From Methanosaeta sp. PtaU1.Bin112 (GTDB lineage: Archaea; Halobacteriota; Methanosarcinia; Methanotrichales; Methanotrichaceae), in contig MVRL01000187.1 in assembly GCA_002067705.1 (NCBI GenBank), forward strand, positions 1 to 50,915: a stretch of 50,915 nucleotides of DNA. Direction: 5' to 3'. How positions within the stretch are numbered: the stretch's first letter is position 1; every line of letters starts with the position of its first letter. Made by a program: the position numbers and the translations under genes. Positions 1-50,915 of the stretch are shown piece after piece. Below the pieces are notes generated by a model. That model saw only the letters and a program-made list of their open reading frames with translations, did not search any database and had not been told where the DNA came from.

Positions 1-180
1 GTCAGACGTTTGGAAAAATCCAAGCTGGTACACATCGAAAAGATGGAAAAGGATGGCAGGTCTGTTCTTGTGGTCAGACCATATGATTGGCATGAATTCT
101 TCACCCCCGAGGAGCTGCAAGAGATGATCCGACCGGAGTTTATGGATGAAGTTGAGGCGATTGTAAAAGCGAAAGAGTAA
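1..180 (+). CDS. C-terminal end of an unidentified protein (5' truncated by window)
   Basis: An open frame enters from the left edge and ends at TAA 178-180, giving 59 residues. The tail is charged and soluble, with a PYDWHEFFTPEEL segment and a lysine/glutamate-rich end. I do not recognise a family from this fragment. It is transcribed toward the acylphosphatase gene, which lies on the opposite strand only 46 bp further on, so the two are convergent. Confidence 0.5.
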   Translation, partial: VRRLEKSKLVHIEKMEKDGRSVLVVRPYDWHEFFTPEELQEMIRPEFMDEVEAIVKAKE

Positions 181-226
181 TCGCTGTTCCTGGTGCGAAC
201 AGTGACGCCAAGGACGCGTTAATAGC

Positions 227-973
227 TTATTGCATGCCCAGGCGTTCCTTTATCGCTCGGACATCGATCTGTACCTGTCTGAGAGTCATCCCATATCCTG
301 GTTGAATGTCCTCTCTCAAGCCTTTGATTTCTTCGTGCGTCGCGTCTGTGGTTTTCCGCACCGCCTTGATTTCTTCGTACGTCGCGTCTGTGGTTTTCCG
401 CACCGCTTTAATTTCTTCGTGCGTCTCATCTGTGGTTTTCCGCACTGCCTTGATTTCTTCGTGCGTCGCGTCTGTGGTTTTCCGCACCGCCTTGATTTCT
501 TCGTACGTCGCGTCTGTGGTTTTCCGCACCGCCTTGATTTCTTCGTGCGTCGCATCTGTGGTTTTCCGCACCGCTTTAATTTCTTCCAGGATTTGAGGTG
601 TGACGGCGGTATTCTTCCTTACTTCATGCATGCTATCTCTTAGGTCAAGAAGCACGGGGATGGCCTTGTTCAATTGGACTGTGGCGCAAAACTGTGCATA
701 CTCTCCAATTTTCATGACATCTCCCTCGAAGTCGTCAAAGACGATATTTGACACTTCCGAGCGAGCAGGGCGTTCGGTCTCTACCTGGCTGCAGAATGCT
801 TTGATGGCCGCATCGCCACCATCTGCAAAGACTACGACTTCTTCGCCATCGTTGCCTTTTACATTATGTGCCTCGAACATTCTGATTCGGTTGGACATGG
901 CGATGCCGAGCAGGAAGTACCTGTAGCCTACGTCATGCACTTTAGGACCGATAATCCTGATTTCCAGTTTCAT
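227..973 (-). CDS. Acylphosphatase-like domain fused to a 14-residue-repeat coiled coil
   Basis: 248 residues. The first ~90 resemble acylphosphatase, a small alpha/beta fold that hydrolyses carboxyl-phosphate bonds. The family signature region reads VHDVGYRYF, with the expected catalytic Arg at residue 18 and an Asn at about 37 in the position of the family's second catalytic residue. After a linker come six nearly identical 14-residue units (EEIKAVRKTTDATH type) and a degenerate seventh. Hydrophobic or small residues recur with 3-4 spacing (I, V, T, T), as in two heptads, so a long helical coiled coil is predicted. Free acylphosphatases are about 90-100 residues, so the tail is an added module, perhaps for oligomerisation. 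Catalytic activity is inferred from the conserved residues only. Confidence 0.72.
   Translation of the reverse strand: MKLEIRIIGPKVHDVGYRYFLLGIAMSNRIRMFEAHNVKGNDGEEVVVFADGGDAAIKAFCSQVETERPARSEVSNIVFDDFEGDVMKIGEYAQFCATVQLNKAIPVLLDLRDSMHEVRKNTAVTPQILEEIKAVRKTTDATHEEIKAVRKTTDATYEEIKAVRKTTDATHEEIKAVRKTTDETHEEIKAVRKTTDATYEEIKAVRKTTDATHEEIKGLREDIQPGYGMTLRQVQIDVRAIKERLGMQ
326..577. repeat. Six tandem 42-bp coding repeats
   Basis: Six head-to-tail 42-bp units start at 326, 368, 410, 452, 494 and 536, with a partial seventh from 578. They differ at a few silent or conservative positions (His/Tyr, Ala/Glu in the last codons). The period is a multiple of three, so the acylphosphatase-fusion frame stays open, and several other frames stay open by accident. 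The near-identity of units suggests recent expansion by slippage or recombination. Confidence 0.95.
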
Positions 974-1070
974 GTTGATTCTCTGTATATGTTCGTTGGG
1001 CTATTTGGCAGTTTCCACGATTGTGTCAAATAAATGAAAAGGACCCAGATCAGTCGTCTCGCGACCTGCG

Positions 1071-1904
1071 TCATGTCAGCTTGCTCTTCACCTTCGCATA
1101 AAACCCGTCTCTACCCACCTTCACAAACCTGGCCGGAGTCTTGGCCTTGCTTATGATCACCGTGTCCTTGGAGGATATCGTGGTCGAGGTCTGGCCGTCC
1201 ACCACCACCAGAGCCTCCTTTTCCGGCAGCTTGAGCCGGACCTCGATGACGCTGTCTCCGGGAATCACCCAGGGTCGGGACGAGAGCTTGAAGGGAGCCA
1301 TGGGTACGAGCACAATCGCATCCACCCGAGGATCGACGATCGGCCCGCCTGCGGACATGGCATAGGCAGTGGAGCCGGTGGAGGTGGCGATGATCACCCC
1401 GTCCGCCCGGAAGTCCTCCATGAGAGCGCCGTCCACGATGATCTCAAACTCGATCATCTTGGCAGGGCTTGCAGTCATGAAGGCGATCTCATTGGTGGCG
1501 CGGGGCTGGCATACCCCATTGAGCAGCAGCTTGAGCCGGCTTCGCACATCAACATCAAATCCTCCCAGCAGGCGCAGCAGGGTCTGCACAGCATCCCTGG
1601 GCTCGACATCCACCAGAAAACCAAGAGTTCCCATGTTTATGCCCAAAATGGGGGCCGGGTCCGCCATCTTGTGAATGGTGCGCAGAATCGTCCCGTCTCC
1701 TCCCACGGATACGATGAAGTCCACCTTCTGCCGCTCCATCTCTGCGACCGGTGTGCCCTTTCTCCCGAGCTTCTGGGCCAGGTCCTCATCCACGAATATG
1801 CTGACGCCCTTCTGGCTCTCAATCTCGGAAATAAGCATCTGCGCCAGCTGAATCGATGCCGTCTGCACCCTGGAGACAAATCCGATCTTAATGGCTGCCA
1901 CCAC
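1071..1904 (-). CDS. nadK: NAD kinase
   Basis: 277 residues, normal for the family. It phosphorylates NAD to NADP in the cytoplasm. The diagnostic VSVGGDGTILRTI motif lies near residue 66, followed by GINMGTLGFLVDV, the TNEIAF motif and the glycine-rich STGSTAYAMSAGGPI segment. The start codon lies inside the end of the upstream IMPase-family gene (17-bp overlap), so the two are presumably translated from one mRNA. In some methanogens, for example MJ0917, NAD kinase is fused to an IMPase-like NADP phosphatase; this pair looks like the unfused arrangement. Confidence 0.95.
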   Translation of the reverse strand: MVAAIKIGFVSRVQTASIQLAQMLISEIESQKGVSIFVDEDLAQKLGRKGTPVAEMERQKVDFIVSVGGDGTILRTIHKMADPAPILGINMGTLGFLVDVEPRDAVQTLLRLLGGFDVDVRSRLKLLLNGVCQPRATNEIAFMTASPAKMIEFEIIVDGALMEDFRADGVIIATSTGSTAYAMSAGGPIVDPRVDAIVLVPMAPFKLSSRPWVIPGDSVIEVRLKLPEKEALVVVDGQTSTTISSKDTVIISKAKTPARFVKVGRDGFYAKVKSKLT

Positions 1905-2706
1905 CTATGAGCCTGAGAAGGTCGGCGTGGCGCAGGCCGTTTGAGCCTATCAGATCCGTTCTCTGCCACATGTTGCCGTCCAGATGTAGAGCAGCTCCCA
2001 GGGAGTCGGTCACCATTCCTCCCGCCTCCTCAAGGATGAGCTTTCCTGCCGCCATATCCACCACCCGCATCCTGCCCCGCAGGTCCACGAAGGCATCCAT
2101 CTTTCCCGAGGCTACATACGCCATCTCAAGGGCAGTGCTCCCCAGGGTGCGAATGCGGCGCACAGTGTCGCCGATGGCCGCTATCCTGCCGGTGTGAGGC
2201 CGCAAAGTATAGGCGGAGATGCTGAACTGGGAGAGATCGGCATTGCCTGAAACATGCAAGATGCCGTTTTTACCGGAATAGGCGCACCGTCCGGCTTCTG
2301 CATAATAGCACTCTCCATGAGCCAGATCGGAGATGTATCCGAAATGAAAATCGTCCTTGCTCAGATAAATGGAGACCGAATAGAATGGGATGCCGGCTAT
2401 AGCGTTAAAGGTGCCGTCCAGGGGGTCGAGATGCAGGAAGTAGTCTGGCTTCTCGCCGATCAGAACCTCCCCGATCTCCTCGCTCAGCACCTGAAAGCCC
2501 AGGCCAGACTCTCGCAGCGTATTTAGAACGGCATTTTCCGCCGCCCGGTCTATCTGCTTGGTAGGTGTGCCGTCCGCACCCATCTCGACCATCTGGCCGC
2601 CGTCCGAGTTATTTGCCATCTCTCTTATGGCAGAGTGCACGGCTCTGGCTGCATTATCGCAAAGGACCAACAGATCGCTGCCTTGGGGGGAAAGTCGCTT
2701 CTTCAT
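1888..2706 (-). CDS. Inositol monophosphatase-family phosphatase (IMPase/FBPase/NADP phosphatase type)
   Basis: 272 residues from ATG 2706. An upstream ATG at 2793 would add 29 unrelated residues, but the TATA box at 2729-2740 lies between the two, so 2706 is preferred. The metal-site motifs of the superfamily are visible: SEEIGE, LDPLDGTFN, and RVVDMAAGKLILEEAGG near the C-terminus. Archaeal members hydrolyse inositol-1-phosphate and fructose-1,6-bisphosphate, and some hydrolyse NADP. The overlap with NAD kinase favours a role in NADP/NAD balance, which is inference from context and from the fused methanogen homologue. Confidence 0.9.
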   Translation of the reverse strand: MKKRLSPQGSDLLVLCDNAARAVHSAIREMANNSDGGQMVEMGADGTPTKQIDRAAENAVLNTLRESGLGFQVLSEEIGEVLIGEKPDYFLHLDPLDGTFNAIAGIPFYSVSIYLSKDDFHFGYISDLAHGECYYAEAGRCAYSGKNGILHVSGNADLSQFSISAYTLRPHTGRIAAIGDTVRRIRTLGSTALEMAYVASGKMDAFVDLRGRMRVVDMAAGKLILEEAGGMVTDSLGAALHLDGNMWQRTDLIGSNGLRHADLLRLIGGGSH

Positions 2707-2728
2707 CACACACTCACAGGCGGGCCCA

Positions 2729-2740
2729 CTATAAAAGTTT
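2729..2740 (-). promoter_or_regulatory. TATA box for the IMPase-nadK operon
   Basis: On the minus strand the sequence reads AAACTTTTATAG. Its centre is about 27 bp upstream of ATG 2706, the usual TATA-to-start distance in archaea. The transcript would therefore begin at or just before the ATG and be leaderless, matching the lack of a ribosome-binding site. Confidence 0.65.
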
Positions 2741-2802
2741 CCCACTTGAGACCAAAAAGCTTTATTAAATGCTAATTTGCAACATGCTATCACGTTACAA
2801 TC

Positions 2803-2913
2803 ATGGAGGGATTCGATTTGATCTTTGGTCTACCTACTGACACCTTTGTTGGGGTAATTGCTGTACCCCTGGCTATATCGCTACTGCTTTTGATATGGGC
2901 TTTGCGGTGGTGA
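2803..2913 (+). CDS. 36-residue membrane protein, probable symporter small accessory subunit
   Basis: ATG 2803 to TGA 2911-2913 encodes 36 residues. A polar start (MEGFDLIFGLPTDTFVG) is followed by one hydrophobic helix (residues ~17-33) ending in ALRWW. The stop overlaps the symporter start as TGATG, so translation is almost certainly coupled. Very short accessory proteins preceding SSS-family symporters are known in archaea and bacteria, and this looks like one. It is transcribed divergently from the IMPase operon. Confidence 0.8.
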   Translation: MEGFDLIFGLPTDTFVGVIAVPLAISLLLLIWALRW

Positions 2914-4451
2914 TGAGCTTGGACCTGATGGGAAGCATCTTAATTGTGCTCTATTTTATTGGCCTGGTGGCCATCGGGGCCCTGGCCTCCAAGAAGATCA
3001 AGAACTCTGAGGACTTCCTGGTGGCTGGAAGAAACCTAGGCTTCTGGACGTTTACCCTTCTGGTGGTGGCCAGCATCTGCAGCGGCATGACCATCCTGGG
3101 CGTAGCCGGTCTCGGTTACGCATCGGGCTGGCCGAGCATCTGGGAGCAGATCTTCGTCCCGCTCTCCGCATCAGTCTGCATACTGTTCTTCGGCACTAAG
3201 CTTCACACCGTCGCTTCCAAGACAGGCTATGTGACTGTGCAGGATTACCTCGCTCATCGCTTCTATAGCCCAAGAGGCATTCGCGGAACATCGGCGATAA
3301 TAGGCGTTCTAATCTCAATCATCTACCTCGTCGGCCAGTATATCTCCATCAGCATGGTCCTGTCATGGCTCTTCAAGGTTCCCTATGAGTGGTCCCTGGT
3401 TATAGGTGCGATAATCGTCATGGCCTACACCATTCTGGGAGGGCTTTACGCTATAGGCATGGCCTCTTTAGTGCAGGGAATAATGATTCTGGCCGGCGTC
3501 CTGCTCGTGGGGCCGGTGGTCATCGCCGCAGCTGGGGGCCTTGAGCACATCAATCTCGTCCTGGCGAGCATAGATGTGAATATGACCCATCTCTGGTATC
3601 CGCAAGTTCATCCGCCTTATGCCAAGTACGCCTTCATGACGCCGGAATACCTGGTCTCGTTCTTCTTCCTGCTCTCCTTCGGGCTAGCGGCAGCTCCTCA
3701 CGTGGTAAACAACGTCCTGGCAGCGAGGGATATCAAGTACTTCAAGTGGGCTCCCCTGGCGGCCTTTGTAGTCTATGCCGTGATCATGTACCTGTGCAAG
3801 ATCACCGGCTTTGCGGCCAGATCGATGGTTGCCGATAATCTGATCGCCCTGCCCACTGGTGTTTCCAATCCGTCCGACTATAGCTTCATCGTAGCTGCGG
3901 AGTATGTGTTCCCTGCCATCTTTGCCCCCATCGTAGCCATAATTGTGCTATCCGCGGTAATGTCTACTACGGATCGGCTCATGCTGACCATCGGTAGCTA
4001 CGTGAGCTGGGATGTCTACAAGCAGTTCATCAATAAGGATGCCTCTGAGAAGTCGATAACTCTGCTCAGCCGGGCGGCCATTGGTGTGTCTACTATCATT
4101 ACCCTCTATCTGGCCTGGTCAAATCCGCCGGAGCTATTGGCCTGGTTGATCTGGATGGCCATAGGCGTCATGCTCTCCTGCTTTGTAACGCCTCTGTTTG
4201 CCGGGCTGTACTGGCGGCGTGCGACGCGCGAGGGTGCCCTCGCCTCGATGATTGTGGGACTTGTAGGCGTATTTGCCTTCAGCTATTATGCCAAATTCAT
4301 TGCGCCCATGCCCATGCACCCCAGCATATACGGATTTGCCCTCTCAGTGGCGGCGATGATCGTCGTCAGCCTGATGACCAGGAAACCATCCGAGAAGCTG
4401 CTGGACGAAACGGCGACCGGCATGTTCATCAAAGTGCGGAAAAAGGCCTGA
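2913..4451 (+). CDS. Sodium/solute symporter (SSS family)
   Basis: 512 residues from ATG 2913; an in-frame ATG at 2895 lies inside the upstream small gene and is less likely. The protein is almost entirely hydrophobic with about 13 predicted membrane helices. SSS hallmarks include the first-helix region, SEDFLVAGRNLGFW just after it, and the long hydrophobic segments with GGLYAIGMASLVQG in the middle. It should import a small solute with Na+. Substrate cannot be read from sequence; a carboxylate such as acetate would suit an aceticlastic methanogen but is speculation. A T-rich stretch at 4478-4486 follows the gene and may terminate it. Confidence 0.9.
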   Translation: MSLDLMGSILIVLYFIGLVAIGALASKKIKNSEDFLVAGRNLGFWTFTLLVVASICSGMTILGVAGLGYASGWPSIWEQIFVPLSASVCILFFGTKLHTVASKTGYVTVQDYLAHRFYSPRGIRGTSAIIGVLISIIYLVGQYISISMVLSWLFKVPYEWSLVIGAIIVMAYTILGGLYAIGMASLVQGIMILAGVLLVGPVVIAAAGGLEHINLVLASIDVNMTHLWYPQVHPPYAKYAFMTPEYLVSFFFLLSFGLAAAPHVVNNVLAARDIKYFKWAPLAAFVVYAVIMYLCKITGFAARSMVADNLIALPTGVSNPSDYSFIVAAEYVFPAIFAPIVAIIVLSAVMSTTDRLMLTIGSYVSWDVYKQFINKDASEKSITLLSRAAIGVSTIITLYLAWSNPPELLAWLIWMAIGVMLSCFVTPLFAGLYWRRATREGALASMIVGLVGVFAFSYYAKFIAPMPMHPSIYGFALSVAAMIVVSLMTRKPSEKLLDETATGMFIKVRKKA

Positions 4452-4583
4452 GCGGATGGGTCCAATCGGGCGGCCATTTTTTTCTCTGCGTTCATTCTCT
4501 GTCCATTTCCGTTATGACTTAAGTTTCGGATATCTCAAACCTGGCAAAAGCATATAGATCAAGCCAAAGTAGCTGCGTGATTA

Positions 4584-5384
4584 ATGCGCCTGAAAGAGAA
4601 GCTGCAAGGCATTGTACCAGAAGAGCGCCTGAATAGACTCTCTGATCGTTTCCACGTCATAGGCGACATTGCCGTGCTCTCTCTTGCTCCTGAGCTGGAG
4701 CCCTACAGCAAGGAGATCGCTGAGGCAGTTCTCTCATCCGGCAGGAGCATTCGAACCGTGCTTAATAAGACCTCTAAGCTGCAGGGTGACAGGAGAGTGG
4801 CGGGACTGGAGCTGCTGGCAGGCCGCGATAGCACAATCACCATGCATAGGGAATATGGATTTTCCTACCGGCTGGATGTGGCAAAGGTCTTTTGGAGCAG
4901 CCATCTCGGCTACGAAAGGATGAGGGTAGCGGCTGAGGTCTCAGCTGGCGAGGAGGTGCTTCTTCCTTTCTCGGGAGTTGGGCCGTTTGCTATTCCCCTG
5001 GCAGCTCGCGGAGCCCATGTCCTGGCTGTGGAGATGAGTCGCGATGCATGCCTTTATCTGGCAGAGAACGCCCGCATAAATCGGGTTGAGGATAGGATCT
5101 CGATAGTCAATGGGGATGCTTTTAGCATAGCAGAGATGTTTCACAAGCATTTTCACAGGGCGGTGATTCCGGCGCCTTACGGGGAAGACGGGATATTGGA
5201 AAAGGTAGTGCCCCTGGTAAAGACTGGGGGCAGTCTTCACTTCTACACATTCAAGAAGCGCCACCAGATTGAGCTGCTCAAAAAGAGCTACGAAGATCTC
5301 GGCCTGGAGGTCAGATTCTGTCGCAAATGCGGCAATGTTGCTCCTGCCGTCAGCCGATGGGTCTTCGATCTGGCCAAGCCCTGA
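4584..5384 (+). CDS. Trm5/TYW2-like class I SAM-dependent methyltransferase
   Basis: 266 residues. The order of elements matches the Trm5/Taw2 tRNA-modifying family: HREYGFSYRLDVAKVFWSS, then RMRVAAEV, then the SAM-binding GEEVLLPFSGVGPFAIPLA loop and an acidic VLAVEMS strand. The protein is short, lacking most of the N-terminal domain of canonical Trm5. At the catalytic loop, where Trm5 and TYW2 have an N-L-P motif, it reads VIPAPYGED. A TATA-like stretch at 4547-4557 lies about 30 bp upstream of ATG 4584, so the mRNA is nearly leaderless. It may modify tRNA position 37, but the altered loop makes the substrate uncertain. Confidence 0.78.
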   Translation: MRLKEKLQGIVPEERLNRLSDRFHVIGDIAVLSLAPELEPYSKEIAEAVLSSGRSIRTVLNKTSKLQGDRRVAGLELLAGRDSTITMHREYGFSYRLDVAKVFWSSHLGYERMRVAAEVSAGEEVLLPFSGVGPFAIPLAARGAHVLAVEMSRDACLYLAENARINRVEDRISIVNGDAFSIAEMFHKHFHRAVIPAPYGEDGILEKVVPLVKTGGSLHFYTFKKRHQIELLKKSYEDLGLEVRFCRKCGNVAPAVSRWVFDLAKP

Positions 5385-5570
5385 GAATGGTCTGGGACGA
5401 AATCCTTAAATACGGCAATTGACGTATAGGTATAGTGGCAAAGGTCGAAGACTCATTTCTTTCCCTCTATGGCTCGTGGCTTTTGCCTCCCTCCTATTCA
5501 CAGCATTTCCCTCTGGTCTTTTTTCTCATTCTCTCTTTATCATCCTTCTTTTAGGGTTGATCGAAGCCCA
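5385..5570. other. Intergenic space between convergent genes
   Basis: The 186 bp between the methyltransferase and the permease stops hold a TATA-like TTAAATA near 5407 on the plus strand and a pyrimidine-rich tract from about 5455 to 5555 with several T runs. The tract could terminate the plus-strand transcript. A short RNA from the TATA-like site is possible but nothing else supports it. Confidence 0.3.
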
Positions 5571-6818
5571 TCAAGCCGGCCATATGGCTGCCAGAGCAAA
5601 CGCTGCCATGCCCAGCAGGCTGAGGGGCAGAGTATATCCGAGAACCGTTTCCCGAAGGCTCGAGCCGGTGGAGTCCTTGAGCAGCCAGAAGAATGGATCT
5701 GTAACGTATGAGAACATGAAAGCTCCTGATGCTACGAGCAGGACCAGAGTTGCTGCCGGCAGTGGATAGCCTGCCAGGATCTGCGCAGATACGGCTGCGG
5801 TCACCACTCTCGACCCCAGGGCAAGCTGCAATACTGCCGATAGCAGGAACGGCAGGAGCAATGTGGGCAAGAAAAGGCCTTGGCGGAAGATCTCCTCGGG
5901 CAGACCGCTCTGCGCCACCACATAACCAAATGCCCCTGCTCCGCACAGGTCGAGCAATATGACGCCCGATCTTCTCGTGGCGACATGAATCATATCATGC
6001 ATCTTTTCCCTCTCCAGTCCCAGGCCGAGCATTGCACCAAGGAGCAGGGCTATTCCTGGGTCGGATAGTATCCGTATCTTATCGGGCAGGATGCTGCCCA
6101 GCAGGATAAGAGCTATGGGCAGCAGCATAGGCGCCCAGGCTGAAAGCCTGCTCATCTGGGGTGGTTTTATTTTCTCTTTATGTTCAATAGATTCGTCTTT
6201 CTCCGGGATGATGCGTCTCATTAATACAATGGCCAGGAGGAAGAGAGCAAGCGAGATGGGAATGCTGCGCATGAGCAGATCGCTGGGCGCAGCCCCCAGG
6301 CCCTCGGATAGTGTGATCATTACTGGGGAAGGATAGATGAGATTGAAGGAGATTATGGAGCATGCAGCCGTCATGAAGAGTGCCCTCTTGCCGCCCTCGC
6401 TGTTCTTTGCTGAGAGGGCGCTTACCAGAGGCTGCAAGATCATATAGGCGGTAATGCTGCACATCACTGGAAGAGAGATGAGGTATCCAGCTGCTCCGCT
6501 GATGGCCAGGCTCTTGTCAGAGAGTCTGCTCAGGTCGGCAACGATTCGATCCAGGCTCTGCGTGCTGCGCAAGAACTCCGCCAGCAAGGCACCGCTCAAT
6601 ACTACAATGGCCAGGGAGGAAAAGATTCGAGACAGGCCAGTGGAGACGTATCCCAGCAGCTGCTCGCCCATGCCTACCAGAAGGCCGAAGATGATGGCGG
6701 AGACGACGAGGCTCAGGAACGGACCGAGCCTGGGTATGATCAGGCTGACTAGGATCACAGTTGCCAGAAATGCCAGAAACGGGTCCATGCTATCACGTAT
6801 ATTCTCAAGAATATCCAT
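5571..6818 (-). CDS. Ion-transporter-superfamily permease (GntP / DUF401 type)
   Basis: 415 residues with about 10-12 hydrophobic segments. The N-terminus reads as a re-entrant hydrophobic block, FNLIYPSPVMITLSEGLG sits mid-protein where GntP-type permeases have their conserved loop, and CGAGAFGYVVAQSGL plus LALGSRVVTAAVSAQI match the second inverted repeat. The family transports organic acids or is uncharacterised (DUF401). A hydrophilic loop (residues ~205-220, EKDESIEHKEKIKPP) splits the two halves, as in two-repeat transporters. ATG 6818 is taken as the start; ATG 6788 is an alternative because a TATA-like CTATAAAA lies only ~12 bp before 6818. Confidence 0.75.
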   Translation of the reverse strand: MDILENIRDSMDPFLAFLATVILVSLIIPRLGPFLSLVVSAIIFGLLVGMGEQLLGYVSTGLSRIFSSLAIVVLSGALLAEFLRSTQSLDRIVADLSRLSDKSLAISGAAGYLISLPVMCSITAYMILQPLVSALSAKNSEGGKRALFMTAACSIISFNLIYPSPVMITLSEGLGAAPSDLLMRSIPISLALFLLAIVLMRRIIPEKDESIEHKEKIKPPQMSRLSAWAPMLLPIALILLGSILPDKIRILSDPGIALLLGAMLGLGLEREKMHDMIHVATRRSGVILLDLCGAGAFGYVVAQSGLPEEIFRQGLFLPTLLLPFLLSAVLQLALGSRVVTAAVSAQILAGYPLPAATLVLLVASGAFMFSYVTDPFFWLLKDSTGSSLRETVLGYTLPLSLLGMAAFALAAIWPA

Positions 6819-6888
6819 TTAGCTATAAAATCATAATTATGGCGATGATCTTTTTTTCATTAAAACATCCGAAACGCATTTATAGATA

Positions 6889-6902
6889 GAAATATAAAAA
6901 AA
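6889..6902 (+). promoter_or_regulatory. TATA box for the large surface-protein gene
   Basis: AAATATAAAAAAAGG around 6889-6902 is a good archaeal TATA element. It predicts a transcription start near 6920 and an untranslated leader of about 95 nt before ATG 7016. A second TATA-like site (TTTATAG, ~6879-6885) is nearby and could serve the divergent permease. Confidence 0.5.
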
Positions 6903-6959
6903 GGCAAGAAGGGATCTAGTCTTATTTGAATCAGCCCGGATCGCGGAGATGGCGATCTC

Positions 6960-6998
6960 GGCAAGGGATATTCTGGCAAGGGATATTCTGGCAAGGGA
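6960..6998 (+). repeat. 15-bp direct repeats in the mRNA leader
   Basis: GGCAAGGGATATTCT occurs at 6960-6974 and 6975-6989, followed by a 9-bp partial copy at 6990-6998. They lie in the predicted leader of the surface-protein gene. A TTG start at 6926 would translate them as repeated QGIFW residues, but ATG 7016 has the better ribosome site. Confidence 0.85.
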
Positions 6999-7015
6999 AT
7001 GAAGGGAGTAGTGGC

Positions 7016-10000
7016 ATGAGTAGAGGTAGCTTTAAGAGCAGACTACCTCGGGGGAGGCTTGGCCATAAGGTAAGTCCGGCACTCCTGGGCGTAGCCATGT
7101 TTCTTGTTGTCCTAGTTGCATCTCTGTTTTACGTGTTCCCACATACTCCTTTCCCACCCACAGATTTTAGTTCCTCTTCTGGCTCTCCGCAGCATCTCGC
7201 TTCTTCCCAAGAAAATTCTTCTGAATTGTCATCCCGTCTTGAATTGAAATCAATCCCCTCATCCCTTTCATCTCATCCCGATTCGGAGAATAGCTTGGGC
7301 AGCAATTCGTTGCCAAATTCCAATGCAGGCGGAGGATCTCTTCTGGCCACAGTCCGGCAGTCTCCTGAGATGTCCCAGGTCTATCTTGAGAATACCGGCT
7401 CTGCAGAGCTGCACGAGGTGCAAATTGTCGTCTCTGGTAGATCTTTGGGAGTATTGTCTGAGATGGCTTGCGGGGAGAAGAAGGTGCTGGCAGTGAGCGG
7501 CTTTCCCGAGAACCTGCAGGTTTCCGCTCTGGATCCTTATGATAACGAGGTGCAGGGCCGAGTACAGTACATTCCGTTAGATGCAAGCGAAAAGACCACC
7601 GCCATCGTTTCGGACGACGTGCTGCTGAAAACCAAATCCGTAGCCGGTGCAGAGCAGATCGCCTCAAGCGTTTCTCCTTCTGCATCCCCAGAAAGAGATG
7701 TTTCAGAGAAAATCCCTCTGCAGCTCTCTATAACTGCAAATAAGTCCGAAGGCAGGTTCGGCGAGGTCGTGGGATACAGATGCCTGGCGAAAAACATGGG
7801 CGCTGTAGAGCTGTCAGATGTTAAGATCTTCTGCGCCGGAAAGATGGCTTCCACAAAGTTTCTTCCAGTCGGCGAGGAGCTTGTCCTGGATGAAGAGATG
7901 CGGATTGAAAATAGCACCAGGCTGATGGCAGGGATTCAGGCTAAAGATGCAAGTGGCAGGGCCTACACCAACAATACATCTCTTGATATCCGGAAGGTCT
8001 CTTCCTTCTTAACTCTGCAGGTCTCCGCACCTGCGCAAGTTCACCGGGGCGAAAAAGTCAATCTGCAGCTATGTATCGGGAATAAAGGTAATGAGAGACT
8101 CACCGACATTCTTGTCAGGGATAGCCTGGGCGAGATCGGGCGGATAGATCTCCTTGAGCCGGGCTCTTCCAAGGTGCTGCAAAAGGAGGTAACCGTCCTT
8201 GATAGTCTGGAAGATCTGTTTGCCGCTTTTGCCCATGATCCTGAAGGGAGGGAGGTCTATGCCAGCGAGAGATTCGGCTTTAAGGTGCTGAATTCCTCGC
8301 TCTCGATCCGGGCCGATCCTTCCCTGGTGGAGGTCTATCCGGGAGAGCCGGTTGAGGTCAACTGGATCCTGAGCAACAACGGTGAAGAGATCCTGAAAAA
8401 TGTTACCCTGGAAGGCGACGGAAAGAGGCGCATTCTCAAGGAGCTGGCTCCCGGCCAGGATGTGAAGATGGCTGCCATCTACACCAAGAACTCCACCACC
8501 TGGATCAACGTCACTGCACAAGGATTGGATGGCAACGGCTTTGAAGCAGTAAGCACTGCTGGCGTGCTCTTGAGGGCTGCCCGGCCAGGCATCACCATCA
8601 AGCTCATGCCCCCGGAGGCCGAGGTTTGTCCGGGCGAGTCGGCGGAGGTTACTGTTCTGGTGACCAATTCCGGAGACGATTCCCTCGATAACGTAGTCCT
8701 GGCCCTGAATGGCTCGACGCTATCATCCCTGGGCAGCATTGCTCCGGGAGAGTTCAGGGTGGTCGATTCCAAGACTGTGATCTCCGATAATTGCACAATT
8801 CAATTTGAGGCTCGGGGAAGGGACAGCCGCGGCATGGTCTTAACCGACTCGTCTGTTGTCAAGGTCTCTGCGGTTACTACCTCCCTTAAGTTATTCGTCA
8901 GCTCATCGCCTCCCGCAATAATACCGGGCAAAAAGAACCTTATCACCTGCACCGTGGCCAATACGGGCATTGTCCCTCTCTACAGCATATTTGTGATCAG
9001 CAAAAAGCTGGGCCCATTGGGCAGTATCGATTATCTCTCGCCCAAACGGCAGATGACGGTCGAAGCAGAAAAGATAATCGACCAGCCTCTCGATGATATC
9101 ATAACCGCGGAAGGCTTTACCCAGGACAAGAGGCCGGTGCGCTGCACCTTCGGCCTGATCCTGAAGCCGCTAAGCTCTCCCGGCCAGATACAGGATGCTC
9201 CGGAGGAGGAGTCGCTTCCGTCGGGAGTGACGATGGCTTCGGCCAATATCACCTTCGGCAATGTCAGCTTGCCTTTCGATCTGCCGGCCCAGGAGGAGAC
9301 GGAGAGCAAAGTCTCAGGCACTATGGCCGATGACGTGGACCGCTCCGCAACTGGGCAGAACAATGCAGTACTGGAAAAGATTGCCGGCCTGCTGCGTTAT
9401 GTAGAGGAGCTTTTAGGATTGAAGGAAGGCAGGGGGGCAGAGTCAGGTCGCTCCGGCGGCAATGAGTCCCAGCCAACAGAGCTTTCCCCCGCAGGAAAGG
9501 AGAGTCTGGAAGGATCCAAGGATTATGAGCTGTCCATTGAAGGAGTGAAAGGCTCGGAGCATGGAGCCATCACCATTATGGATGTCAATGCCCAGCCCAC
9601 AACCCCGGCGGCCAATGAGCCGGTCAAGGTGACTGTGCATCTGCAGAGCCAGGATGGAATAAGATCCGCTTCGGTGAAATACGGCCTGTCCGAGATGCCT
9701 CTCACCAGGAATGATATGCTCAGCGTGGATAGGGTTTATGACTGTGCCCTCAGCCTGGAATCCGGCAGCATTGAAGACGGATACTGGAGCGGCACCATTC
9801 CCGGCAGGGGGGCGGGAACCTACATGCCTCTCTCGGTCGTCATTGCGGGTGAATCAGGCAGCGCCGAAGGGGGTCCATATCTGATTCACTGGAGCACAAT
9901 TAAGGCTAACAAGCAGAAGACCGTCGTAGCGCCCTCTGGAAGCAACGGGATGCTCTTCATCGAGTCCTCATCTGTAAAAGGAAAGGGCGAGGTCACCATC

Positions 10001-10441
10001 AAGGATACCATCTCCGGATCGACGATGCAGTATAATGAGAAGATCATGGGCAACGGCTCCATCAGCCTGGAGACGCTGCGCACTATTGAGCGCAGCGGCG
10101 GTCAGGACAATTTCACTGAGAAGAAGGATCTGGTCTTTACCGACGGAAGCCTCAAAGGCCATAAGACCGTGGCCTCACCCAACTTCCAGGGTGGATTGGG
10201 TGCCTCCGTCACAGAGAGGTTCAATCTGAGCCATGTGGACAAGAGCGAGACATCGAGCGTTAAAAGCTCCAATCTTGCCAATAACACTCTGGCCTACAAG
10301 ACCGATCAGGCCTTCGACGGCACCTGGAACATACAGACCAGATATGCCAAGTTCTACAAGAAGATCAAGGCCGATCAGCAGTACACGGGATCGTTCCAGA
10401 CCCAGAAGGATATCACATTCACGGATGCGGGACAGAAATAG
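7016..10441 (+). CDS. Large membrane-anchored surface protein with five to six CARDB/Ig-like repeats
   Basis: 1141 residues from ATG 7016, preceded by GGGAG with 7-nt spacing. A short basic N-terminus leads into one membrane helix (~21-41), then a Ser-rich linker. Five Ig-like domains of about 97 residues start near 236, 332, 428, 527 and 624, each with a PGE/RGE turn, a VxNxG strand and an L..LxPG strand; a degenerate sixth starts near 107. This is typical of CARDB/NEW3-type adhesion domains. The last ~400 residues are Ser/Thr/Gly-rich with many N-x-S/T sequons, suggesting an exterior glycoprotein. Binding partner is unknown. Confidence 0.85.
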   Translation: MSRGSFKSRLPRGRLGHKVSPALLGVAMFLVVLVASLFYVFPHTPFPPTDFSSSSGSPQHLASSQENSSELSSRLELKSIPSSLSSHPDSENSLGSNSLPNSNAGGGSLLATVRQSPEMSQVYLENTGSAELHEVQIVVSGRSLGVLSEMACGEKKVLAVSGFPENLQVSALDPYDNEVQGRVQYIPLDASEKTTAIVSDDVLLKTKSVAGAEQIASSVSPSASPERDVSEKIPLQLSITANKSEGRFGEVVGYRCLAKNMGAVELSDVKIFCAGKMASTKFLPVGEELVLDEEMRIENSTRLMAGIQAKDASGRAYTNNTSLDIRKVSSFLTLQVSAPAQVHRGEKVNLQLCIGNKGNERLTDILVRDSLGEIGRIDLLEPGSSKVLQKEVTVLDSLEDLFAAFAHDPEGREVYASERFGFKVLNSSLSIRADPSLVEVYPGEPVEVNWILSNNGEEILKNVTLEGDGKRRILKELAPGQDVKMAAIYTKNSTTWINVTAQGLDGNGFEAVSTAGVLLRAARPGITIKLMPPEAEVCPGESAEVTVLVTNSGDDSLDNVVLALNGSTLSSLGSIAPGEFRVVDSKTVISDNCTIQFEARGRDSRGMVLTDSSVVKVSAVTTSLKLFVSSSPPAIIPGKKNLITCTVANTGIVPLYSIFVISKKLGPLGSIDYLSPKRQMTVEAEKIIDQPLDDIITAEGFTQDKRPVRCTFGLILKPLSSPGQIQDAPEEESLPSGVTMASANITFGNVSLPFDLPAQEETESKVSGTMADDVDRSATGQNNAVLEKIAGLLRYVEELLGLKEGRGAESGRSGGNESQPTELSPAGKESLEGSKDYELSIEGVKGSEHGAITIMDVNAQPTTPAANEPVKVTVHLQSQDGIRSASVKYGLSEMPLTRNDMLSVDRVYDCALSLESGSIEDGYWSGTIPGRGAGTYMPLSVVIAGESGSAEGGPYLIHWSTIKANKQKTVVAPSGSNGMLFIESSSVKGKGEVTIKDTISGSTMQYNEKIMGNGSISLETLRTIERSGGQDNFTEKKDLVFTDGSLKGHKTVASPNFQGGLGASVTERFNLSHVDKSETSSVKSSNLANNTLAYKTDQAFDGTWNIQTRYAKFYKKIKADQQYTGSFQTQKDITFTDAGQK

Positions 10442-10457
10442 GATTATAACTTACCTG

Positions 10458-10485
10458 AAATAATCAGCGGGAAAAGAGATTATTT
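10458..10485. terminator. Stem-loop between convergent genes
   Basis: AAATAATC (10458-10465) and GATTATTT (10478-10485) form a perfect 8-bp inverted repeat with a 12-nt loop. It lies between the surface-protein stop and the stop of the convergent coiled-coil gene, which it just overlaps. It could end transcription from both sides. Confidence 0.55.
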
Positions 10486-10846
10486 ATCCCCTTCGCGCCC
10501 CTGCCGCCTTCCGCCAGACCTCGTCGCTATCGTCGATGGACTCGATCAGGTCGTGAATATCGATGCGGTGCTGTACCTCTGCAGCCCGCAAGCGGTCTTC
10601 CATGGAGCGGCGCAGCATCTCCCTGGAACTCTCCCGCAGCTCTTCTGCCTCCAGCCAGAGTTTTTCGGCCAGTTCGGGATCTTTGGGTCTGGTCTCCACC
10701 GACTGGATGCGAAGCTGCATCTCCTTCTCTAGAGCGGCATCATGCTGCTCCTTCTGGCTTTTTGCATCCTTTAGCAGCTCTTCGACCTCTGCTGCCATAT
10801 CCTCGACGCTTCTTTCTACCAGGTCTTTTTCCGAGAACATCCTCAT
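10484..10846 (-). CDS. Coiled-coil protein coupled to pdxT
   Basis: 120 residues, highly charged and rich in Glu, Lys, Arg and Leu, with no predicted membrane segment. Residues ~8-95 look like continuous amphipathic helix (VEDMAAEVEELLKDAKSQKE, then LWLEAEELRESSREMLRR). I do not recognise the family. Its ATG overlaps the pdxT stop as ATGA, so it is the third gene of a pdxS-pdxT operon and is probably translated by reinitiation. A role linked to PLP synthesis is inferred from position only. Confidence 0.7.
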   Translation of the reverse strand: MRMFSEKDLVERSVEDMAAEVEELLKDAKSQKEQHDAALEKEMQLRIQSVETRPKDPELAEKLWLEAEELRESSREMLRRSMEDRLRAAEVQHRIDIHDLIESIDDSDEVWRKAAGARRG

Positions 10847-11430
10847 TCCTCCAGCATCTTCAGGAAGATCTGATGAATCCTTGGGTCGGGGGTCAATTCC
10901 GGATGGAAGGCCAACGCCAGCAGGTTCTTCTGCCGTGCTGCGACCACCGTCTCTGCTATGCTCGCCAGCGCCTGCACGCCTTCGCCGACTTCTCCGATGG
11001 CCGGAGCGCGGATGAAGACCGCCCGGTAGGGCTTATCCAGCCCCTTAACCTGCAGGTCCGCCTCAAAGGACTCCTTCTGCGGCCCGAAGGCGTTTCGGTT
11101 GATCTTGATGTCCATGAGTCCCAGGGGCCTCACCCGGCGGTCGTCGCTGCCGATTATCTCTTTGGAGACGAGCACCAGGCCGGCACAGGTGGCCAAGATG
11201 GGCTTGCCTGAAAGGGCTGCGGCCTTCAGCTCCTCAGTGAGCCCGCTGCTCTCCAGCTGGCGGCAGATAGTAGTGCTCTCCCCGCCCGGCAGCACCAGAG
11301 CGTCGCACTCCTCAATCTGGCCCCTCTTTCTGACCAGCGCCGCCTGAACCTTTCCATTGCCTGCTCCTTCCAGGGCAAGAACGTGCTCCGATACGTCTCC
11401 CTGCAGAGCCAGAACGCCAATCTTCGCCAC
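10843..11430 (-). CDS. pdxT: Pyridoxal 5'-phosphate synthase glutaminase subunit
   Basis: 195 residues, the usual length. It is a class I glutamine amidotransferase that supplies ammonia to PdxS for de novo PLP synthesis. The start IGVLALQGDVSEH, the PGGESTT oxyanion motif at ~48-54, the nucleophile Cys82 in LATCAGLVL and the His176/Glu178 pair in FHPEL complete the catalytic set. It begins 5 bp after the pdxS stop and overlaps the following coiled-coil gene by 4 bp. Confidence 0.97.
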   Translation of the reverse strand: MAKIGVLALQGDVSEHVLALEGAGNGKVQAALVRKRGQIEECDALVLPGGESTTICRQLESSGLTEELKAAALSGKPILATCAGLVLVSKEIIGSDDRRVRPLGLMDIKINRNAFGPQKESFEADLQVKGLDKPYRAVFIRAPAIGEVGEGVQALASIAETVVAARQKNLLALAFHPELTPDPRIHQIFLKMLEE

Positions 11431-11435
11431 TTGCC

Positions 11436-12329
11436 TTACCAGCCCCTGCTCTGCAAAGCCTCTGTCTCGGGAATCATTGAAGCGTCCAGCCCCTTCATAG
11501 CCGCGCCCAGTCCCTTGGACACTCTGGCCAGAAGAGCCGCGTCATCGTAATGATGCACCGCCTCAACAATGGCCTTCGCCATCGTCGCCGGGTTCTCCGA
11601 CTTGAATATCCCTGAGCCCACAAAGACTCCATCCGCACCAAGCTGCATCATCAAAGCGGCATCAGCCGGCGTAGCCACCCCCCCGGCGGCAAAGTTAACC
11701 ACCGGCAGGCGCTGCATGCGGGCGCATTCCTTGACCAGATCCAGATCGGCCTCAATCTCCCGTGCCACTTCCATGAGCTGCAGGTCGTCCATGCCCTTCA
11801 GGCTCCTGATCTGGCCCAGGATCATCCTCATGTGCAAGACCGCCTGGCTCACGTCCCCAGTCCCTGCTTCGCCTTTGGTCCTGATCATGGCTGCGCCCTC
11901 TTTGATGCGCCGGCAGGCTTCCCCAAGATTTCGAGCGCCGCAGACAAAAGGAATGGTGAACTTGGTCTTCTCGATATGAAACTCATCTGCAGGAGTGAGC
12001 ACCTCTGACTCATCTACCATGTCCACACCCAGCGCCTCCAAAATCTGGGCCTCAACGAAATGGCCTATCCTGGCCTTGGCCATGACAGGAATGGTCACAG
12101 CATCGATGATGGCCTCGATTATTGTCGGGTCGGCCATCCTGGCCACGCCGCCCATCTTTCTGATATCGGCAGGCACAGCATGCAGGGCCATTACGGCCAC
12201 AGCGCCTGCTTCTTCCGCGATAACGGCCTGCTCAGGAGTTGTGACGTCCATGATGACGCCTCCCTTCTGCATCTTTGCGAAACCGCGCTTGAGCAGTTCC
12301 GTACCAAACCTCAGATTTTCAAGCTCCAT
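11436..12329 (-). CDS. pdxS: Pyridoxal 5'-phosphate synthase lyase subunit
   Basis: 297 residues from ATG 12329; the in-frame TTG at 12341 would add four residues. PdxS is a TIM barrel that condenses ribose 5-phosphate, glyceraldehyde 3-phosphate and ammonia into PLP, forming a dodecamer with PdxT. Conserved segments include [13 protein letters not shown] (catalytic Asp ~28), the Schiff-base Lys ~85 in [19 protein letters not shown] and the phosphate-binding [18 protein letters not shown]-like TTTATTTA near 12373 lies upstream. Confidence 0.97.
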
Positions 12330-12416
12330 GAATTGCCCCAATGTTCTTAAGTGCCCGGCTAATGCAGTGAGAATAAATAAACTTTTGGGCAGGCCTGCGA
12401 CCTGCCCCTCTGCCTC

Positions 12417-15400
12417 TTATGGCATGTAGTTCTCGTAAATATAGATGTCCTTGTCACCGCTGCGATCATCGGTCCAGACGATTCTGCCGGTCTTAATGCG
12501 CGGCTGGGTTTGGTTGCCAGCATCGGTGCAGATCGCTTTCTCCTTTTGAACATTGCGGTCGTAGACATAGATATCCCAGTCTCCGTTGCGATTGTCCTGC
12601 CAGACAACGACACCGTTTTCGACATCCGGATTAGTCTCATCCTCTGGGCTATTGGTTATCTGAACCTCCTTGCTGGTGTTCAGGTCATAAGCAAAGATAT
12701 CCCAGTTTCCGTTCCGGTTATCCTGCCAGACCACCGAATGTCCGTCGGTAGCGGCATTGGCCTGGTCGCTGGCATCGCTGGTCAGCGCCACGGGACTGCT
12801 CCCCTGTTTCCACATCCATATATCCCAGCTGCCTTTCTTGTTATCCTGATAGACAACATAGTCACCACCTGCGCGCGGTTTGATGCCGCTGGGCGGATAG
12901 TCGGGCAGTGCTTCCTTCTCGTAGAGCGGCCTCACGTAGACCATCCATCCGAAATAGCTCTTTCTAAGGTATGCCAGGTAATCTGCGCTGAGGGAGACGG
13001 GTGTAACATTCTCCAGGCCGTAAACCAGCTCGGTGGAGTTGACAATAGATATGTCGAAGGTTCGGATGCACCAATAATCCTCGATGCCATACTGATTTAT
13101 GGGATTGCGGGATATCCAGGCGATGATGCTGCCATCGATGTCCGGGTACATATCCTCATACGGGCCTGCCGCAATCGGCAGCTCCAATTCCTGAGCCAGG
13201 CTGTAGACATAGATGTCGGGTTTTCCGGTGCGATTATCCATCCAGGCCACGTAGTATCCCACCTGGTCATTGCCTCCCACGACCGGGTCGCTCTGATCGC
13301 CTGGCGCTTTGCAGATGGTGCTCATCTGTCCGGCGGTTACGGGCACGGTTCTGGGTCTGCCGCTATGGGTGTTGAGCCAGACCAGCTTTTCATCCATGCT
13401 GGGTTTAATCTGTCCAGGTCCGGCCTGAACCAGCTCATCCTTCCAGTTAGAGAGGTCCAGCTTGCGAATGGAGGTCTCTGGATCGGTGCCGTTCACATAG
13501 GCGATGTATTTTCCAGATATCACGGGATTCGTCTGCTCCCCTGCTCTGGGATAGGTCTTGCCCCATTTCTTATCCCAGAAGTAATAGGTGATATCTTTGC
13601 TATTGGCGTCTTCCCAGGCAATGGTATTTCCGGATATATCGGGATGCAGCTGATCTCCTCCTTCTGTAAGTCGGCTCTCATTTCCGCTTGTCAGATCTTT
13701 GACATAGACATCGAAGTCGCCGTTTCGGTTGTCCTGCCATACGACCAGATTGCTGCTGATGATGGGATACATCTGCTGGCCGGGACCCATGTAGAGGGCA
13801 ACGCTTTCGCCGGTGGCCAGATCATGTATGTAGATATCCCAGTTGCCGCTGGAATTGTCCATCCAGACGATTTTGTCTCCAGAGATGGATGGCCAGGTCT
13901 GATCGTTCTTGCCAGTGGCGATGGCGGATTCGATGCCAGTAGTCACATTCTTTAGATAGATGTCAGCATCTCCATTTCTGTAATCCGCCCAAACCACTCT
14001 ATCGCCTGATGCTTTGGGATAAAGCTGATCCCAATCCCCGTCGGAGATCGGCCTTTCCGATCGTGTGAAGAAATCAAAGCCGAATATATTCCAGTTGCCT
14101 CTGCGATTATCGCTCCATACCAGCAGACTGCCGTTGGTGCTGGGATAATCGGTGGTGAGCATAAGCAGCGGATCGGAGTTGATATATCTCCACTTGATCT
14201 GGGTGTATCCATTGCTATTGTCCATCCAGACAACTTTGTCTTCACTGAGGATCTTGGAAGAGCCATAGGGTTTAACCCGGTACGGGTCTCCTTTTCCGTC
14301 GTTGGGCGACTGTATCATCGGTAATGTTGCTATCGGAACCTCCGAACCTTTTATCTGATCATAGAGGTATATATCTGGGTCTCCTCCGCGCTCATCGAGC
14401 CACGCAATGTATCTGCCAAAGACACATGGTGAGCCTTGGTTGGCAGAGTTGGTGGCAATGGCTTTCTCTGTTTTTGTAGTGAGGTTATAGGCGTAGATGT
14501 CCCAGTTTCGGATACTGCTGTTGGGAGCATTCCTGCCGTCCGCCCAGACGACGGTATCCCCGTATATCCATGCCGGAACCTGGTTCTTGGGGTCGGTACA
14601 GATTGCCATCTCCTCATTTGTGGTCAGGTTGTATAGGTAAATATCCCATTTACCGCTTCGCTTATCAGCCCAGACCACATTCACTCCATTTACAACTGGA
14701 GATAGCTTGCCTCCCGGGATATTGGTTAATTGTCTCTGCTCACCCTTTGAGATGTCGTAAAGATATATCTGGTCCTCTCCGGTGTCGTTATTCAGCCAAA
14801 CGACATAATTGCCGTCGATCATGGAATATCTATGATCGGAAGAGCCTTTTGATATCTGTTTCTCTTTTCCTTTTAGGATGTCATAAAGAAAAACGTCTAG
14901 ATAGCCGTTTCTCTTGTCTGTATATATAATGTAGTTGCCGCTTGCGTCCGCGCTGCTATGATCGATTTTGTTATCAGTAATGGCTTTTTCTTTGCCTGTA
15001 GTGGTGTTATAGAGATAGACGTTGTAGTTGCCGTTGCGATTGTCCGTCCAGACGATGTTATCTGCGGAGATGGAGGGATTTGTCTGGTTGTAAGGCCCGC
15101 TGCTTATGGTCATATCTGCCAGGACTTTAAAATCATAGATCATGACATCTGGATCATTCGGGCCTCGTCTGTATTCCGTCCATACTACGCCGCGATCGCC
15201 GATAGCCGGCTCCATTCTTATGGTTCCCGGTGCAAGTGGAAAGTCTTCGCCGCTTTTTATATCATAGAGGTTGATGTCGGTGTGGTTATTGAGATAGGCA
15301 ATGAAGTTGCCAAAGACCCTGGGGTCAGTCTGCATCCCCGGTTTAGTAAGAGTTGTGGTTTTCTGAGTAGTAGTATCCATGAAGGCTATATCGGACTCTT

Positions 15401-16073
15401 CTGTACGATTATCCGCCCAGGCCACAATATTGCCATATATGGAAGGAAACGACTGATCATTCGGTCCTGTGGAGATCGCTGACTCCTTTTTGCTGGCGAG
15501 ATCGTACATATAAACGTCAAAATCCCCAGAGCGCTTATCCATCCAGACTATTTTATCGCCATTGATCTTTGGATCGATCTGCTCTCCCTTGCCGGGGGAG
15601 ACTACGCTCTTCTTCTTGGTCGTCAGGTCATAGAGGCAGATGTTGTAAGTACCGTTCTGGTCATCCGCCCAGACCACCCTATCATTGCTGATGTCTGGCT
15701 GGGTCTGATTGCCGTCATCTGCAGTTATTTCCGATTCCGTGCGGTTGACTGCATCGTACATGTAAACGTCTGCGTTTCCAGCGCGCATGTCCTGCCAGAT
15801 AATGCGTTCGCCGGACACCGCAGGATTGATCTGAAAAAACGGATTGATGCATACCCATCTCTCCAATCCTGTCTCCAGGTCGTACATGAATATGTCGTAG
15901 TTTCCACTCCTGTTATCCGACCAGGCTACAATATGTCCGTCTATGGCCGGCTGCATCTGCTCCGAGCCCACCAGGATGGATATGGGACGCTCTTTTCCAT
16001 AATCCGCCCCAAAGGCAGCGCCAGAGTAGAGGAGTGCTGCCGTCATAATCATAATGGAGATTGCCTTATGCAT
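12417..16073 (-). CDS. Secreted protein of about 28 TolB-like beta-propeller repeats
   Basis: 1218 residues. An N-terminal signal peptide (MHKAISIMIMTAALLYSGAA, then FGADYG) is followed by about 28 repeats averaging ~43 residues to the very end. The consensus is VVWxDNRxGNxDIYxYDLxTG followed by a polar strand ending in QxxPxIxG. This is the beta-propeller blade of TolB/WD40-like surface proteins. 28 blades would suit four seven-bladed propellers in tandem. There is no C-terminal anchor, so the protein is probably released or held by partners. N-x-T sequons are frequent. Function is unknown; such proteins are common in Methanosarcinales envelopes. Confidence 0.88.
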   Translation of the reverse strand: MHKAISIMIMTAALLYSGAAFGADYGKERPISILVGSEQMQPAIDGHIVAWSDNRSGNYDIFMYDLETGLERWVCINPFFQINPAVSGERIIWQDMRAGNADVYMYDAVNRTESEITADDGNQTQPDISNDRVVWADDQNGTYNICLYDLTTKKKSVVSPGKGEQIDPKINGDKIVWMDKRSGDFDVYMYDLASKKESAISTGPNDQSFPSIYGNIVAWADNRTEESDIAFMDTTTQKTTTLTKPGMQTDPRVFGNFIAYLNNHTDINLYDIKSGEDFPLAPGTIRMEPAIGDRGVVWTEYRRGPNDPDVMIYDFKVLADMTISSGPYNQTNPSISADNIVWTDNRNGNYNVYLYNTTTGKEKAITDNKIDHSSADASGNYIIYTDKRNGYLDVFLYDILKGKEKQISKGSSDHRYSMIDGNYVVWLNNDTGEDQIYLYDISKGEQRQLTNIPGGKLSPVVNGVNVVWADKRSGKWDIYLYNLTTNEEMAICTDPKNQVPAWIYGDTVVWADGRNAPNSSIRNWDIYAYNLTTKTEKAIATNSANQGSPCVFGRYIAWLDERGGDPDIYLYDQIKGSEVPIATLPMIQSPNDGKGDPYRVKPYGSSKILSEDKVVWMDNSNGYTQIKWRYINSDPLLMLTTDYPSTNGSLLVWSDNRRGNWNIFGFDFFTRSERPISDGDWDQLYPKASGDRVVWADYRNGDADIYLKNVTTGIESAIATGKNDQTWPSISGDKIVWMDNSSGNWDIYIHDLATGESVALYMGPGQQMYPIISSNLVVWQDNRNGDFDVYVKDLTSGNESRLTEGGDQLHPDISGNTIAWEDANSKDITYYFWDKKWGKTYPRAGEQTNPVISGKYIAYVNGTDPETSIRKLDLSNWKDELVQAGPGQIKPSMDEKLVWLNTHSGRPRTVPVTAGQMSTICKAPGDQSDPVVGGNDQVGYYVAWMDNRTGKPDIYVYSLAQELELPIAAGPYEDMYPDIDGSIIAWISRNPINQYGIEDYWCIRTFDISIVNSTELVYGLENVTPVSLSADYLAYLRKSYFGWMVYVRPLYEKEALPDYPPSGIKPRAGGDYVVYQDNKKGSWDIWMWKQGSSPVALTSDASDQANAATDGHSVVWQDNRNGNWDIFAYDLNTSKEVQITNSPEDETNPDVENGVVVWQDNRNGDWDIYVYDRNVQKEKAICTDAGNQTQPRIKTGRIVWTDDRSGDKDIYIYENYMP

Positions 16074-16130
16074 CTTATCACTCTTTGATCTAATTTTCGT
16101 ATCTATCTCGGGTCATCCTTTTGGCGAACC

Positions 16131-16140
16131 AATATAAGGA
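16131..16140 (-). promoter_or_regulatory. TATA box for the propeller-protein gene
   Basis: The minus strand reads TCCTTATATT. A transcription start near 16108 would give a leader of about 35 nt before ATG 16073. The site lies 4 bp from the palindrome at 16145-16162. Confidence 0.5.
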
Positions 16141-16144
16141 CTTT

Positions 16145-16162
16145 TCTCGACGTTTGTCGAGA
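16145..16162. promoter_or_regulatory. 18-bp palindrome, candidate operator
   Basis: TCTCGACGTTTGTCGAGA consists of two perfect 7-bp arms around a 4-bp spacer. It sits between the divergent propeller and pgk genes, directly upstream of the minus-strand TATA box and about 36 bp upstream of the plus-strand one. The position suits a dimeric regulator acting on one or both promoters. No regulator is identified. Confidence 0.5.
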
Positions 16163-16197
16163 TCAAATCTATAACTTCCGCTCAAATCAGCAATGAC

Positions 16198-16205
16198 TAT
16201 ATATT
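16198..16205 (+). promoter_or_regulatory. TATA box for pgk
   Basis: TATATATT at 16198-16205 predicts a transcription start around 16225. That leaves a short leader holding the GGGGG ribosome site at 16231-16235. Confidence 0.6.
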
Positions 16206-16242
16206 CCTTGTATCAACCCTTAACCACACCGGGGGAACCAAG

Positions 16243-17463
16243 TTGAAGGATTATCTCATAATGGATGATGTCAAGCTTGATAATAAAAGGGTCCTGGTAA
16301 GAGTGGACTTCAATTCTCCTATGGACCCTAACGGAAATATTCTGGATGATAAGCGCATTAGAAGCCATTTAGATACTCTGCGGGCGCTGGAGGACTGCCG
16401 GGTGGTTCTCATGGCGCATCAGAGCCGAGCGGGCAAGAAGGATTATACGACTCTAGAGGCTCATGCTCGCCTGGCAACGCGGCTCTTGCGTCGCGATGTT
16501 ACCTACATAGATGATATATTCGGATCTCATGCCCAAAGCTCCATAAAATCGCTGACGCCGGGCGAGGTTCTCCTCTTAGAGAACACCCGTTTCTATGCGG
16601 AAGAGAACATGACCAGGAGCTCTGCTGATCATGCCAAGAGCCACATGGTCAAGAAGCTGGCTCCGTTGTTTGATATCTTCATAAATGACGCTTTCGCAGT
16701 CTCCCATCGCTCTCACTGCTCTGTGGTGGGCTTCACCGAGGTGCTGCCCAGTGTTGCCGGGCTTCTCATGGACAAGGAGATCACGGCGCTGGATAAGGGC
16801 TTGAAAGGCAATGAGCACCCGACGGTCTTTTCATTGGGCGGCACGAAGGCGGACGATTCCATCAAAGTCACCCAGAATGTTCTCGGTCGCGGCGGTGCCG
16901 ATAAGGTTCTTACCTCAGGTGTCGTGGCCACCGTCTTCATGATGGCAGCAGGCATTGATGTAGGCGAGGCCAATCGCAAGTTCGTGGAGGACCAGGAGTA
17001 TCTGGACCAGATCCCAATTGCAGCAAAGCTTCTGCAGGATTATCCCGGCAAGATAGAATTGCCGGTGGATGTAGCCTTAAACCAGAATGGTGAGCGTATA
17101 GATACTGCCGTCAGCAAGCTTCCTACTGCTTTGCCCATTGCAGATATTGGACTTGAGACCATTGTCGTCTATTCCAAGTATATGAAGGAGGCCAAGGTTA
17201 CCGTTCTCAATGGGCCTACAGGCGTTTTTGAGAAGGAAAACTTCCGGTTGGGAACCGCAGAGCTATTGAAAGCGGCTACCGAATCTGGCTATTCTATTGC
17301 CGGCGGCGGTCATAGCGTGGCGGCCATTGAGCAGCTGGGCCTGGAGTCCAAGTTCACCCATGTGAGTATGGGTGGCGGCGCTTCCATAACTTATCTCTCA
17401 GGTGAGCCTCTGCCCGGCATTGAAGCCCTGAAGAAGGCGGCACTGCGAGCACGAAAGGCTTGA
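16243..17463 (+). CDS. pgk: Phosphoglycerate kinase
   Basis: 406 residues. It interconverts 1,3-bisphosphoglycerate and 3-phosphoglycerate; in a methanogen the flux is mainly gluconeogenic. Conserved elements are VLVRVDFNSPMD, the basic substrate site LLLENTRFY, FINDAFAVSHRSHCS, FSLGGTKADDS, the nucleotide loop NGPTGVFE and the C-terminal GGGHS. The chosen start is TTG 16243, because GGGGG at 16231-16235 is 7 nt upstream; the next in-frame ATG is at 16261 and lacks a site. It is convergent with the DHH phosphoesterase. Confidence 0.97.
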   Translation: MKDYLIMDDVKLDNKRVLVRVDFNSPMDPNGNILDDKRIRSHLDTLRALEDCRVVLMAHQSRAGKKDYTTLEAHARLATRLLRRDVTYIDDIFGSHAQSSIKSLTPGEVLLLENTRFYAEENMTRSSADHAKSHMVKKLAPLFDIFINDAFAVSHRSHCSVVGFTEVLPSVAGLLMDKEITALDKGLKGNEHPTVFSLGGTKADDSIKVTQNVLGRGGADKVLTSGVVATVFMMAAGIDVGEANRKFVEDQEYLDQIPIAAKLLQDYPGKIELPVDVALNQNGERIDTAVSKLPTALPIADIGLETIVVYSKYMKEAKVTVLNGPTGVFEKENFRLGTAELLKAATESGYSIAGGGHSVAAIEQLGLESKFTHVSMGGGASITYLSGEPLPGIEALKKAALRARKA

Positions 17464-17483
17464 TCGGATCGACTGAGATTACT

Positions 17484-18428
17484 TCAGGTCAAGCTCTCCA
17501 GCAATTTTTTTCGGCACGCATCCAGGAGTACGGAGGGGTCACCTATCGCCTCCAGGGCGGCAGCCGACCTGTGACCTCCGCCATCGCCACCGTAGGCCCT
17601 TGCTACCTCTCCCAGGAGCTTTGCCAGGTTTATGTTCCTGCAGGCAGCCTCGCGGCTGGAGCGGGCACTGATTCGAACCTTCTCGCTCTTTCCATGTCTT
17701 CCCGCCACAAAGGCCACATCCGCTCCCAGATCCACCAGGGCCATGGCTGCGGAGCCCTCAAAGGAGTTGACTTCAGTGCAGGCAATGAGCCAGTCTCCCT
17801 GCCGAGTGACCTCACACCGGGAAGCAGCTTTGAGGAGAGCAATTCTCTGCGACAGATCTGCGGGCACGGAAAGGGCATCCTGTGCTTCTTCATAGTCAAA
17901 TCCCCCTGCTTTCAGAATCTCGGCTGCTGCCAGGAAGGTGCCGGTTGAGGCGCGTTTGAAACGGCCTGTGTCCGCAATCAGGCCCGCCATGAGCCCCAGA
18001 GCTGCTCTTTTCTCGATCGTCTTGCCGTTTTCTTTTAAAATCGTCCAGACGATCTCTGCAGTGGATTTCGTGGGTTTTTGTATGTAGAAAAGGGAGCCAT
18101 CCAGCAGTCCCTTATCCAGATGATGGTCTACCAGAGCATAGCTTTTCGGCAGTCTATCGCCCAATTGGGTACTTACCGAGGTGTCCACTACTACCACCAG
18201 GTCGTAGTCGTCCACTGGTGGGTTAATCAGTATTCGCGCTCCGAGGATATCTGCCAGGTAGGCACCTGTGCGGCTCAGATCGTCTGCCGCGCCGATGCTG
18301 CCCCCAAAGGCCCGGCTGAGGGCAAAGCTGCAACCGATAGCATCAGGATCGGCGTTCCTGTGGCAGAGGTAGAGGACATTTCGGTATGGGGCGATGCAAG
18401 CACCATACTGCTTCTCGCGGATGCGCAT
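17484..18428 (-). CDS. DHH-family phosphoesterase (NrnA/RecJ-like)
   Basis: 314 residues with the complete DHH/DHHA1 set: HRNADPDAIG (motif I, ~22-31), VVVDTSVS (motif II), VDHHLDKG (the DHH motif), GLIADTGRF (motif IV) and the glycine-rich GGDGGGHRSAAALEA of the DHHA1 domain near the C-terminus. Such compact proteins act as Mn2+-dependent phosphodiesterases on short oligonucleotides, pAp or cyclic dinucleotides; which one cannot be told here. It is a single gene, convergent with pgk. Confidence 0.88.
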   Translation of the reverse strand: MRIREKQYGACIAPYRNVLYLCHRNADPDAIGCSFALSRAFGGSIGAADDLSRTGAYLADILGARILINPPVDDYDLVVVVDTSVSTQLGDRLPKSYALVDHHLDKGLLDGSLFYIQKPTKSTAEIVWTILKENGKTIEKRAALGLMAGLIADTGRFKRASTGTFLAAAEILKAGGFDYEEAQDALSVPADLSQRIALLKAASRCEVTRQGDWLIACTEVNSFEGSAAMALVDLGADVAFVAGRHGKSEKVRISARSSREAACRNINLAKLLGEVARAYGGDGGGHRSAAALEAIGDPSVLLDACRKKLLESLT

Positions 18429-18534
18429 GGATACTATCTAGAGCTATAAGAATTGATATAGGTTGTCCATATGGATTGTTTAAAAGGTGTGTTGTTGGCA
18501 AAAATGGATTTTCTCTCTTGTTTGCTCCGCGTTT

Positions 18535-18699
18535 CTATCCCATGACAGAGAAGACAAAAAGAATCCCGAAACCCAGGATCAGGGTGAGCATGAGAAGCAA
18601 ATCGCGATGTTTGTACCTTATAATCCATTCAAGATACAGCATTTCATCTTTTCCAGCCTCTTTCTGCTCTCTCTGCCAGAATGCGGCAACGTCCGACAT
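18535..18699 (-). CDS. 54-residue single-helix membrane protein
   Basis: ATG 18699 to TAG 18535-18537. A charged N-terminal half (MSDVAAFWQREQKEAGKDEM) is followed by IIRYKHRD and one strong helix (~34-52, LLLMLTLILGFGILFVFSV). A purine-rich GGAGCGGGGAAG lies just upstream of the ATG as a ribosome site. I recognise no family. The basic residues before the helix suggest the N-terminus stays in the cytoplasm. It lies upstream of the DHH gene on the same strand, 106 bp away. Confidence 0.65.
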   Translation of the reverse strand: MSDVAAFWQREQKEAGKDEMLYLEWIIRYKHRDLLLMLTLILGFGILFVFSVMG

Positions 18700-18860
18700 C
18701 TTCCCCGCTCCATCGATCTTCAGTTAATCATTGCCTAAAAATGGGATATTGTTGGATGGCCCTGCCATTCGGCAGGCCATTTCTCTTTCAATTCTTTTCT
18801 GCGTGCCAGCAGGCTGCAATAACACCGCAGCCCATTGCGCAGCCTTTATTGTACTATTGT

Positions 18861-19343
18861 CTATCTTCCGCCTCTTGCCTGGACGTTATCCATTCCCTGG
18901 CAATTGCCGTCCTGGCCCAAGGGTCCATTCCTGTTCATTCCTCTCAGCATCATGCCATCATCCATCATGCCCGGTCCCATGCCGCCCATGCGGTCCATTC
19001 TCATCGCTCTGATCTGGGCAAGGGTCATATTGCCGAGCTTTTCCATCTGCTTCTTATGCAGCTCCTCAATCTGAGCCACTGTCATGTTTTCAAGTTCTGC
19101 GATCTTCTCGTCGCGCAGCTCTTTGAACTGGTTAAGTGTCATGTTATCGAAATTCGCTCTGGTGGCATCATCTACCAGGAGCATCCAGCCATTGTGTCCG
19201 CCAAATCCTCCCTTCTCCAGGGAGCCGTTGCATCTATCATTGCATCTGTCTTTGTTGCCATCGAATGGAGCGGCATTAGCCGGTGCCAGAGAGAGGCAGA
19301 CCATAGCGAGCGCCATTACGGCCATTGCGATCTTCGTCTTCAT
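18861..19343 (-). CDS. Small secreted protein with three sequon-headed 19-residue repeats
   Basis: 160 residues from ATG 19343, chosen because it starts a signal peptide (MKTKIAMAVMALAMVCLSLA, then PANA) and has GAGGTG upstream. A pair of close cysteines (DRCNDRCNG) follows the cleavage site. Three repeats of 19 residues then begin NMTLNQFKEL, NMTVAQIEEL and NMTLAQIRAM; each opens with an N-x-T glycosylation sequon and continues as amphipathic helix. The C-terminus is rich in Met, Gly and Asp (GGMGPGMMDDGMM), which might bind metal. No known family is recognised. Confidence 0.78.
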   Translation of the reverse strand: MKTKIAMAVMALAMVCLSLAPANAAPFDGNKDRCNDRCNGSLEKGGFGGHNGWMLLVDDATRANFDNMTLNQFKELRDEKIAELENMTVAQIEELHKKQMEKLGNMTLAQIRAMRMDRMGGMGPGMMDDGMMLRGMNRNGPLGQDGNCQGMDNVQARGGR

Positions 19344-19992
19344 GTTTTCTTTACACCTCAGAGCTTCTTCTTTGTGAATGCCAGGGAGGTTGCATCGCCT
19401 GCGACATTCACTGATCACCACCCTGTCAGGAACGATAGAAAAAGATGGAGCCGAACGAACGATTCGGAAATCTGCTCATCATCGAGATGAACTTCGACAA
19501 AAGGCGAAAAACCGTTTTATTCTCTATAAACGGATTCGAGAACGTTTTGTTTCCATGATTCTGCCAATCCAGGCGATCTTTTGGCAATTTCGCCTTGAAT
19601 AGGCAGGATCGCCGATGTAGCCGCAGTCCGCCCTGCGGAGAGGGCCGCCCGGCAGAGTCCTTGGCCATGAGGTGCTTGGGCCTATGATGACGTTCTCTGC
19701 GCGAGACTCAGGCATCGCCGCCTTGATGCATCTTAGGCGTTCCCTTTCACGTTGTAGCTGCAAAGGGCAGCAATCTGGCAAAGGTTGTGACGGTCTATTG
19801 AGCAGATGAGGATACATGGCTCAATCATCGGACGCGAAAGACGTAGATGGTCAATGCCTCTGCGGCAGAGGCAAGTTGCATGAGGGATTCACTGAACTTC
19901 GGGTCCGGGTAGATAGGCACCCTGCTGGTCATAAAAAACGTTCCCGCAAGAGTATTCTATCTGATAGAGGCGCAATTGCTAGAGGTTGTCAT
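19344..19992. other. 649-bp region without a convincing gene
   Basis: Only short overlapping frames on both strands are open and none has a recognisable domain, ribosome site or compositional support. The stretch lies between the secreted-protein promoter and the truncated VapC fragment and may include decayed toxin or mobile-element sequence. An AT-rich segment at about 19510-19560 could hold the promoter of the secreted protein. Confidence 0.5.
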
Positions 19993-20097
19993 CTAAGATC
20001 TCTGCGTATCGATCGATTCCAGAAACCGCCGCACCTCTGCTGCTCTCTCCTGCTGAAGGAGAAGCTCAAGCCATACGTTGGTATCCAGCAGGTACAT
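19993..20097 (-). pseudogene. Truncated VapC-type PIN toxin
   Basis: ATG 20097 opens a PIN domain start, MYLLDTNVWLELLLQQERA, with the first catalytic Asp at residue 5, but the frame stops after 34 residues where PIN toxins have about 130. No other frame downstream clearly restores the lost D/E motifs. The start overlaps the antitoxin stop as TGATG, the usual toxin-antitoxin coupling. It is interpreted as a decayed toxin; a functional mini-protein is unlikely. Confidence 0.75.
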
Positions 20098-20378
20098 CAA
20101 TCGCCCCACCAGTCTAACGAGTCCTTCTGAAGCTCCTGCGATGTGTACTGATCGCGAAACTCTTTCAAGCCTCCGGCCCAATCCAGCCGAAGCCTCCTCC
20201 TTTTCGGCTTGGCCCTCTTCTCCGCCAGGAACATGGCGAAGTCGCGGACCTCTTGCTGGTGCTCAGGAGGCAGCGAGGCCATGATCTCTTCAAGGGATTC
20301 CATCAGGATGTTATTGTCCTTCGACGCTAAAAGGTTCTCTGAGGGATTCGGGGCAATATCCGCGATTTGTGTGCCCAT
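20097..20378 (-). CDS. VapB-type antitoxin (DUF2281-like)
   Basis: 93 residues from ATG 20378, or 68 from ATG 20303, which is closer to the usual size. The core LPPEHQQEVRDFAMFLAEKR is the family's helical DNA-binding/dimer region, and the tail LRLDWAGGLKEFRDQYTS resembles the toxin-neutralising segment of these antitoxins. It is translationally coupled to the truncated PIN gene. Its frame is intact although its partner is broken. Confidence 0.78.
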   Translation of the reverse strand: MGTQIADIAPNPSENLLASKDNNILMESLEEIMASLPPEHQQEVRDFAMFLAEKRAKPKRRRLRLDWAGGLKEFRDQYTSQELQKDSLDWWGD

Positions 20379-20412
20379 CTCGACTGGTCCGCCACGCAGG
20401 GCCCCTGGACGG

Positions 20413-20469
20413 CTATTTTAGCGCGATCCGAATTTCGCGCACTACGCACTCGTCAACAGGAAATCGCAT
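20413..20469 (-). pseudogene. Truncated DUF5615-type PIN-like toxin
   Basis: Immediately after the DUF433 stop (TAG then ATG with no gap), ATG 20469 encodes MRFPVDECVVREIRIALK and stops. The first residues resemble DUF5615 toxins, which start with a hydrophobic strand ending in D-E-C/N. The expected ~100 further residues are missing. The genetic order DUF433 then DUF5615 is a known type II toxin-antitoxin layout, so I read this as a second decayed toxin. Confidence 0.55.
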
Positions 20470-20718
20470 CTAAACGGACTTGGTCGCGAGTGGAATGAAA
20501 GAGGCATCTTGAAGAGCCTTGGAGGCAAAGAGGAGACAAGCATAGATGTCGTCTTTTTCCAAGCCAGGATACTCTGCCAGGATCTCCTCCATGATGATGC
20601 CGTGAGCAAGGAAGCCTAGGATGTATTCTACGGTAAGCCGGGTGCCCCGGATGACTGGCTTGCCTACCATCACTTTGGGATTTATAGTTATCCTTTGCAG
20701 CATATCTTCATTATTCAC
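20470..20718 (-). CDS. DUF433 antitoxin-like protein
   Basis: 82 residues. The sequence matches the DUF433 pattern: ITINPKVMVGKPVIRGTRLT (strand and turn), then VEYILGFLAHGIIMEEILAE and YPGLEKDDIYACLLFAS. These small helix-turn-helix proteins act as antitoxins or regulators and usually pair with a PIN-like toxin. Its partner here is a remnant. The gene follows the nuclease pseudogene on the same strand by 40 bp. Confidence 0.85.
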   Translation of the reverse strand: MNNEDMLQRITINPKVMVGKPVIRGTRLTVEYILGFLAHGIIMEEILAEYPGLEKDDIYACLLFASKALQDASFIPLATKSV

Positions 20719-20758
20719 AAAGATGCTATTGGATGCACTCTTGATATAAATGTGAGTT

Positions 20759-21775
20759 TTATTGTCGCTTCTTCAACTCTTCAAGCACTTCTCTAACTAC
20801 ATCCCGGTACTTTGGCCGAATCGAAAAGTTGTCTTTCTCCCAATGATGTCGTGGGTACTCGTATGCAACAACTTGTCGAAGAAAATCATTCTTCTTCATA
20901 CCAAGCTGCGACGAAATTGATGTCAGGTAGAATCCTACTTTCGATTCATCGCAATTCTGATCGAACTCAACAAATTTGCTTGATAATTGTTCTCTGCTGA
21001 GTTTATCCGATTCCTTGTTATTCAAGAGTGATGGAAACAAAATGTCCCGCATTCGCCGGTTAGTGACTCTGTCTCTTGAGAGGTAATCTAGTAACAACCA
21101 TTTCAAGCTTGACACGTCATAATCAACGGCAGGAGGTTCATCGGACATTGGGATTTCAAACTTTTTCCTTTTTCCGCTCCGCTCCTGTTCCGCCTCTTCA
21201 GAAATAATGGATGTTTTCATCAGAAGTTCGTCTCCACCACTTGTCTTGACATAATTTAGAACTATGGCATTGACGTTGACTTCATATGAATCCGAAAGCC
21301 ATTCAATCATTCTTTCTAGAGACGCCTCGATGGAGAAGCCGACAAGGAGAATTCTCTGCGTGCTATTGAGATTTACATTCTCCAGATCGACATCAGGAAA
21401 TCTCTCGTTGAATGATTCCCCGAATGCTTTTGAAGTGTATGATGAATGAATTTCGCTCAATTTTTCGGCAGTCCATTCAGCAACATTTGATGCGTAATCG
21501 ATCGCTTGAGCCAGTGTCTCGCGTGGCAATTCGGCGCGCTTGATTTAAATAATTACTGTATTTCCTGATTTGTCAATGCCGAGTAAATCAATAGGCCCGG
21601 ATTTAGTCATCACCTGTCTGCCAATTATCATGATATCTGCCCCTATTATTTCCGGATTTGATGCAAGCCAGGGTTCAAGATCATATGGCTCAGTTCGACC
21701 TTCATCTTTTAGAGCAGTAACCACGGATGTTAACTTGCCGTCTATTATTTGCCATGTTTTTATTTCAGTTCCCAT
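20759..21775 (-). pseudogene. NucS/DUF91-like PD-(D/E)XK endonuclease with in-frame stop at catalytic Glu
   Basis: Two open frames, 21545-21775 and 20759-21529, lie in the same reading frame separated by TAA 21545-21547. Together they would encode 338 residues. The first part has EPWLASNPEIIGADIMIIGR and GPIDLLGIDKSGNTVII, the N-terminal part of the RecB/NucS-like nuclease core; translation after the stop gives IKRAELP. In the family this position reads (V/I)ELKR or EVKR, so the stop replaces the Glu of the D-ExK motif (one G-to-T change from GAA). The C-terminal part is helical and not recognised. A second initiation at TTG 21529 would lack the active site. Confidence 0.72.
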
Positions 21776-21801
21776 GATCCTAACATCTCCTTAAACGCAA
21801 A

Positions 21802-21840
21802 TGGGCTATCCAAAAATGCCCGCTCAAAGAAAAAGAAAAG
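21802..21840 (-). terminator. T-rich terminator after alaS
   Basis: Downstream of the alaS stop the minus strand reads CTTTTCTTTTTCTTT, followed by GGGC-ATTTTTGGATA-GCCC, a small hairpin with a T run. Oligo-T tracts are typical archaeal terminators. Confidence 0.45.
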
Positions 21841-24576
21841 TTAGCCCCTCATCGCTTCTCGTCCCGCCTTCAGGGCCTCGTCCAGCTTTCCGGCGTTGGG
21901 CCCTCCGCCTTGCGCCAGCTCAGGCCTGCCTCCGCCGCCTCCGCCCAGGGCGCGCGCCGCAACTCGGATGATGCTGCCCGCCTTGATTCCTTTCGCCAGG
22001 CCCGACTGGCCCACGGCAGAGACGAGCTTTCCGGTCTCGCTGCCCAAAAGGGCGATGCAGTCCTGCTCAGCCAAAAGCGCAGCTGCCTTGAGCAGCTCAT
22101 CTATATCGGCATTGCCCATCTTCTGCACCACGATTCTGAGGCCGTCCACAGTCTCGGCCTCGGCGATCAAGGTCTTGAGCCGCGCTTTTGCCAGATCTTC
22201 CTTCAGTCGCTCAATCTCCTTCTGCTGGCCCTTCCACTCCTCAAAGAAGCGGGATGCCGTCTTGGCCAGCTGCTCCGCAGGCACGCGCAGCACATCCGCC
22301 GCGCCCGAGAGCAGGTCGTCCCTCTCCTGGCCCGCCCTAACTGCGGCTTCGCCAGCGGCAAACTCGATCCTCTCCACGCCGTCCTGAATGCGCTCGGATC
22401 GCAGGATCTTGATGGCGCCGATCATGCCCGTGTTGGTGACATGCGTTCCCGCGCAGGCCTCGATGTCACTGCCCACGCGCACCACCCGAATCTGATCGCC
22501 GGGCGGAACGCCACCCTGGTAAAGCTCAAAGCCGAAGAGCTTCTCAGCCTCGGTCCTGGGCAGGAACTGGGTGTCCACTGGCTGCATCTCCATCACCCTC
22601 CGGTTGGCCTCTAGCTCAATTGCCTTCAGCTCGCCGTCGGTGATGCGCTTGTAGTGGGAGATGTCCAGCCGTGCCCGGTCCTCGCTCTTCTGGGCTCCGG
22701 CCTGCCAGACGTGCTTTCCTAAAACGCGCTTAGCGGAGTCGTGCACCAGATGGGTGGCTGTGTGGTGCCGGGCATGAGCCATACGGCGGCGCATATCCAC
22801 CTTGCCGTCAACCCAATCGCCTTTCTGTAGCTCCGGCAGGCCGGCGGCCCTGGCCAGCTTGTGCAGGACCACCTCTCCAGACTTCTGGACATCCACTACC
22901 GAATAGACCTGGCCGTCCTTCTCCAGGGTGCCGTGATCGCAAGGCTGGCCGCCGCCCTCTGGGTAGAGGAGCGTCCGGTCCAGAATAACGCTGCCGTCTT
23001 CGGCGATATCCAGAACCTGAGCAGAGAAGACCCAATCGTTGGGATGACCGTAGAAGAGAAGCTCTGTCTTGCCGGGCCGGGGGGCGGCAGCCGCCTCCTC
23101 CTTCTCCGCCCGGATGCGCTTCTTGGCCACCAGAGAATAGAAGTTGTCCGGAAGCACCACCGCTGCGCCCAGCTCCTCCGCTGACTCGCGGGCGATCTCG
23201 GGTGGAATGCCGTGCGTGTCGTAAAGGGAGATCATCTCCTCCAGGGGTATGGGCAGCTTCTTCTGGAGGTAGCTCTCCGCAGTCTTTCTGACCAGGCGCT
23301 TGCCCTTCTCCAGGGTCTCGGCATACTTCTGCTCCTCCTGGTCGAGTATCTCCTTGATGGTGACAAAACGCTCCTGCCAGTCGGGATAGTCCAGCCTCTG
23401 AATCTGCATCTGCACCAGCTCCGCCAGCGGCATTGTGAGATCCAGCTCCTTCATCAGGCGAAGGGTGCGGCGTATGACCAGTCTGGAAAGGTAGCCTGCT
23501 TTGACATTGGAGGGGATGATGCCGTCGCCCAGCATGTAGGCCAGGCAGCGGGTGTGGTCGACCACTGCGTAGATGCGCTCCATTGGCTCAATGGTCTTCG
23601 AGAGCTTCTCAGGCGAGATGCCAATGTTGCCTGCAATCTTCTTGCGAAGATCCTCCATGCTGTACTCATCCAGGTCTACCATTCCCGCCAGCCTGGCGTT
23701 CTGAGCGAAGATCTCGGCGTACTCGGCATCCTTCAGATTGTGCTCAACTCCGGCAAGATCTGCCACCCTGCGGACTAGATCCGGGAAGATGGCATCATAG
23801 ATGGTGGGCGATCCGGTGGAGGCCCAGACAAACCTCTCCAGGCCATATCCTGTGTCCACGATGTAGTTGTTCATCTTCTCATAAGCCTCGCCCTTGATCT
23901 GGATGGACCCGTTGGGCACAGCTTTGAGGTCCATGAAGACCAGAGTGGCCAGCTCCAGTCCGCCGATCATGACCTCCACGCTCGGGCCGGCATTGCCGCC
24001 GCCAGCCCAGGGGTTCTCCTTGTAGGTCACCGCCAGGGGGTCCATGCCGAGGCCCAGCAGCAGCTCATCGCATAGCGCAACCGTCCGATCCTTCCAGTAA
24101 TGCTCTTTTTCTCGGGTGTTGAAGACGTGGTGGGCCATCATCTCGAAGGTGGTAAGGTGCCGCCCGCTGCGCCCTACCGAATCGAGGTCGTCCAGTCTGA
24201 TGCAGGGCTGGCTGATGGTGAGCGGATTAGCGGGTGGCGGCACCTGTCCGGAGGTGACGAATGGTTGGAAGTCGGCGATGGAAGCAATGGTTAGGTAAAT
24301 GTCGTCTCGCCAGCGGGCCACCACTGGATACCTCTTGATGCGGGCGTGCCCTCTGCTTTCAAAGAAGTTGAGGTAGTGCTCGCGCATCTCGTCTATGGTG
24401 TGCTTGCGCTTGAATATGGGCGAGCCGATAAAGGTATAGGGATCGCAGGGTGGGTCCCCGCAGGTCTTCCTCTCGCCGTTCCTGGTCCAGAAGAATTTGC
24501 CGCATTTTTCGCACTTCTTTCGCTGGAATCCCTCATCCACGAAGAAGTCTAGTCGATACTCATCCTCGGAGAACAT
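21841..24576 (-). CDS. alaS: Alanyl-tRNA synthetase (archaeal type)
   Basis: 911 residues from ATG 24576; a TTG two codons earlier is a weaker start. It charges tRNA-Ala and clears misacylated Ser and Gly. The archaeal N-terminal extension has a cysteine pair CEKCGKFFW and CGDPPC, likely binding zinc, before the class II aminoacylation domain (FESRGHARIKRYPVVARW, then TISQPCIRLDDLDSVGRSGR). The editing domain has HARHHTATH and CAGTH. The C-terminal oligomerisation domain ends with a glycine cluster ALGGGGGGRPELAQGG. It is monocistronic. Confidence 0.97.
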   Translation of the reverse strand: MFSEDEYRLDFFVDEGFQRKKCEKCGKFFWTRNGERKTCGDPPCDPYTFIGSPIFKRKHTIDEMREHYLNFFESRGHARIKRYPVVARWRDDIYLTIASIADFQPFVTSGQVPPPANPLTISQPCIRLDDLDSVGRSGRHLTTFEMMAHHVFNTREKEHYWKDRTVALCDELLLGLGMDPLAVTYKENPWAGGGNAGPSVEVMIGGLELATLVFMDLKAVPNGSIQIKGEAYEKMNNYIVDTGYGLERFVWASTGSPTIYDAIFPDLVRRVADLAGVEHNLKDAEYAEIFAQNARLAGMVDLDEYSMEDLRKKIAGNIGISPEKLSKTIEPMERIYAVVDHTRCLAYMLGDGIIPSNVKAGYLSRLVIRRTLRLMKELDLTMPLAELVQMQIQRLDYPDWQERFVTIKEILDQEEQKYAETLEKGKRLVRKTAESYLQKKLPIPLEEMISLYDTHGIPPEIARESAEELGAAVVLPDNFYSLVAKKRIRAEKEEAAAAPRPGKTELLFYGHPNDWVFSAQVLDIAEDGSVILDRTLLYPEGGGQPCDHGTLEKDGQVYSVVDVQKSGEVVLHKLARAAGLPELQKGDWVDGKVDMRRRMAHARHHTATHLVHDSAKRVLGKHVWQAGAQKSEDRARLDISHYKRITDGELKAIELEANRRVMEMQPVDTQFLPRTEAEKLFGFELYQGGVPPGDQIRVVRVGSDIEACAGTHVTNTGMIGAIKILRSERIQDGVERIEFAAGEAAVRAGQERDDLLSGAADVLRVPAEQLAKTASRFFEEWKGQQKEIERLKEDLAKARLKTLIAEAETVDGLRIVVQKMGNADIDELLKAAALLAEQDCIALLGSETGKLVSAVGQSGLAKGIKAGSIIRVAARALGGGGGGRPELAQGGGPNAGKLDEALKAGREAMRG

Positions 24577-24664
24577 AGTCAATCAGCTTGTAATCGGAGG
24601 ATGATTGCAGGAATGCTAAAAGGTTTTCCCGAGATATGATAATTATCTATAGGAAAATATATGG

Positions 24665-24685
24665 ATGGCCGTCTTCTTCGGCCAT
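24665..24685 (-). terminator. Hairpin terminator of the nob1-regulator operon
   Basis: ATGGCCG (24665-24671) and CGGCCAT (24679-24685) form a perfect 7-bp stem with a 7-nt loop, about 20 bp beyond the stop of the PRTase-like gene. A T-rich stretch follows on the minus strand. Confidence 0.6.
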
Positions 24686-24705
24686 TTATTATCTGATTTT
24701 AGGGT

Positions 24706-25323
24706 CTAGTTCACTCTCAAGACCTTCAACAGCGAGACCACAGGTACTCCGGCGATCTCTTCTGTGCCTTTCTTGTCGATGAGGACGGCGATGGCATTGA
24801 TCTTGGCACCGTGCTCATCAAGATACTCGACGACCTCTTCGAGAGTCCTGCCGGTGGTAACCACATCATCGATGATGACGCACTCCTTGTCCATCACCTC
24901 CGAGAAATTGGCGCTCAGGTTGCCGCGAGCTTTGCCGCTCTCTTTGGTGAGCATCTGCTTGCTGGGCGTATATACCGCAAGCTCGGCGCCCAGGCTGTTT
25001 GCAACCATGCTGGCCAGGGGCAGGCCGCTCAGAGCTATGCCCACCACGGCATCCACACCGCAATCATTCTCGTCCAGAATCTCAATGATGATATCCGACA
25101 GGGCTTCGGAGATGTGGTTCATCCTGAAGGCGCTCTTGCCTATCATGGACCAGTCTACGGAGATATCCTTGGGCCCGGGCGATGTGCTCGTCTTCTCTGC
25201 GTGAGTAAGCAGCCAGGTGACCGTTTCGCTGGAGACGTTCAGCTCCTCTGAGATCTGGCCTTCCACCAGCCCTTCTGCTTTCAGTTCCGTTGCCTTTTTC
25301 ATCAATGTTTCAATATTCTTCAT
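24706..25323 (-). CDS. GfcR/PyrE-like regulator: HTH plus phosphoribosyltransferase domain
   Basis: 205 residues from ATG 25323, which has GAGGTG six bases upstream. Residues ~1-45 look like a helix-turn-helix (LVEGQISEELNVSSETVTWL) and the rest like a type I phosphoribosyltransferase, with the PRPP loop CVIIDDVVTTGRTLEEV near 150. Related archaeal proteins are annotated as orotate-PRTase-like, and in haloarchaea as the sugar regulator GfcR, so ligand-controlled DNA binding is more likely than orotate metabolism. Start and nob1 stop overlap as ATGA. Confidence 0.85.
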   Translation of the reverse strand: MKNIETLMKKATELKAEGLVEGQISEELNVSSETVTWLLTHAEKTSTSPGPKDISVDWSMIGKSAFRMNHISEALSDIIIEILDENDCGVDAVVGIALSGLPLASMVANSLGAELAVYTPSKQMLTKESGKARGNLSANFSEVMDKECVIIDDVVTTGRTLEEVVEYLDEHGAKINAIAVLIDKKGTEEIAGVPVVSLLKVLRVN

Positions 25324-25775
25324 CTTATGCACCTCTTTTTCTTTCGGGCAGGAGTTCCGCAATCAGTACAAACTTCCCCTTCGAATTTGCGGCCGCAGCC
25401 TTGGCACCTCTGGACGTGCTTTATTAATTTTTTTATCCTGGGCTGCCCGATGGGCTCTATCTTCAGGCCGAGGTGAAGGGCGACATTTTGCAGAGCGTAG
25501 TCGTCGGTGGCGAGGACAGCTCTGTGCTCGAGGGCTTTTGCCAGGATATCCAAATCCGCGGAAGACAGTGCTTTGAGGTCTCCTGTCTGTGTTGCGGCTT
25601 GCTCTGCTGCCTTTCGCGCCTGGGGAGAAGGGCTTTCCACCCGTGCCTCAAAGATGGAAAGCAAGGACTTTGTTCTTATATCCTTCAGCTCCGCTTCCAC
25701 CGCCGGGACGGTGATCAGCTCTCCTGCTGGCCGTTTGCCCCAGATAAATACTGAAGCATCCGCTACGACATACAC
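25320..25775 (-). CDS. nob1: Nob1-type endoribonuclease (PIN plus zinc ribbon)
   Basis: 151 residues from GTG 25775; no in-frame ATG lies close by and longer starts run past the promoter. The PIN fold shows VVADASVFI, VPAVEAELKDI, SADLDILAKALE and ATDDYALQNVA, giving the acidic metal site. The C-terminal zinc ribbon is CQGCGRKFEGEVCTDCG. Nob1 cleaves the 3' end of pre-16S rRNA in archaea. The basic tail RKKKRC contains the ribosome site of the following gene. It is divergent from the gene next to ABCE1. Confidence 0.88.
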   Translation of the reverse strand: MYVVADASVFIWGKRPAGELITVPAVEAELKDIRTKSLLSIFEARVESPSPQARKAAEQAATQTGDLKALSSADLDILAKALEHRAVLATDDYALQNVALHLGLKIEPIGQPRIKKLIKHVQRCQGCGRKFEGEVCTDCGTPARKKKRCIR

Positions 25776-25830
25776 ATCCTGAGGCTCTTGAAAGTTATAG
25801 TACTTGGACTTTTCCCGGACCAAAACGCTA

Positions 25831-25840
25831 TTATCATATA
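25831..25840. promoter_or_regulatory. Shared TATA element between nob1 and the ABCE1 operon
   Basis: TTATCATATA reads as a TATA box in both directions. On the plus strand it is about 25 bp upstream of ATG 25859, making that transcript leaderless. On the minus strand it would start transcription ~25810, about 35 nt before the nob1 GTG. Confidence 0.5.
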
Positions 25841-25858
25841 ATGAAATGCAAAGGTTGG

Positions 25859-26260
25859 ATGGCCAAGAAAGAAAAAAAGGCTGGCAATAAGGAAGACCAA
25901 CGGCTAGCGACTGCTCAGGAGAAGCCAGGCGAAAAGCCGGCCAAACAATCACCAAAGGCCGCGCTCAAGAGCGCTGCAGAACGCAGAAAGGACCGCATTG
26001 ATGGAATCGTCAAGACTGTTTATCCTTCAATTCTGGGAACCCTTGCGGGCTTTGCCTGTTATTATGCGGCAGATGCAATCTCTCCCTATCCCTGGCATTT
26101 CGTAATGATGTCTCTATTGCTGGTCACTTATCTCATTCAAAAGTATACCTATGCGTTTCTGAATATCGATGCGGAGAGCTTCAAGACCAAAGATTGGTTC
26201 TATGTGGAGTTCATGGTAGTCGACCTCTGGCTGGTTACCTGGACGCTTCTTCTCAACTGA
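25859..26260 (+). CDS. Three-helix membrane protein (possibly EMC6-like)
   Basis: 133 residues from ATG 25859; ATG 25841 is too close to the TATA box. A Lys-rich N-terminal tail of about 45 residues (KKEKKAGNKEDQR) is followed by three membrane helices: SILGTLAGFACYYAADAI, FVMMSLLLVTYLIQK and FMVVDLWLVTWTLLLN. The three-helix layout and size resemble archaeal EMC6-like proteins, a proposed insertase partner, but I am not certain. The 10-bp spacing to ABCE1 suggests co-transcription. Confidence 0.6.
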   Translation: MAKKEKKAGNKEDQRLATAQEKPGEKPAKQSPKAALKSAAERRKDRIDGIVKTVYPSILGTLAGFACYYAADAISPYPWHFVMMSLLLVTYLIQKYTYAFLNIDAESFKTKDWFYVEFMVVDLWLVTWTLLLN

Positions 26261-26270
26261 GGGTGCTGCC

Positions 26271-28031
26271 ATGAGGATTGCTATCATCAATCGCGATCGA
26301 TGCCAGCCCCGCAAGTGCTCCAAAGAGTGCGAGTACTTTTGCCCGCCGGTGCGCACGGGAGACGAGACCATTGTCTTTGTGGACAATAAGCCCCTAATCA
26401 CTGAGAACCTCTGCGTTGGCTGCGGCATCTGTGTGCGCAAATGCCCCTTTGGGGCGATTACCATCACCAATCTGCCGGAAGAGATGGAAGACCCTGTGCA
26501 CAGGTACGGCCAGAACGGTTTCGCCCTTTACGGTCTGCCAGTACCGATTGATGGCCGGGTAACCGGCCTTTTGGGCCCCAATGGCATAGGAAAGAGCACT
26601 GCAGTCTCCATACTGTCCGGCATCTTGCGCCCCAATTTGGGGAGGAATGCCACCTGGGATGATGTATTCGCCCGCTTTTCGGGCAGCGTTCTGGGAGATT
26701 ATCTGAAAAAGGTAGCTGATAAGGGCGTCAGGACCTCATACAAGCCTCAGTATGTGGATCGCATTCCCAAGAGCTATTCTGGGCAGGTTCGCGGTCTGCT
26801 GGAAAAGACGGACGAACGCGGAGTTCTCTCTGAACTGGTGGATAACCTCTCCATCGACAAGCTCATGGACCGGGAGATCTCAAGCCTCTCAGGCGGGGAG
26901 CTGCAGCGTGTGGCTATCGCCGCCACGGCCGCTCGCGACGCCAATTTCTATTTCTTCGATGAGATCAGCCCGTACCTCGACATCTACCAGCGCATCAACG
27001 TAGCCCGAATCCTGCAGAACCTGGCCAGGGATAAAGCAGTCATGGTTGTGGAGCACGATCTGGCCCTGCTCGACCTGCTGGCAGAGAATATCCATCTCAT
27101 CTACGGCGTTCCTGGAGCTTACGGCGTCATAACCAGGCCCAAAGGGGTGAGGGTGGGCATCAACCAGTACCTGCGCGGAAATCTTCCTGAGGAGAACGTT
27201 CGCTTCCGGGATACAGCCATTCGTTTTGAGGTGCATGCTCCCCGGATAGACAAGGAGATCCCCACGCTCATCGCCTATGAGGCCTTTGCAGTTCAGTACT
27301 CCTCCTTCCGGCTGCAAGCCGAGCCCGGCATCATCCGTCGCGGCGAGGTGGTGGGCATTTTGGGTCCGAACGGCATCGGTAAAAGCACCTACATTAAGGT
27401 CCTGGCAGGAGTGGAAAAGCCGACATCCGGAAGTTTCGAGAGCCGGCTCAAGGTATCTTACAAGCCCCAGTATCTGAAGGCTGACTGCGATGTGACCGTA
27501 CAGGGCCTTCTGCGCAGTTCGACCAATGATTTTGATTCCAGCTTCTACCAGACTGAGATTCTTCGGCCCATGGGCCTGGAGCCGCTCATGGATCAGGCTC
27601 TGACAGAGCTATCAGGCGGGGAGCTGCAGCGTGTGGCCATCACCGCCTGCCTGAGCCGCTCCGCAGACCTCTATCTGCTTGATGAGCCCTCTGCCCATCT
27701 GGATGTCGAACAGAGGATGCTGGCGGCTAAGGTTATGAGGCGCTTCGCCGAATCCTCGGAGAAGACGGTGCTGGTTGTGGACCATGATATCTATCTCATC
27801 GATCTGCTCGCAGAAAGGCTGATGGTATTTGAGGGAACGCCTGGGGCGCAGGGCATTGCCCATACCCCCCTGGAGATGCGCGAGGGAATGAACTCCTTCT
27901 TAAAAGCCATAAATATCACCTTCAGGCGTGATGAGGAGACTAAGCGGCCCAGGGTCAACAAGCCCGAGTCCAGGCTGGACAGAACGCAAAAGGAGCAGGG
28001 CGAGTACTACTATCCGGTTGAGGAGTTCTGA
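26271..28031 (+). CDS. Ribosome recycling ATPase ABCE1 (RLI)
   Basis: 586 residues, the usual length. It splits ribosomes after termination. The N-terminal ferredoxin-like domain carries CQPRKCSKECEYFCP and CVGCGICVRKCPFGAI for two [4Fe-4S] clusters. Two ABC domains follow, each with a Walker A GPNGIGKS (~110 and ~365) and an LSGGELQR signature, and Walker B segments FFDEISPYLD and LLDEPSAHLD. GAGGGTG lies 6 bp before ATG 26271. Confidence 0.98.
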   Translation: MRIAIINRDRCQPRKCSKECEYFCPPVRTGDETIVFVDNKPLITENLCVGCGICVRKCPFGAITITNLPEEMEDPVHRYGQNGFALYGLPVPIDGRVTGLLGPNGIGKSTAVSILSGILRPNLGRNATWDDVFARFSGSVLGDYLKKVADKGVRTSYKPQYVDRIPKSYSGQVRGLLEKTDERGVLSELVDNLSIDKLMDREISSLSGGELQRVAIAATAARDANFYFFDEISPYLDIYQRINVARILQNLARDKAVMVVEHDLALLDLLAENIHLIYGVPGAYGVITRPKGVRVGINQYLRGNLPEENVRFRDTAIRFEVHAPRIDKEIPTLIAYEAFAVQYSSFRLQAEPGIIRRGEVVGILGPNGIGKSTYIKVLAGVEKPTSGSFESRLKVSYKPQYLKADCDVTVQGLLRSSTNDFDSSFYQTEILRPMGLEPLMDQALTELSGGELQRVAITACLSRSADLYLLDEPSAHLDVEQRMLAAKVMRRFAESSEKTVLVVDHDIYLIDLLAERLMVFEGTPGAQGIAHTPLEMREGMNSFLKAINITFRRDEETKRPRVNKPESRLDRTQKEQGEYYYPVEEF

Positions 28032-28101
28032 AGTTCGAGCAGGCATTGAAACCGACAGCTTTTTTGCCCTGCCCTGCCAGCAGAATTATGAGGGATATAA
28101 G

Positions 28102-28299
28102 ATGGCAGACGAGGACCTGGGAGCACTTGAGCGCTATGTCCCCTTTTGTCCTAAATGCGGCAATGAGTGTGAGCGAAAAGAGCTCAGGCGGGCATTGGAT
28201 GCAGATAGCTGGAAGAAGATCGTAATTGAGACCATCTACTACTGCAAGAGATGTGACAACTACTGGAGCGATGGCCTGATTGAGAAGGGCTACAAGTAG
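28102..28299 (+). CDS. 65-residue zinc-ribbon protein
   Basis: ATG 28102 with GAGGG upstream. Two cysteine pairs, CPKCGNEC and CKRCDNYW, flank a helical middle (ELRRALDADSWKKIVIE), giving one zinc ribbon. The family is not recognised. It is 70 bp downstream of ABCE1 on the same strand and may share its mRNA, so a translation-related or nucleic-acid-binding role is possible. Confidence 0.8.
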   Translation: MADEDLGALERYVPFCPKCGNECERKELRRALDADSWKKIVIETIYYCKRCDNYWSDGLIEKGYK

Positions 28300-28374
28300 G
28301 CAATATGGGGGCCATGCGTTCGATCCATTCCTTTAACCATCCCAAGGTTCTCTCCAAGAAGCCATCCTAAATGC

Positions 28375-29496
28375 ATGATCTATCTCTATTACAGCGAAAA
28401 GTTCCAGGACTATAACTTCGGCCCGGAGCACCCCTTTAATCCAGTTCGTCTGATGCTTGCTTACAAGCTCATGGAGGAAGAGGGCATGATAGACGGCCTC
28501 ACCTGCAAGGTTGAGCCGCAGCCCGCTGCGCAAGCGGATTTAGAGCGGGTGCACACGCCAGAGTATATCGCATCCGTTCAGGCAGAGGAGCCTGATTTGG
28601 CCTTTGGGCTCGGCAGCGATGACACGCCCGTCTTTCCCGGCATCTACGCTGCATCCCGGCTCCTGGCAGGCAGCAGCATCGATGCGGCGCGGCGCATGAC
28701 CGCCGAGGACTGCAGCGCCTTCAACATCGGAGGGGGGCTGCATCACGCCATGCCAACCCGCGCTTCGGGATTCTGCGTCTTTGATGATCCTGCTCTGGCC
28801 ATCTCCGTTTTAAAGGAACGCTTTGAGCGAGTTCTCTACATAGATATCGACGGCCACCACGGAGACGGGGTCCAGCAGATTTTTTATGAAGATTTCGATG
28901 TGCTCACCATATCAATGCACGAATCAGGATTGTATCTCTTTCCAGGCACTGGCTTTATCGATGAGCTGGGTGCGGGTCCCGGACTGGGATACAGCGTGAA
29001 CATACCAATGCCCATGTACTCCGGCAATGAGGAGTATCTTCGTGCTTTCGAGGAGATTGTGCCCCGTCTCTTTGAATGGTTCGAGCCGCAGGCAGTAGTG
29101 GCACAACTGGGTGTGGATACTCATTACTCCGATCCGCTCACCACTTTGAATATGACCCTAGCCGGATACGCTCATCTGGTTCGCCGCATTATCGAGCTGA
29201 CTCGTCTTCATGCTGGAGGCAGGCTGCTGGCCTTAGGAGGAGGCGGCTACAACATGGAGGTGGTGCCAGTAGCCTTTGCCAGCGTGCTCCATCTCATGCG
29301 GGGCGAACAGCTGCCGGAGTACCTGCCTCCCTGCTGGGTGGAGTTTTTCAGCAATCTGGTGGATAGAGAGCCTCTTTCGCCGCCTGATATCGAGATCAAG
29401 GTAGGAAACGAGACGAAGAAGAGGATCACTGCGGAGCTGGATGTGACATTGCAGGGACTGAAGGAAAAGATAAACGAGATCCATCGGGTTTTTTAG
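28375..29496 (+). CDS. Histone-deacetylase-family protein (AcuC/HDAC-like)
   Basis: 373 residues of the arginase/deacetylase fold. Family residues are visible: GGGLHHAMP (active-site His pair), DIDGHHGDGVQQIF (zinc Asp/His), ISMHESGLYLFPGTG, the second zinc Asp in QLGVDTHYSDPL, and GGGGYN for the catalytic Tyr. Such archaeal enzymes may deacetylate lysines, polyamines or small molecules; the substrate is unknown. It is a single gene, ending in a T run (29489-29494). Confidence 0.92.
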   Translation: MIYLYYSEKFQDYNFGPEHPFNPVRLMLAYKLMEEEGMIDGLTCKVEPQPAAQADLERVHTPEYIASVQAEEPDLAFGLGSDDTPVFPGIYAASRLLAGSSIDAARRMTAEDCSAFNIGGGLHHAMPTRASGFCVFDDPALAISVLKERFERVLYIDIDGHHGDGVQQIFYEDFDVLTISMHESGLYLFPGTGFIDELGAGPGLGYSVNIPMPMYSGNEEYLRAFEEIVPRLFEWFEPQAVVAQLGVDTHYSDPLTTLNMTLAGYAHLVRRIIELTRLHAGGRLLALGGGGYNMEVVPVAFASVLHLMRGEQLPEYLPPCWVEFFSNLVDREPLSPPDIEIKVGNETKKRITAELDVTLQGLKEKINEIHRVF

Positions 29497-29518
29497 ATGG
29501 TTGCTCTTTCCCTCAACC

Positions 29519-30331
29519 TCAGGCACAGCTCAGGCAAGCATCTGCAAAGGAGACGCGCTTCGCTCTAATGGTAAAATGGAAGGCGGATCCGTAGCCTACG
29601 CGGCTTTCGGCCCAGATCTTACCGCCCATGAGTTCGACCAGCCTTCGGCTTGCAGCCAAGCCCAGGCCAACTCCATGGTATTTCCGCGTCAATGAACCAT
29701 CCACCTGGCTAAAGGATTGGAAGAGACAGTCCCTCCGGTCAGTGGGGATACCTATACCTGTATCTCGGACGGTGAAATAAATCAGATCTCCGGAACCTGA
29801 AGAAACACTGATCGCAACTGTGCCCTGCTCTGTGAATTTTATGGCATTTTCCAGCAGGTTATTGAGGACTTGACCGAGCCGTCTCGGATCGCCGATGACG
29901 GTTGCGGGTATATCTTTTTCTATGTGGCAGGCCAGGTCCAATCCCTTTTCAGATGCATCCGGGAAGAAAAGTGCGATAGCGGATCTGATGCAGTTATGCA
30001 GATTGAATGGCCGGTCCTCAAGCCTGATCTCCCCTGCTTGAATGCTGGAGAAGTCAAGTATATTTTCTATGAGCATCAATAGCTCCTCTCCACTATTTCT
30101 TAAGATACCGATCATGTCCTTTTGCTCAGAATTGAGGTTCTCCTCCTGTGAGAGCAGACTGGAGATGCCAATGATAGCGTTTAGGGGTGTTCTCAGTTCA
30201 TGGCTCATATTGGCCAGGAACATGGCCTTAACCCGTTCAAGATCTTCAGGAAAATAATTGGTTTTTGATGTACATTCCCTTTCTTTTTTTGTATCCGTTA
30301 TGGCTGATGCTAAACTAGCTATATAGCTCAT
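29519..30331 (-). CDS. Soluble histidine kinase (HisKA-HATPase)
   Basis: 270 residues from ATG 30331, preceded by GGAG; a GTG six codons earlier is possible. Only about 40 residues precede the H-box FLANMSHELRTPLNAIIGI, whose His is the phosphorylation site. The ATPase part has the N-box VLNNLLENAIKFT, the DTGIGIP loop, FSQVDGS and the GVGLGLA loop. There is no sensor domain or membrane helix, so it must receive its signal from a partner. It is divergent from the tandem-Cache gene, with 311 bp between. Confidence 0.92.
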   Translation of the reverse strand: MSYIASLASAITDTKKERECTSKTNYFPEDLERVKAMFLANMSHELRTPLNAIIGISSLLSQEENLNSEQKDMIGILRNSGEELLMLIENILDFSSIQAGEIRLEDRPFNLHNCIRSAIALFFPDASEKGLDLACHIEKDIPATVIGDPRRLGQVLNNLLENAIKFTEQGTVAISVSSGSGDLIYFTVRDTGIGIPTDRRDCLFQSFSQVDGSLTRKYHGVGLGLAASRRLVELMGGKIWAESRVGYGSAFHFTIRAKRVSFADACLSCA

Positions 30332-30642
30332 TCCACTCCAAACCCCCACTAAGTCTTTTCAGTATTATTTTTGAATTTGATTTGCTGGTCAGATCACCAA
30401 ATGGTATTGCAGAAGATTGCTTCGACATTCAACGAATAAATACATTACGATTGACATTCATTGTCGATGCAGCGTCATACCATTAGAAAAATTATTGGGT
30501 GTGCATTGAAGGCCCAGTCTGATTGCTATTAGTCTTATTATTAAATTATGTGGGATAACGGCTTCTTCAATCGACATATCGCGGGAAGCCTCTGGCAACA
30601 TTTTTAATCATGAAGGTGCCTAAACAGTCTCGTGGAGATCTT
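30332..30642. promoter_or_regulatory. Divergent promoter region of kinase and Cache genes
   Basis: AT-rich and without a gene. GACATTCA occurs twice (~30424 and ~30453) and the arms ATTGACA (30450-30456) and TGTCGAT (30462-30468) form an inverted repeat with one mismatch. A TATA-like ATTAAATTA near 30540 may serve the Cache gene. The inverted repeat is a weak operator candidate. Confidence 0.35.
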
Positions 30643-31566
30643 ATGTTCGCGAATCGAATCGGAATGGCGTTGCTTTTTTTCATATTGGTATTAGGATCAA
30701 CATTTGTTTTTATTTCAGAGACTGATGCGGGAGTGTCTGTTGCCTCCAATGCCGCAAATATCACTGAAATAGCTAGGCTTACTGCTTTCTTAGACGAGGC
30801 TACAGCATATGTGATAGATTCTGGCAAGGAAAAAGCTCTATTGGAGTTTAATAACCGTTCTGGAGAATTTGTCAGAGGGGACCTCTACATCTATGCCTAC
30901 GACTTTAATGGAACCAATCTCGCTCATCCCCTCAGGCCAGACCTGGTAAGGCGCGACCAGAGAGGCTTGGTGGATATAAACGGTGTTGCCATGATTAAAA
31001 ACGAGCTTGCTCTGGCCAAAGATGGTGGTGGCCTTATGTATCTGGTATTTTCAAATCCACTCCATGATGATCGGGAAGAGCTAAAGCTTACCTACATAAA
31101 AAAAGTGGATGCCAATCTGTGGTTGGGCAGCGGAATATACCTCTCCCAGATCCCCGCATCACTTGGTCAGCAAGAGAGAGATGAGCTTGTGGCATTTGTT
31201 GAAGATGCGGTGCGTTTTGCACATGAGAATGGCAAAGAGATGGCTCTTCAAGATTTTAGCGACCCGAAAGGCAACTTTTCTAGAGGTGAACTGTACATCT
31301 TTGCCTACGATTATGATGGTTTGACATTGGCTCACCCTTACCAGCCTGAACTGATCGGCAAGAGCCGAATTAATGCCCGTGATCCAAACGGCATCAAGAT
31401 CAACCAGCAAGCCGTCAACGCGGCCAAGTTTGGAAACGGCTTTTTCTACTATATTTATCCAGATCCTTTCCAGAACATGACCCAGGTGCTGAAGCTCGGC
31501 TATGTGGCTGATGTCGATGGCACATGGTATTTAGGCTCTGGGATTTATGCTAATGGCGATAAGTAG
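30643..31566 (+). CDS. Secreted tandem-Cache sensor domain protein
   Basis: 307 residues from ATG 30643, chosen for its GGAGAT ribosome site; ATG 30610 is alternative. An N-terminal signal/anchor helix (MALLFFILVLGSTFVFI) leads to two homologous ~130-residue halves, each with the Cache_2 pattern: a long helix ending in EF/DF, RGDLYIYAYD or RGELYIFAYD, LAHP, and WLGSGIY or WYLGSGIY. Cache domains bind small ligands outside the cell. There is no cytoplasmic signalling part, so any signal must pass to another protein, perhaps the divergent kinase. The next gene begins directly after the stop. Confidence 0.85.
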   Translation: MFANRIGMALLFFILVLGSTFVFISETDAGVSVASNAANITEIARLTAFLDEATAYVIDSGKEKALLEFNNRSGEFVRGDLYIYAYDFNGTNLAHPLRPDLVRRDQRGLVDINGVAMIKNELALAKDGGGLMYLVFSNPLHDDREELKLTYIKKVDANLWLGSGIYLSQIPASLGQQERDELVAFVEDAVRFAHENGKEMALQDFSDPKGNFSRGELYIFAYDYDGLTLAHPYQPELIGKSRINARDPNGIKINQQAVNAAKFGNGFFYYIYPDPFQNMTQVLKLGYVADVDGTWYLGSGIYANGDK

Positions 31567-31575
31567 GTGCTGAGA

Positions 31576-32427
31576 ATGTCTATTGAAGGGTATGCAATAC
31601 GGAATGCAAATAGGGATGAGGTTGATCTCATCATCTCCTGGGCCGACCAGGAAGGATGGAATCCAGGTTTAAACGATGCTGAAGCCTTTTACGGAACGGA
31701 TCCAAACGGTTTTTTCCTTGGCATATTGGATGGCTTGCCCGTGGCAAGCATATCTGCCGTAGCCTATAATAATTCATTCGGTTTTCTGGGGTTTTACATA
31801 GTCGAGCCGTCATTGAGAGGGAGGGGGCTGGGCACTGGGGTCTGGAATGCTGGGATGAAGTATCTGGGCGACCGGAACATTGGACTTGACGGCGTTCTGG
31901 CGCAGCAAAAATTGTATGAACGCTTGGGATTCAGGCTATGCTACAGGAGCGTGCGCCAACAGGGTTCCGGGACGGGGCTGGAGAGCAAGACGGAGGGCAT
32001 AAAATACCTATCTGAGGTGCCTCTAGATGACCTTCTGGCCTACGATGATCGATTTTTCCCTGTGCCCAGGCATGTATTTGCTAATTTATGGATCAGGCAG
32101 ACTGGAGGAATTGCGCTGGCTGCTGTGAGCAATGGCGGCCTGGCGGGCTATGGCCTGCTCAGGCAATGCCATATTGGATATAAGATCGGGCCGCTTTTTG
32201 CCGATGATGAGGATGCGGCAGAATCTCTGTATCGCGCTCTCTGCGGCCATGCTCCCCAGGGCGCGCCGGTCTTCCTGGATACTCCGGCCGTAAACCCTGC
32301 TGCTCTGGAGCTCGCCCGGCGCCACCGCATGAATCCCGTGTTTGAGACGGTGCGCATGTACAACAAGGGAGACCCCCACCTACCGGTGGCTCAAATCTAT
32401 GGGGTAACGAGCTTTGAGCTGGGATAG
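31576..32427 (+). CDS. GNAT-family N-acetyltransferase (two-domain)
   Basis: 283 residues from ATG 31576, with GGTG six bases upstream at the Cache stop. The first half is a GNAT fold with the acetyl-CoA loop VEPSLRGRGLGTGVW at ~79-93 and a preceding strand FGFLGFYIV. The second half (residues ~140-283) resembles the second domain often found with such GNATs and ends FETVRMYNKG. Substrate is unknown. Tight spacing behind the Cache gene suggests co-transcription. Confidence 0.85.
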   Translation: MSIEGYAIRNANRDEVDLIISWADQEGWNPGLNDAEAFYGTDPNGFFLGILDGLPVASISAVAYNNSFGFLGFYIVEPSLRGRGLGTGVWNAGMKYLGDRNIGLDGVLAQQKLYERLGFRLCYRSVRQQGSGTGLESKTEGIKYLSEVPLDDLLAYDDRFFPVPRHVFANLWIRQTGGIALAAVSNGGLAGYGLLRQCHIGYKIGPLFADDEDAAESLYRALCGHAPQGAPVFLDTPAVNPAALELARRHRMNPVFETVRMYNKGDPHLPVAQIYGVTSFELG

Positions 32428-32640
32428 AATTCTGCAGCCCATAGCAGCGTATCCTTTTTGGGGTGTAACGGCTTCCTGAAACCTCCCTTGCGTGCTGGCC
32501 CGTCAAGTGGCTGCTCTAAAAGTGCAGCCTCGCAATCGACCTTTGCGTTTTCCGGCCCATAAAAATATTTCAGGCTCCGCAGTCAATTATACGCGGGGCA
32601 GCCAGTCGACGCTGATTGCGACGCAGTTGGCATTGATGGC
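32428..32640. other. Intergenic space between convergent genes
   Basis: No gene is supported. A TATA-like CATAAAAATATT near 32559-32570 is present, but no coding start follows convincingly. The space separates the GNAT and polyprenol-kinase-like genes. Confidence 0.3.
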
Positions 32641-33555
32641 CTAAACGAAGAAATAATACATCAATGAAACCGCAGCCGGCAAGACTATATTGTCGTTTAC
32701 TCTCATTGGCAGGGATTCGATAATGGCAGCCAATATTACTATCAGGACGGTCCCTGGCACAGGCATTAAAAACCAGGCGCAAGAGGCTCCCAATGAAAAT
32801 CCTGCTATGCCTTCCCAGCTCTTGTTCCTGTTCCAGGGCAGCTTGTGTCTTCCATATCTTGCACCGGCAAAGGTGGCAAGACCGTCCCCCAGAGCCAGTA
32901 TGAGTATCACGGAGATGGCCGCCAATGGATAGTCCCTCAAGAGGCTGATGGCAAAAAGAACTCCCAGGGCGTTATACAATGCACCTTCTCCGGGATTCTC
33001 CCCCATCCGCCCGACGTTCTTGATCCATTCTTCCATACCCGGAATCTTCGTTCCGGTCAGCGCAAGATGCATTGCTAAAATACCAATGAATGCCACCAGC
33101 AGAACGATGTACGAGGTCGTTTCTATTCCCAAGGCCCATATCATGAGACATGCGGTGAGATTTGAGACTATATGCAAGGTCTTCCTGGCACTTTCATCTT
33201 TCCGGTCAATAGCTCTCTTCCGATTGAATACAATTGCCTCAGCAATGGCATACCCAAGGCCTGCTATAGCTATGCCTTCACCCAGATCCAGCCAGCCATA
33301 AGCCCCTCCGGCCACCTGATGCCAGCCGACCAGCAGCCCGACTGAATATAACAAGAGAAATACTCCATGCCCAAGGAGTGGAAAGGCGATTGAGAATGCT
33401 CCGCTGAGAGGAAGAGGAGCAGATCGACCCGCTTGCTCGATGCCTGTGACAATACTCAGAAAAGCGGCTAATATCGCTACCATGATGATGCTAATGAGCA
33501 GTAGCATGATGCGTTTATTCGAGATAGGACAGATGGTTCTCAATGCATTTATCAA
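32641..33555 (-). CDS. Dolichol/phytol-kinase-like membrane protein
   Basis: 304 residues with about 8-9 membrane helices. The CTP-dependent polyprenol/phytol kinase family is indicated by RKTLHIVSNLTA at ~123, ALGDGLATFAGARYGRHKLP at ~220, NKSWEGIAGF and ESLPMRVNDNIVLP near the C-terminus. Such enzymes phosphorylate polyprenols, phytol or diacylglycerol; dolichol kinase activity would feed the lipid carrier of N-glycosylation. The substrate is not decided by sequence. Confidence 0.85.
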   Translation of the reverse strand: MINALRTICPISNKRIMLLLISIIMVAILAAFLSIVTGIEQAGRSAPLPLSGAFSIAFPLLGHGVFLLLYSVGLLVGWHQVAGGAYGWLDLGEGIAIAGLGYAIAEAIVFNRKRAIDRKDESARKTLHIVSNLTACLMIWALGIETTSYIVLLVAFIGILAMHLALTGTKIPGMEEWIKNVGRMGENPGEGALYNALGVLFAISLLRDYPLAAISVILILALGDGLATFAGARYGRHKLPWNRNKSWEGIAGFSLGASCAWFLMPVPGTVLIVILAAIIESLPMRVNDNIVLPAAVSLMYYFFV

Positions 33556-33632
33556 AGCGGCTCAAAGCATTTAAATCTCTCTGCAGCGGCCATCTTCCTG
33601 CTCATCCGTTGATATTGCCCATAGAGTCAAGT

Positions 33633-33640
33633 CTATAAAC
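33633..33640 (+). promoter_or_regulatory. TATA box for the 30-residue membrane protein
   Basis: CTATAAAC at 33633-33640 lies about 26 bp before ATG 33663, predicting a leaderless transcript. Confidence 0.55.
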
Positions 33641-33662
33641 CAAGAGCAACCTGAATCCATAT

Positions 33663-33755
33663 ATGGACATAATGAGCATAGCCTTCTACGTCATCATCTT
33701 CCTCATTGCCTTTATGATCGCCCGCATCATCATGAAGATCATGCGCGGCTACTAG
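33663..33755 (+). CDS. 30-residue single-helix membrane protein
   Basis: ATG 33663 to TAG 33753-33755 encodes 30 residues: MDIMSIAFYVIIFLIAFMIA followed by RIIMKIMRGY. It is one hydrophobic helix with a positively charged C-terminal end. The TATA box upstream at the right distance argues that it is expressed. I do not recognise it. It may be part of the sugar nucleotidyltransferase transcript that starts 84 bp further on. Confidence 0.55.
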   Translation: MDIMSIAFYVIIFLIAFMIARIIMKIMRGY

Positions 33756-33839
33756 CCGGAGGCAGCCTCACTGACTGACGGATAAGGCCATAAATGGCTA
33801 AGCGACAAGCTTAATATTTGCCGATGCAGACCAGCCGTC

Positions 33840-35117
33840 ATGTTCCCCCATGTTTTAGCAACAGTTGGCGGTTCAGGAACGCGTTTATATCCGCTTACTC
33901 TAGACCAGCCCAAACCGCTGGTAGAGCTATGCGACACTGCCATAATTGCCAATTTATTCAGGGTATTAGCCAGCCAGGGCTGCAGAAGGTTTATCCTGGG
34001 CAGCAAGGGTGCCAGCAATACGCTCAATCTGAGCAACTACTTCAAAGCAGGAGAGGGATTCTTCAAGCGGCTGGGCATCACCGACCACCAGGACTTCAGC
34101 TATCAGCCCCTCTACGATGACACTGGCAGCGCTGACTCTATGCGCTATTGCATGAACTACTACAACATCAACGATGACATACTGGTGGTATCCGGAGACA
34201 ACCTGATAGATATCGATCTGGCAAGGTTTGTTCAATTTCATAGAGAACAGAAGCCATTGCTCACCGTGGCCCTGAAAGAGCTGGGGCCGGAAGAGAACAT
34301 ATCTCAGTACGGCGTGGCTCGCGTGGACGATGATATGCGCATTTTAGGATTTGTGGAAAAGCCGAAAACGGGATGCGAGCCCAGCCGCATGATAAACACC
34401 GCCTTCTACCTCTTCTCGCCCAGGATACGCGAGGTTCTGGCCGAGATGGGAAACCGAGGCAGGGACATTGGCGGAGACCTTATTCCTTACTTAACCGAAA
34501 AAGGCTATCCTGTTTACGGGTATCCTATCAAAGGCTACTGGATGGACATCGGCACTCCGGAGCGACTACACCAGGCATCCATGGACTGCCTCTCCGGAGC
34601 GGTTCGCCATTTTGACCGAAAATACCACTACAAGCCCAATCAGTGGATCCATCCCAGCACACTGGCCAGGATCGAGCCACTGCTCGCTGCGGGCGAAATA
34701 GAGCTCATAGGCAACGTCTCCATCGGCAGAAACTGCCATATCGAAAAGGGCGTGGTCATCGAGAACTCTCACATCGGCCATACCAGCCTCATTGAACGAA
34801 ATGTGGAGATCAGAGAGAGCATGATCATGAGCTTCGCCCATATCCAGCACATGGTCAATATCCGACGCGCCATCGTAGGCCGGCACACTACAATAGAGGA
34901 GCATAGCGTCTTGGGTGGTGATAGCGATAATGGGCAGAGACTTATTGCAGTAATCGGCGAGAATGCAACAATTCCCCCCGAATCGGTTGTGCCCGCTGGT
35001 GTGAGGGTAGCTCCGCTCAAACACAGTCATAGCATTCTGGCCACAGGCAGATTCGCAGAACTGGGGATTGATGAACGAAATATCTACTTTGCAGAAAAAA
35101 GTTCGATGAAGCGCTAA
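33840..35117 (+). CDS. Sugar-1-phosphate nucleotidyltransferase with C-terminal left-handed beta-helix
   Basis: 425 residues. The N-terminal domain has the nucleotide-binding GGSGTRLYPLT and QPKPLVEL, then VVSGDNLIDID, FVEKPKT, and PIKGYWMDIGTPE, as in NDP-sugar pyrophosphorylases. From about residue 285 hexapeptide-like repeats (IGNVSIGRNCHIEKGVVI, ENSHIGHTSLIE) form a beta-helix. It should make an activated sugar such as GDP-mannose or UDP/dTDP-glucose for glycan or surface polymer synthesis; which is not clear. The start VLATVGGSG differs slightly from the usual AAGG. Confidence 0.88.
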   Translation: MFPHVLATVGGSGTRLYPLTLDQPKPLVELCDTAIIANLFRVLASQGCRRFILGSKGASNTLNLSNYFKAGEGFFKRLGITDHQDFSYQPLYDDTGSADSMRYCMNYYNINDDILVVSGDNLIDIDLARFVQFHREQKPLLTVALKELGPEENISQYGVARVDDDMRILGFVEKPKTGCEPSRMINTAFYLFSPRIREVLAEMGNRGRDIGGDLIPYLTEKGYPVYGYPIKGYWMDIGTPERLHQASMDCLSGAVRHFDRKYHYKPNQWIHPSTLARIEPLLAAGEIELIGNVSIGRNCHIEKGVVIENSHIGHTSLIERNVEIRESMIMSFAHIQHMVNIRRAIVGRHTTIEEHSVLGGDSDNGQRLIAVIGENATIPPESVVPAGVRVAPLKHSHSILATGRFAELGIDERNIYFAEKSSMKR

Positions 35118-35132
35118 TTCCTAATCCATTAA

Positions 35133-35369
35133 CTAGTAATAGCGCTCCCAGTTTCCATCGGTCTTTCTTATTTTATATTTTGCTCCGTTATCCATGAGAT
35201 ACCGGTTCAACTCCTGAACATCCTGGAAAAACCGCTTATCTCTCAATGTATTATAGATGTCTTCAGTGGTGAACCCCTTCAGCTCACCCTTGCCGTATAC
35301 GATCCTCTCAATGGAATAATATATGTCATCAAACTTCCTCAAGGGATAAGTCCACTCTGCAAACTGCAT
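35133..35369 (-). CDS. Small unidentified protein
   Basis: 78 residues from ATG 35369. A strong ribosome site GAGGAGGG is six bases upstream, which decides this start over a longer frame. The protein is soluble, with charged and aromatic residues (YYSIERIVYGKGEL, FFQDVQELNRYLMDNGAKYK). It may be a small winged-helix-like fold, but I do not recognise the family. It is divergent from the uracil-DNA glycosylase gene, 96 bp away. Confidence 0.7.
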   Translation of the reverse strand: MQFAEWTYPLRKFDDIYYSIERIVYGKGELKGFTTEDIYNTLRDKRFFQDVQELNRYLMDNGAKYKIRKTDGNWERYY

Positions 35370-35465
35370 CTCGTGCCCTCCTCGATTGGCTACAGGTTTT
35401 GAGCAGATAAGAACTTTTCGTTTTCTATGAAGAAAAAGGTTATCAATAACGGAAATAAATAAGCT

Positions 35466-36020
35466 ATGTTCATGAATCCAACTGATCTCGCTCATCTTGA
35501 CGGTCAAATCTGCACCTGTCGCCTCTGTCCCCTCTCTTTAGAAAGAAAGCTCGCGGTCCCCGGCTGCGGTCCCGCACCTGCCGAGATCATGCTCGTAGGA
35601 GAGGCTCCGGGAAGAGAGGAAGACCTAACAGGAAAGCCATTTGTAGGCAGGGCAGGAAGACTGCTGGATGCGGCTTTAGAGCAAGCGGGTCTGGAGAGGT
35701 CAGATGTGTTTATAACCAGCGTCATCAAGTGCCGCCCCCCGCAGAATAGGAAGCCGAAGAAAAATGAGATCGACCAATGTCGCCATTATCTTCTGTCCCA
35801 AATAGAGATCCTCCATCCCAACATAATATGCCTGATGGGAAATACTGCCACTCAGGCCGTCTTGGGCATAGAGGGAATCGCTAAGTTGCGCGGACGGGTC
35901 CTGCAGGGTCGCTACCTTATCACATTTCATCCTGCTGCCGTCCTGAGAAATAGAAATCTCATGAATGATTTCGTCTCCGACCTAAAAATGCTGAATGCCA
36001 GGAGCCACCCGCTTGTTTAG
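35466..36020 (+). CDS. Uracil-DNA glycosylase, family 4
   Basis: 184 residues. Family 4 enzymes remove uracil from DNA and carry a [4Fe-4S] cluster. The N-terminal CTCRLCPL pair, GEAPGREEDLTGKPFVGRAG (motif A), KCRPPQNRKPKKNE followed by QCRHYL, and FHPAAVLRN (motif B) are all present, as are the four cluster cysteines. ATG 35466 or 35472 could be the start; AT-rich promoter sequence lies directly upstream. It overlaps the next gene by 26 bp. Confidence 0.93.
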   Translation: MFMNPTDLAHLDGQICTCRLCPLSLERKLAVPGCGPAPAEIMLVGEAPGREEDLTGKPFVGRAGRLLDAALEQAGLERSDVFITSVIKCRPPQNRKPKKNEIDQCRHYLLSQIEILHPNIICLMGNTATQAVLGIEGIAKLRGRVLQGRYLITFHPAAVLRNRNLMNDFVSDLKMLNARSHPLV

Positions 36021-36513
36021 CCTCACTTACGATCTGTACAAGGAGATCGTTGTGGACATTGCCCAGGCCCACGAGTCGATTTTTTCCGCCATGCACCAGG
36101 CAGCAGAAGAGCTCCAGCTCTCTGCGTCTCTCATTGATGATTTGAAGAAGAAAAAAGAATTGACGATCGCAGAATCTCCCTTGGAATTTCGGCTTTCCAT
36201 CGAATTTCTCGATGACGAGATCAATGGTTTCATAATATTCCTTATCGCGAAAGAGCCACTGGAAATCTTGGAAGAGATCAAAGCGAATATCGTATCGGAC
36301 CAGGGATTCTCTCTGGAAGAGATAACTGGCTTTGAGCTCGAACACGGCCTGGATATGCAGGAAGAGATATTTGTAGAGATAGAGGAGTGCTATGGGGTTA
36401 CGGCGGAGATCAGAGAGGATGATATCATCTATGAACTGGTGGTCTTTGACAGCCAGGACATAGATAACAGCATCTCCCTCGATAGATCATTGCAGGATGA
36501 TCTAGGAATGTGA
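35995..36513 (+). CDS. Acidic protein of unknown function overlapping UDG
   Basis: 172 residues, soluble, very acidic, rich in Glu, Asp and Ile. An N-terminal helical part (LYKEIVVDIAQAHESIFSAM) precedes alternating strand-like segments (EFRLSIEFLDDEING, IIYELVVFDSQD). No family is recognised. ATG 35995 lies inside the UDG gene end, so translation is probably coupled to it. Confidence 0.65.
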   Translation: MPGATRLFSLTYDLYKEIVVDIAQAHESIFSAMHQAAEELQLSASLIDDLKKKKELTIAESPLEFRLSIEFLDDEINGFIIFLIAKEPLEILEEIKANIVSDQGFSLEEITGFELEHGLDMQEEIFVEIEECYGVTAEIREDDIIYELVVFDSQDIDNSISLDRSLQDDLGM

Positions 36514-36637
36514 CCTCCTCCCACGCACATGTTTTTTTGCCGTTATAATCCGGTCGAGGAGTGGTCACAACCCTATGGGATCGGAATTGCGTTTTGCAGG
36601 GTTTTTTCTGTTTGCGCTTCAGAAATCAGGTGAAACT

Positions 36638-36645
36638 TTTATATA
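36638..36645 (+). promoter_or_regulatory. TATA box for aglB
   Basis: TTTATATA at 36638-36645 lies about 27 bp before ATG 36668. It implies a leaderless mRNA and excludes the longer frame starting at 36575. Confidence 0.65.
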
Positions 36646-36667
36646 TCTCCAACCAATATCGCAAAGC

Positions 36668-38884
36668 ATGAATCGAGCGAGGAGGAGCGAACCATCTGAG
36701 CTGATTGCAGTTTTAATCATTGGCCTCTTGTTGAGGTTATTTGCAGGGAGAAGCTCATTGACTGAGAATGGCATTCTGCTGCCTGGTTATGATGAGTATT
36801 ATCATATGCGCAGAATCTTGTTTACAGCAATTCATTTTCCCAATACGCTCTGGTTCGATTCTTATTTGAACTATCCATATGGAATGGAGATTACCTGGCC
36901 CCCACTCTTCGATCAGCTATCTGCCGCCATATGCGTAGCTTTGGGGCAGCATAGCAAAGCTGGAATTGAGCTGACTGCCTGCTTTGCACCTCTGATCTTC
37001 GGACTGATTGCTATCGTGGCGGTCTATTACATTATCAGAGAGCTCTTCGATCATAAAGTGGCACTTCTTGCCGCATTCATGGCCGCTCTTGCCCCATATT
37101 ATCTGCTTTATACCATGTTCGCCGCCATGGATCATCACTGCCTGGAGGTGATGCTCTTGATCATCATCCTCCTCTTCATGATTATGGCCATCAGCCGAAA
37201 GGAGAAGATGTATCTCTACACCATAGCCTGTGGAGTTGCTATGGCCCTCTTGGCATATACCTGGCAAGGGGCAGATATCTATCTGGCAATATTTTTGTTT
37301 TACGCAGCCGTCCAGATAACAATGGATCTGAAAGAAGGCAAATCATCCAAAGAGACGGCGATAATTATCTTGGGTGCGTATGCTATCGCTTTCATCCTTG
37401 TTCTGCCATTTGGCAATACCGCCTGGCTCTCTGCATCCTTTCATGGGATCGGAGCAATGGTCGTGGGCCTTTGCGTCATGTTCGCCCTTGCCTACCTCAT
37501 AGCCAAGAGGAGAATATCCTGGAAGGCATTTCCACTGATCATCCTATTAATCTCCGCATTGTTTGCTGTGGTCTCAGAGTTTGCTGGCGGATTTTTCGGT
37601 GTGATTGGACTGATCGAGTTTGGCATGGAGTACATCTGGGGTGGTGAGATGATCGGAAAGATCAGCGAGGCTGAACCGCTCATCTATGATGCAGAGACGT
37701 TCTATCAGGTGGTATTCACCATGCTGGGATGCAATCTTCTCTTCTCCTTGGGAGGATTGGTCGCGTCCGTCATTTGCATCCGTCGCAGTACTGGTCCTAA
37801 GAGACAGGGACAGATACTGCTACTGATCTGGATGGCAGCCACACTCATTCTCACATTTGGCCAGTCCAGGTTTCTTTATGTATCTACGATCACCATGGGG
37901 ATCCTAATAAGTATATTATTCTTTTTAATATTAGATCTGCTTAATGAGAGGAGCCTGCAAGCCGGGCAATCACAGCCTGTGGGACATTCGAGATTATTGG
38001 CTGGGCTATTGTTCTTGCTTCTTGTCCTGCCCACCGCCCTGGATGCCGCCAGCTTTGCCGAGAGCTCTCCCCCGGTAGTAGCAGGTGACTGGGCGGATGC
38101 TCTCACCTGGCTAAAGGATAACAGCAATACGACCAGCTTCTTTGAGTCACCTGATGAGGTCGCCGAGTACAGCGTCATGAACTGGTGGGACTATGGCAAC
38201 TGGGTCCTCTACCTGGCACAGAGGCCGGTAGTAGCCAACAATTTCCAGGCGGGTGTCTCGGATGCCGCCAGATTCTATCTATCAGAGGATGAGCAGGAAG
38301 CCACCTCCGTGTTGGATGCAAGGAGATCAAAGTACATTATTGTGGATAATAAAATGATCTACGGCAAGCTTGCCTCCCTCACGGCCTGGGCTAATGAGGA
38401 TCTGAGCACTTACATAAAAAGAGAAGACTACGGCTCGGAATTTGTGGCCACGCCGAAAGATAGGCTCTATAATACGACATTGGGAAAGCTCTATCTATTT
38501 GATGGAGCAGGAACAGGCCACTTCCGCCTGATTTATGAATCCAAGACATTAGTGGGAATAAATCCTGCCAAGAGCGAGGTCAAGATCTTCGAGTATGTTC
38601 CTGGGGCAGTGATAAAGGTTAGAACCGGTTCGGACCAGAAGGTAGGGGCCCTGCTCAATATGACCTCCAATCTGGGAAGGGAATTCATATACATCAATGA
38701 GGGCACTCTCAAAGGCGACTCCTTTGAGATTAGGGTTCCTTACGCCACAGAAGGCCGGCAGGGATGCCACGCAATCAGCCCATATTTGATATACTCAGGA
38801 AATGAAGCCGGTGTAAAGATGAAGAATGTCGATGTGAGCGAAGAAGATGTGAGGTCAGGCCGAACGATCGAGCTGGCCTTTTAA
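36668..38884 (+). CDS. aglB: Oligosaccharyltransferase AglB (STT3 family)
   Basis: 738 residues from ATG 36668. It transfers glycans from a dolichol carrier to Asn in N-x-S/T sequons on exported proteins. About 12-13 membrane helices precede a ~230-residue outer domain. Key motifs: PGYDEYYHMRR in the first loop (metal-binding Asp), MDHHCLE in the second, and WWDYGNWVLYLA with the family's WWDYG signature. Many secreted proteins in this window contain sequons, consistent with an active pathway. Confidence 0.95.
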   Translation: MNRARRSEPSELIAVLIIGLLLRLFAGRSSLTENGILLPGYDEYYHMRRILFTAIHFPNTLWFDSYLNYPYGMEITWPPLFDQLSAAICVALGQHSKAGIELTACFAPLIFGLIAIVAVYYIIRELFDHKVALLAAFMAALAPYYLLYTMFAAMDHHCLEVMLLIIILLFMIMAISRKEKMYLYTIACGVAMALLAYTWQGADIYLAIFLFYAAVQITMDLKEGKSSKETAIIILGAYAIAFILVLPFGNTAWLSASFHGIGAMVVGLCVMFALAYLIAKRRISWKAFPLIILLISALFAVVSEFAGGFFGVIGLIEFGMEYIWGGEMIGKISEAEPLIYDAETFYQVVFTMLGCNLLFSLGGLVASVICIRRSTGPKRQGQILLLIWMAATLILTFGQSRFLYVSTITMGILISILFFLILDLLNERSLQAGQSQPVGHSRLLAGLLFLLLVLPTALDAASFAESSPPVVAGDWADALTWLKDNSNTTSFFESPDEVAEYSVMNWWDYGNWVLYLAQRPVVANNFQAGVSDAARFYLSEDEQEATSVLDARRSKYIIVDNKMIYGKLASLTAWANEDLSTYIKREDYGSEFVATPKDRLYNTTLGKLYLFDGAGTGHFRLIYESKTLVGINPAKSEVKIFEYVPGAVIKVRTGSDQKVGALLNMTSNLGREFIYINEGTLKGDSFEIRVPYATEGRQGCHAISPYLIYSGNEAGVKMKNVDVSEEDVRSGRTIELAF

Positions 38885-38962
38885 TGAATGAAGATGGATT
38901 GGAGCGGTCAATCCTTCTTTTTGACGGATGCGAATTTTGCAGATACGCCCTTATCTTTGCCC

Positions 38963-39916
38963 CTATAGGCCCAGCCGCGCGTACTCCTTGGCCCAGTAGG
39001 TGATTATCATGTCCGCGCCAGCTCTCTTAATGCAGGTCAGCGATTCCATGAAGGCCGCTCTTTCATCAAGCCACCCCCGCGCCGCAGCAGCAGCAATCAT
39101 GGAATACTCGCCAGAGACCTGATAAGCGGCAGTGGGCATGGCAAACATATCCTTGACCGCGCGCAGAACATCGAGATAGGGCATTGCCGGCTTGACCATG
39201 ACCATGTCCGCTCCTTCTTCGATATCCAATTGTACCTCCCAGAGCGCTTCTGAGAAGTTAGCGGGATTCATCTGGTAACCCTTGCGATCGCCCCAGGCAA
39301 ATCCGGATTCAGCCGCCTCGCGGAATGGGCCGTAAAAGGTGGATGCATACTTGGCAGAATAGGATAGAATAGGCGTGTCTGTATACCCGTCCAGATCCAG
39401 AGCAGTGCGTATGGCCTGTACCATGTGGTCCATCATGCCGCTGGGTGCCACAATATCCGCACCCGCCAGAGCATGGCTCACTGCCGTCTCTCCCAATATG
39501 GGCAGAGTCTCATCGTTGAGGATCTTCTCACCCTTTACCAGGCCGCAGTGTCCGTGGCTGGTGTACTCGCACAGGCAAAGATCGGTTATTACTATCAGGT
39601 TGGTGGTCTCTTTGATGGCGGCGACCGCTTTTTGAATAATCCCTTGTGGATCGTAGGCTGCAGAGCCCATCTCATCTTTTTGCGCCGGCAGGCCGAATAG
39701 GAGAACGGCAGATAAACCCAAATCCTCAAGAACCTGTGCCTCCGCGGCCACGCTCTCCAGACTCAGCCGGAACTGGCCTGGCATAGCATCAATTGCCTTG
39801 GGCTCGGATATTCTCTCATCCACAAATATGGGCTGCACCAGATCATTGCAGGAGAGACCTGTCTCTGCTACCATCTCTCTTATTCTTGGCGCTCTTAGCC
39901 GCCTCATTCTCCTCAT
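38963..39916 (-). CDS. hemB: Porphobilinogen synthase (delta-aminolevulinate dehydratase)
   Basis: 317 residues from ATG 39916, picked for the GGAGGA ribosome site six bases upstream; ATG 39907 is alternative. It joins two aminolevulinates into porphobilinogen. Motifs: [17 protein letters not shown] (metal-binding Cys/His), the two catalytic lysines in [14 protein letters not shown] and [11 protein letters not shown], and [10 protein letters not shown] near the end. It overlaps the hemA 3' end by 74 bp in a different frame. Confidence 0.95.
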
Positions 39917-41171
39917 AATATTCCTCCAGCTGAAATAGCTGTATGACCGCATTGAGGATATCAGTGTTTCCAAGCTCCGACGCCCTCTTTAGGGATTTGG
40001 TGGGCTCGGAGAAGATCTTATTGACAATAGAATGGCTCATATCCTGCAATACCTGCTGCTCGACCTCTCCTAGGGTATGCCTGGCCGAGAGCTTGTTCAT
40101 GGCCCTTTTTACCTCTTGATCCTTGATTATCTCCGCTTTGGAGTACAGCCTGGCCAGGAGATCCTCGGCCTGCTTTCTCTTGTATTTGGCCCGCAAAAGC
40201 TGCATCTCCTCGGCGATGATGGCCTCAACCCGATTTACCTGCTCCATCCTCTGCCTCAGGTTCTCGCTGCTGATGTTCTTCAGGCTGTCTATGTTATGCA
40301 GCTGTACTCCCGCAACCTCTGCCGCGGCCTCGTCTACATCTCTTGGATTGGCGATATCTATTATGAGCAGCTTTCTTTCTCTTCCATCCATAGCCTTCTC
40401 TATGTCTTCTTTGAGAAGGATATAATGGGGCGCAGAGGTGGCGCTGATGACCACATCGGCGGTTTTGAGGCGATTTTTCATCTCTTCAAAAGGAACGGCC
40501 ACGCCACCCAAACACTCCGCTAGGCACTGGGCTGAGCTGTATGTCCGGTTGGTGACGGCGAGCGTGCCGATATCCTTGGCCAGAAGAGCTCGGGATATCA
40601 GTTCTCCCGTCTCACCGGCGCCAATCACCAGAACCGACAGACCTTTTAAATCGCCCAAGATTTCCTGGGCCAGGTCAACGGCAGCAGATCCTACGGATAT
40701 GGATCTTTCATTGATCTGGGTCTCCTTTCTCACCCGCTTTCCCACGGCTATGGCTTTTTTGAAGGCAGTATCCAGCATCCACCCTGTTGTTCCGGCCTTG
40801 GTCGCGATCTGCACCAGCTCCTTCATCTGACCCAGGATCTGGTCCTCGCCGATGATCATGGACTCAAGACCCGAGGCCAGGCGAAGGAGATGAAGCAGAG
40901 ACTCATCGTGATCATGAAAATCGATTATGCGAGACGAGACGCGCGCCTTCTTGGCCAGGTCGAAGAGCACCTTCTCGCCCCGTGTGCTTACCACATAAAT
41001 CTCGACCCGATTGCAGGTCTTAAGCACGGCACACTCTTCCACCCGCTCCTGTGAGGCCACCCATTTGAGAAGGCTCTGTACATCTCCGTGCCAGGCCCGC
41101 TCGATCTCATCGATTGAGGCCTTGCGATGTGTCACCAGCATCGAGGCTATCTCGCTCATCGAGGCTAACAT
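39843..41171 (-). CDS. hemA: Glutamyl-tRNA reductase
   Basis: 442 residues from ATG 41171; ATG 41159 ([15 protein letters not shown]) is likely also used or is the true start. It reduces Glu-tRNA to glutamate semialdehyde, the first step of tetrapyrrole synthesis. The nucleophilic Cys53 in [30 protein letters not shown], the NADPH loop [13 protein letters not shown] and VTNRT are present. The end overlaps hemB and the start overlaps the precorrin-2 dehydrogenase gene by 65 bp. Confidence 0.97.
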
Positions 41172-41823
41172 GTGAGCGGGCTCTCATATAGGCCTTTTCA
41201 TAGGATACGGAAAGAAGCCTCCAAACCTCGTCGTCTGATAATATCTCCCATATAATGGAAGCTCTATCCTTCTGCGTGGCAATAGTCTCCTTGTTCTCTC
41301 TGCGTATTTGATAGAGAAGCCTGGCCATCTCTTGATAGCCATCAGTCAGCTCCTCTTCCAGGTGGAGGCGAAGATGCTTGGTAAGGGCGGGAATTTCTGT
41401 AGAGATGGCAACGACAATACGGCCCCTTTGCAGAATGGACGGGACTACCACATCACCGATGCCCTCAACATTGTTTACGAGGATATTCATAGCCCGAGCC
41501 TCCGCTTCAATGGCGCGGTTTAAATTTGAGTCATTTGTCGCCGGTATTGCGATAAATGCACCTTGCAGATATCCGCCGACGCCTGCAGAAAGATCACATG
41601 CTACAAGCTCAACCTGCCTCTGCGGGTCATTCGCCAGCTCCTGGATCCCAGAGGTGAAATCGCGGGAGATGACTCTCACCGGCCCATATTGGGAAAAGAG
41701 CCTGGCTTTGCGCTCTCCAACTGCCCCACCGCCAAAGATCACCACCAATCGGGCAGTCAGGTCCAGAAAAAGCGGCAACCTAGTACCAGGCGATTGGGGA
41801 TTCCTCTGTTCGACCACATTCAC
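41107..41823 (-). CDS. Precorrin-2 dehydrogenase (SirC/Met8p-like)
   Basis: 238 residues. It oxidises precorrin-2 to sirohydrochlorin with NAD+. The N-terminal Rossmann fold starts LPLFLDLTARLVVIFGGG and continues AVGERKARLFSQYG. FIAIPATNDSNLNRAI and LVNNVEG follow, and a helical C-terminal domain (ISTEIPALTKHLRLHLEEEL) completes it. Position in the operon supports a branch toward siroheme, heme and possibly F430. Confidence 0.92.
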   Translation of the reverse strand: MNVVEQRNPQSPGTRLPLFLDLTARLVVIFGGGAVGERKARLFSQYGPVRVISRDFTSGIQELANDPQRQVELVACDLSAGVGGYLQGAFIAIPATNDSNLNRAIEAEARAMNILVNNVEGIGDVVVPSILQRGRIVVAISTEIPALTKHLRLHLEEELTDGYQEMARLLYQIRRENKETIATQKDRASIIWEILSDDEVWRLLSVSYEKAYMRARSHVSLDERDSLDAGDTSQGLNR

Positions 41824-41828
41824 CTCTC

Positions 41829-42287
41829 CTAGATCCGGGCGCTTGTCTTCTTGTACTCAAGATCGCTAAATAGCACCTTATAGTCGCTTATTCCTGCCAA
41901 CTGCGAGAGCCGATCGGCGATCTCCAGGCAGTCTTTGCGGCTCTTTGAGTGTACCATGGTGTAAAGATTATAAGGCCAGTCCTCAGCAGTCGCCCTCTCG
42001 TAACAGTGGGTTACCTCATCGATGGAAGCGAATAGTGTGCCTGCCCTCTCCACGTCTTCGGCTGACGCCTTCCAGGCAATCATGGCATTGGCCACAATTC
42101 CCAGTGCCCGGTGGCCAATGGTCGCGGCAAATCGACGAATTATGCCCGCCTCTTGCAGGGCACGCAGGCGAACCAGTACCTCCTCCTCGGATATGCCCAA
42201 ATGGTCTCCAACGACCTTATAGGGTCGCGATGTAAGCTCCACTCCGTCCTGAGCAATTTTTAGCAGTTCCAGATCCTTTTCATCCAT
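41829..42287 (-). CDS. Siroheme decarboxylase-like protein (AhbA/AhbB, Lrp/AsnC fold)
   Basis: 152 residues from ATG 42287. The N-terminal helix-turn-helix resembles Lrp/AsnC regulators, but THCYER and WPYNLYTMVHS are typical of Ahb/Nir siroheme decarboxylases, which make didecarboxysiroheme on the archaeal heme route. AhbA and AhbB normally pair; only one is in this window. Its ATG overlaps the beta-helix gene stop as TGATG. Whether it is AhbA or AhbB cannot be decided. Confidence 0.85.
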   Translation of the reverse strand: MDEKDLELLKIAQDGVELTSRPYKVVGDHLGISEEEVLVRLRALQEAGIIRRFAATIGHRALGIVANAMIAWKASAEDVERAGTLFASIDEVTHCYERATAEDWPYNLYTMVHSKSRKDCLEIADRLSQLAGISDYKVLFSDLEYKKTSARI

Positions 42288-44437
42288 CAGAGCCACCCCC
42301 AGGGGTCCTGGAATGGATAGCGGTCGACACCGCCTCCGGGAATTTGGTGCGGCTGCTGGGAAGGGTTGCCGAAGACCGGCTGGTCGCTCCAGTAGTTGCC
42401 GCCGGATACTGGCCCGGCGTCCCATTGGTTTTGGTTGTTATCGGCTGCATTCTGGATGCCGTTGTCTGTGAAGACATTATGGTAGAGCAGAGATCCAGTG
42501 CAATCCACCAGATTGGCGCCGGCCAGACGATTATCATAGATGTTATTCCCAGAGATGCGGCAGTCCTTCGAGCTGCTCATGCGCAGGCCAAAACGAGAAT
42601 TCTCGCCAATGTTATTTCCGGCAATAGATACGTTGTGAGATGATTGGAGGTAGATTCCCTGTCCGTTTCTCAGAACGGTGTTATTGCGAAGCTCAGCATA
42701 AACCAACTGGAGCAGAGAAAGACCATCTACCTTGTTATCGGTGGCATTGTTAGCCTGAAGATAGCAGTGGTTGCTGCCTGCAAGGTATATGCCTCGATCG
42801 CTGGAAATCGCATCATTTCCCAGAAGGGTGCAATCATGGGATTTGAGTAGTTCGAGCCCATATTCCTGGTTTTCGTTCGCGCTGCAATTTTGAATCCTGC
42901 ATTGGCGAGATCCATGCAGAGAGATGCCTGTCTGGCAGAACAGAGCCTTGCAGTCCAATAGGCTAAGACCCTGGCCATTGTCCGCACTAAATCCCTCCGC
43001 CGAGCAATTGCTGGCCTGGTCGTAAGCAAACTGGCACCAAGTGGATGATTCCGCTCCAAAGCCAATCAGGCAATCTCTAGCAGAGCAATTGGATACTGCA
43101 CAGGCGAGACTGTCCAGCAGGAAAAAGCCCGTTTCAGCCCGAGAGATGCTGCTGTTTTTTATATTGCATTTGCTGGAGTTGACCAGCAGCACGCCGGCGC
43201 TGCAATTATTTATGGTCAAGTTGGCAGAGCTAACGTTTTTGCAGGATATCAGCCCCAAGAAGCCGCAATTTTCCGGTGCCATGAGATCGACTTTGCTTAT
43301 CAGGTAACAGATCGGCTTATCGTCCACAAGATTGCTCTGATCGATGTCCTGCAAATAGAATTCATAGTTAGTTGCCCCTGATTGGCCCTGGCCGGAATCG
43401 ATGCGCAGATTGTATGAATTCTCCCTAAGGCGGTTCTCCCTGAGGGCATTTTTTTTGCTGCCGCGCAAAGAGATTCCATAGACATTGCCGTATGCCTGGT
43501 TGTGGCGGAGGGAGTTTTCCGCGCAGCCTTGAAGAAGAATACCGTTGCCGTTCTGAGAGAGATTATTATCAATCAGCTGGTTCTGAGAAGCTCCTTCTGC
43601 GAATATTCCTGCCCGCTCGTTCTTTTCGCAGACGTTGCCGGTGACGTTGCAGCTTTGCGATCCTCTCAGGCTTATTCCTACCTTTCCGCCCGTTATGCGG
43701 TTATTCGTCAGGTTATTGCTGGCCGAATCGACAACGTCAATGGCGCTCACATATCCACGGGAGAAGCTGTTATTTGAAAGGTTGTTGCTGTGAGATCTGG
43801 TAAGCACCACACCAAATCCGTCACCGGATAACGTGTTATTGAGAAGGTCATTCTCTCCGGCGTCTTCTATCTGTATGCCTTGCAAGGCCGAGATCTGGCA
43901 ATCAGATATCATGCACCCCTTCGTGCCGTTGATTCTGATGGCTGTGCTCCCTGATATGGAGCTTTGCAGAACATCGTTATTCGCGCCGAATATCTCTATC
44001 CCCTGAGGCGAATCGATGCGGCAACCCATTATGGAATTATTGTCGCCAGTGACATCGAGTCCCGTCGCGATGCCACTGATGGTGCAGCCTGCAATTTGAC
44101 TGTCTGAGGTGGTAAGGCTGACGGCAGGATCTTTTCCGCGTTGCTTTATAGTGAGGTCTGATATCCTGCAGCCTGGTGCAGTTATTGCCAACATTCCCTC
44201 TATAACTGCTTGGCCTCTTGCGGTGATGTTCAATCTCTTGTCGACGATAGCACCGGAGTAATTTCCTGGATGGATTTCTATGGCATCGCCGTTGCTTGCT
44301 TTGAGAACGGCGACGGAAAGCGTCTTGGCGTCTCCAAAATCACCAGTATCGACAACCAATGTCCTGGCCTGGCAGCAAGCAATTAAAGCCAATAGGATGA
44401 GGGCAATACATGGGTTCATCGTTCCTGCTTTATGCAT
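42287..44437 (-). CDS. Secreted right-handed beta-helix protein (NosD-like repeats)
   Basis: 716 residues. A signal peptide (ALILLALIACC) may end in a lipobox. Then a periplasmic copper-binding/NosD-type beta-helix: repeated N-N segments such as NDLLNNTLSGDGFGVVL, NNLSNNSFSRG, and NNLTNNRITGGKVGISL, each ~22-24 residues per coil. The C-terminus GGNYWSD followed by a Pro/Gly-rich end is typical of archaeal surface members. It is probably a glycosylated surface protein. TGATG overlap couples it to the Ahb-like gene. ATG 44419 with AGGA upstream is an alternative start. Confidence 0.85.
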   Translation of the reverse strand: MHKAGTMNPCIALILLALIACCQARTLVVDTGDFGDAKTLSVAVLKASNGDAIEIHPGNYSGAIVDKRLNITARGQAVIEGMLAITAPGCRISDLTIKQRGKDPAVSLTTSDSQIAGCTISGIATGLDVTGDNNSIMGCRIDSPQGIEIFGANNDVLQSSISGSTAIRINGTKGCMISDCQISALQGIQIEDAGENDLLNNTLSGDGFGVVLTRSHSNNLSNNSFSRGYVSAIDVVDSASNNLTNNRITGGKVGISLRGSQSCNVTGNVCEKNERAGIFAEGASQNQLIDNNLSQNGNGILLQGCAENSLRHNQAYGNVYGISLRGSKKNALRENRLRENSYNLRIDSGQGQSGATNYEFYLQDIDQSNLVDDKPICYLISKVDLMAPENCGFLGLISCKNVSSANLTINNCSAGVLLVNSSKCNIKNSSISRAETGFFLLDSLACAVSNCSARDCLIGFGAESSTWCQFAYDQASNCSAEGFSADNGQGLSLLDCKALFCQTGISLHGSRQCRIQNCSANENQEYGLELLKSHDCTLLGNDAISSDRGIYLAGSNHCYLQANNATDNKVDGLSLLQLVYAELRNNTVLRNGQGIYLQSSHNVSIAGNNIGENSRFGLRMSSSKDCRISGNNIYDNRLAGANLVDCTGSLLYHNVFTDNGIQNAADNNQNQWDAGPVSGGNYWSDQPVFGNPSQQPHQIPGGGVDRYPFQDPWGWL

Positions 44438-44522
44438 TTATGGCTATTAAATCTATGGCGGGATGTAGAAAGATAGAAATACGCAAATCCAATATCCCTA
44501 TTTTGAGCAGGGAAGGATTCTC

Positions 44523-45809
44523 ATGGCAGGATTTCGCATATTAATTATCGAAGATGATCCGGAACATGCCGAACTGATTAGAATGGGTTTCAGAAGGCAT
44601 GACGAATTCTTCTTGGATTTTGCCGCCTCTGGAGAAGAGGGGCTGAGGATGATTGCCGCCACTGCTTATGACCTAATATCTGTGGATCTGGTTCTGCCCG
44701 GCATTGGCGGCCTGGATGTTCTGGTGAGGATCAGAAAGATCGATCAGGACATTCCGGTAGTAATGGTATCCGGCCACGGCACCACGGAGATGGCCGTGGT
44801 CGCTTTTGAAAATAGAGCCACAAAATATGTGGTCAAGAGCCTGGAAAGCTTCAAGAGCCTGCCTTATGTCTTCGAGAACCTCATTTTAGAGGCCAGGTTT
44901 AAGAGCAACGAGAGATCCATGCGCGAAAAGATTGAGCGATCGGAGCGGATTCATAGAAATATTGTGGAGAACGCTCTGGCTGGCATCTATATCTTGCAGG
45001 ATGGCGGCTTTCGGCTTGTCAATCCAAAGCTGGGTGAGATATTCGGCTGCTCTGCTCAGAGCCTGATCGGCCTGCCCTTCTGGCAGCTCGTGAGGCCTGA
45101 TGATATGCATTGCGTGACCCGCCTGCTTCGCGACATGTCGTCGGATATACCCGTTTACGAGTCCAAGGTGCAACGCAAAGATGGAACTTGCCGTTGGATC
45201 GAGTTTCGGACCGTCCCAATAGAGTATGAAGGCAAGAGGGCAATGCTGGGCAATCTTGTAGACATAACAGAACGAAAAGAAAGAGAGATCGAAATAACGC
45301 AGGCGAACCGAGAGCTTGCTGCCATCGACGGCATAATGCAGACCTGCCTTTCCTCATCAGATGATGCGGATAAGATGCTGACTGAAGCGCTGGATCATCT
45401 CATTGCAGGCATTGATGATGCGCAGATCGGGGGGATATTTCTCAAGGAGGCAAGCGGCCTGGTGCTGCGGGCGCTGCACGGACCGGTGGAAGATCTTATC
45501 GATTTCATCAATGGAATGGACTCGAGCATTCTTCTCGTCGCGCCTCGCGCCCATAATCACGATGCAGGCAGAAATCCTGAAAAAGACAAGAATCGCAAGT
45601 GGATCTCGGCGCCTTTAGCATATGCCTGCGAGGCAAAAGGTGCGGTGGTCGTCGCCTGCGGAGAGGCAAACGGCGCACAAAGCCTGAGCTTTCTGGAAAA
45701 GGCAACCAGCCGAATAAGCTACCTCCTGGAAGTATGCGACCAAAGAACGATGATTCTGCCCACAGAGGGGCCGCTTGCTCAGATCAGAACCGGCTACACA
45801 TCCAGTTAG
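44523..45809 (+). CDS. Response regulator: REC-PAS-GAF without an output domain
   Basis: 428 residues. Receiver residues ~4-120 have acidic Glu10/Asp11/Asp12, phosphoacceptor Asp55 in SVDLVLPG, Ser83 and Lys105. A PAS domain with its C-terminal motif (about 140-260, ending GNLVDITERKE) and a short GAF-like part (~270-400) follow. There is no DNA-binding or kinase domain, so it probably signals by protein contacts. The kinase partner is unidentified; no kinase is adjacent. Confidence 0.88.
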   Translation: MAGFRILIIEDDPEHAELIRMGFRRHDEFFLDFAASGEEGLRMIAATAYDLISVDLVLPGIGGLDVLVRIRKIDQDIPVVMVSGHGTTEMAVVAFENRATKYVVKSLESFKSLPYVFENLILEARFKSNERSMREKIERSERIHRNIVENALAGIYILQDGGFRLVNPKLGEIFGCSAQSLIGLPFWQLVRPDDMHCVTRLLRDMSSDIPVYESKVQRKDGTCRWIEFRTVPIEYEGKRAMLGNLVDITERKEREIEITQANRELAAIDGIMQTCLSSSDDADKMLTEALDHLIAGIDDAQIGGIFLKEASGLVLRALHGPVEDLIDFINGMDSSILLVAPRAHNHDAGRNPEKDKNRKWISAPLAYACEAKGAVVVACGEANGAQSLSFLEKATSRISYLLEVCDQRTMILPTEGPLAQIRTGYTSS

Positions 45810-45824
45810 CGTATTGCTAAGTAT

Positions 45825-46328
45825 TCAGCCGAAAAATTCCATGAGCCAGTCCACCTGGCCGGCCGGAAGACGCAGCCTTCTTTCGATAATCCCTGCTACG
45901 ATCTCAGCCACTTGTTGAGGGCTCTTTCCGGTAGTATCAATCTCATCAACCCTTTGGCAGCGCTCTGCCGCTTCGACCAGGATGACATCCAGCGCTTCTG
46001 CCTCCAGGTTCTCCTGCATTTTGGTGGCGGAGTAGCCACGTGCCTGCAGACGGGACCGGAGGGCTGAAGGCTCCAGCCGCAGGACTATCGCCCAATCTGC
46101 GAAGTGATGAGAGAAATGGCCCTCCAGGATAACCGTCTCTTCGCCGTCCAGCTCTTTCAGGCAATCCGCCAGAGCATCCATGTCCGCTTCCAGGCAGCCC
46201 CGGTCCGGGTCTATGCCAAGATTCATGCCCTCTTTCACCAGAGAATTTATGTCGATGACTTGGTAGGGCAGGAGAGCGGCGATGGTGGTCTTTCCGGTTC
46301 CGGGAGTGCCTGTAAGCGCTATTTTCAT
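45825..46328 (-). CDS. Fap7/AK6-type adenylate kinase
   Basis: 167 residues. The P-loop GTPGTGKTT at residues 7-15 opens a small NMP-kinase fold; ILEGHFSHHFADW and VLRLEPSALRSRL are typical of AK6/Fap7 proteins, which act in small-subunit ribosome maturation and have adenylate kinase/ATPase activity. Its ATG overlaps the hisC stop, so it is the third gene of an argD-hisC operon. Confidence 0.9.
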   Translation of the reverse strand: MKIALTGTPGTGKTTIAALLPYQVIDINSLVKEGMNLGIDPDRGCLEADMDALADCLKELDGEETVILEGHFSHHFADWAIVLRLEPSALRSRLQARGYSATKMQENLEAEALDVILVEAAERCQRVDEIDTTGKSPQQVAEIVAGIIERRLRLPAGQVDWLMEFFG

Positions 46329-47389
46329 ATTTCCTGAAATGCGGAGAGGAAGCGGTCGTTCTCAGAAGGCGTTCCTACGGTCACACGGGCATGATTCTCG
46401 CCTGCTCCCCAAAAGGAGCGGCAATCTCGAATGATGATGCCTCTGGCCAGAAATCTCTCCACGTACTCCCGGGAGGAAATCGGCGTTTCCAGGTAGAGGA
46501 AGTTGGCCTGAGATGGGTGCGCTCCCGTGGCTTTTTGCAGCCTCTCTCGCTCGGATTTTATCTTTTCTACAGTGCGGCGCATGAACGGCAGGTCCGAGAG
46601 AGCGGCGGTACCAGCGGCAACGGACGCACAGCTGATTCCATAAAATGGAGGCGCAGCTCTCCGGTATTGTTCAGCTATCCACGGGGGAGCTACGGCATAG
46701 CCCAGGCGCATTCCGGCAAGGCCAAAGGCTTTGGACAGCGTCCGGCCTACAATCAGGTTGTCGTATCGATCCACCAGCCGGATGAGACTTCTGTCTGCGA
46801 ATTCCACATAAGCTTCATCCAGAAACACAATTGCCTCCGTGCTCTCCAGAAGCGCGCAGATCTCCTCCTCGCTCATCACATTTCCGGTGGGATTGTTAGG
46901 CGAGCAGAGAAAGGCCATCTTTATATTTCTTGGCATCTCGCCCGAAACCTCGAAATCGGGCCCGCGGGGCGAGAGGACGGGCGTCGCTCCGGCCGTGATG
47001 GTCAGGATCTCGTAGTAGCTGAAGGTCGGCGTGGGAATGAAAGTCCTGTCTCCCGTCTCCAGGAAGAGGCGGGTCAGGGTGTCCATGACGCCGTCCATGC
47101 CCGCTCCTATGATTATCATCTCCTCGGGAAAGCCGGTATAAGCGGCGATACCCGCTATCAGCTTCTCTGGTTCTGGGTATCTCTCCGGTGAGATGGAAGC
47201 GACAGATTCGCTCACTTTAGGGCTGGGGCCGTAGGGGTTTTCGTTGCTGCCCAGCTTGACGATCGTTTCCGGTTTTAGGCCATATTTTCTGGAGATCTCT
47301 AGAAAGCCTTTGCCTGCCACGTAGGGCTTGAGTTTGCCCAGGATGGGCCGCAGCTGCGACCTCCTCCAGGATTCAGAGTGACTGCTCAA
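46325..47389 (-). CDS. hisC: Histidinol-phosphate aminotransferase
   Basis: 354 residues, usual length. A PLP-dependent class I/II aminotransferase in histidine synthesis. Motifs: KLGSNENPYGPSPK near the start, PTFSYYEI, CSPNNPTGN, VFLDEAYVEF and the PLP lysine in RTLSKAFGLAGMRLGY. It overlaps argD by 17 bp and AK6 by 4 bp. Confidence 0.95.
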   Translation of the reverse strand: MSSHSESWRRSQLRPILGKLKPYVAGKGFLEISRKYGLKPETIVKLGSNENPYGPSPKVSESVASISPERYPEPEKLIAGIAAYTGFPEEMIIIGAGMDGVMDTLTRLFLETGDRTFIPTPTFSYYEILTITAGATPVLSPRGPDFEVSGEMPRNIKMAFLCSPNNPTGNVMSEEEICALLESTEAIVFLDEAYVEFADRSLIRLVDRYDNLIVGRTLSKAFGLAGMRLGYAVAPPWIAEQYRRAAPPFYGISCASVAAGTAALSDLPFMRRTVEKIKSERERLQKATGAHPSQANFLYLETPISSREYVERFLARGIIIRDCRSFWGAGENHARVTVGTPSENDRFLSAFQEI

Positions 47390-48572
47390 TCACGCTCACC
47401 ATTCTGTCGATCTCTTCTTTTTCCACTACCAGAGGCGGTACAAAGCGCAGGGTGTGCTCGCCGGTGCTGTTGAGCAGAACTCCTTTAGCCAGAGCCTTTT
47501 CGACCAACGATTTGCAGTCGGCATCCAGGTCAAGGCCCACCATCAGTCCAAGGCCGCGGATCTGCCTGGCCGCTAGTTTTGCCAGTTGGCTCTTCAGGTA
47601 TGCACCCATCTCTTCAGACCTCTCTACCAGCTTCTCCTCCTTTATGACCTGAATGCAGGCCAGGGCGCCGGCGCAGATGAGCGGCCCGCCTGCGAAGGTG
47701 GAGCCGTGGTCGCCCTTCTGGAATATCTCTGAGACGGAGCCTGCGGCCAGCATGGCGCCGATGGGCAGGCCCCCGGCCATGGCTTTGGCCAGGGTCATGA
47801 TATCCGGCTTAACACCAAAATGGTCTTTGCCAAACCATTTTCCAGTACGGCCAAAGCCGGTCTGAACTTCATCGAAGATGAGCAGCGCTCCCCTGTCGTC
47901 GCAGATCTGCCGGGCGGCGCGCAGATACTCTGCATCGGCAACATAGACCCCCGCTTCTCCCTGAACTGGCTCCAGGATGACTGCCCCGGTCTCGGAGGTC
48001 ACCGCAGCCTTGAGGGCCTCAACATCATTGTAGGGAACGAATGCTGCCTCGTTCAGGGGCCGGAAGGGCTCGCGGTAGACCGATTTGTAGGTGATGCCCA
48101 GCGCTCCCAGGGTGCGGCCGTGAAAAGCCCGCTCCGCAGCCACGATCTTCGACTTGCCGGTAGCCCTGCGGGTCAGCTTCAGGGCAGCTTCAACGCTCTC
48201 TGCGCCGGAGTTGCAGAAGTAGGCCCGATCCATGCCGGTGAGGGCCTTCAGCTCTTCAGCCAGTAGCACCTGATTTTCCGTGTAGTAGAGGTTGGAAGTG
48301 TGGATGAGCCGCTCTGCCTGCCTGGCTATGGCCCTGGCTACCGTAGGGTGGCAGTGGCCAACGTTGTTCACGGCGATGCCGGCCACAAAGTCCAGGTACT
48401 CCTTTCCATCCGAGTCCCAGACGCGAACACCGCTGCCCCGCACGATTGCCACATCCTGGCGGGCATAGGTCTGGATGATGGCCTTTGCTTCTCTGGCCTT
48501 GAGATCATTTTTTTCGATCATAGACATTGCTTCCGGTTCCATCACAAGGGACTGTTTTGACTTCATTTTCAC
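47373..48572 (-). CDS. argD: Acetylornithine aminotransferase
   Basis: 399 residues. A class III PLP aminotransferase of arginine synthesis. Motifs: YLDFVAGIAVNNVGHCHP, CNSGAESVEAALKLTRR, AFHGRTLGALGITYK, ILEPVQGEAGV, LLIFDEVQTGFGRTGK and the PLP lysine in LAKAMAGGLPIGAM. The N-terminal ~15 residues are poorly defined, so ATG 48527 (MSMIEKND) might be the true start. First gene of argD-hisC-AK6. Confidence 0.95.
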   Translation of the reverse strand: MKMKSKQSLVMEPEAMSMIEKNDLKAREAKAIIQTYARQDVAIVRGSGVRVWDSDGKEYLDFVAGIAVNNVGHCHPTVARAIARQAERLIHTSNLYYTENQVLLAEELKALTGMDRAYFCNSGAESVEAALKLTRRATGKSKIVAAERAFHGRTLGALGITYKSVYREPFRPLNEAAFVPYNDVEALKAAVTSETGAVILEPVQGEAGVYVADAEYLRAARQICDDRGALLIFDEVQTGFGRTGKWFGKDHFGVKPDIMTLAKAMAGGLPIGAMLAAGSVSEIFQKGDHGSTFAGGPLICAGALACIQVIKEEKLVERSEEMGAYLKSQLAKLAARQIRGLGLMVGLDLDADCKSLVEKALAKGVLLNSTGEHTLRFVPPLVVEKEEIDRMVSVIEQSL

Positions 48573-48860
48573 GGCACACTCTTAGACTCTTCTTACGGTC
48601 AGTTATGCTTGCTGCTTGCAGCCTTCCGATGCTTTTTGCGATCATCGGGCCCGGTCAATTAGGGGGGCTACGGATACAAACTGCCTGCATCTCCCGGAGG
48701 TTCCAGGCAAAAAAGGTTTCGTGGGATAATGCTTGGATCAGATTATGACTCGATCTCAAGCGGGATTAGCCTCTTGCCCAAGCTTGCTCCTGCGCTCCAG
48801 GCCAGCTGCGGAAATCCAGTTGCGGCCCTCTTCGGCAGAACTCTGCTGCGAAATAGCGGT
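48573..48860. other. Upstream region of argD
   Basis: 288 bp without a supported gene. It should contain the argD-hisC-AK6 promoter, but no clear TATA box is seen. A G-rich patch GGGCCCGGTCAATTAGGGGG occurs near 48648-48667. Confidence 0.3.
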
Positions 48861-48974
48861 CTAGTCTTCGTCATCGCGGTCGCGATCGTGCTTCTTCTTC
48901 AGAAACCACAGGATGACCAGCAAGCCGATCACGAATAGCTTAATTTTGATGATCTTCTTGATGAGTTTGAACAT
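48861..48974 (-). CDS. 37-residue single-helix membrane protein
   Basis: ATG 48974 to TAG 48861-48863 gives 37 residues: a basic start (MFKLIKKIIKIK), a helix (LFVIGLLVILWFL), then KKKHDRDRDDED. The charge change from Lys to Asp-rich tail is striking. A TATA-like AGTTTTATAG near 49006-49015 on the minus strand and GGTG ten bases before the ATG support it. Not recognised. It lies upstream of argD on the same strand, 288 bp away. Confidence 0.6.
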   Translation of the reverse strand: MFKLIKKIIKIKLFVIGLLVILWFLKKKHDRDRDDED

Positions 48975-49384
48975 ATTCTATTTCACCAATATAATCTGAT
49001 ACTCAAAACTATAAAACTGTGATCTTTGTTGCCTGAAACCGGAGCACTTTCAAAGCTTGCTCAGATCAGATCGCTTACAATACCAAAAGCTACTCTCGTC
49101 AATGAATTGAATACAAGCTTCCTGCCTTGGCTGAAGAAAATTATCCTCTGGGCTGGCAGCTTGGAGAGTCCCTCTGGCCGGAATTGTCTTCGGTCGTCTC
49201 TTTACGCAGTCAAGGCGGACGTTGGCTCCTACAACTGGCTCTCTGAGTGCAAGCAGACGCCTATTCTCAGAGAGGACATCCTCATCCCGCATGAGCACTT
49301 CCGGTCGGTAGAAGTGCTAGGCTGAAACTGAGTGGAAATCTGTATAAAGAAAGAATCCTCTAGGGCAGGAGTGAGGGATATTAT
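48975..49384. other. 410-bp region with no clear gene
   Basis: Several mutually exclusive frames are open over 200-300 bp, including a plus-strand frame 49026-49325 with a TTG start, but none has a recognisable domain or ribosome site. A coding remnant is possible. A TATA-like CTGTATAAAG near 49341 likely serves the CHAT gene. Confidence 0.4.
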
Positions 49385-49774
49385 TTGGCCTACAGAGATC
49401 TGGCGATCAGATTGTCTTCGGAGGGCAAGCATCATTTTGTCGCCTCTGCTCTGGAAGACGGCAAATCCGTTGCATCCAGTTCTTTTGAGCTTAGATCTGA
49501 TGAGCTAAGGATTACCAAGCGCCTGAGGGAGTTGGAGAAGGCCGCTGCAAAACCAGAATCCTTGGTGACTTTTCACAAGGACTTCGGCCAGATGCTTTAC
49601 GGAAAGGTTCTAGCAGGGGATCTTAAGAGCTATTTCCAAAAGCAGATTGATGCCAATGGCGATGGTCTGCGGATCAGCCTTCAATTCGATGACAATGCTC
49701 AGTGGCTCGCCACTCTTCCCTGGGAATTTCTTCACGATGGCGAGGATTTCCTGGTAGCTAGTGCCATTTCATAG
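49385..49774 (+). pseudogene. CHAT-domain protein truncated by an IS element
   Basis: TTG 49385, preceded by GAGGG, opens a protein of about 126 native residues before the IS. The start AYRDLAIRLSSEGKHHFV and the LPWEFLHDGEDFLVAS segment match the N-terminal part of CHAT-domain (caspase-like peptidase) proteins. The catalytic His/Cys region lies beyond the insertion and is absent. The last residues AIS come from the IS end. CHAT proteins are often in defence or signalling systems, but nothing here defines a partner. Confidence 0.7.
49757..49771 (+). repeat. Left terminal inverted repeat of the IS element
   Basis: GCTAGTGCCATTTCA at 49757-49771 matches the reverse complement of the bases at 50901-50915 over 15 bp. 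The CTAG core and TA at 49759-49760 suggest insertion at a TA within GCTAGC. Confidence 0.85.
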
Positions 49775-50820
49775 AAAGTTCACACGATTTTCTATGGACT
49801 TCACAATTTTATGTTCATGATTTTTATTTCTCCAAATGATATAGCGCCTTATTGCACTTGCCAATTCTGTGTGACTTCTGTAATTGGAGTTCCGAATGGC
49901 AAATTTGCGAAGTGCTGTGAAATGACATTCTATCCGATTCAGCCATGATGCATTGGTGGGCAGGAAAACGAGTTCGATATTGTTTTTCTTGCACCACGAT
50001 ATTACTTCGTCTTTCAGGTGCGGGCTAAAGTTATCGAGTATGACATATAACTTTTCGCTATAAAGTGACCTCATGTACTTTAACAAATGAAGCAGTTCAT
50101 TCCACCTTTTCCGTTTCTTGATGTGACCATATAGTCTATTCGACGTGAGATCCAAGAATGCTATCAGATGTCGGACTCCTTTGTCTCTTGTGTATGTAGC
50201 CGGCACCAAGTCTGGTTTCGCGACCCAGTTTTCACCCAACTGGGGTCTAATTTCAAGCGGGCCAAATTCATCGAGGCAAATCACTCGACCATCTTTAGGA
50301 GGGTTACGATATAGTTCTACAATCTTGTTTTTTTAATTTCAAAGTCAGGATCATTAGATTCCTTCCAAGTCTTGGTTCTCCTGTATTTGATGCCGTTATC
50401 CTGGAGGATTCGTCTTATAGTTTCGTGGCTAATGTAATCGATATCGGTATTGCCTATGATGTAATCCTTTAGCTTGGGAAGAGACCATTCCGTGAAAGGC
50501 AATCCAAGATCCTTTGGCTTGGTCAAGGCGATATCAACGACGGTCTCACGTTGTTCGTTGTTGAATTTGGGACTGCTTCCACAGTTTTTATATTTCGATT
50601 CAAGAACTTCGAATCCAGTTTCATTGAATCCATGAACAACATAGCTCACATAATCGTTACTAAATCCAAAACTGCTGGCGATCTCAGGAACCTTCATTTT
50701 CTGAGCAGATGCCAGAATGACTTGGGCGCGCTTAACTCTGAAAGAATCATTTGAACGCCTCAAGATTCGTTTGAGCTGAGATCCCTCCTCATCTGTTATC
50801 TCCCTAACGTATATGCACAT
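49769..50820 (-). CDS. IS630-family transposase requiring a -1 frameshift
   Basis: Two adjoining frames: 50317-50820 (ATG 50820, GGGG upstream; 167 residues) with the N-terminal helix-turn-helix (VPEIASSFGFSNDYVSY), and 49769-50284 with the DDE catalytic part: VICLDEFGPL (first Asp), YVILDNFSPH (second Asp) and NRIECHF (Glu). The second frame is open upstream of its GTG to the A7 run at 50328-50334 on the minus strand; a -1 slip there joins KK to NKIVELYRNPP. It is a complete DDE triad if frameshifted. Confidence 0.88.
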
Positions 50821-50900
50821 ACTCTTGCCCCTTCGAAATCCCTTTGCGGAATAAAGAGTATGTTTAATAATATAAAGCTTATTTCCAAGAAAAATCAAGT

Positions 50901-50915
50901 TGAAATGGCACTAGC
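50901..50915 (-). repeat. Right terminal inverted repeat of the IS element
   Basis: TGAAATGGCACTAGC at the window edge is the exact reverse complement of the left end. Confidence 0.85.

What the first reader, a model, noticed from the sequence alone, without database searches (positions are those of the whole stretch)
20759..21775. Nuclease gene with a nonsense codon at its predicted catalytic glutamate
The two frames are in phase, separated only by TAA 21545-21547. Aligned by motif, the stop falls at the Glu of the D-(x13)-E-x-K core (Asp in PIDLLG, then 14 residues later the stop, then I-K). This is the spacing of NucS-type nucleases. One base change (GAA to TAA) would do it. The rest of the frame has not yet decayed, so the loss looks recent or selected, for example to remove toxicity while keeping a binding domain.
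Basis: partly seen in the sequence, partly recalled or inferred. Interest (0 to 1): 0.68.

Follow-up and report, generated by a model that had tools for sequence, protein, structure and literature searches.

The report
Nuclease pseudogene, stop at catalytic glutamate
A methane-producing archaeon carries a horizontally acquired, probably anti-phage nuclease gene that a single stop codon cuts exactly where relatives have the catalytic glutamate; it is most likely an ordinary recently broken gene in a patch of other broken toxin and defence genes.

Summary
On the minus strand, a 338-codon frame (21775-20762) is interrupted only by TAA at 21547-21545. All 17 intact relatives inspected carry Glu at that column. 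It aligns without gaps to E174 of Pyrococcus abyssi NucS, and the frame's Asp63 and Lys79 align to D160 and K176. The gene is a NucS-like PD-(D/E)XK nuclease whose best library match is the PADLOC phage-defence candidate PDC-S11. It was acquired horizontally: it is patchy in the genus, has 42% G+C against 61% for neighbouring alaS, and is absent at the alaS-DUF433 junction of three relatives.

The interpretation that the catalytic site was selectively removed is not supported. The stop truncates the protein to 76 residues instead of swapping one residue, and I saw no good restart site. Three other genes within 2 kb are also damaged. Stops in other family members fall at non-catalytic positions. 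The simplest reading is a recent chance nonsense mutation in dispensable mobile cargo. An assembly error remains possible because no reads are available. The region downstream of alaS looks like an insertion hotspot for small toxin/defence modules in this genus, which is perhaps the more useful finding.

The parts
20762..21775 (-). Interrupted gene for a NucS-like PD-(D/E)XK nuclease (best library match PADLOC PDC-S11), 338 codons
   Evidence: NucS_C E=3e-7; PDC-S11 profile PDLC04916 E=3e-43 over residues 1-203 of the read-through.
21545..21547 (-). In-frame TAA at codon 77, the column of the catalytic Glu
   Evidence: Glu in all 17 intact relatives; aligns to residue 174 of 2vld.
21548..21775 (-). 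Open 76-codon N-terminal stub; keeps Asp63, lacks Glu77 and Lys79
20762..21529 (-). Downstream open frame (256 codons from a TTG): rest of the nuclease domain plus a predicted helical C-terminal domain
   Evidence: an intact relative folds with helices predicted over residues 219-331.
21841..24582 (-). alaS, alanyl-tRNA synthetase, intact; upstream neighbour and edge of the insertion hotspot
   Evidence: tRNA-synt_2c E=1e-122..
20470..20718 (-). DUF433 antitoxin-like gene, intact; directly follows alaS in three relatives that lack the nuclease
   Evidence: PF04255 E=1e-23..
20097..20378 (-). DUF2281 antitoxin-like gene, intact
   Evidence: PF10047 E=4e-14.
19995..20102 (-). Truncated PIN-like (VapC-like) gene: MYLLDTNVWLELLL... 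ends after about 33 residues
   Evidence: translation; assignment by eye from the start motif.
19816..19995 (+). Disrupted antitoxin-like gene; identity to the G020 copy is lost after residue 33
   Evidence: against L075.
19730..19843 (+). Remnant of its partner toxin-like gene with an internal stop, ...VTVY*ADED...

Best explanation
This is a recently formed pseudogene. Shown: a NucS-like PD-(D/E)XK nuclease gene of the PDC-S11 type, foreign in composition and patchy in distribution, sits between alaS and a DUF433 gene in a Methanothrix-group archaeon; one nonsense codon falls on its catalytic Glu column; intact copies exist elsewhere. Inferred: when intact it cuts DNA, probably of invaders, using Asp63, Glu77 and Lys79, with a C-terminal helical domain that may bind DNA or an oligomer partner. 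Inferred: the nonsense mutation gives a short inactive stub and so no nuclease. Its position on the catalytic codon is chance, because the gene was dispensable, like its decaying neighbours.
For: One internal stop in an otherwise full-length conserved frame. 40 of 43 columns invariant in relatives are kept, and one of the three lost is the stop itself. No further stops: at 5% neutral divergence 2.8 would be expected and P(none)=0.06, so the lesion is young. Foreign gene: 42% G+C and 41% GC3 against 61% and 78% in alaS; homologues in only 3 of 25 other genus members, one of them just 30% identical; relatives 71-76% identical in bacterial records. Absent site: alaS is followed directly by DUF433 in G006, G014 and G004. 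Neighbouring genes are also broken. In the same order 3 of 9 strong PDC-S11 genes are broken, the others by a stop at residue 46 and a frameshift. Three further stop-bearing members of the phylum have the stop downstream of the catalytic motif.
Against: No reads, so a base error in this 200-contig draft cannot be excluded. About 134 codons of the gene are one step from a stop or are the stop, so a hit on this exact codon is a roughly 1% coincidence under chance, judged after the fact. Constraint after the stop is only mildly relaxed (omega 0.146 against 0.036), and an intact relative shows 0.136.
Confidence: 0.72

Rival explanations
1. Assembly or sequencing error: the organism has an intact nuclease and the TAA is a wrong consensus base, or a minor strain allele, in the metagenome assembly.
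For: The genome is a 200-contig draft with 3.7% estimated contamination. The rest of the frame is well kept. No reads are available.
Against: About 57 ABC-transporter domains of the same genome show no isolated in-frame stop; the few disrupted frames look like frameshifts. Other genes in the same 2 kb are broken by several kinds of lesion.
Confidence: 0.2
2. Selected catalytic knock-out: loss of the Glu was favoured to stop self-toxicity while the N-terminal stub or the C-terminal domain is still made and used.
For: The stop is exactly on the catalytic codon. The downstream frame is open for 256 codons and still constrained on average.
Against: A stop removes the whole downstream protein; a missense change would be the expected way to keep a dead binder. 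No good restart site was seen. Other broken members carry lesions elsewhere. The part after the stop has departed at C110H, G215P, K265S and L326V and gained two private in-frame insertions.
Confidence: 0.05
3. Programmed or suppressor-mediated readthrough of TAA, inserting a residue at the active site as a switch.
For: The frame on both sides is conserved.
Against: No tRNA with a UUA anticodon was recognised among 44 tRNA matches; the odd 'ttaa' ARAGORN call is consistent with an intron-containing tRNA-Asn. No relative carries a stop at this column. I know of no archaeal recoding of TAA.
Confidence: 0.02

Closest known systems
PADLOC phage-defence candidate PDC-S11 (profile PDLC04916)
   Same: N-terminal match over residues 1-203, E=3e-43; intact relatives score the same. 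Some relatives sit beside restriction genes such as McrC, GmrSD, HsdR and Eco57I.
   Different: The C-terminal part is not covered by the profile match. The window copy is interrupted. PDC-S11 is a candidate; I found no experimental test of its function.
NucS/EndoMS mismatch endonuclease (Pfam PF01939; PDB 2vld, 5gke)
   Same: Same PD-(D/E)XK core and the same D-x13-E-x-K spacing. Best fold-search hits are 2vld and 5gke, E about 1e-3.
   Different: No match to the NucS N-terminal domain, and an extra C-terminal domain. Scores far below the NCBIfam NucS equivalog cut-off (40 against 216 bits).
SduA (Shedu) nuclease
   Same: Weak fold-search hits to 8ps4 and 8ps5.
   Different: E=0.04-0.08, not significant.

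Membership tests
PDC-S11 (PADLOC) | Match to a PDC-S11 profile | tested here: met
   PDLC04916 E=3e-43, with four more PDC-S11 profiles at E<=2e-15.
PDC-S11 (PADLOC) | Intact catalytic D-E-K | tested here: not met
   codon 77 (Glu in relatives) is a stop, so the window copy is a broken member, not a working one.
PDC-S11 (PADLOC) | Anti-phage activity | not testable with these tools
   No assay; the family is itself only a candidate.
NucS/EndoMS | NucS C-terminal nuclease domain | tested here: met
   PF01939 30.9 bits, cut-off 24, over residues 33-82.
NucS/EndoMS | Full-length NucS architecture (equivalog score) | tested here: not met
   40.2 bits against a cut-off of 216; only profile positions 131-203 match.
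Pseudogene | Reading frame disrupted relative to intact homologues | tested here: met
Pseudogene | Lesion present in the organism and not an assembly error | not testable with these tools
   No reads available.
Pseudogene | Relaxed selection | tested here: inconclusive
   omega 0.146 after the stop, but an intact relative has 0.136 and synonymous sites are saturated.

The most novel reading that the evidence does not exclude
The nonsense allele is maintained: a nuclease-dead derivative (the downstream domain produced by re-initiation, or the N-terminal stub) still acts, for example as an antagonist or regulator of other nucleases of the family.
Probability: 0.03. Interest if true: 0.6.

Novelty: new member of a known kind. 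Interest (0 to 1): 0.2.

Why it matters
It documents turnover of a poorly studied candidate defence nuclease in methanogens: gain by transfer into a site beside alaS, then loss by mutation. The site looks like a hotspot for small toxin/defence modules in Methanothrix. The stop at the catalytic residue is eye-catching but needs no special mechanism.

Tried and rejected
Recoding of TAA: no UUA-anticodon tRNA recognised among 44 tRNA matches. The ARAGORN 'ttaa' call looks like an intron-containing tRNA-Asn, and the matches ARAGORN left uncalled read by eye as Lys or Ser with introns.

Recurrent stops at the Glu: rejected, because other stops in the family lie elsewhere.

A branch-specific codon model was fitted. 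The post-stop elevation (2 delta lnL 8.4) is matched by intact L017 (7.0), so it was not used as proof. Pairwise dN/dS was useless because synonymous sites are saturated.

Viral contigs and phage records gave no relatives. Plasmids gave only distant ones below 40% identity in the rows listed.

Full report
Observation. On the minus strand, 21775-20762 is one frame of 338 codons with a single internal stop, TAA at codon 77 (21547-21545). The gene has an ATG start preceded by a GGAG-like stretch, 65 bases after the end of alaS. The read-through protein, with X at the stop, hits Pfam NucS_C (E=3e-7) and PADLOC PDC-S11 (E=3e-43).

The stop column. Relatives were collected from the genus and from bacterial and archaeal genomes. 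In every intact one inspected the column holds Glu, within (V/I)(I/V)E(I/L)KR. phmmer against solved structures aligns the frame gaplessly to P. abyssi NucS, placing Asp63, the stop and Lys79 on residues 160, 174 and 176. The review PMC7343888 lists D160, E174 and K176 among the conserved motif residues, and D165, E179 and K181 as the catalytic sites of Tko EndoMS. Codons in 16 relatives are 9 GAG and 7 GAA, and the window gene itself prefers GAA by 22 to 11, so one base change is plausible but not proven.

What the gene is. It is not a full NucS. It matches only the nuclease part of NucS models and stays far below the equivalog cut-off. An AlphaFold model of an intact relative has moderate overall confidence (mean pLDDT 71, pTM 0.46): the nuclease core and a helical C-terminal domain of about residues 219-331 are the better parts. 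Fold search puts 2vld and 5gke first at E about 1e-3, with weak SduA and winged-helix hits below. In at least five relatives the neighbours are restriction-type genes: Eco57I methylase, GIY-YIG/RAMA, McrC, GmrSD and HsdR. This fits PADLOC's label of phage-defence candidate; the function is untested.

Origin. Homologues occur in few genus members: 3 of 25 others have a match, at 77, 71 and 30% identity. Relatives of 71-76% identity sit in records labelled Peptococcaceae, Hydrogenedentota and Aminicenantes. The gene has 42% G+C and 41% GC3, against 61% and 78% for alaS next door. In G006, G014 and G004 alaS is followed directly by the DUF433 gene. DNA similarity between the window and G006/G004 resumes at an ATTTATATC box just after the nuclease's own stop. 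The nuclease was therefore inserted between alaS and DUF433, or lost from the three relatives; insertion is simpler given the composition.

State of decay. 40 of 43 columns invariant in relatives are kept, and one of the three lost is the stop. Four strongly conserved post-stop positions have departed (C110H, G215P, K265S, L326V), and there are two private in-frame insertions. No further stop is present; with 5% neutral divergence 2.8 would be expected. A branch codon model gives omega 0.018 before and 0.146 after the stop, against a background of 0.03-0.04. Intact L017 gives 0.136 after the stop, and synonymous sites are saturated, so this is suggestive only.

Neighbourhood. Within 2 kb downstream a PIN-like gene ends after about 33 residues. 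An antitoxin-like gene loses identity to its G020 copy after residue 33, and its partner carries an internal stop. Decay is regional, not confined to the nuclease's active site.

Are stops at the Glu special? In the order, 3 of 9 strong PDC-S11 genes are broken: the window copy, G056 by TAG at residue 46, and G049 by a frameshift near residue 171. Phylum-wide, three more listed matches carry in-frame stops, all downstream of the catalytic motif. Nothing points to targeting of the Glu.

Error or real? No reads are available. About 57 ABC-transporter domains of the same genome show no isolated in-frame stop, though a few disrupted frames exist. A random base error is thus unlikely a priori but not excluded.

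Verdict. A confirmed observation with an ordinary best explanation: a recently inactivated, horizontally acquired candidate defence nuclease. Its stop codon falls on the catalytic residue most likely by chance (about 1 in 134 stop-accessible codons).

Noticed in passing
Downstream of alaS, window 19730-21775; L075, L076, L080, L083, L086, L091, L093, L095: The alaS 3' end looks like an insertion hotspot in Methanothrix: different toxin-antitoxin-like modules or the nuclease follow it in different species.
   Followed up: partly
L076:782-850, L086:2745-2891, L095:2750-2818 (weak in L083:2719-2835): Displaced copies of the alaS C-terminal end lie roughly 0.65-0.8 kb downstream of the intact alaS, as if modules arrived together with a replacement alaS tail.
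   Followed up: partly
L100 (G056:C159), L103 (G049:C11): Two further PDC-S11 genes in the order are broken, by TAG at residue 46 and by a frameshift.
   Followed up: yes
L072:1505-2575 and L073:981-2765 (window's own genome, C147 and C155): Two other intact NucS_C-domain proteins in the same genome, one fused to repeats that look like TPRs.
   Followed up: partly
window 12417-16073: A 1218-residue protein built of many repeats resembling beta-propeller blades.
   Followed up: no
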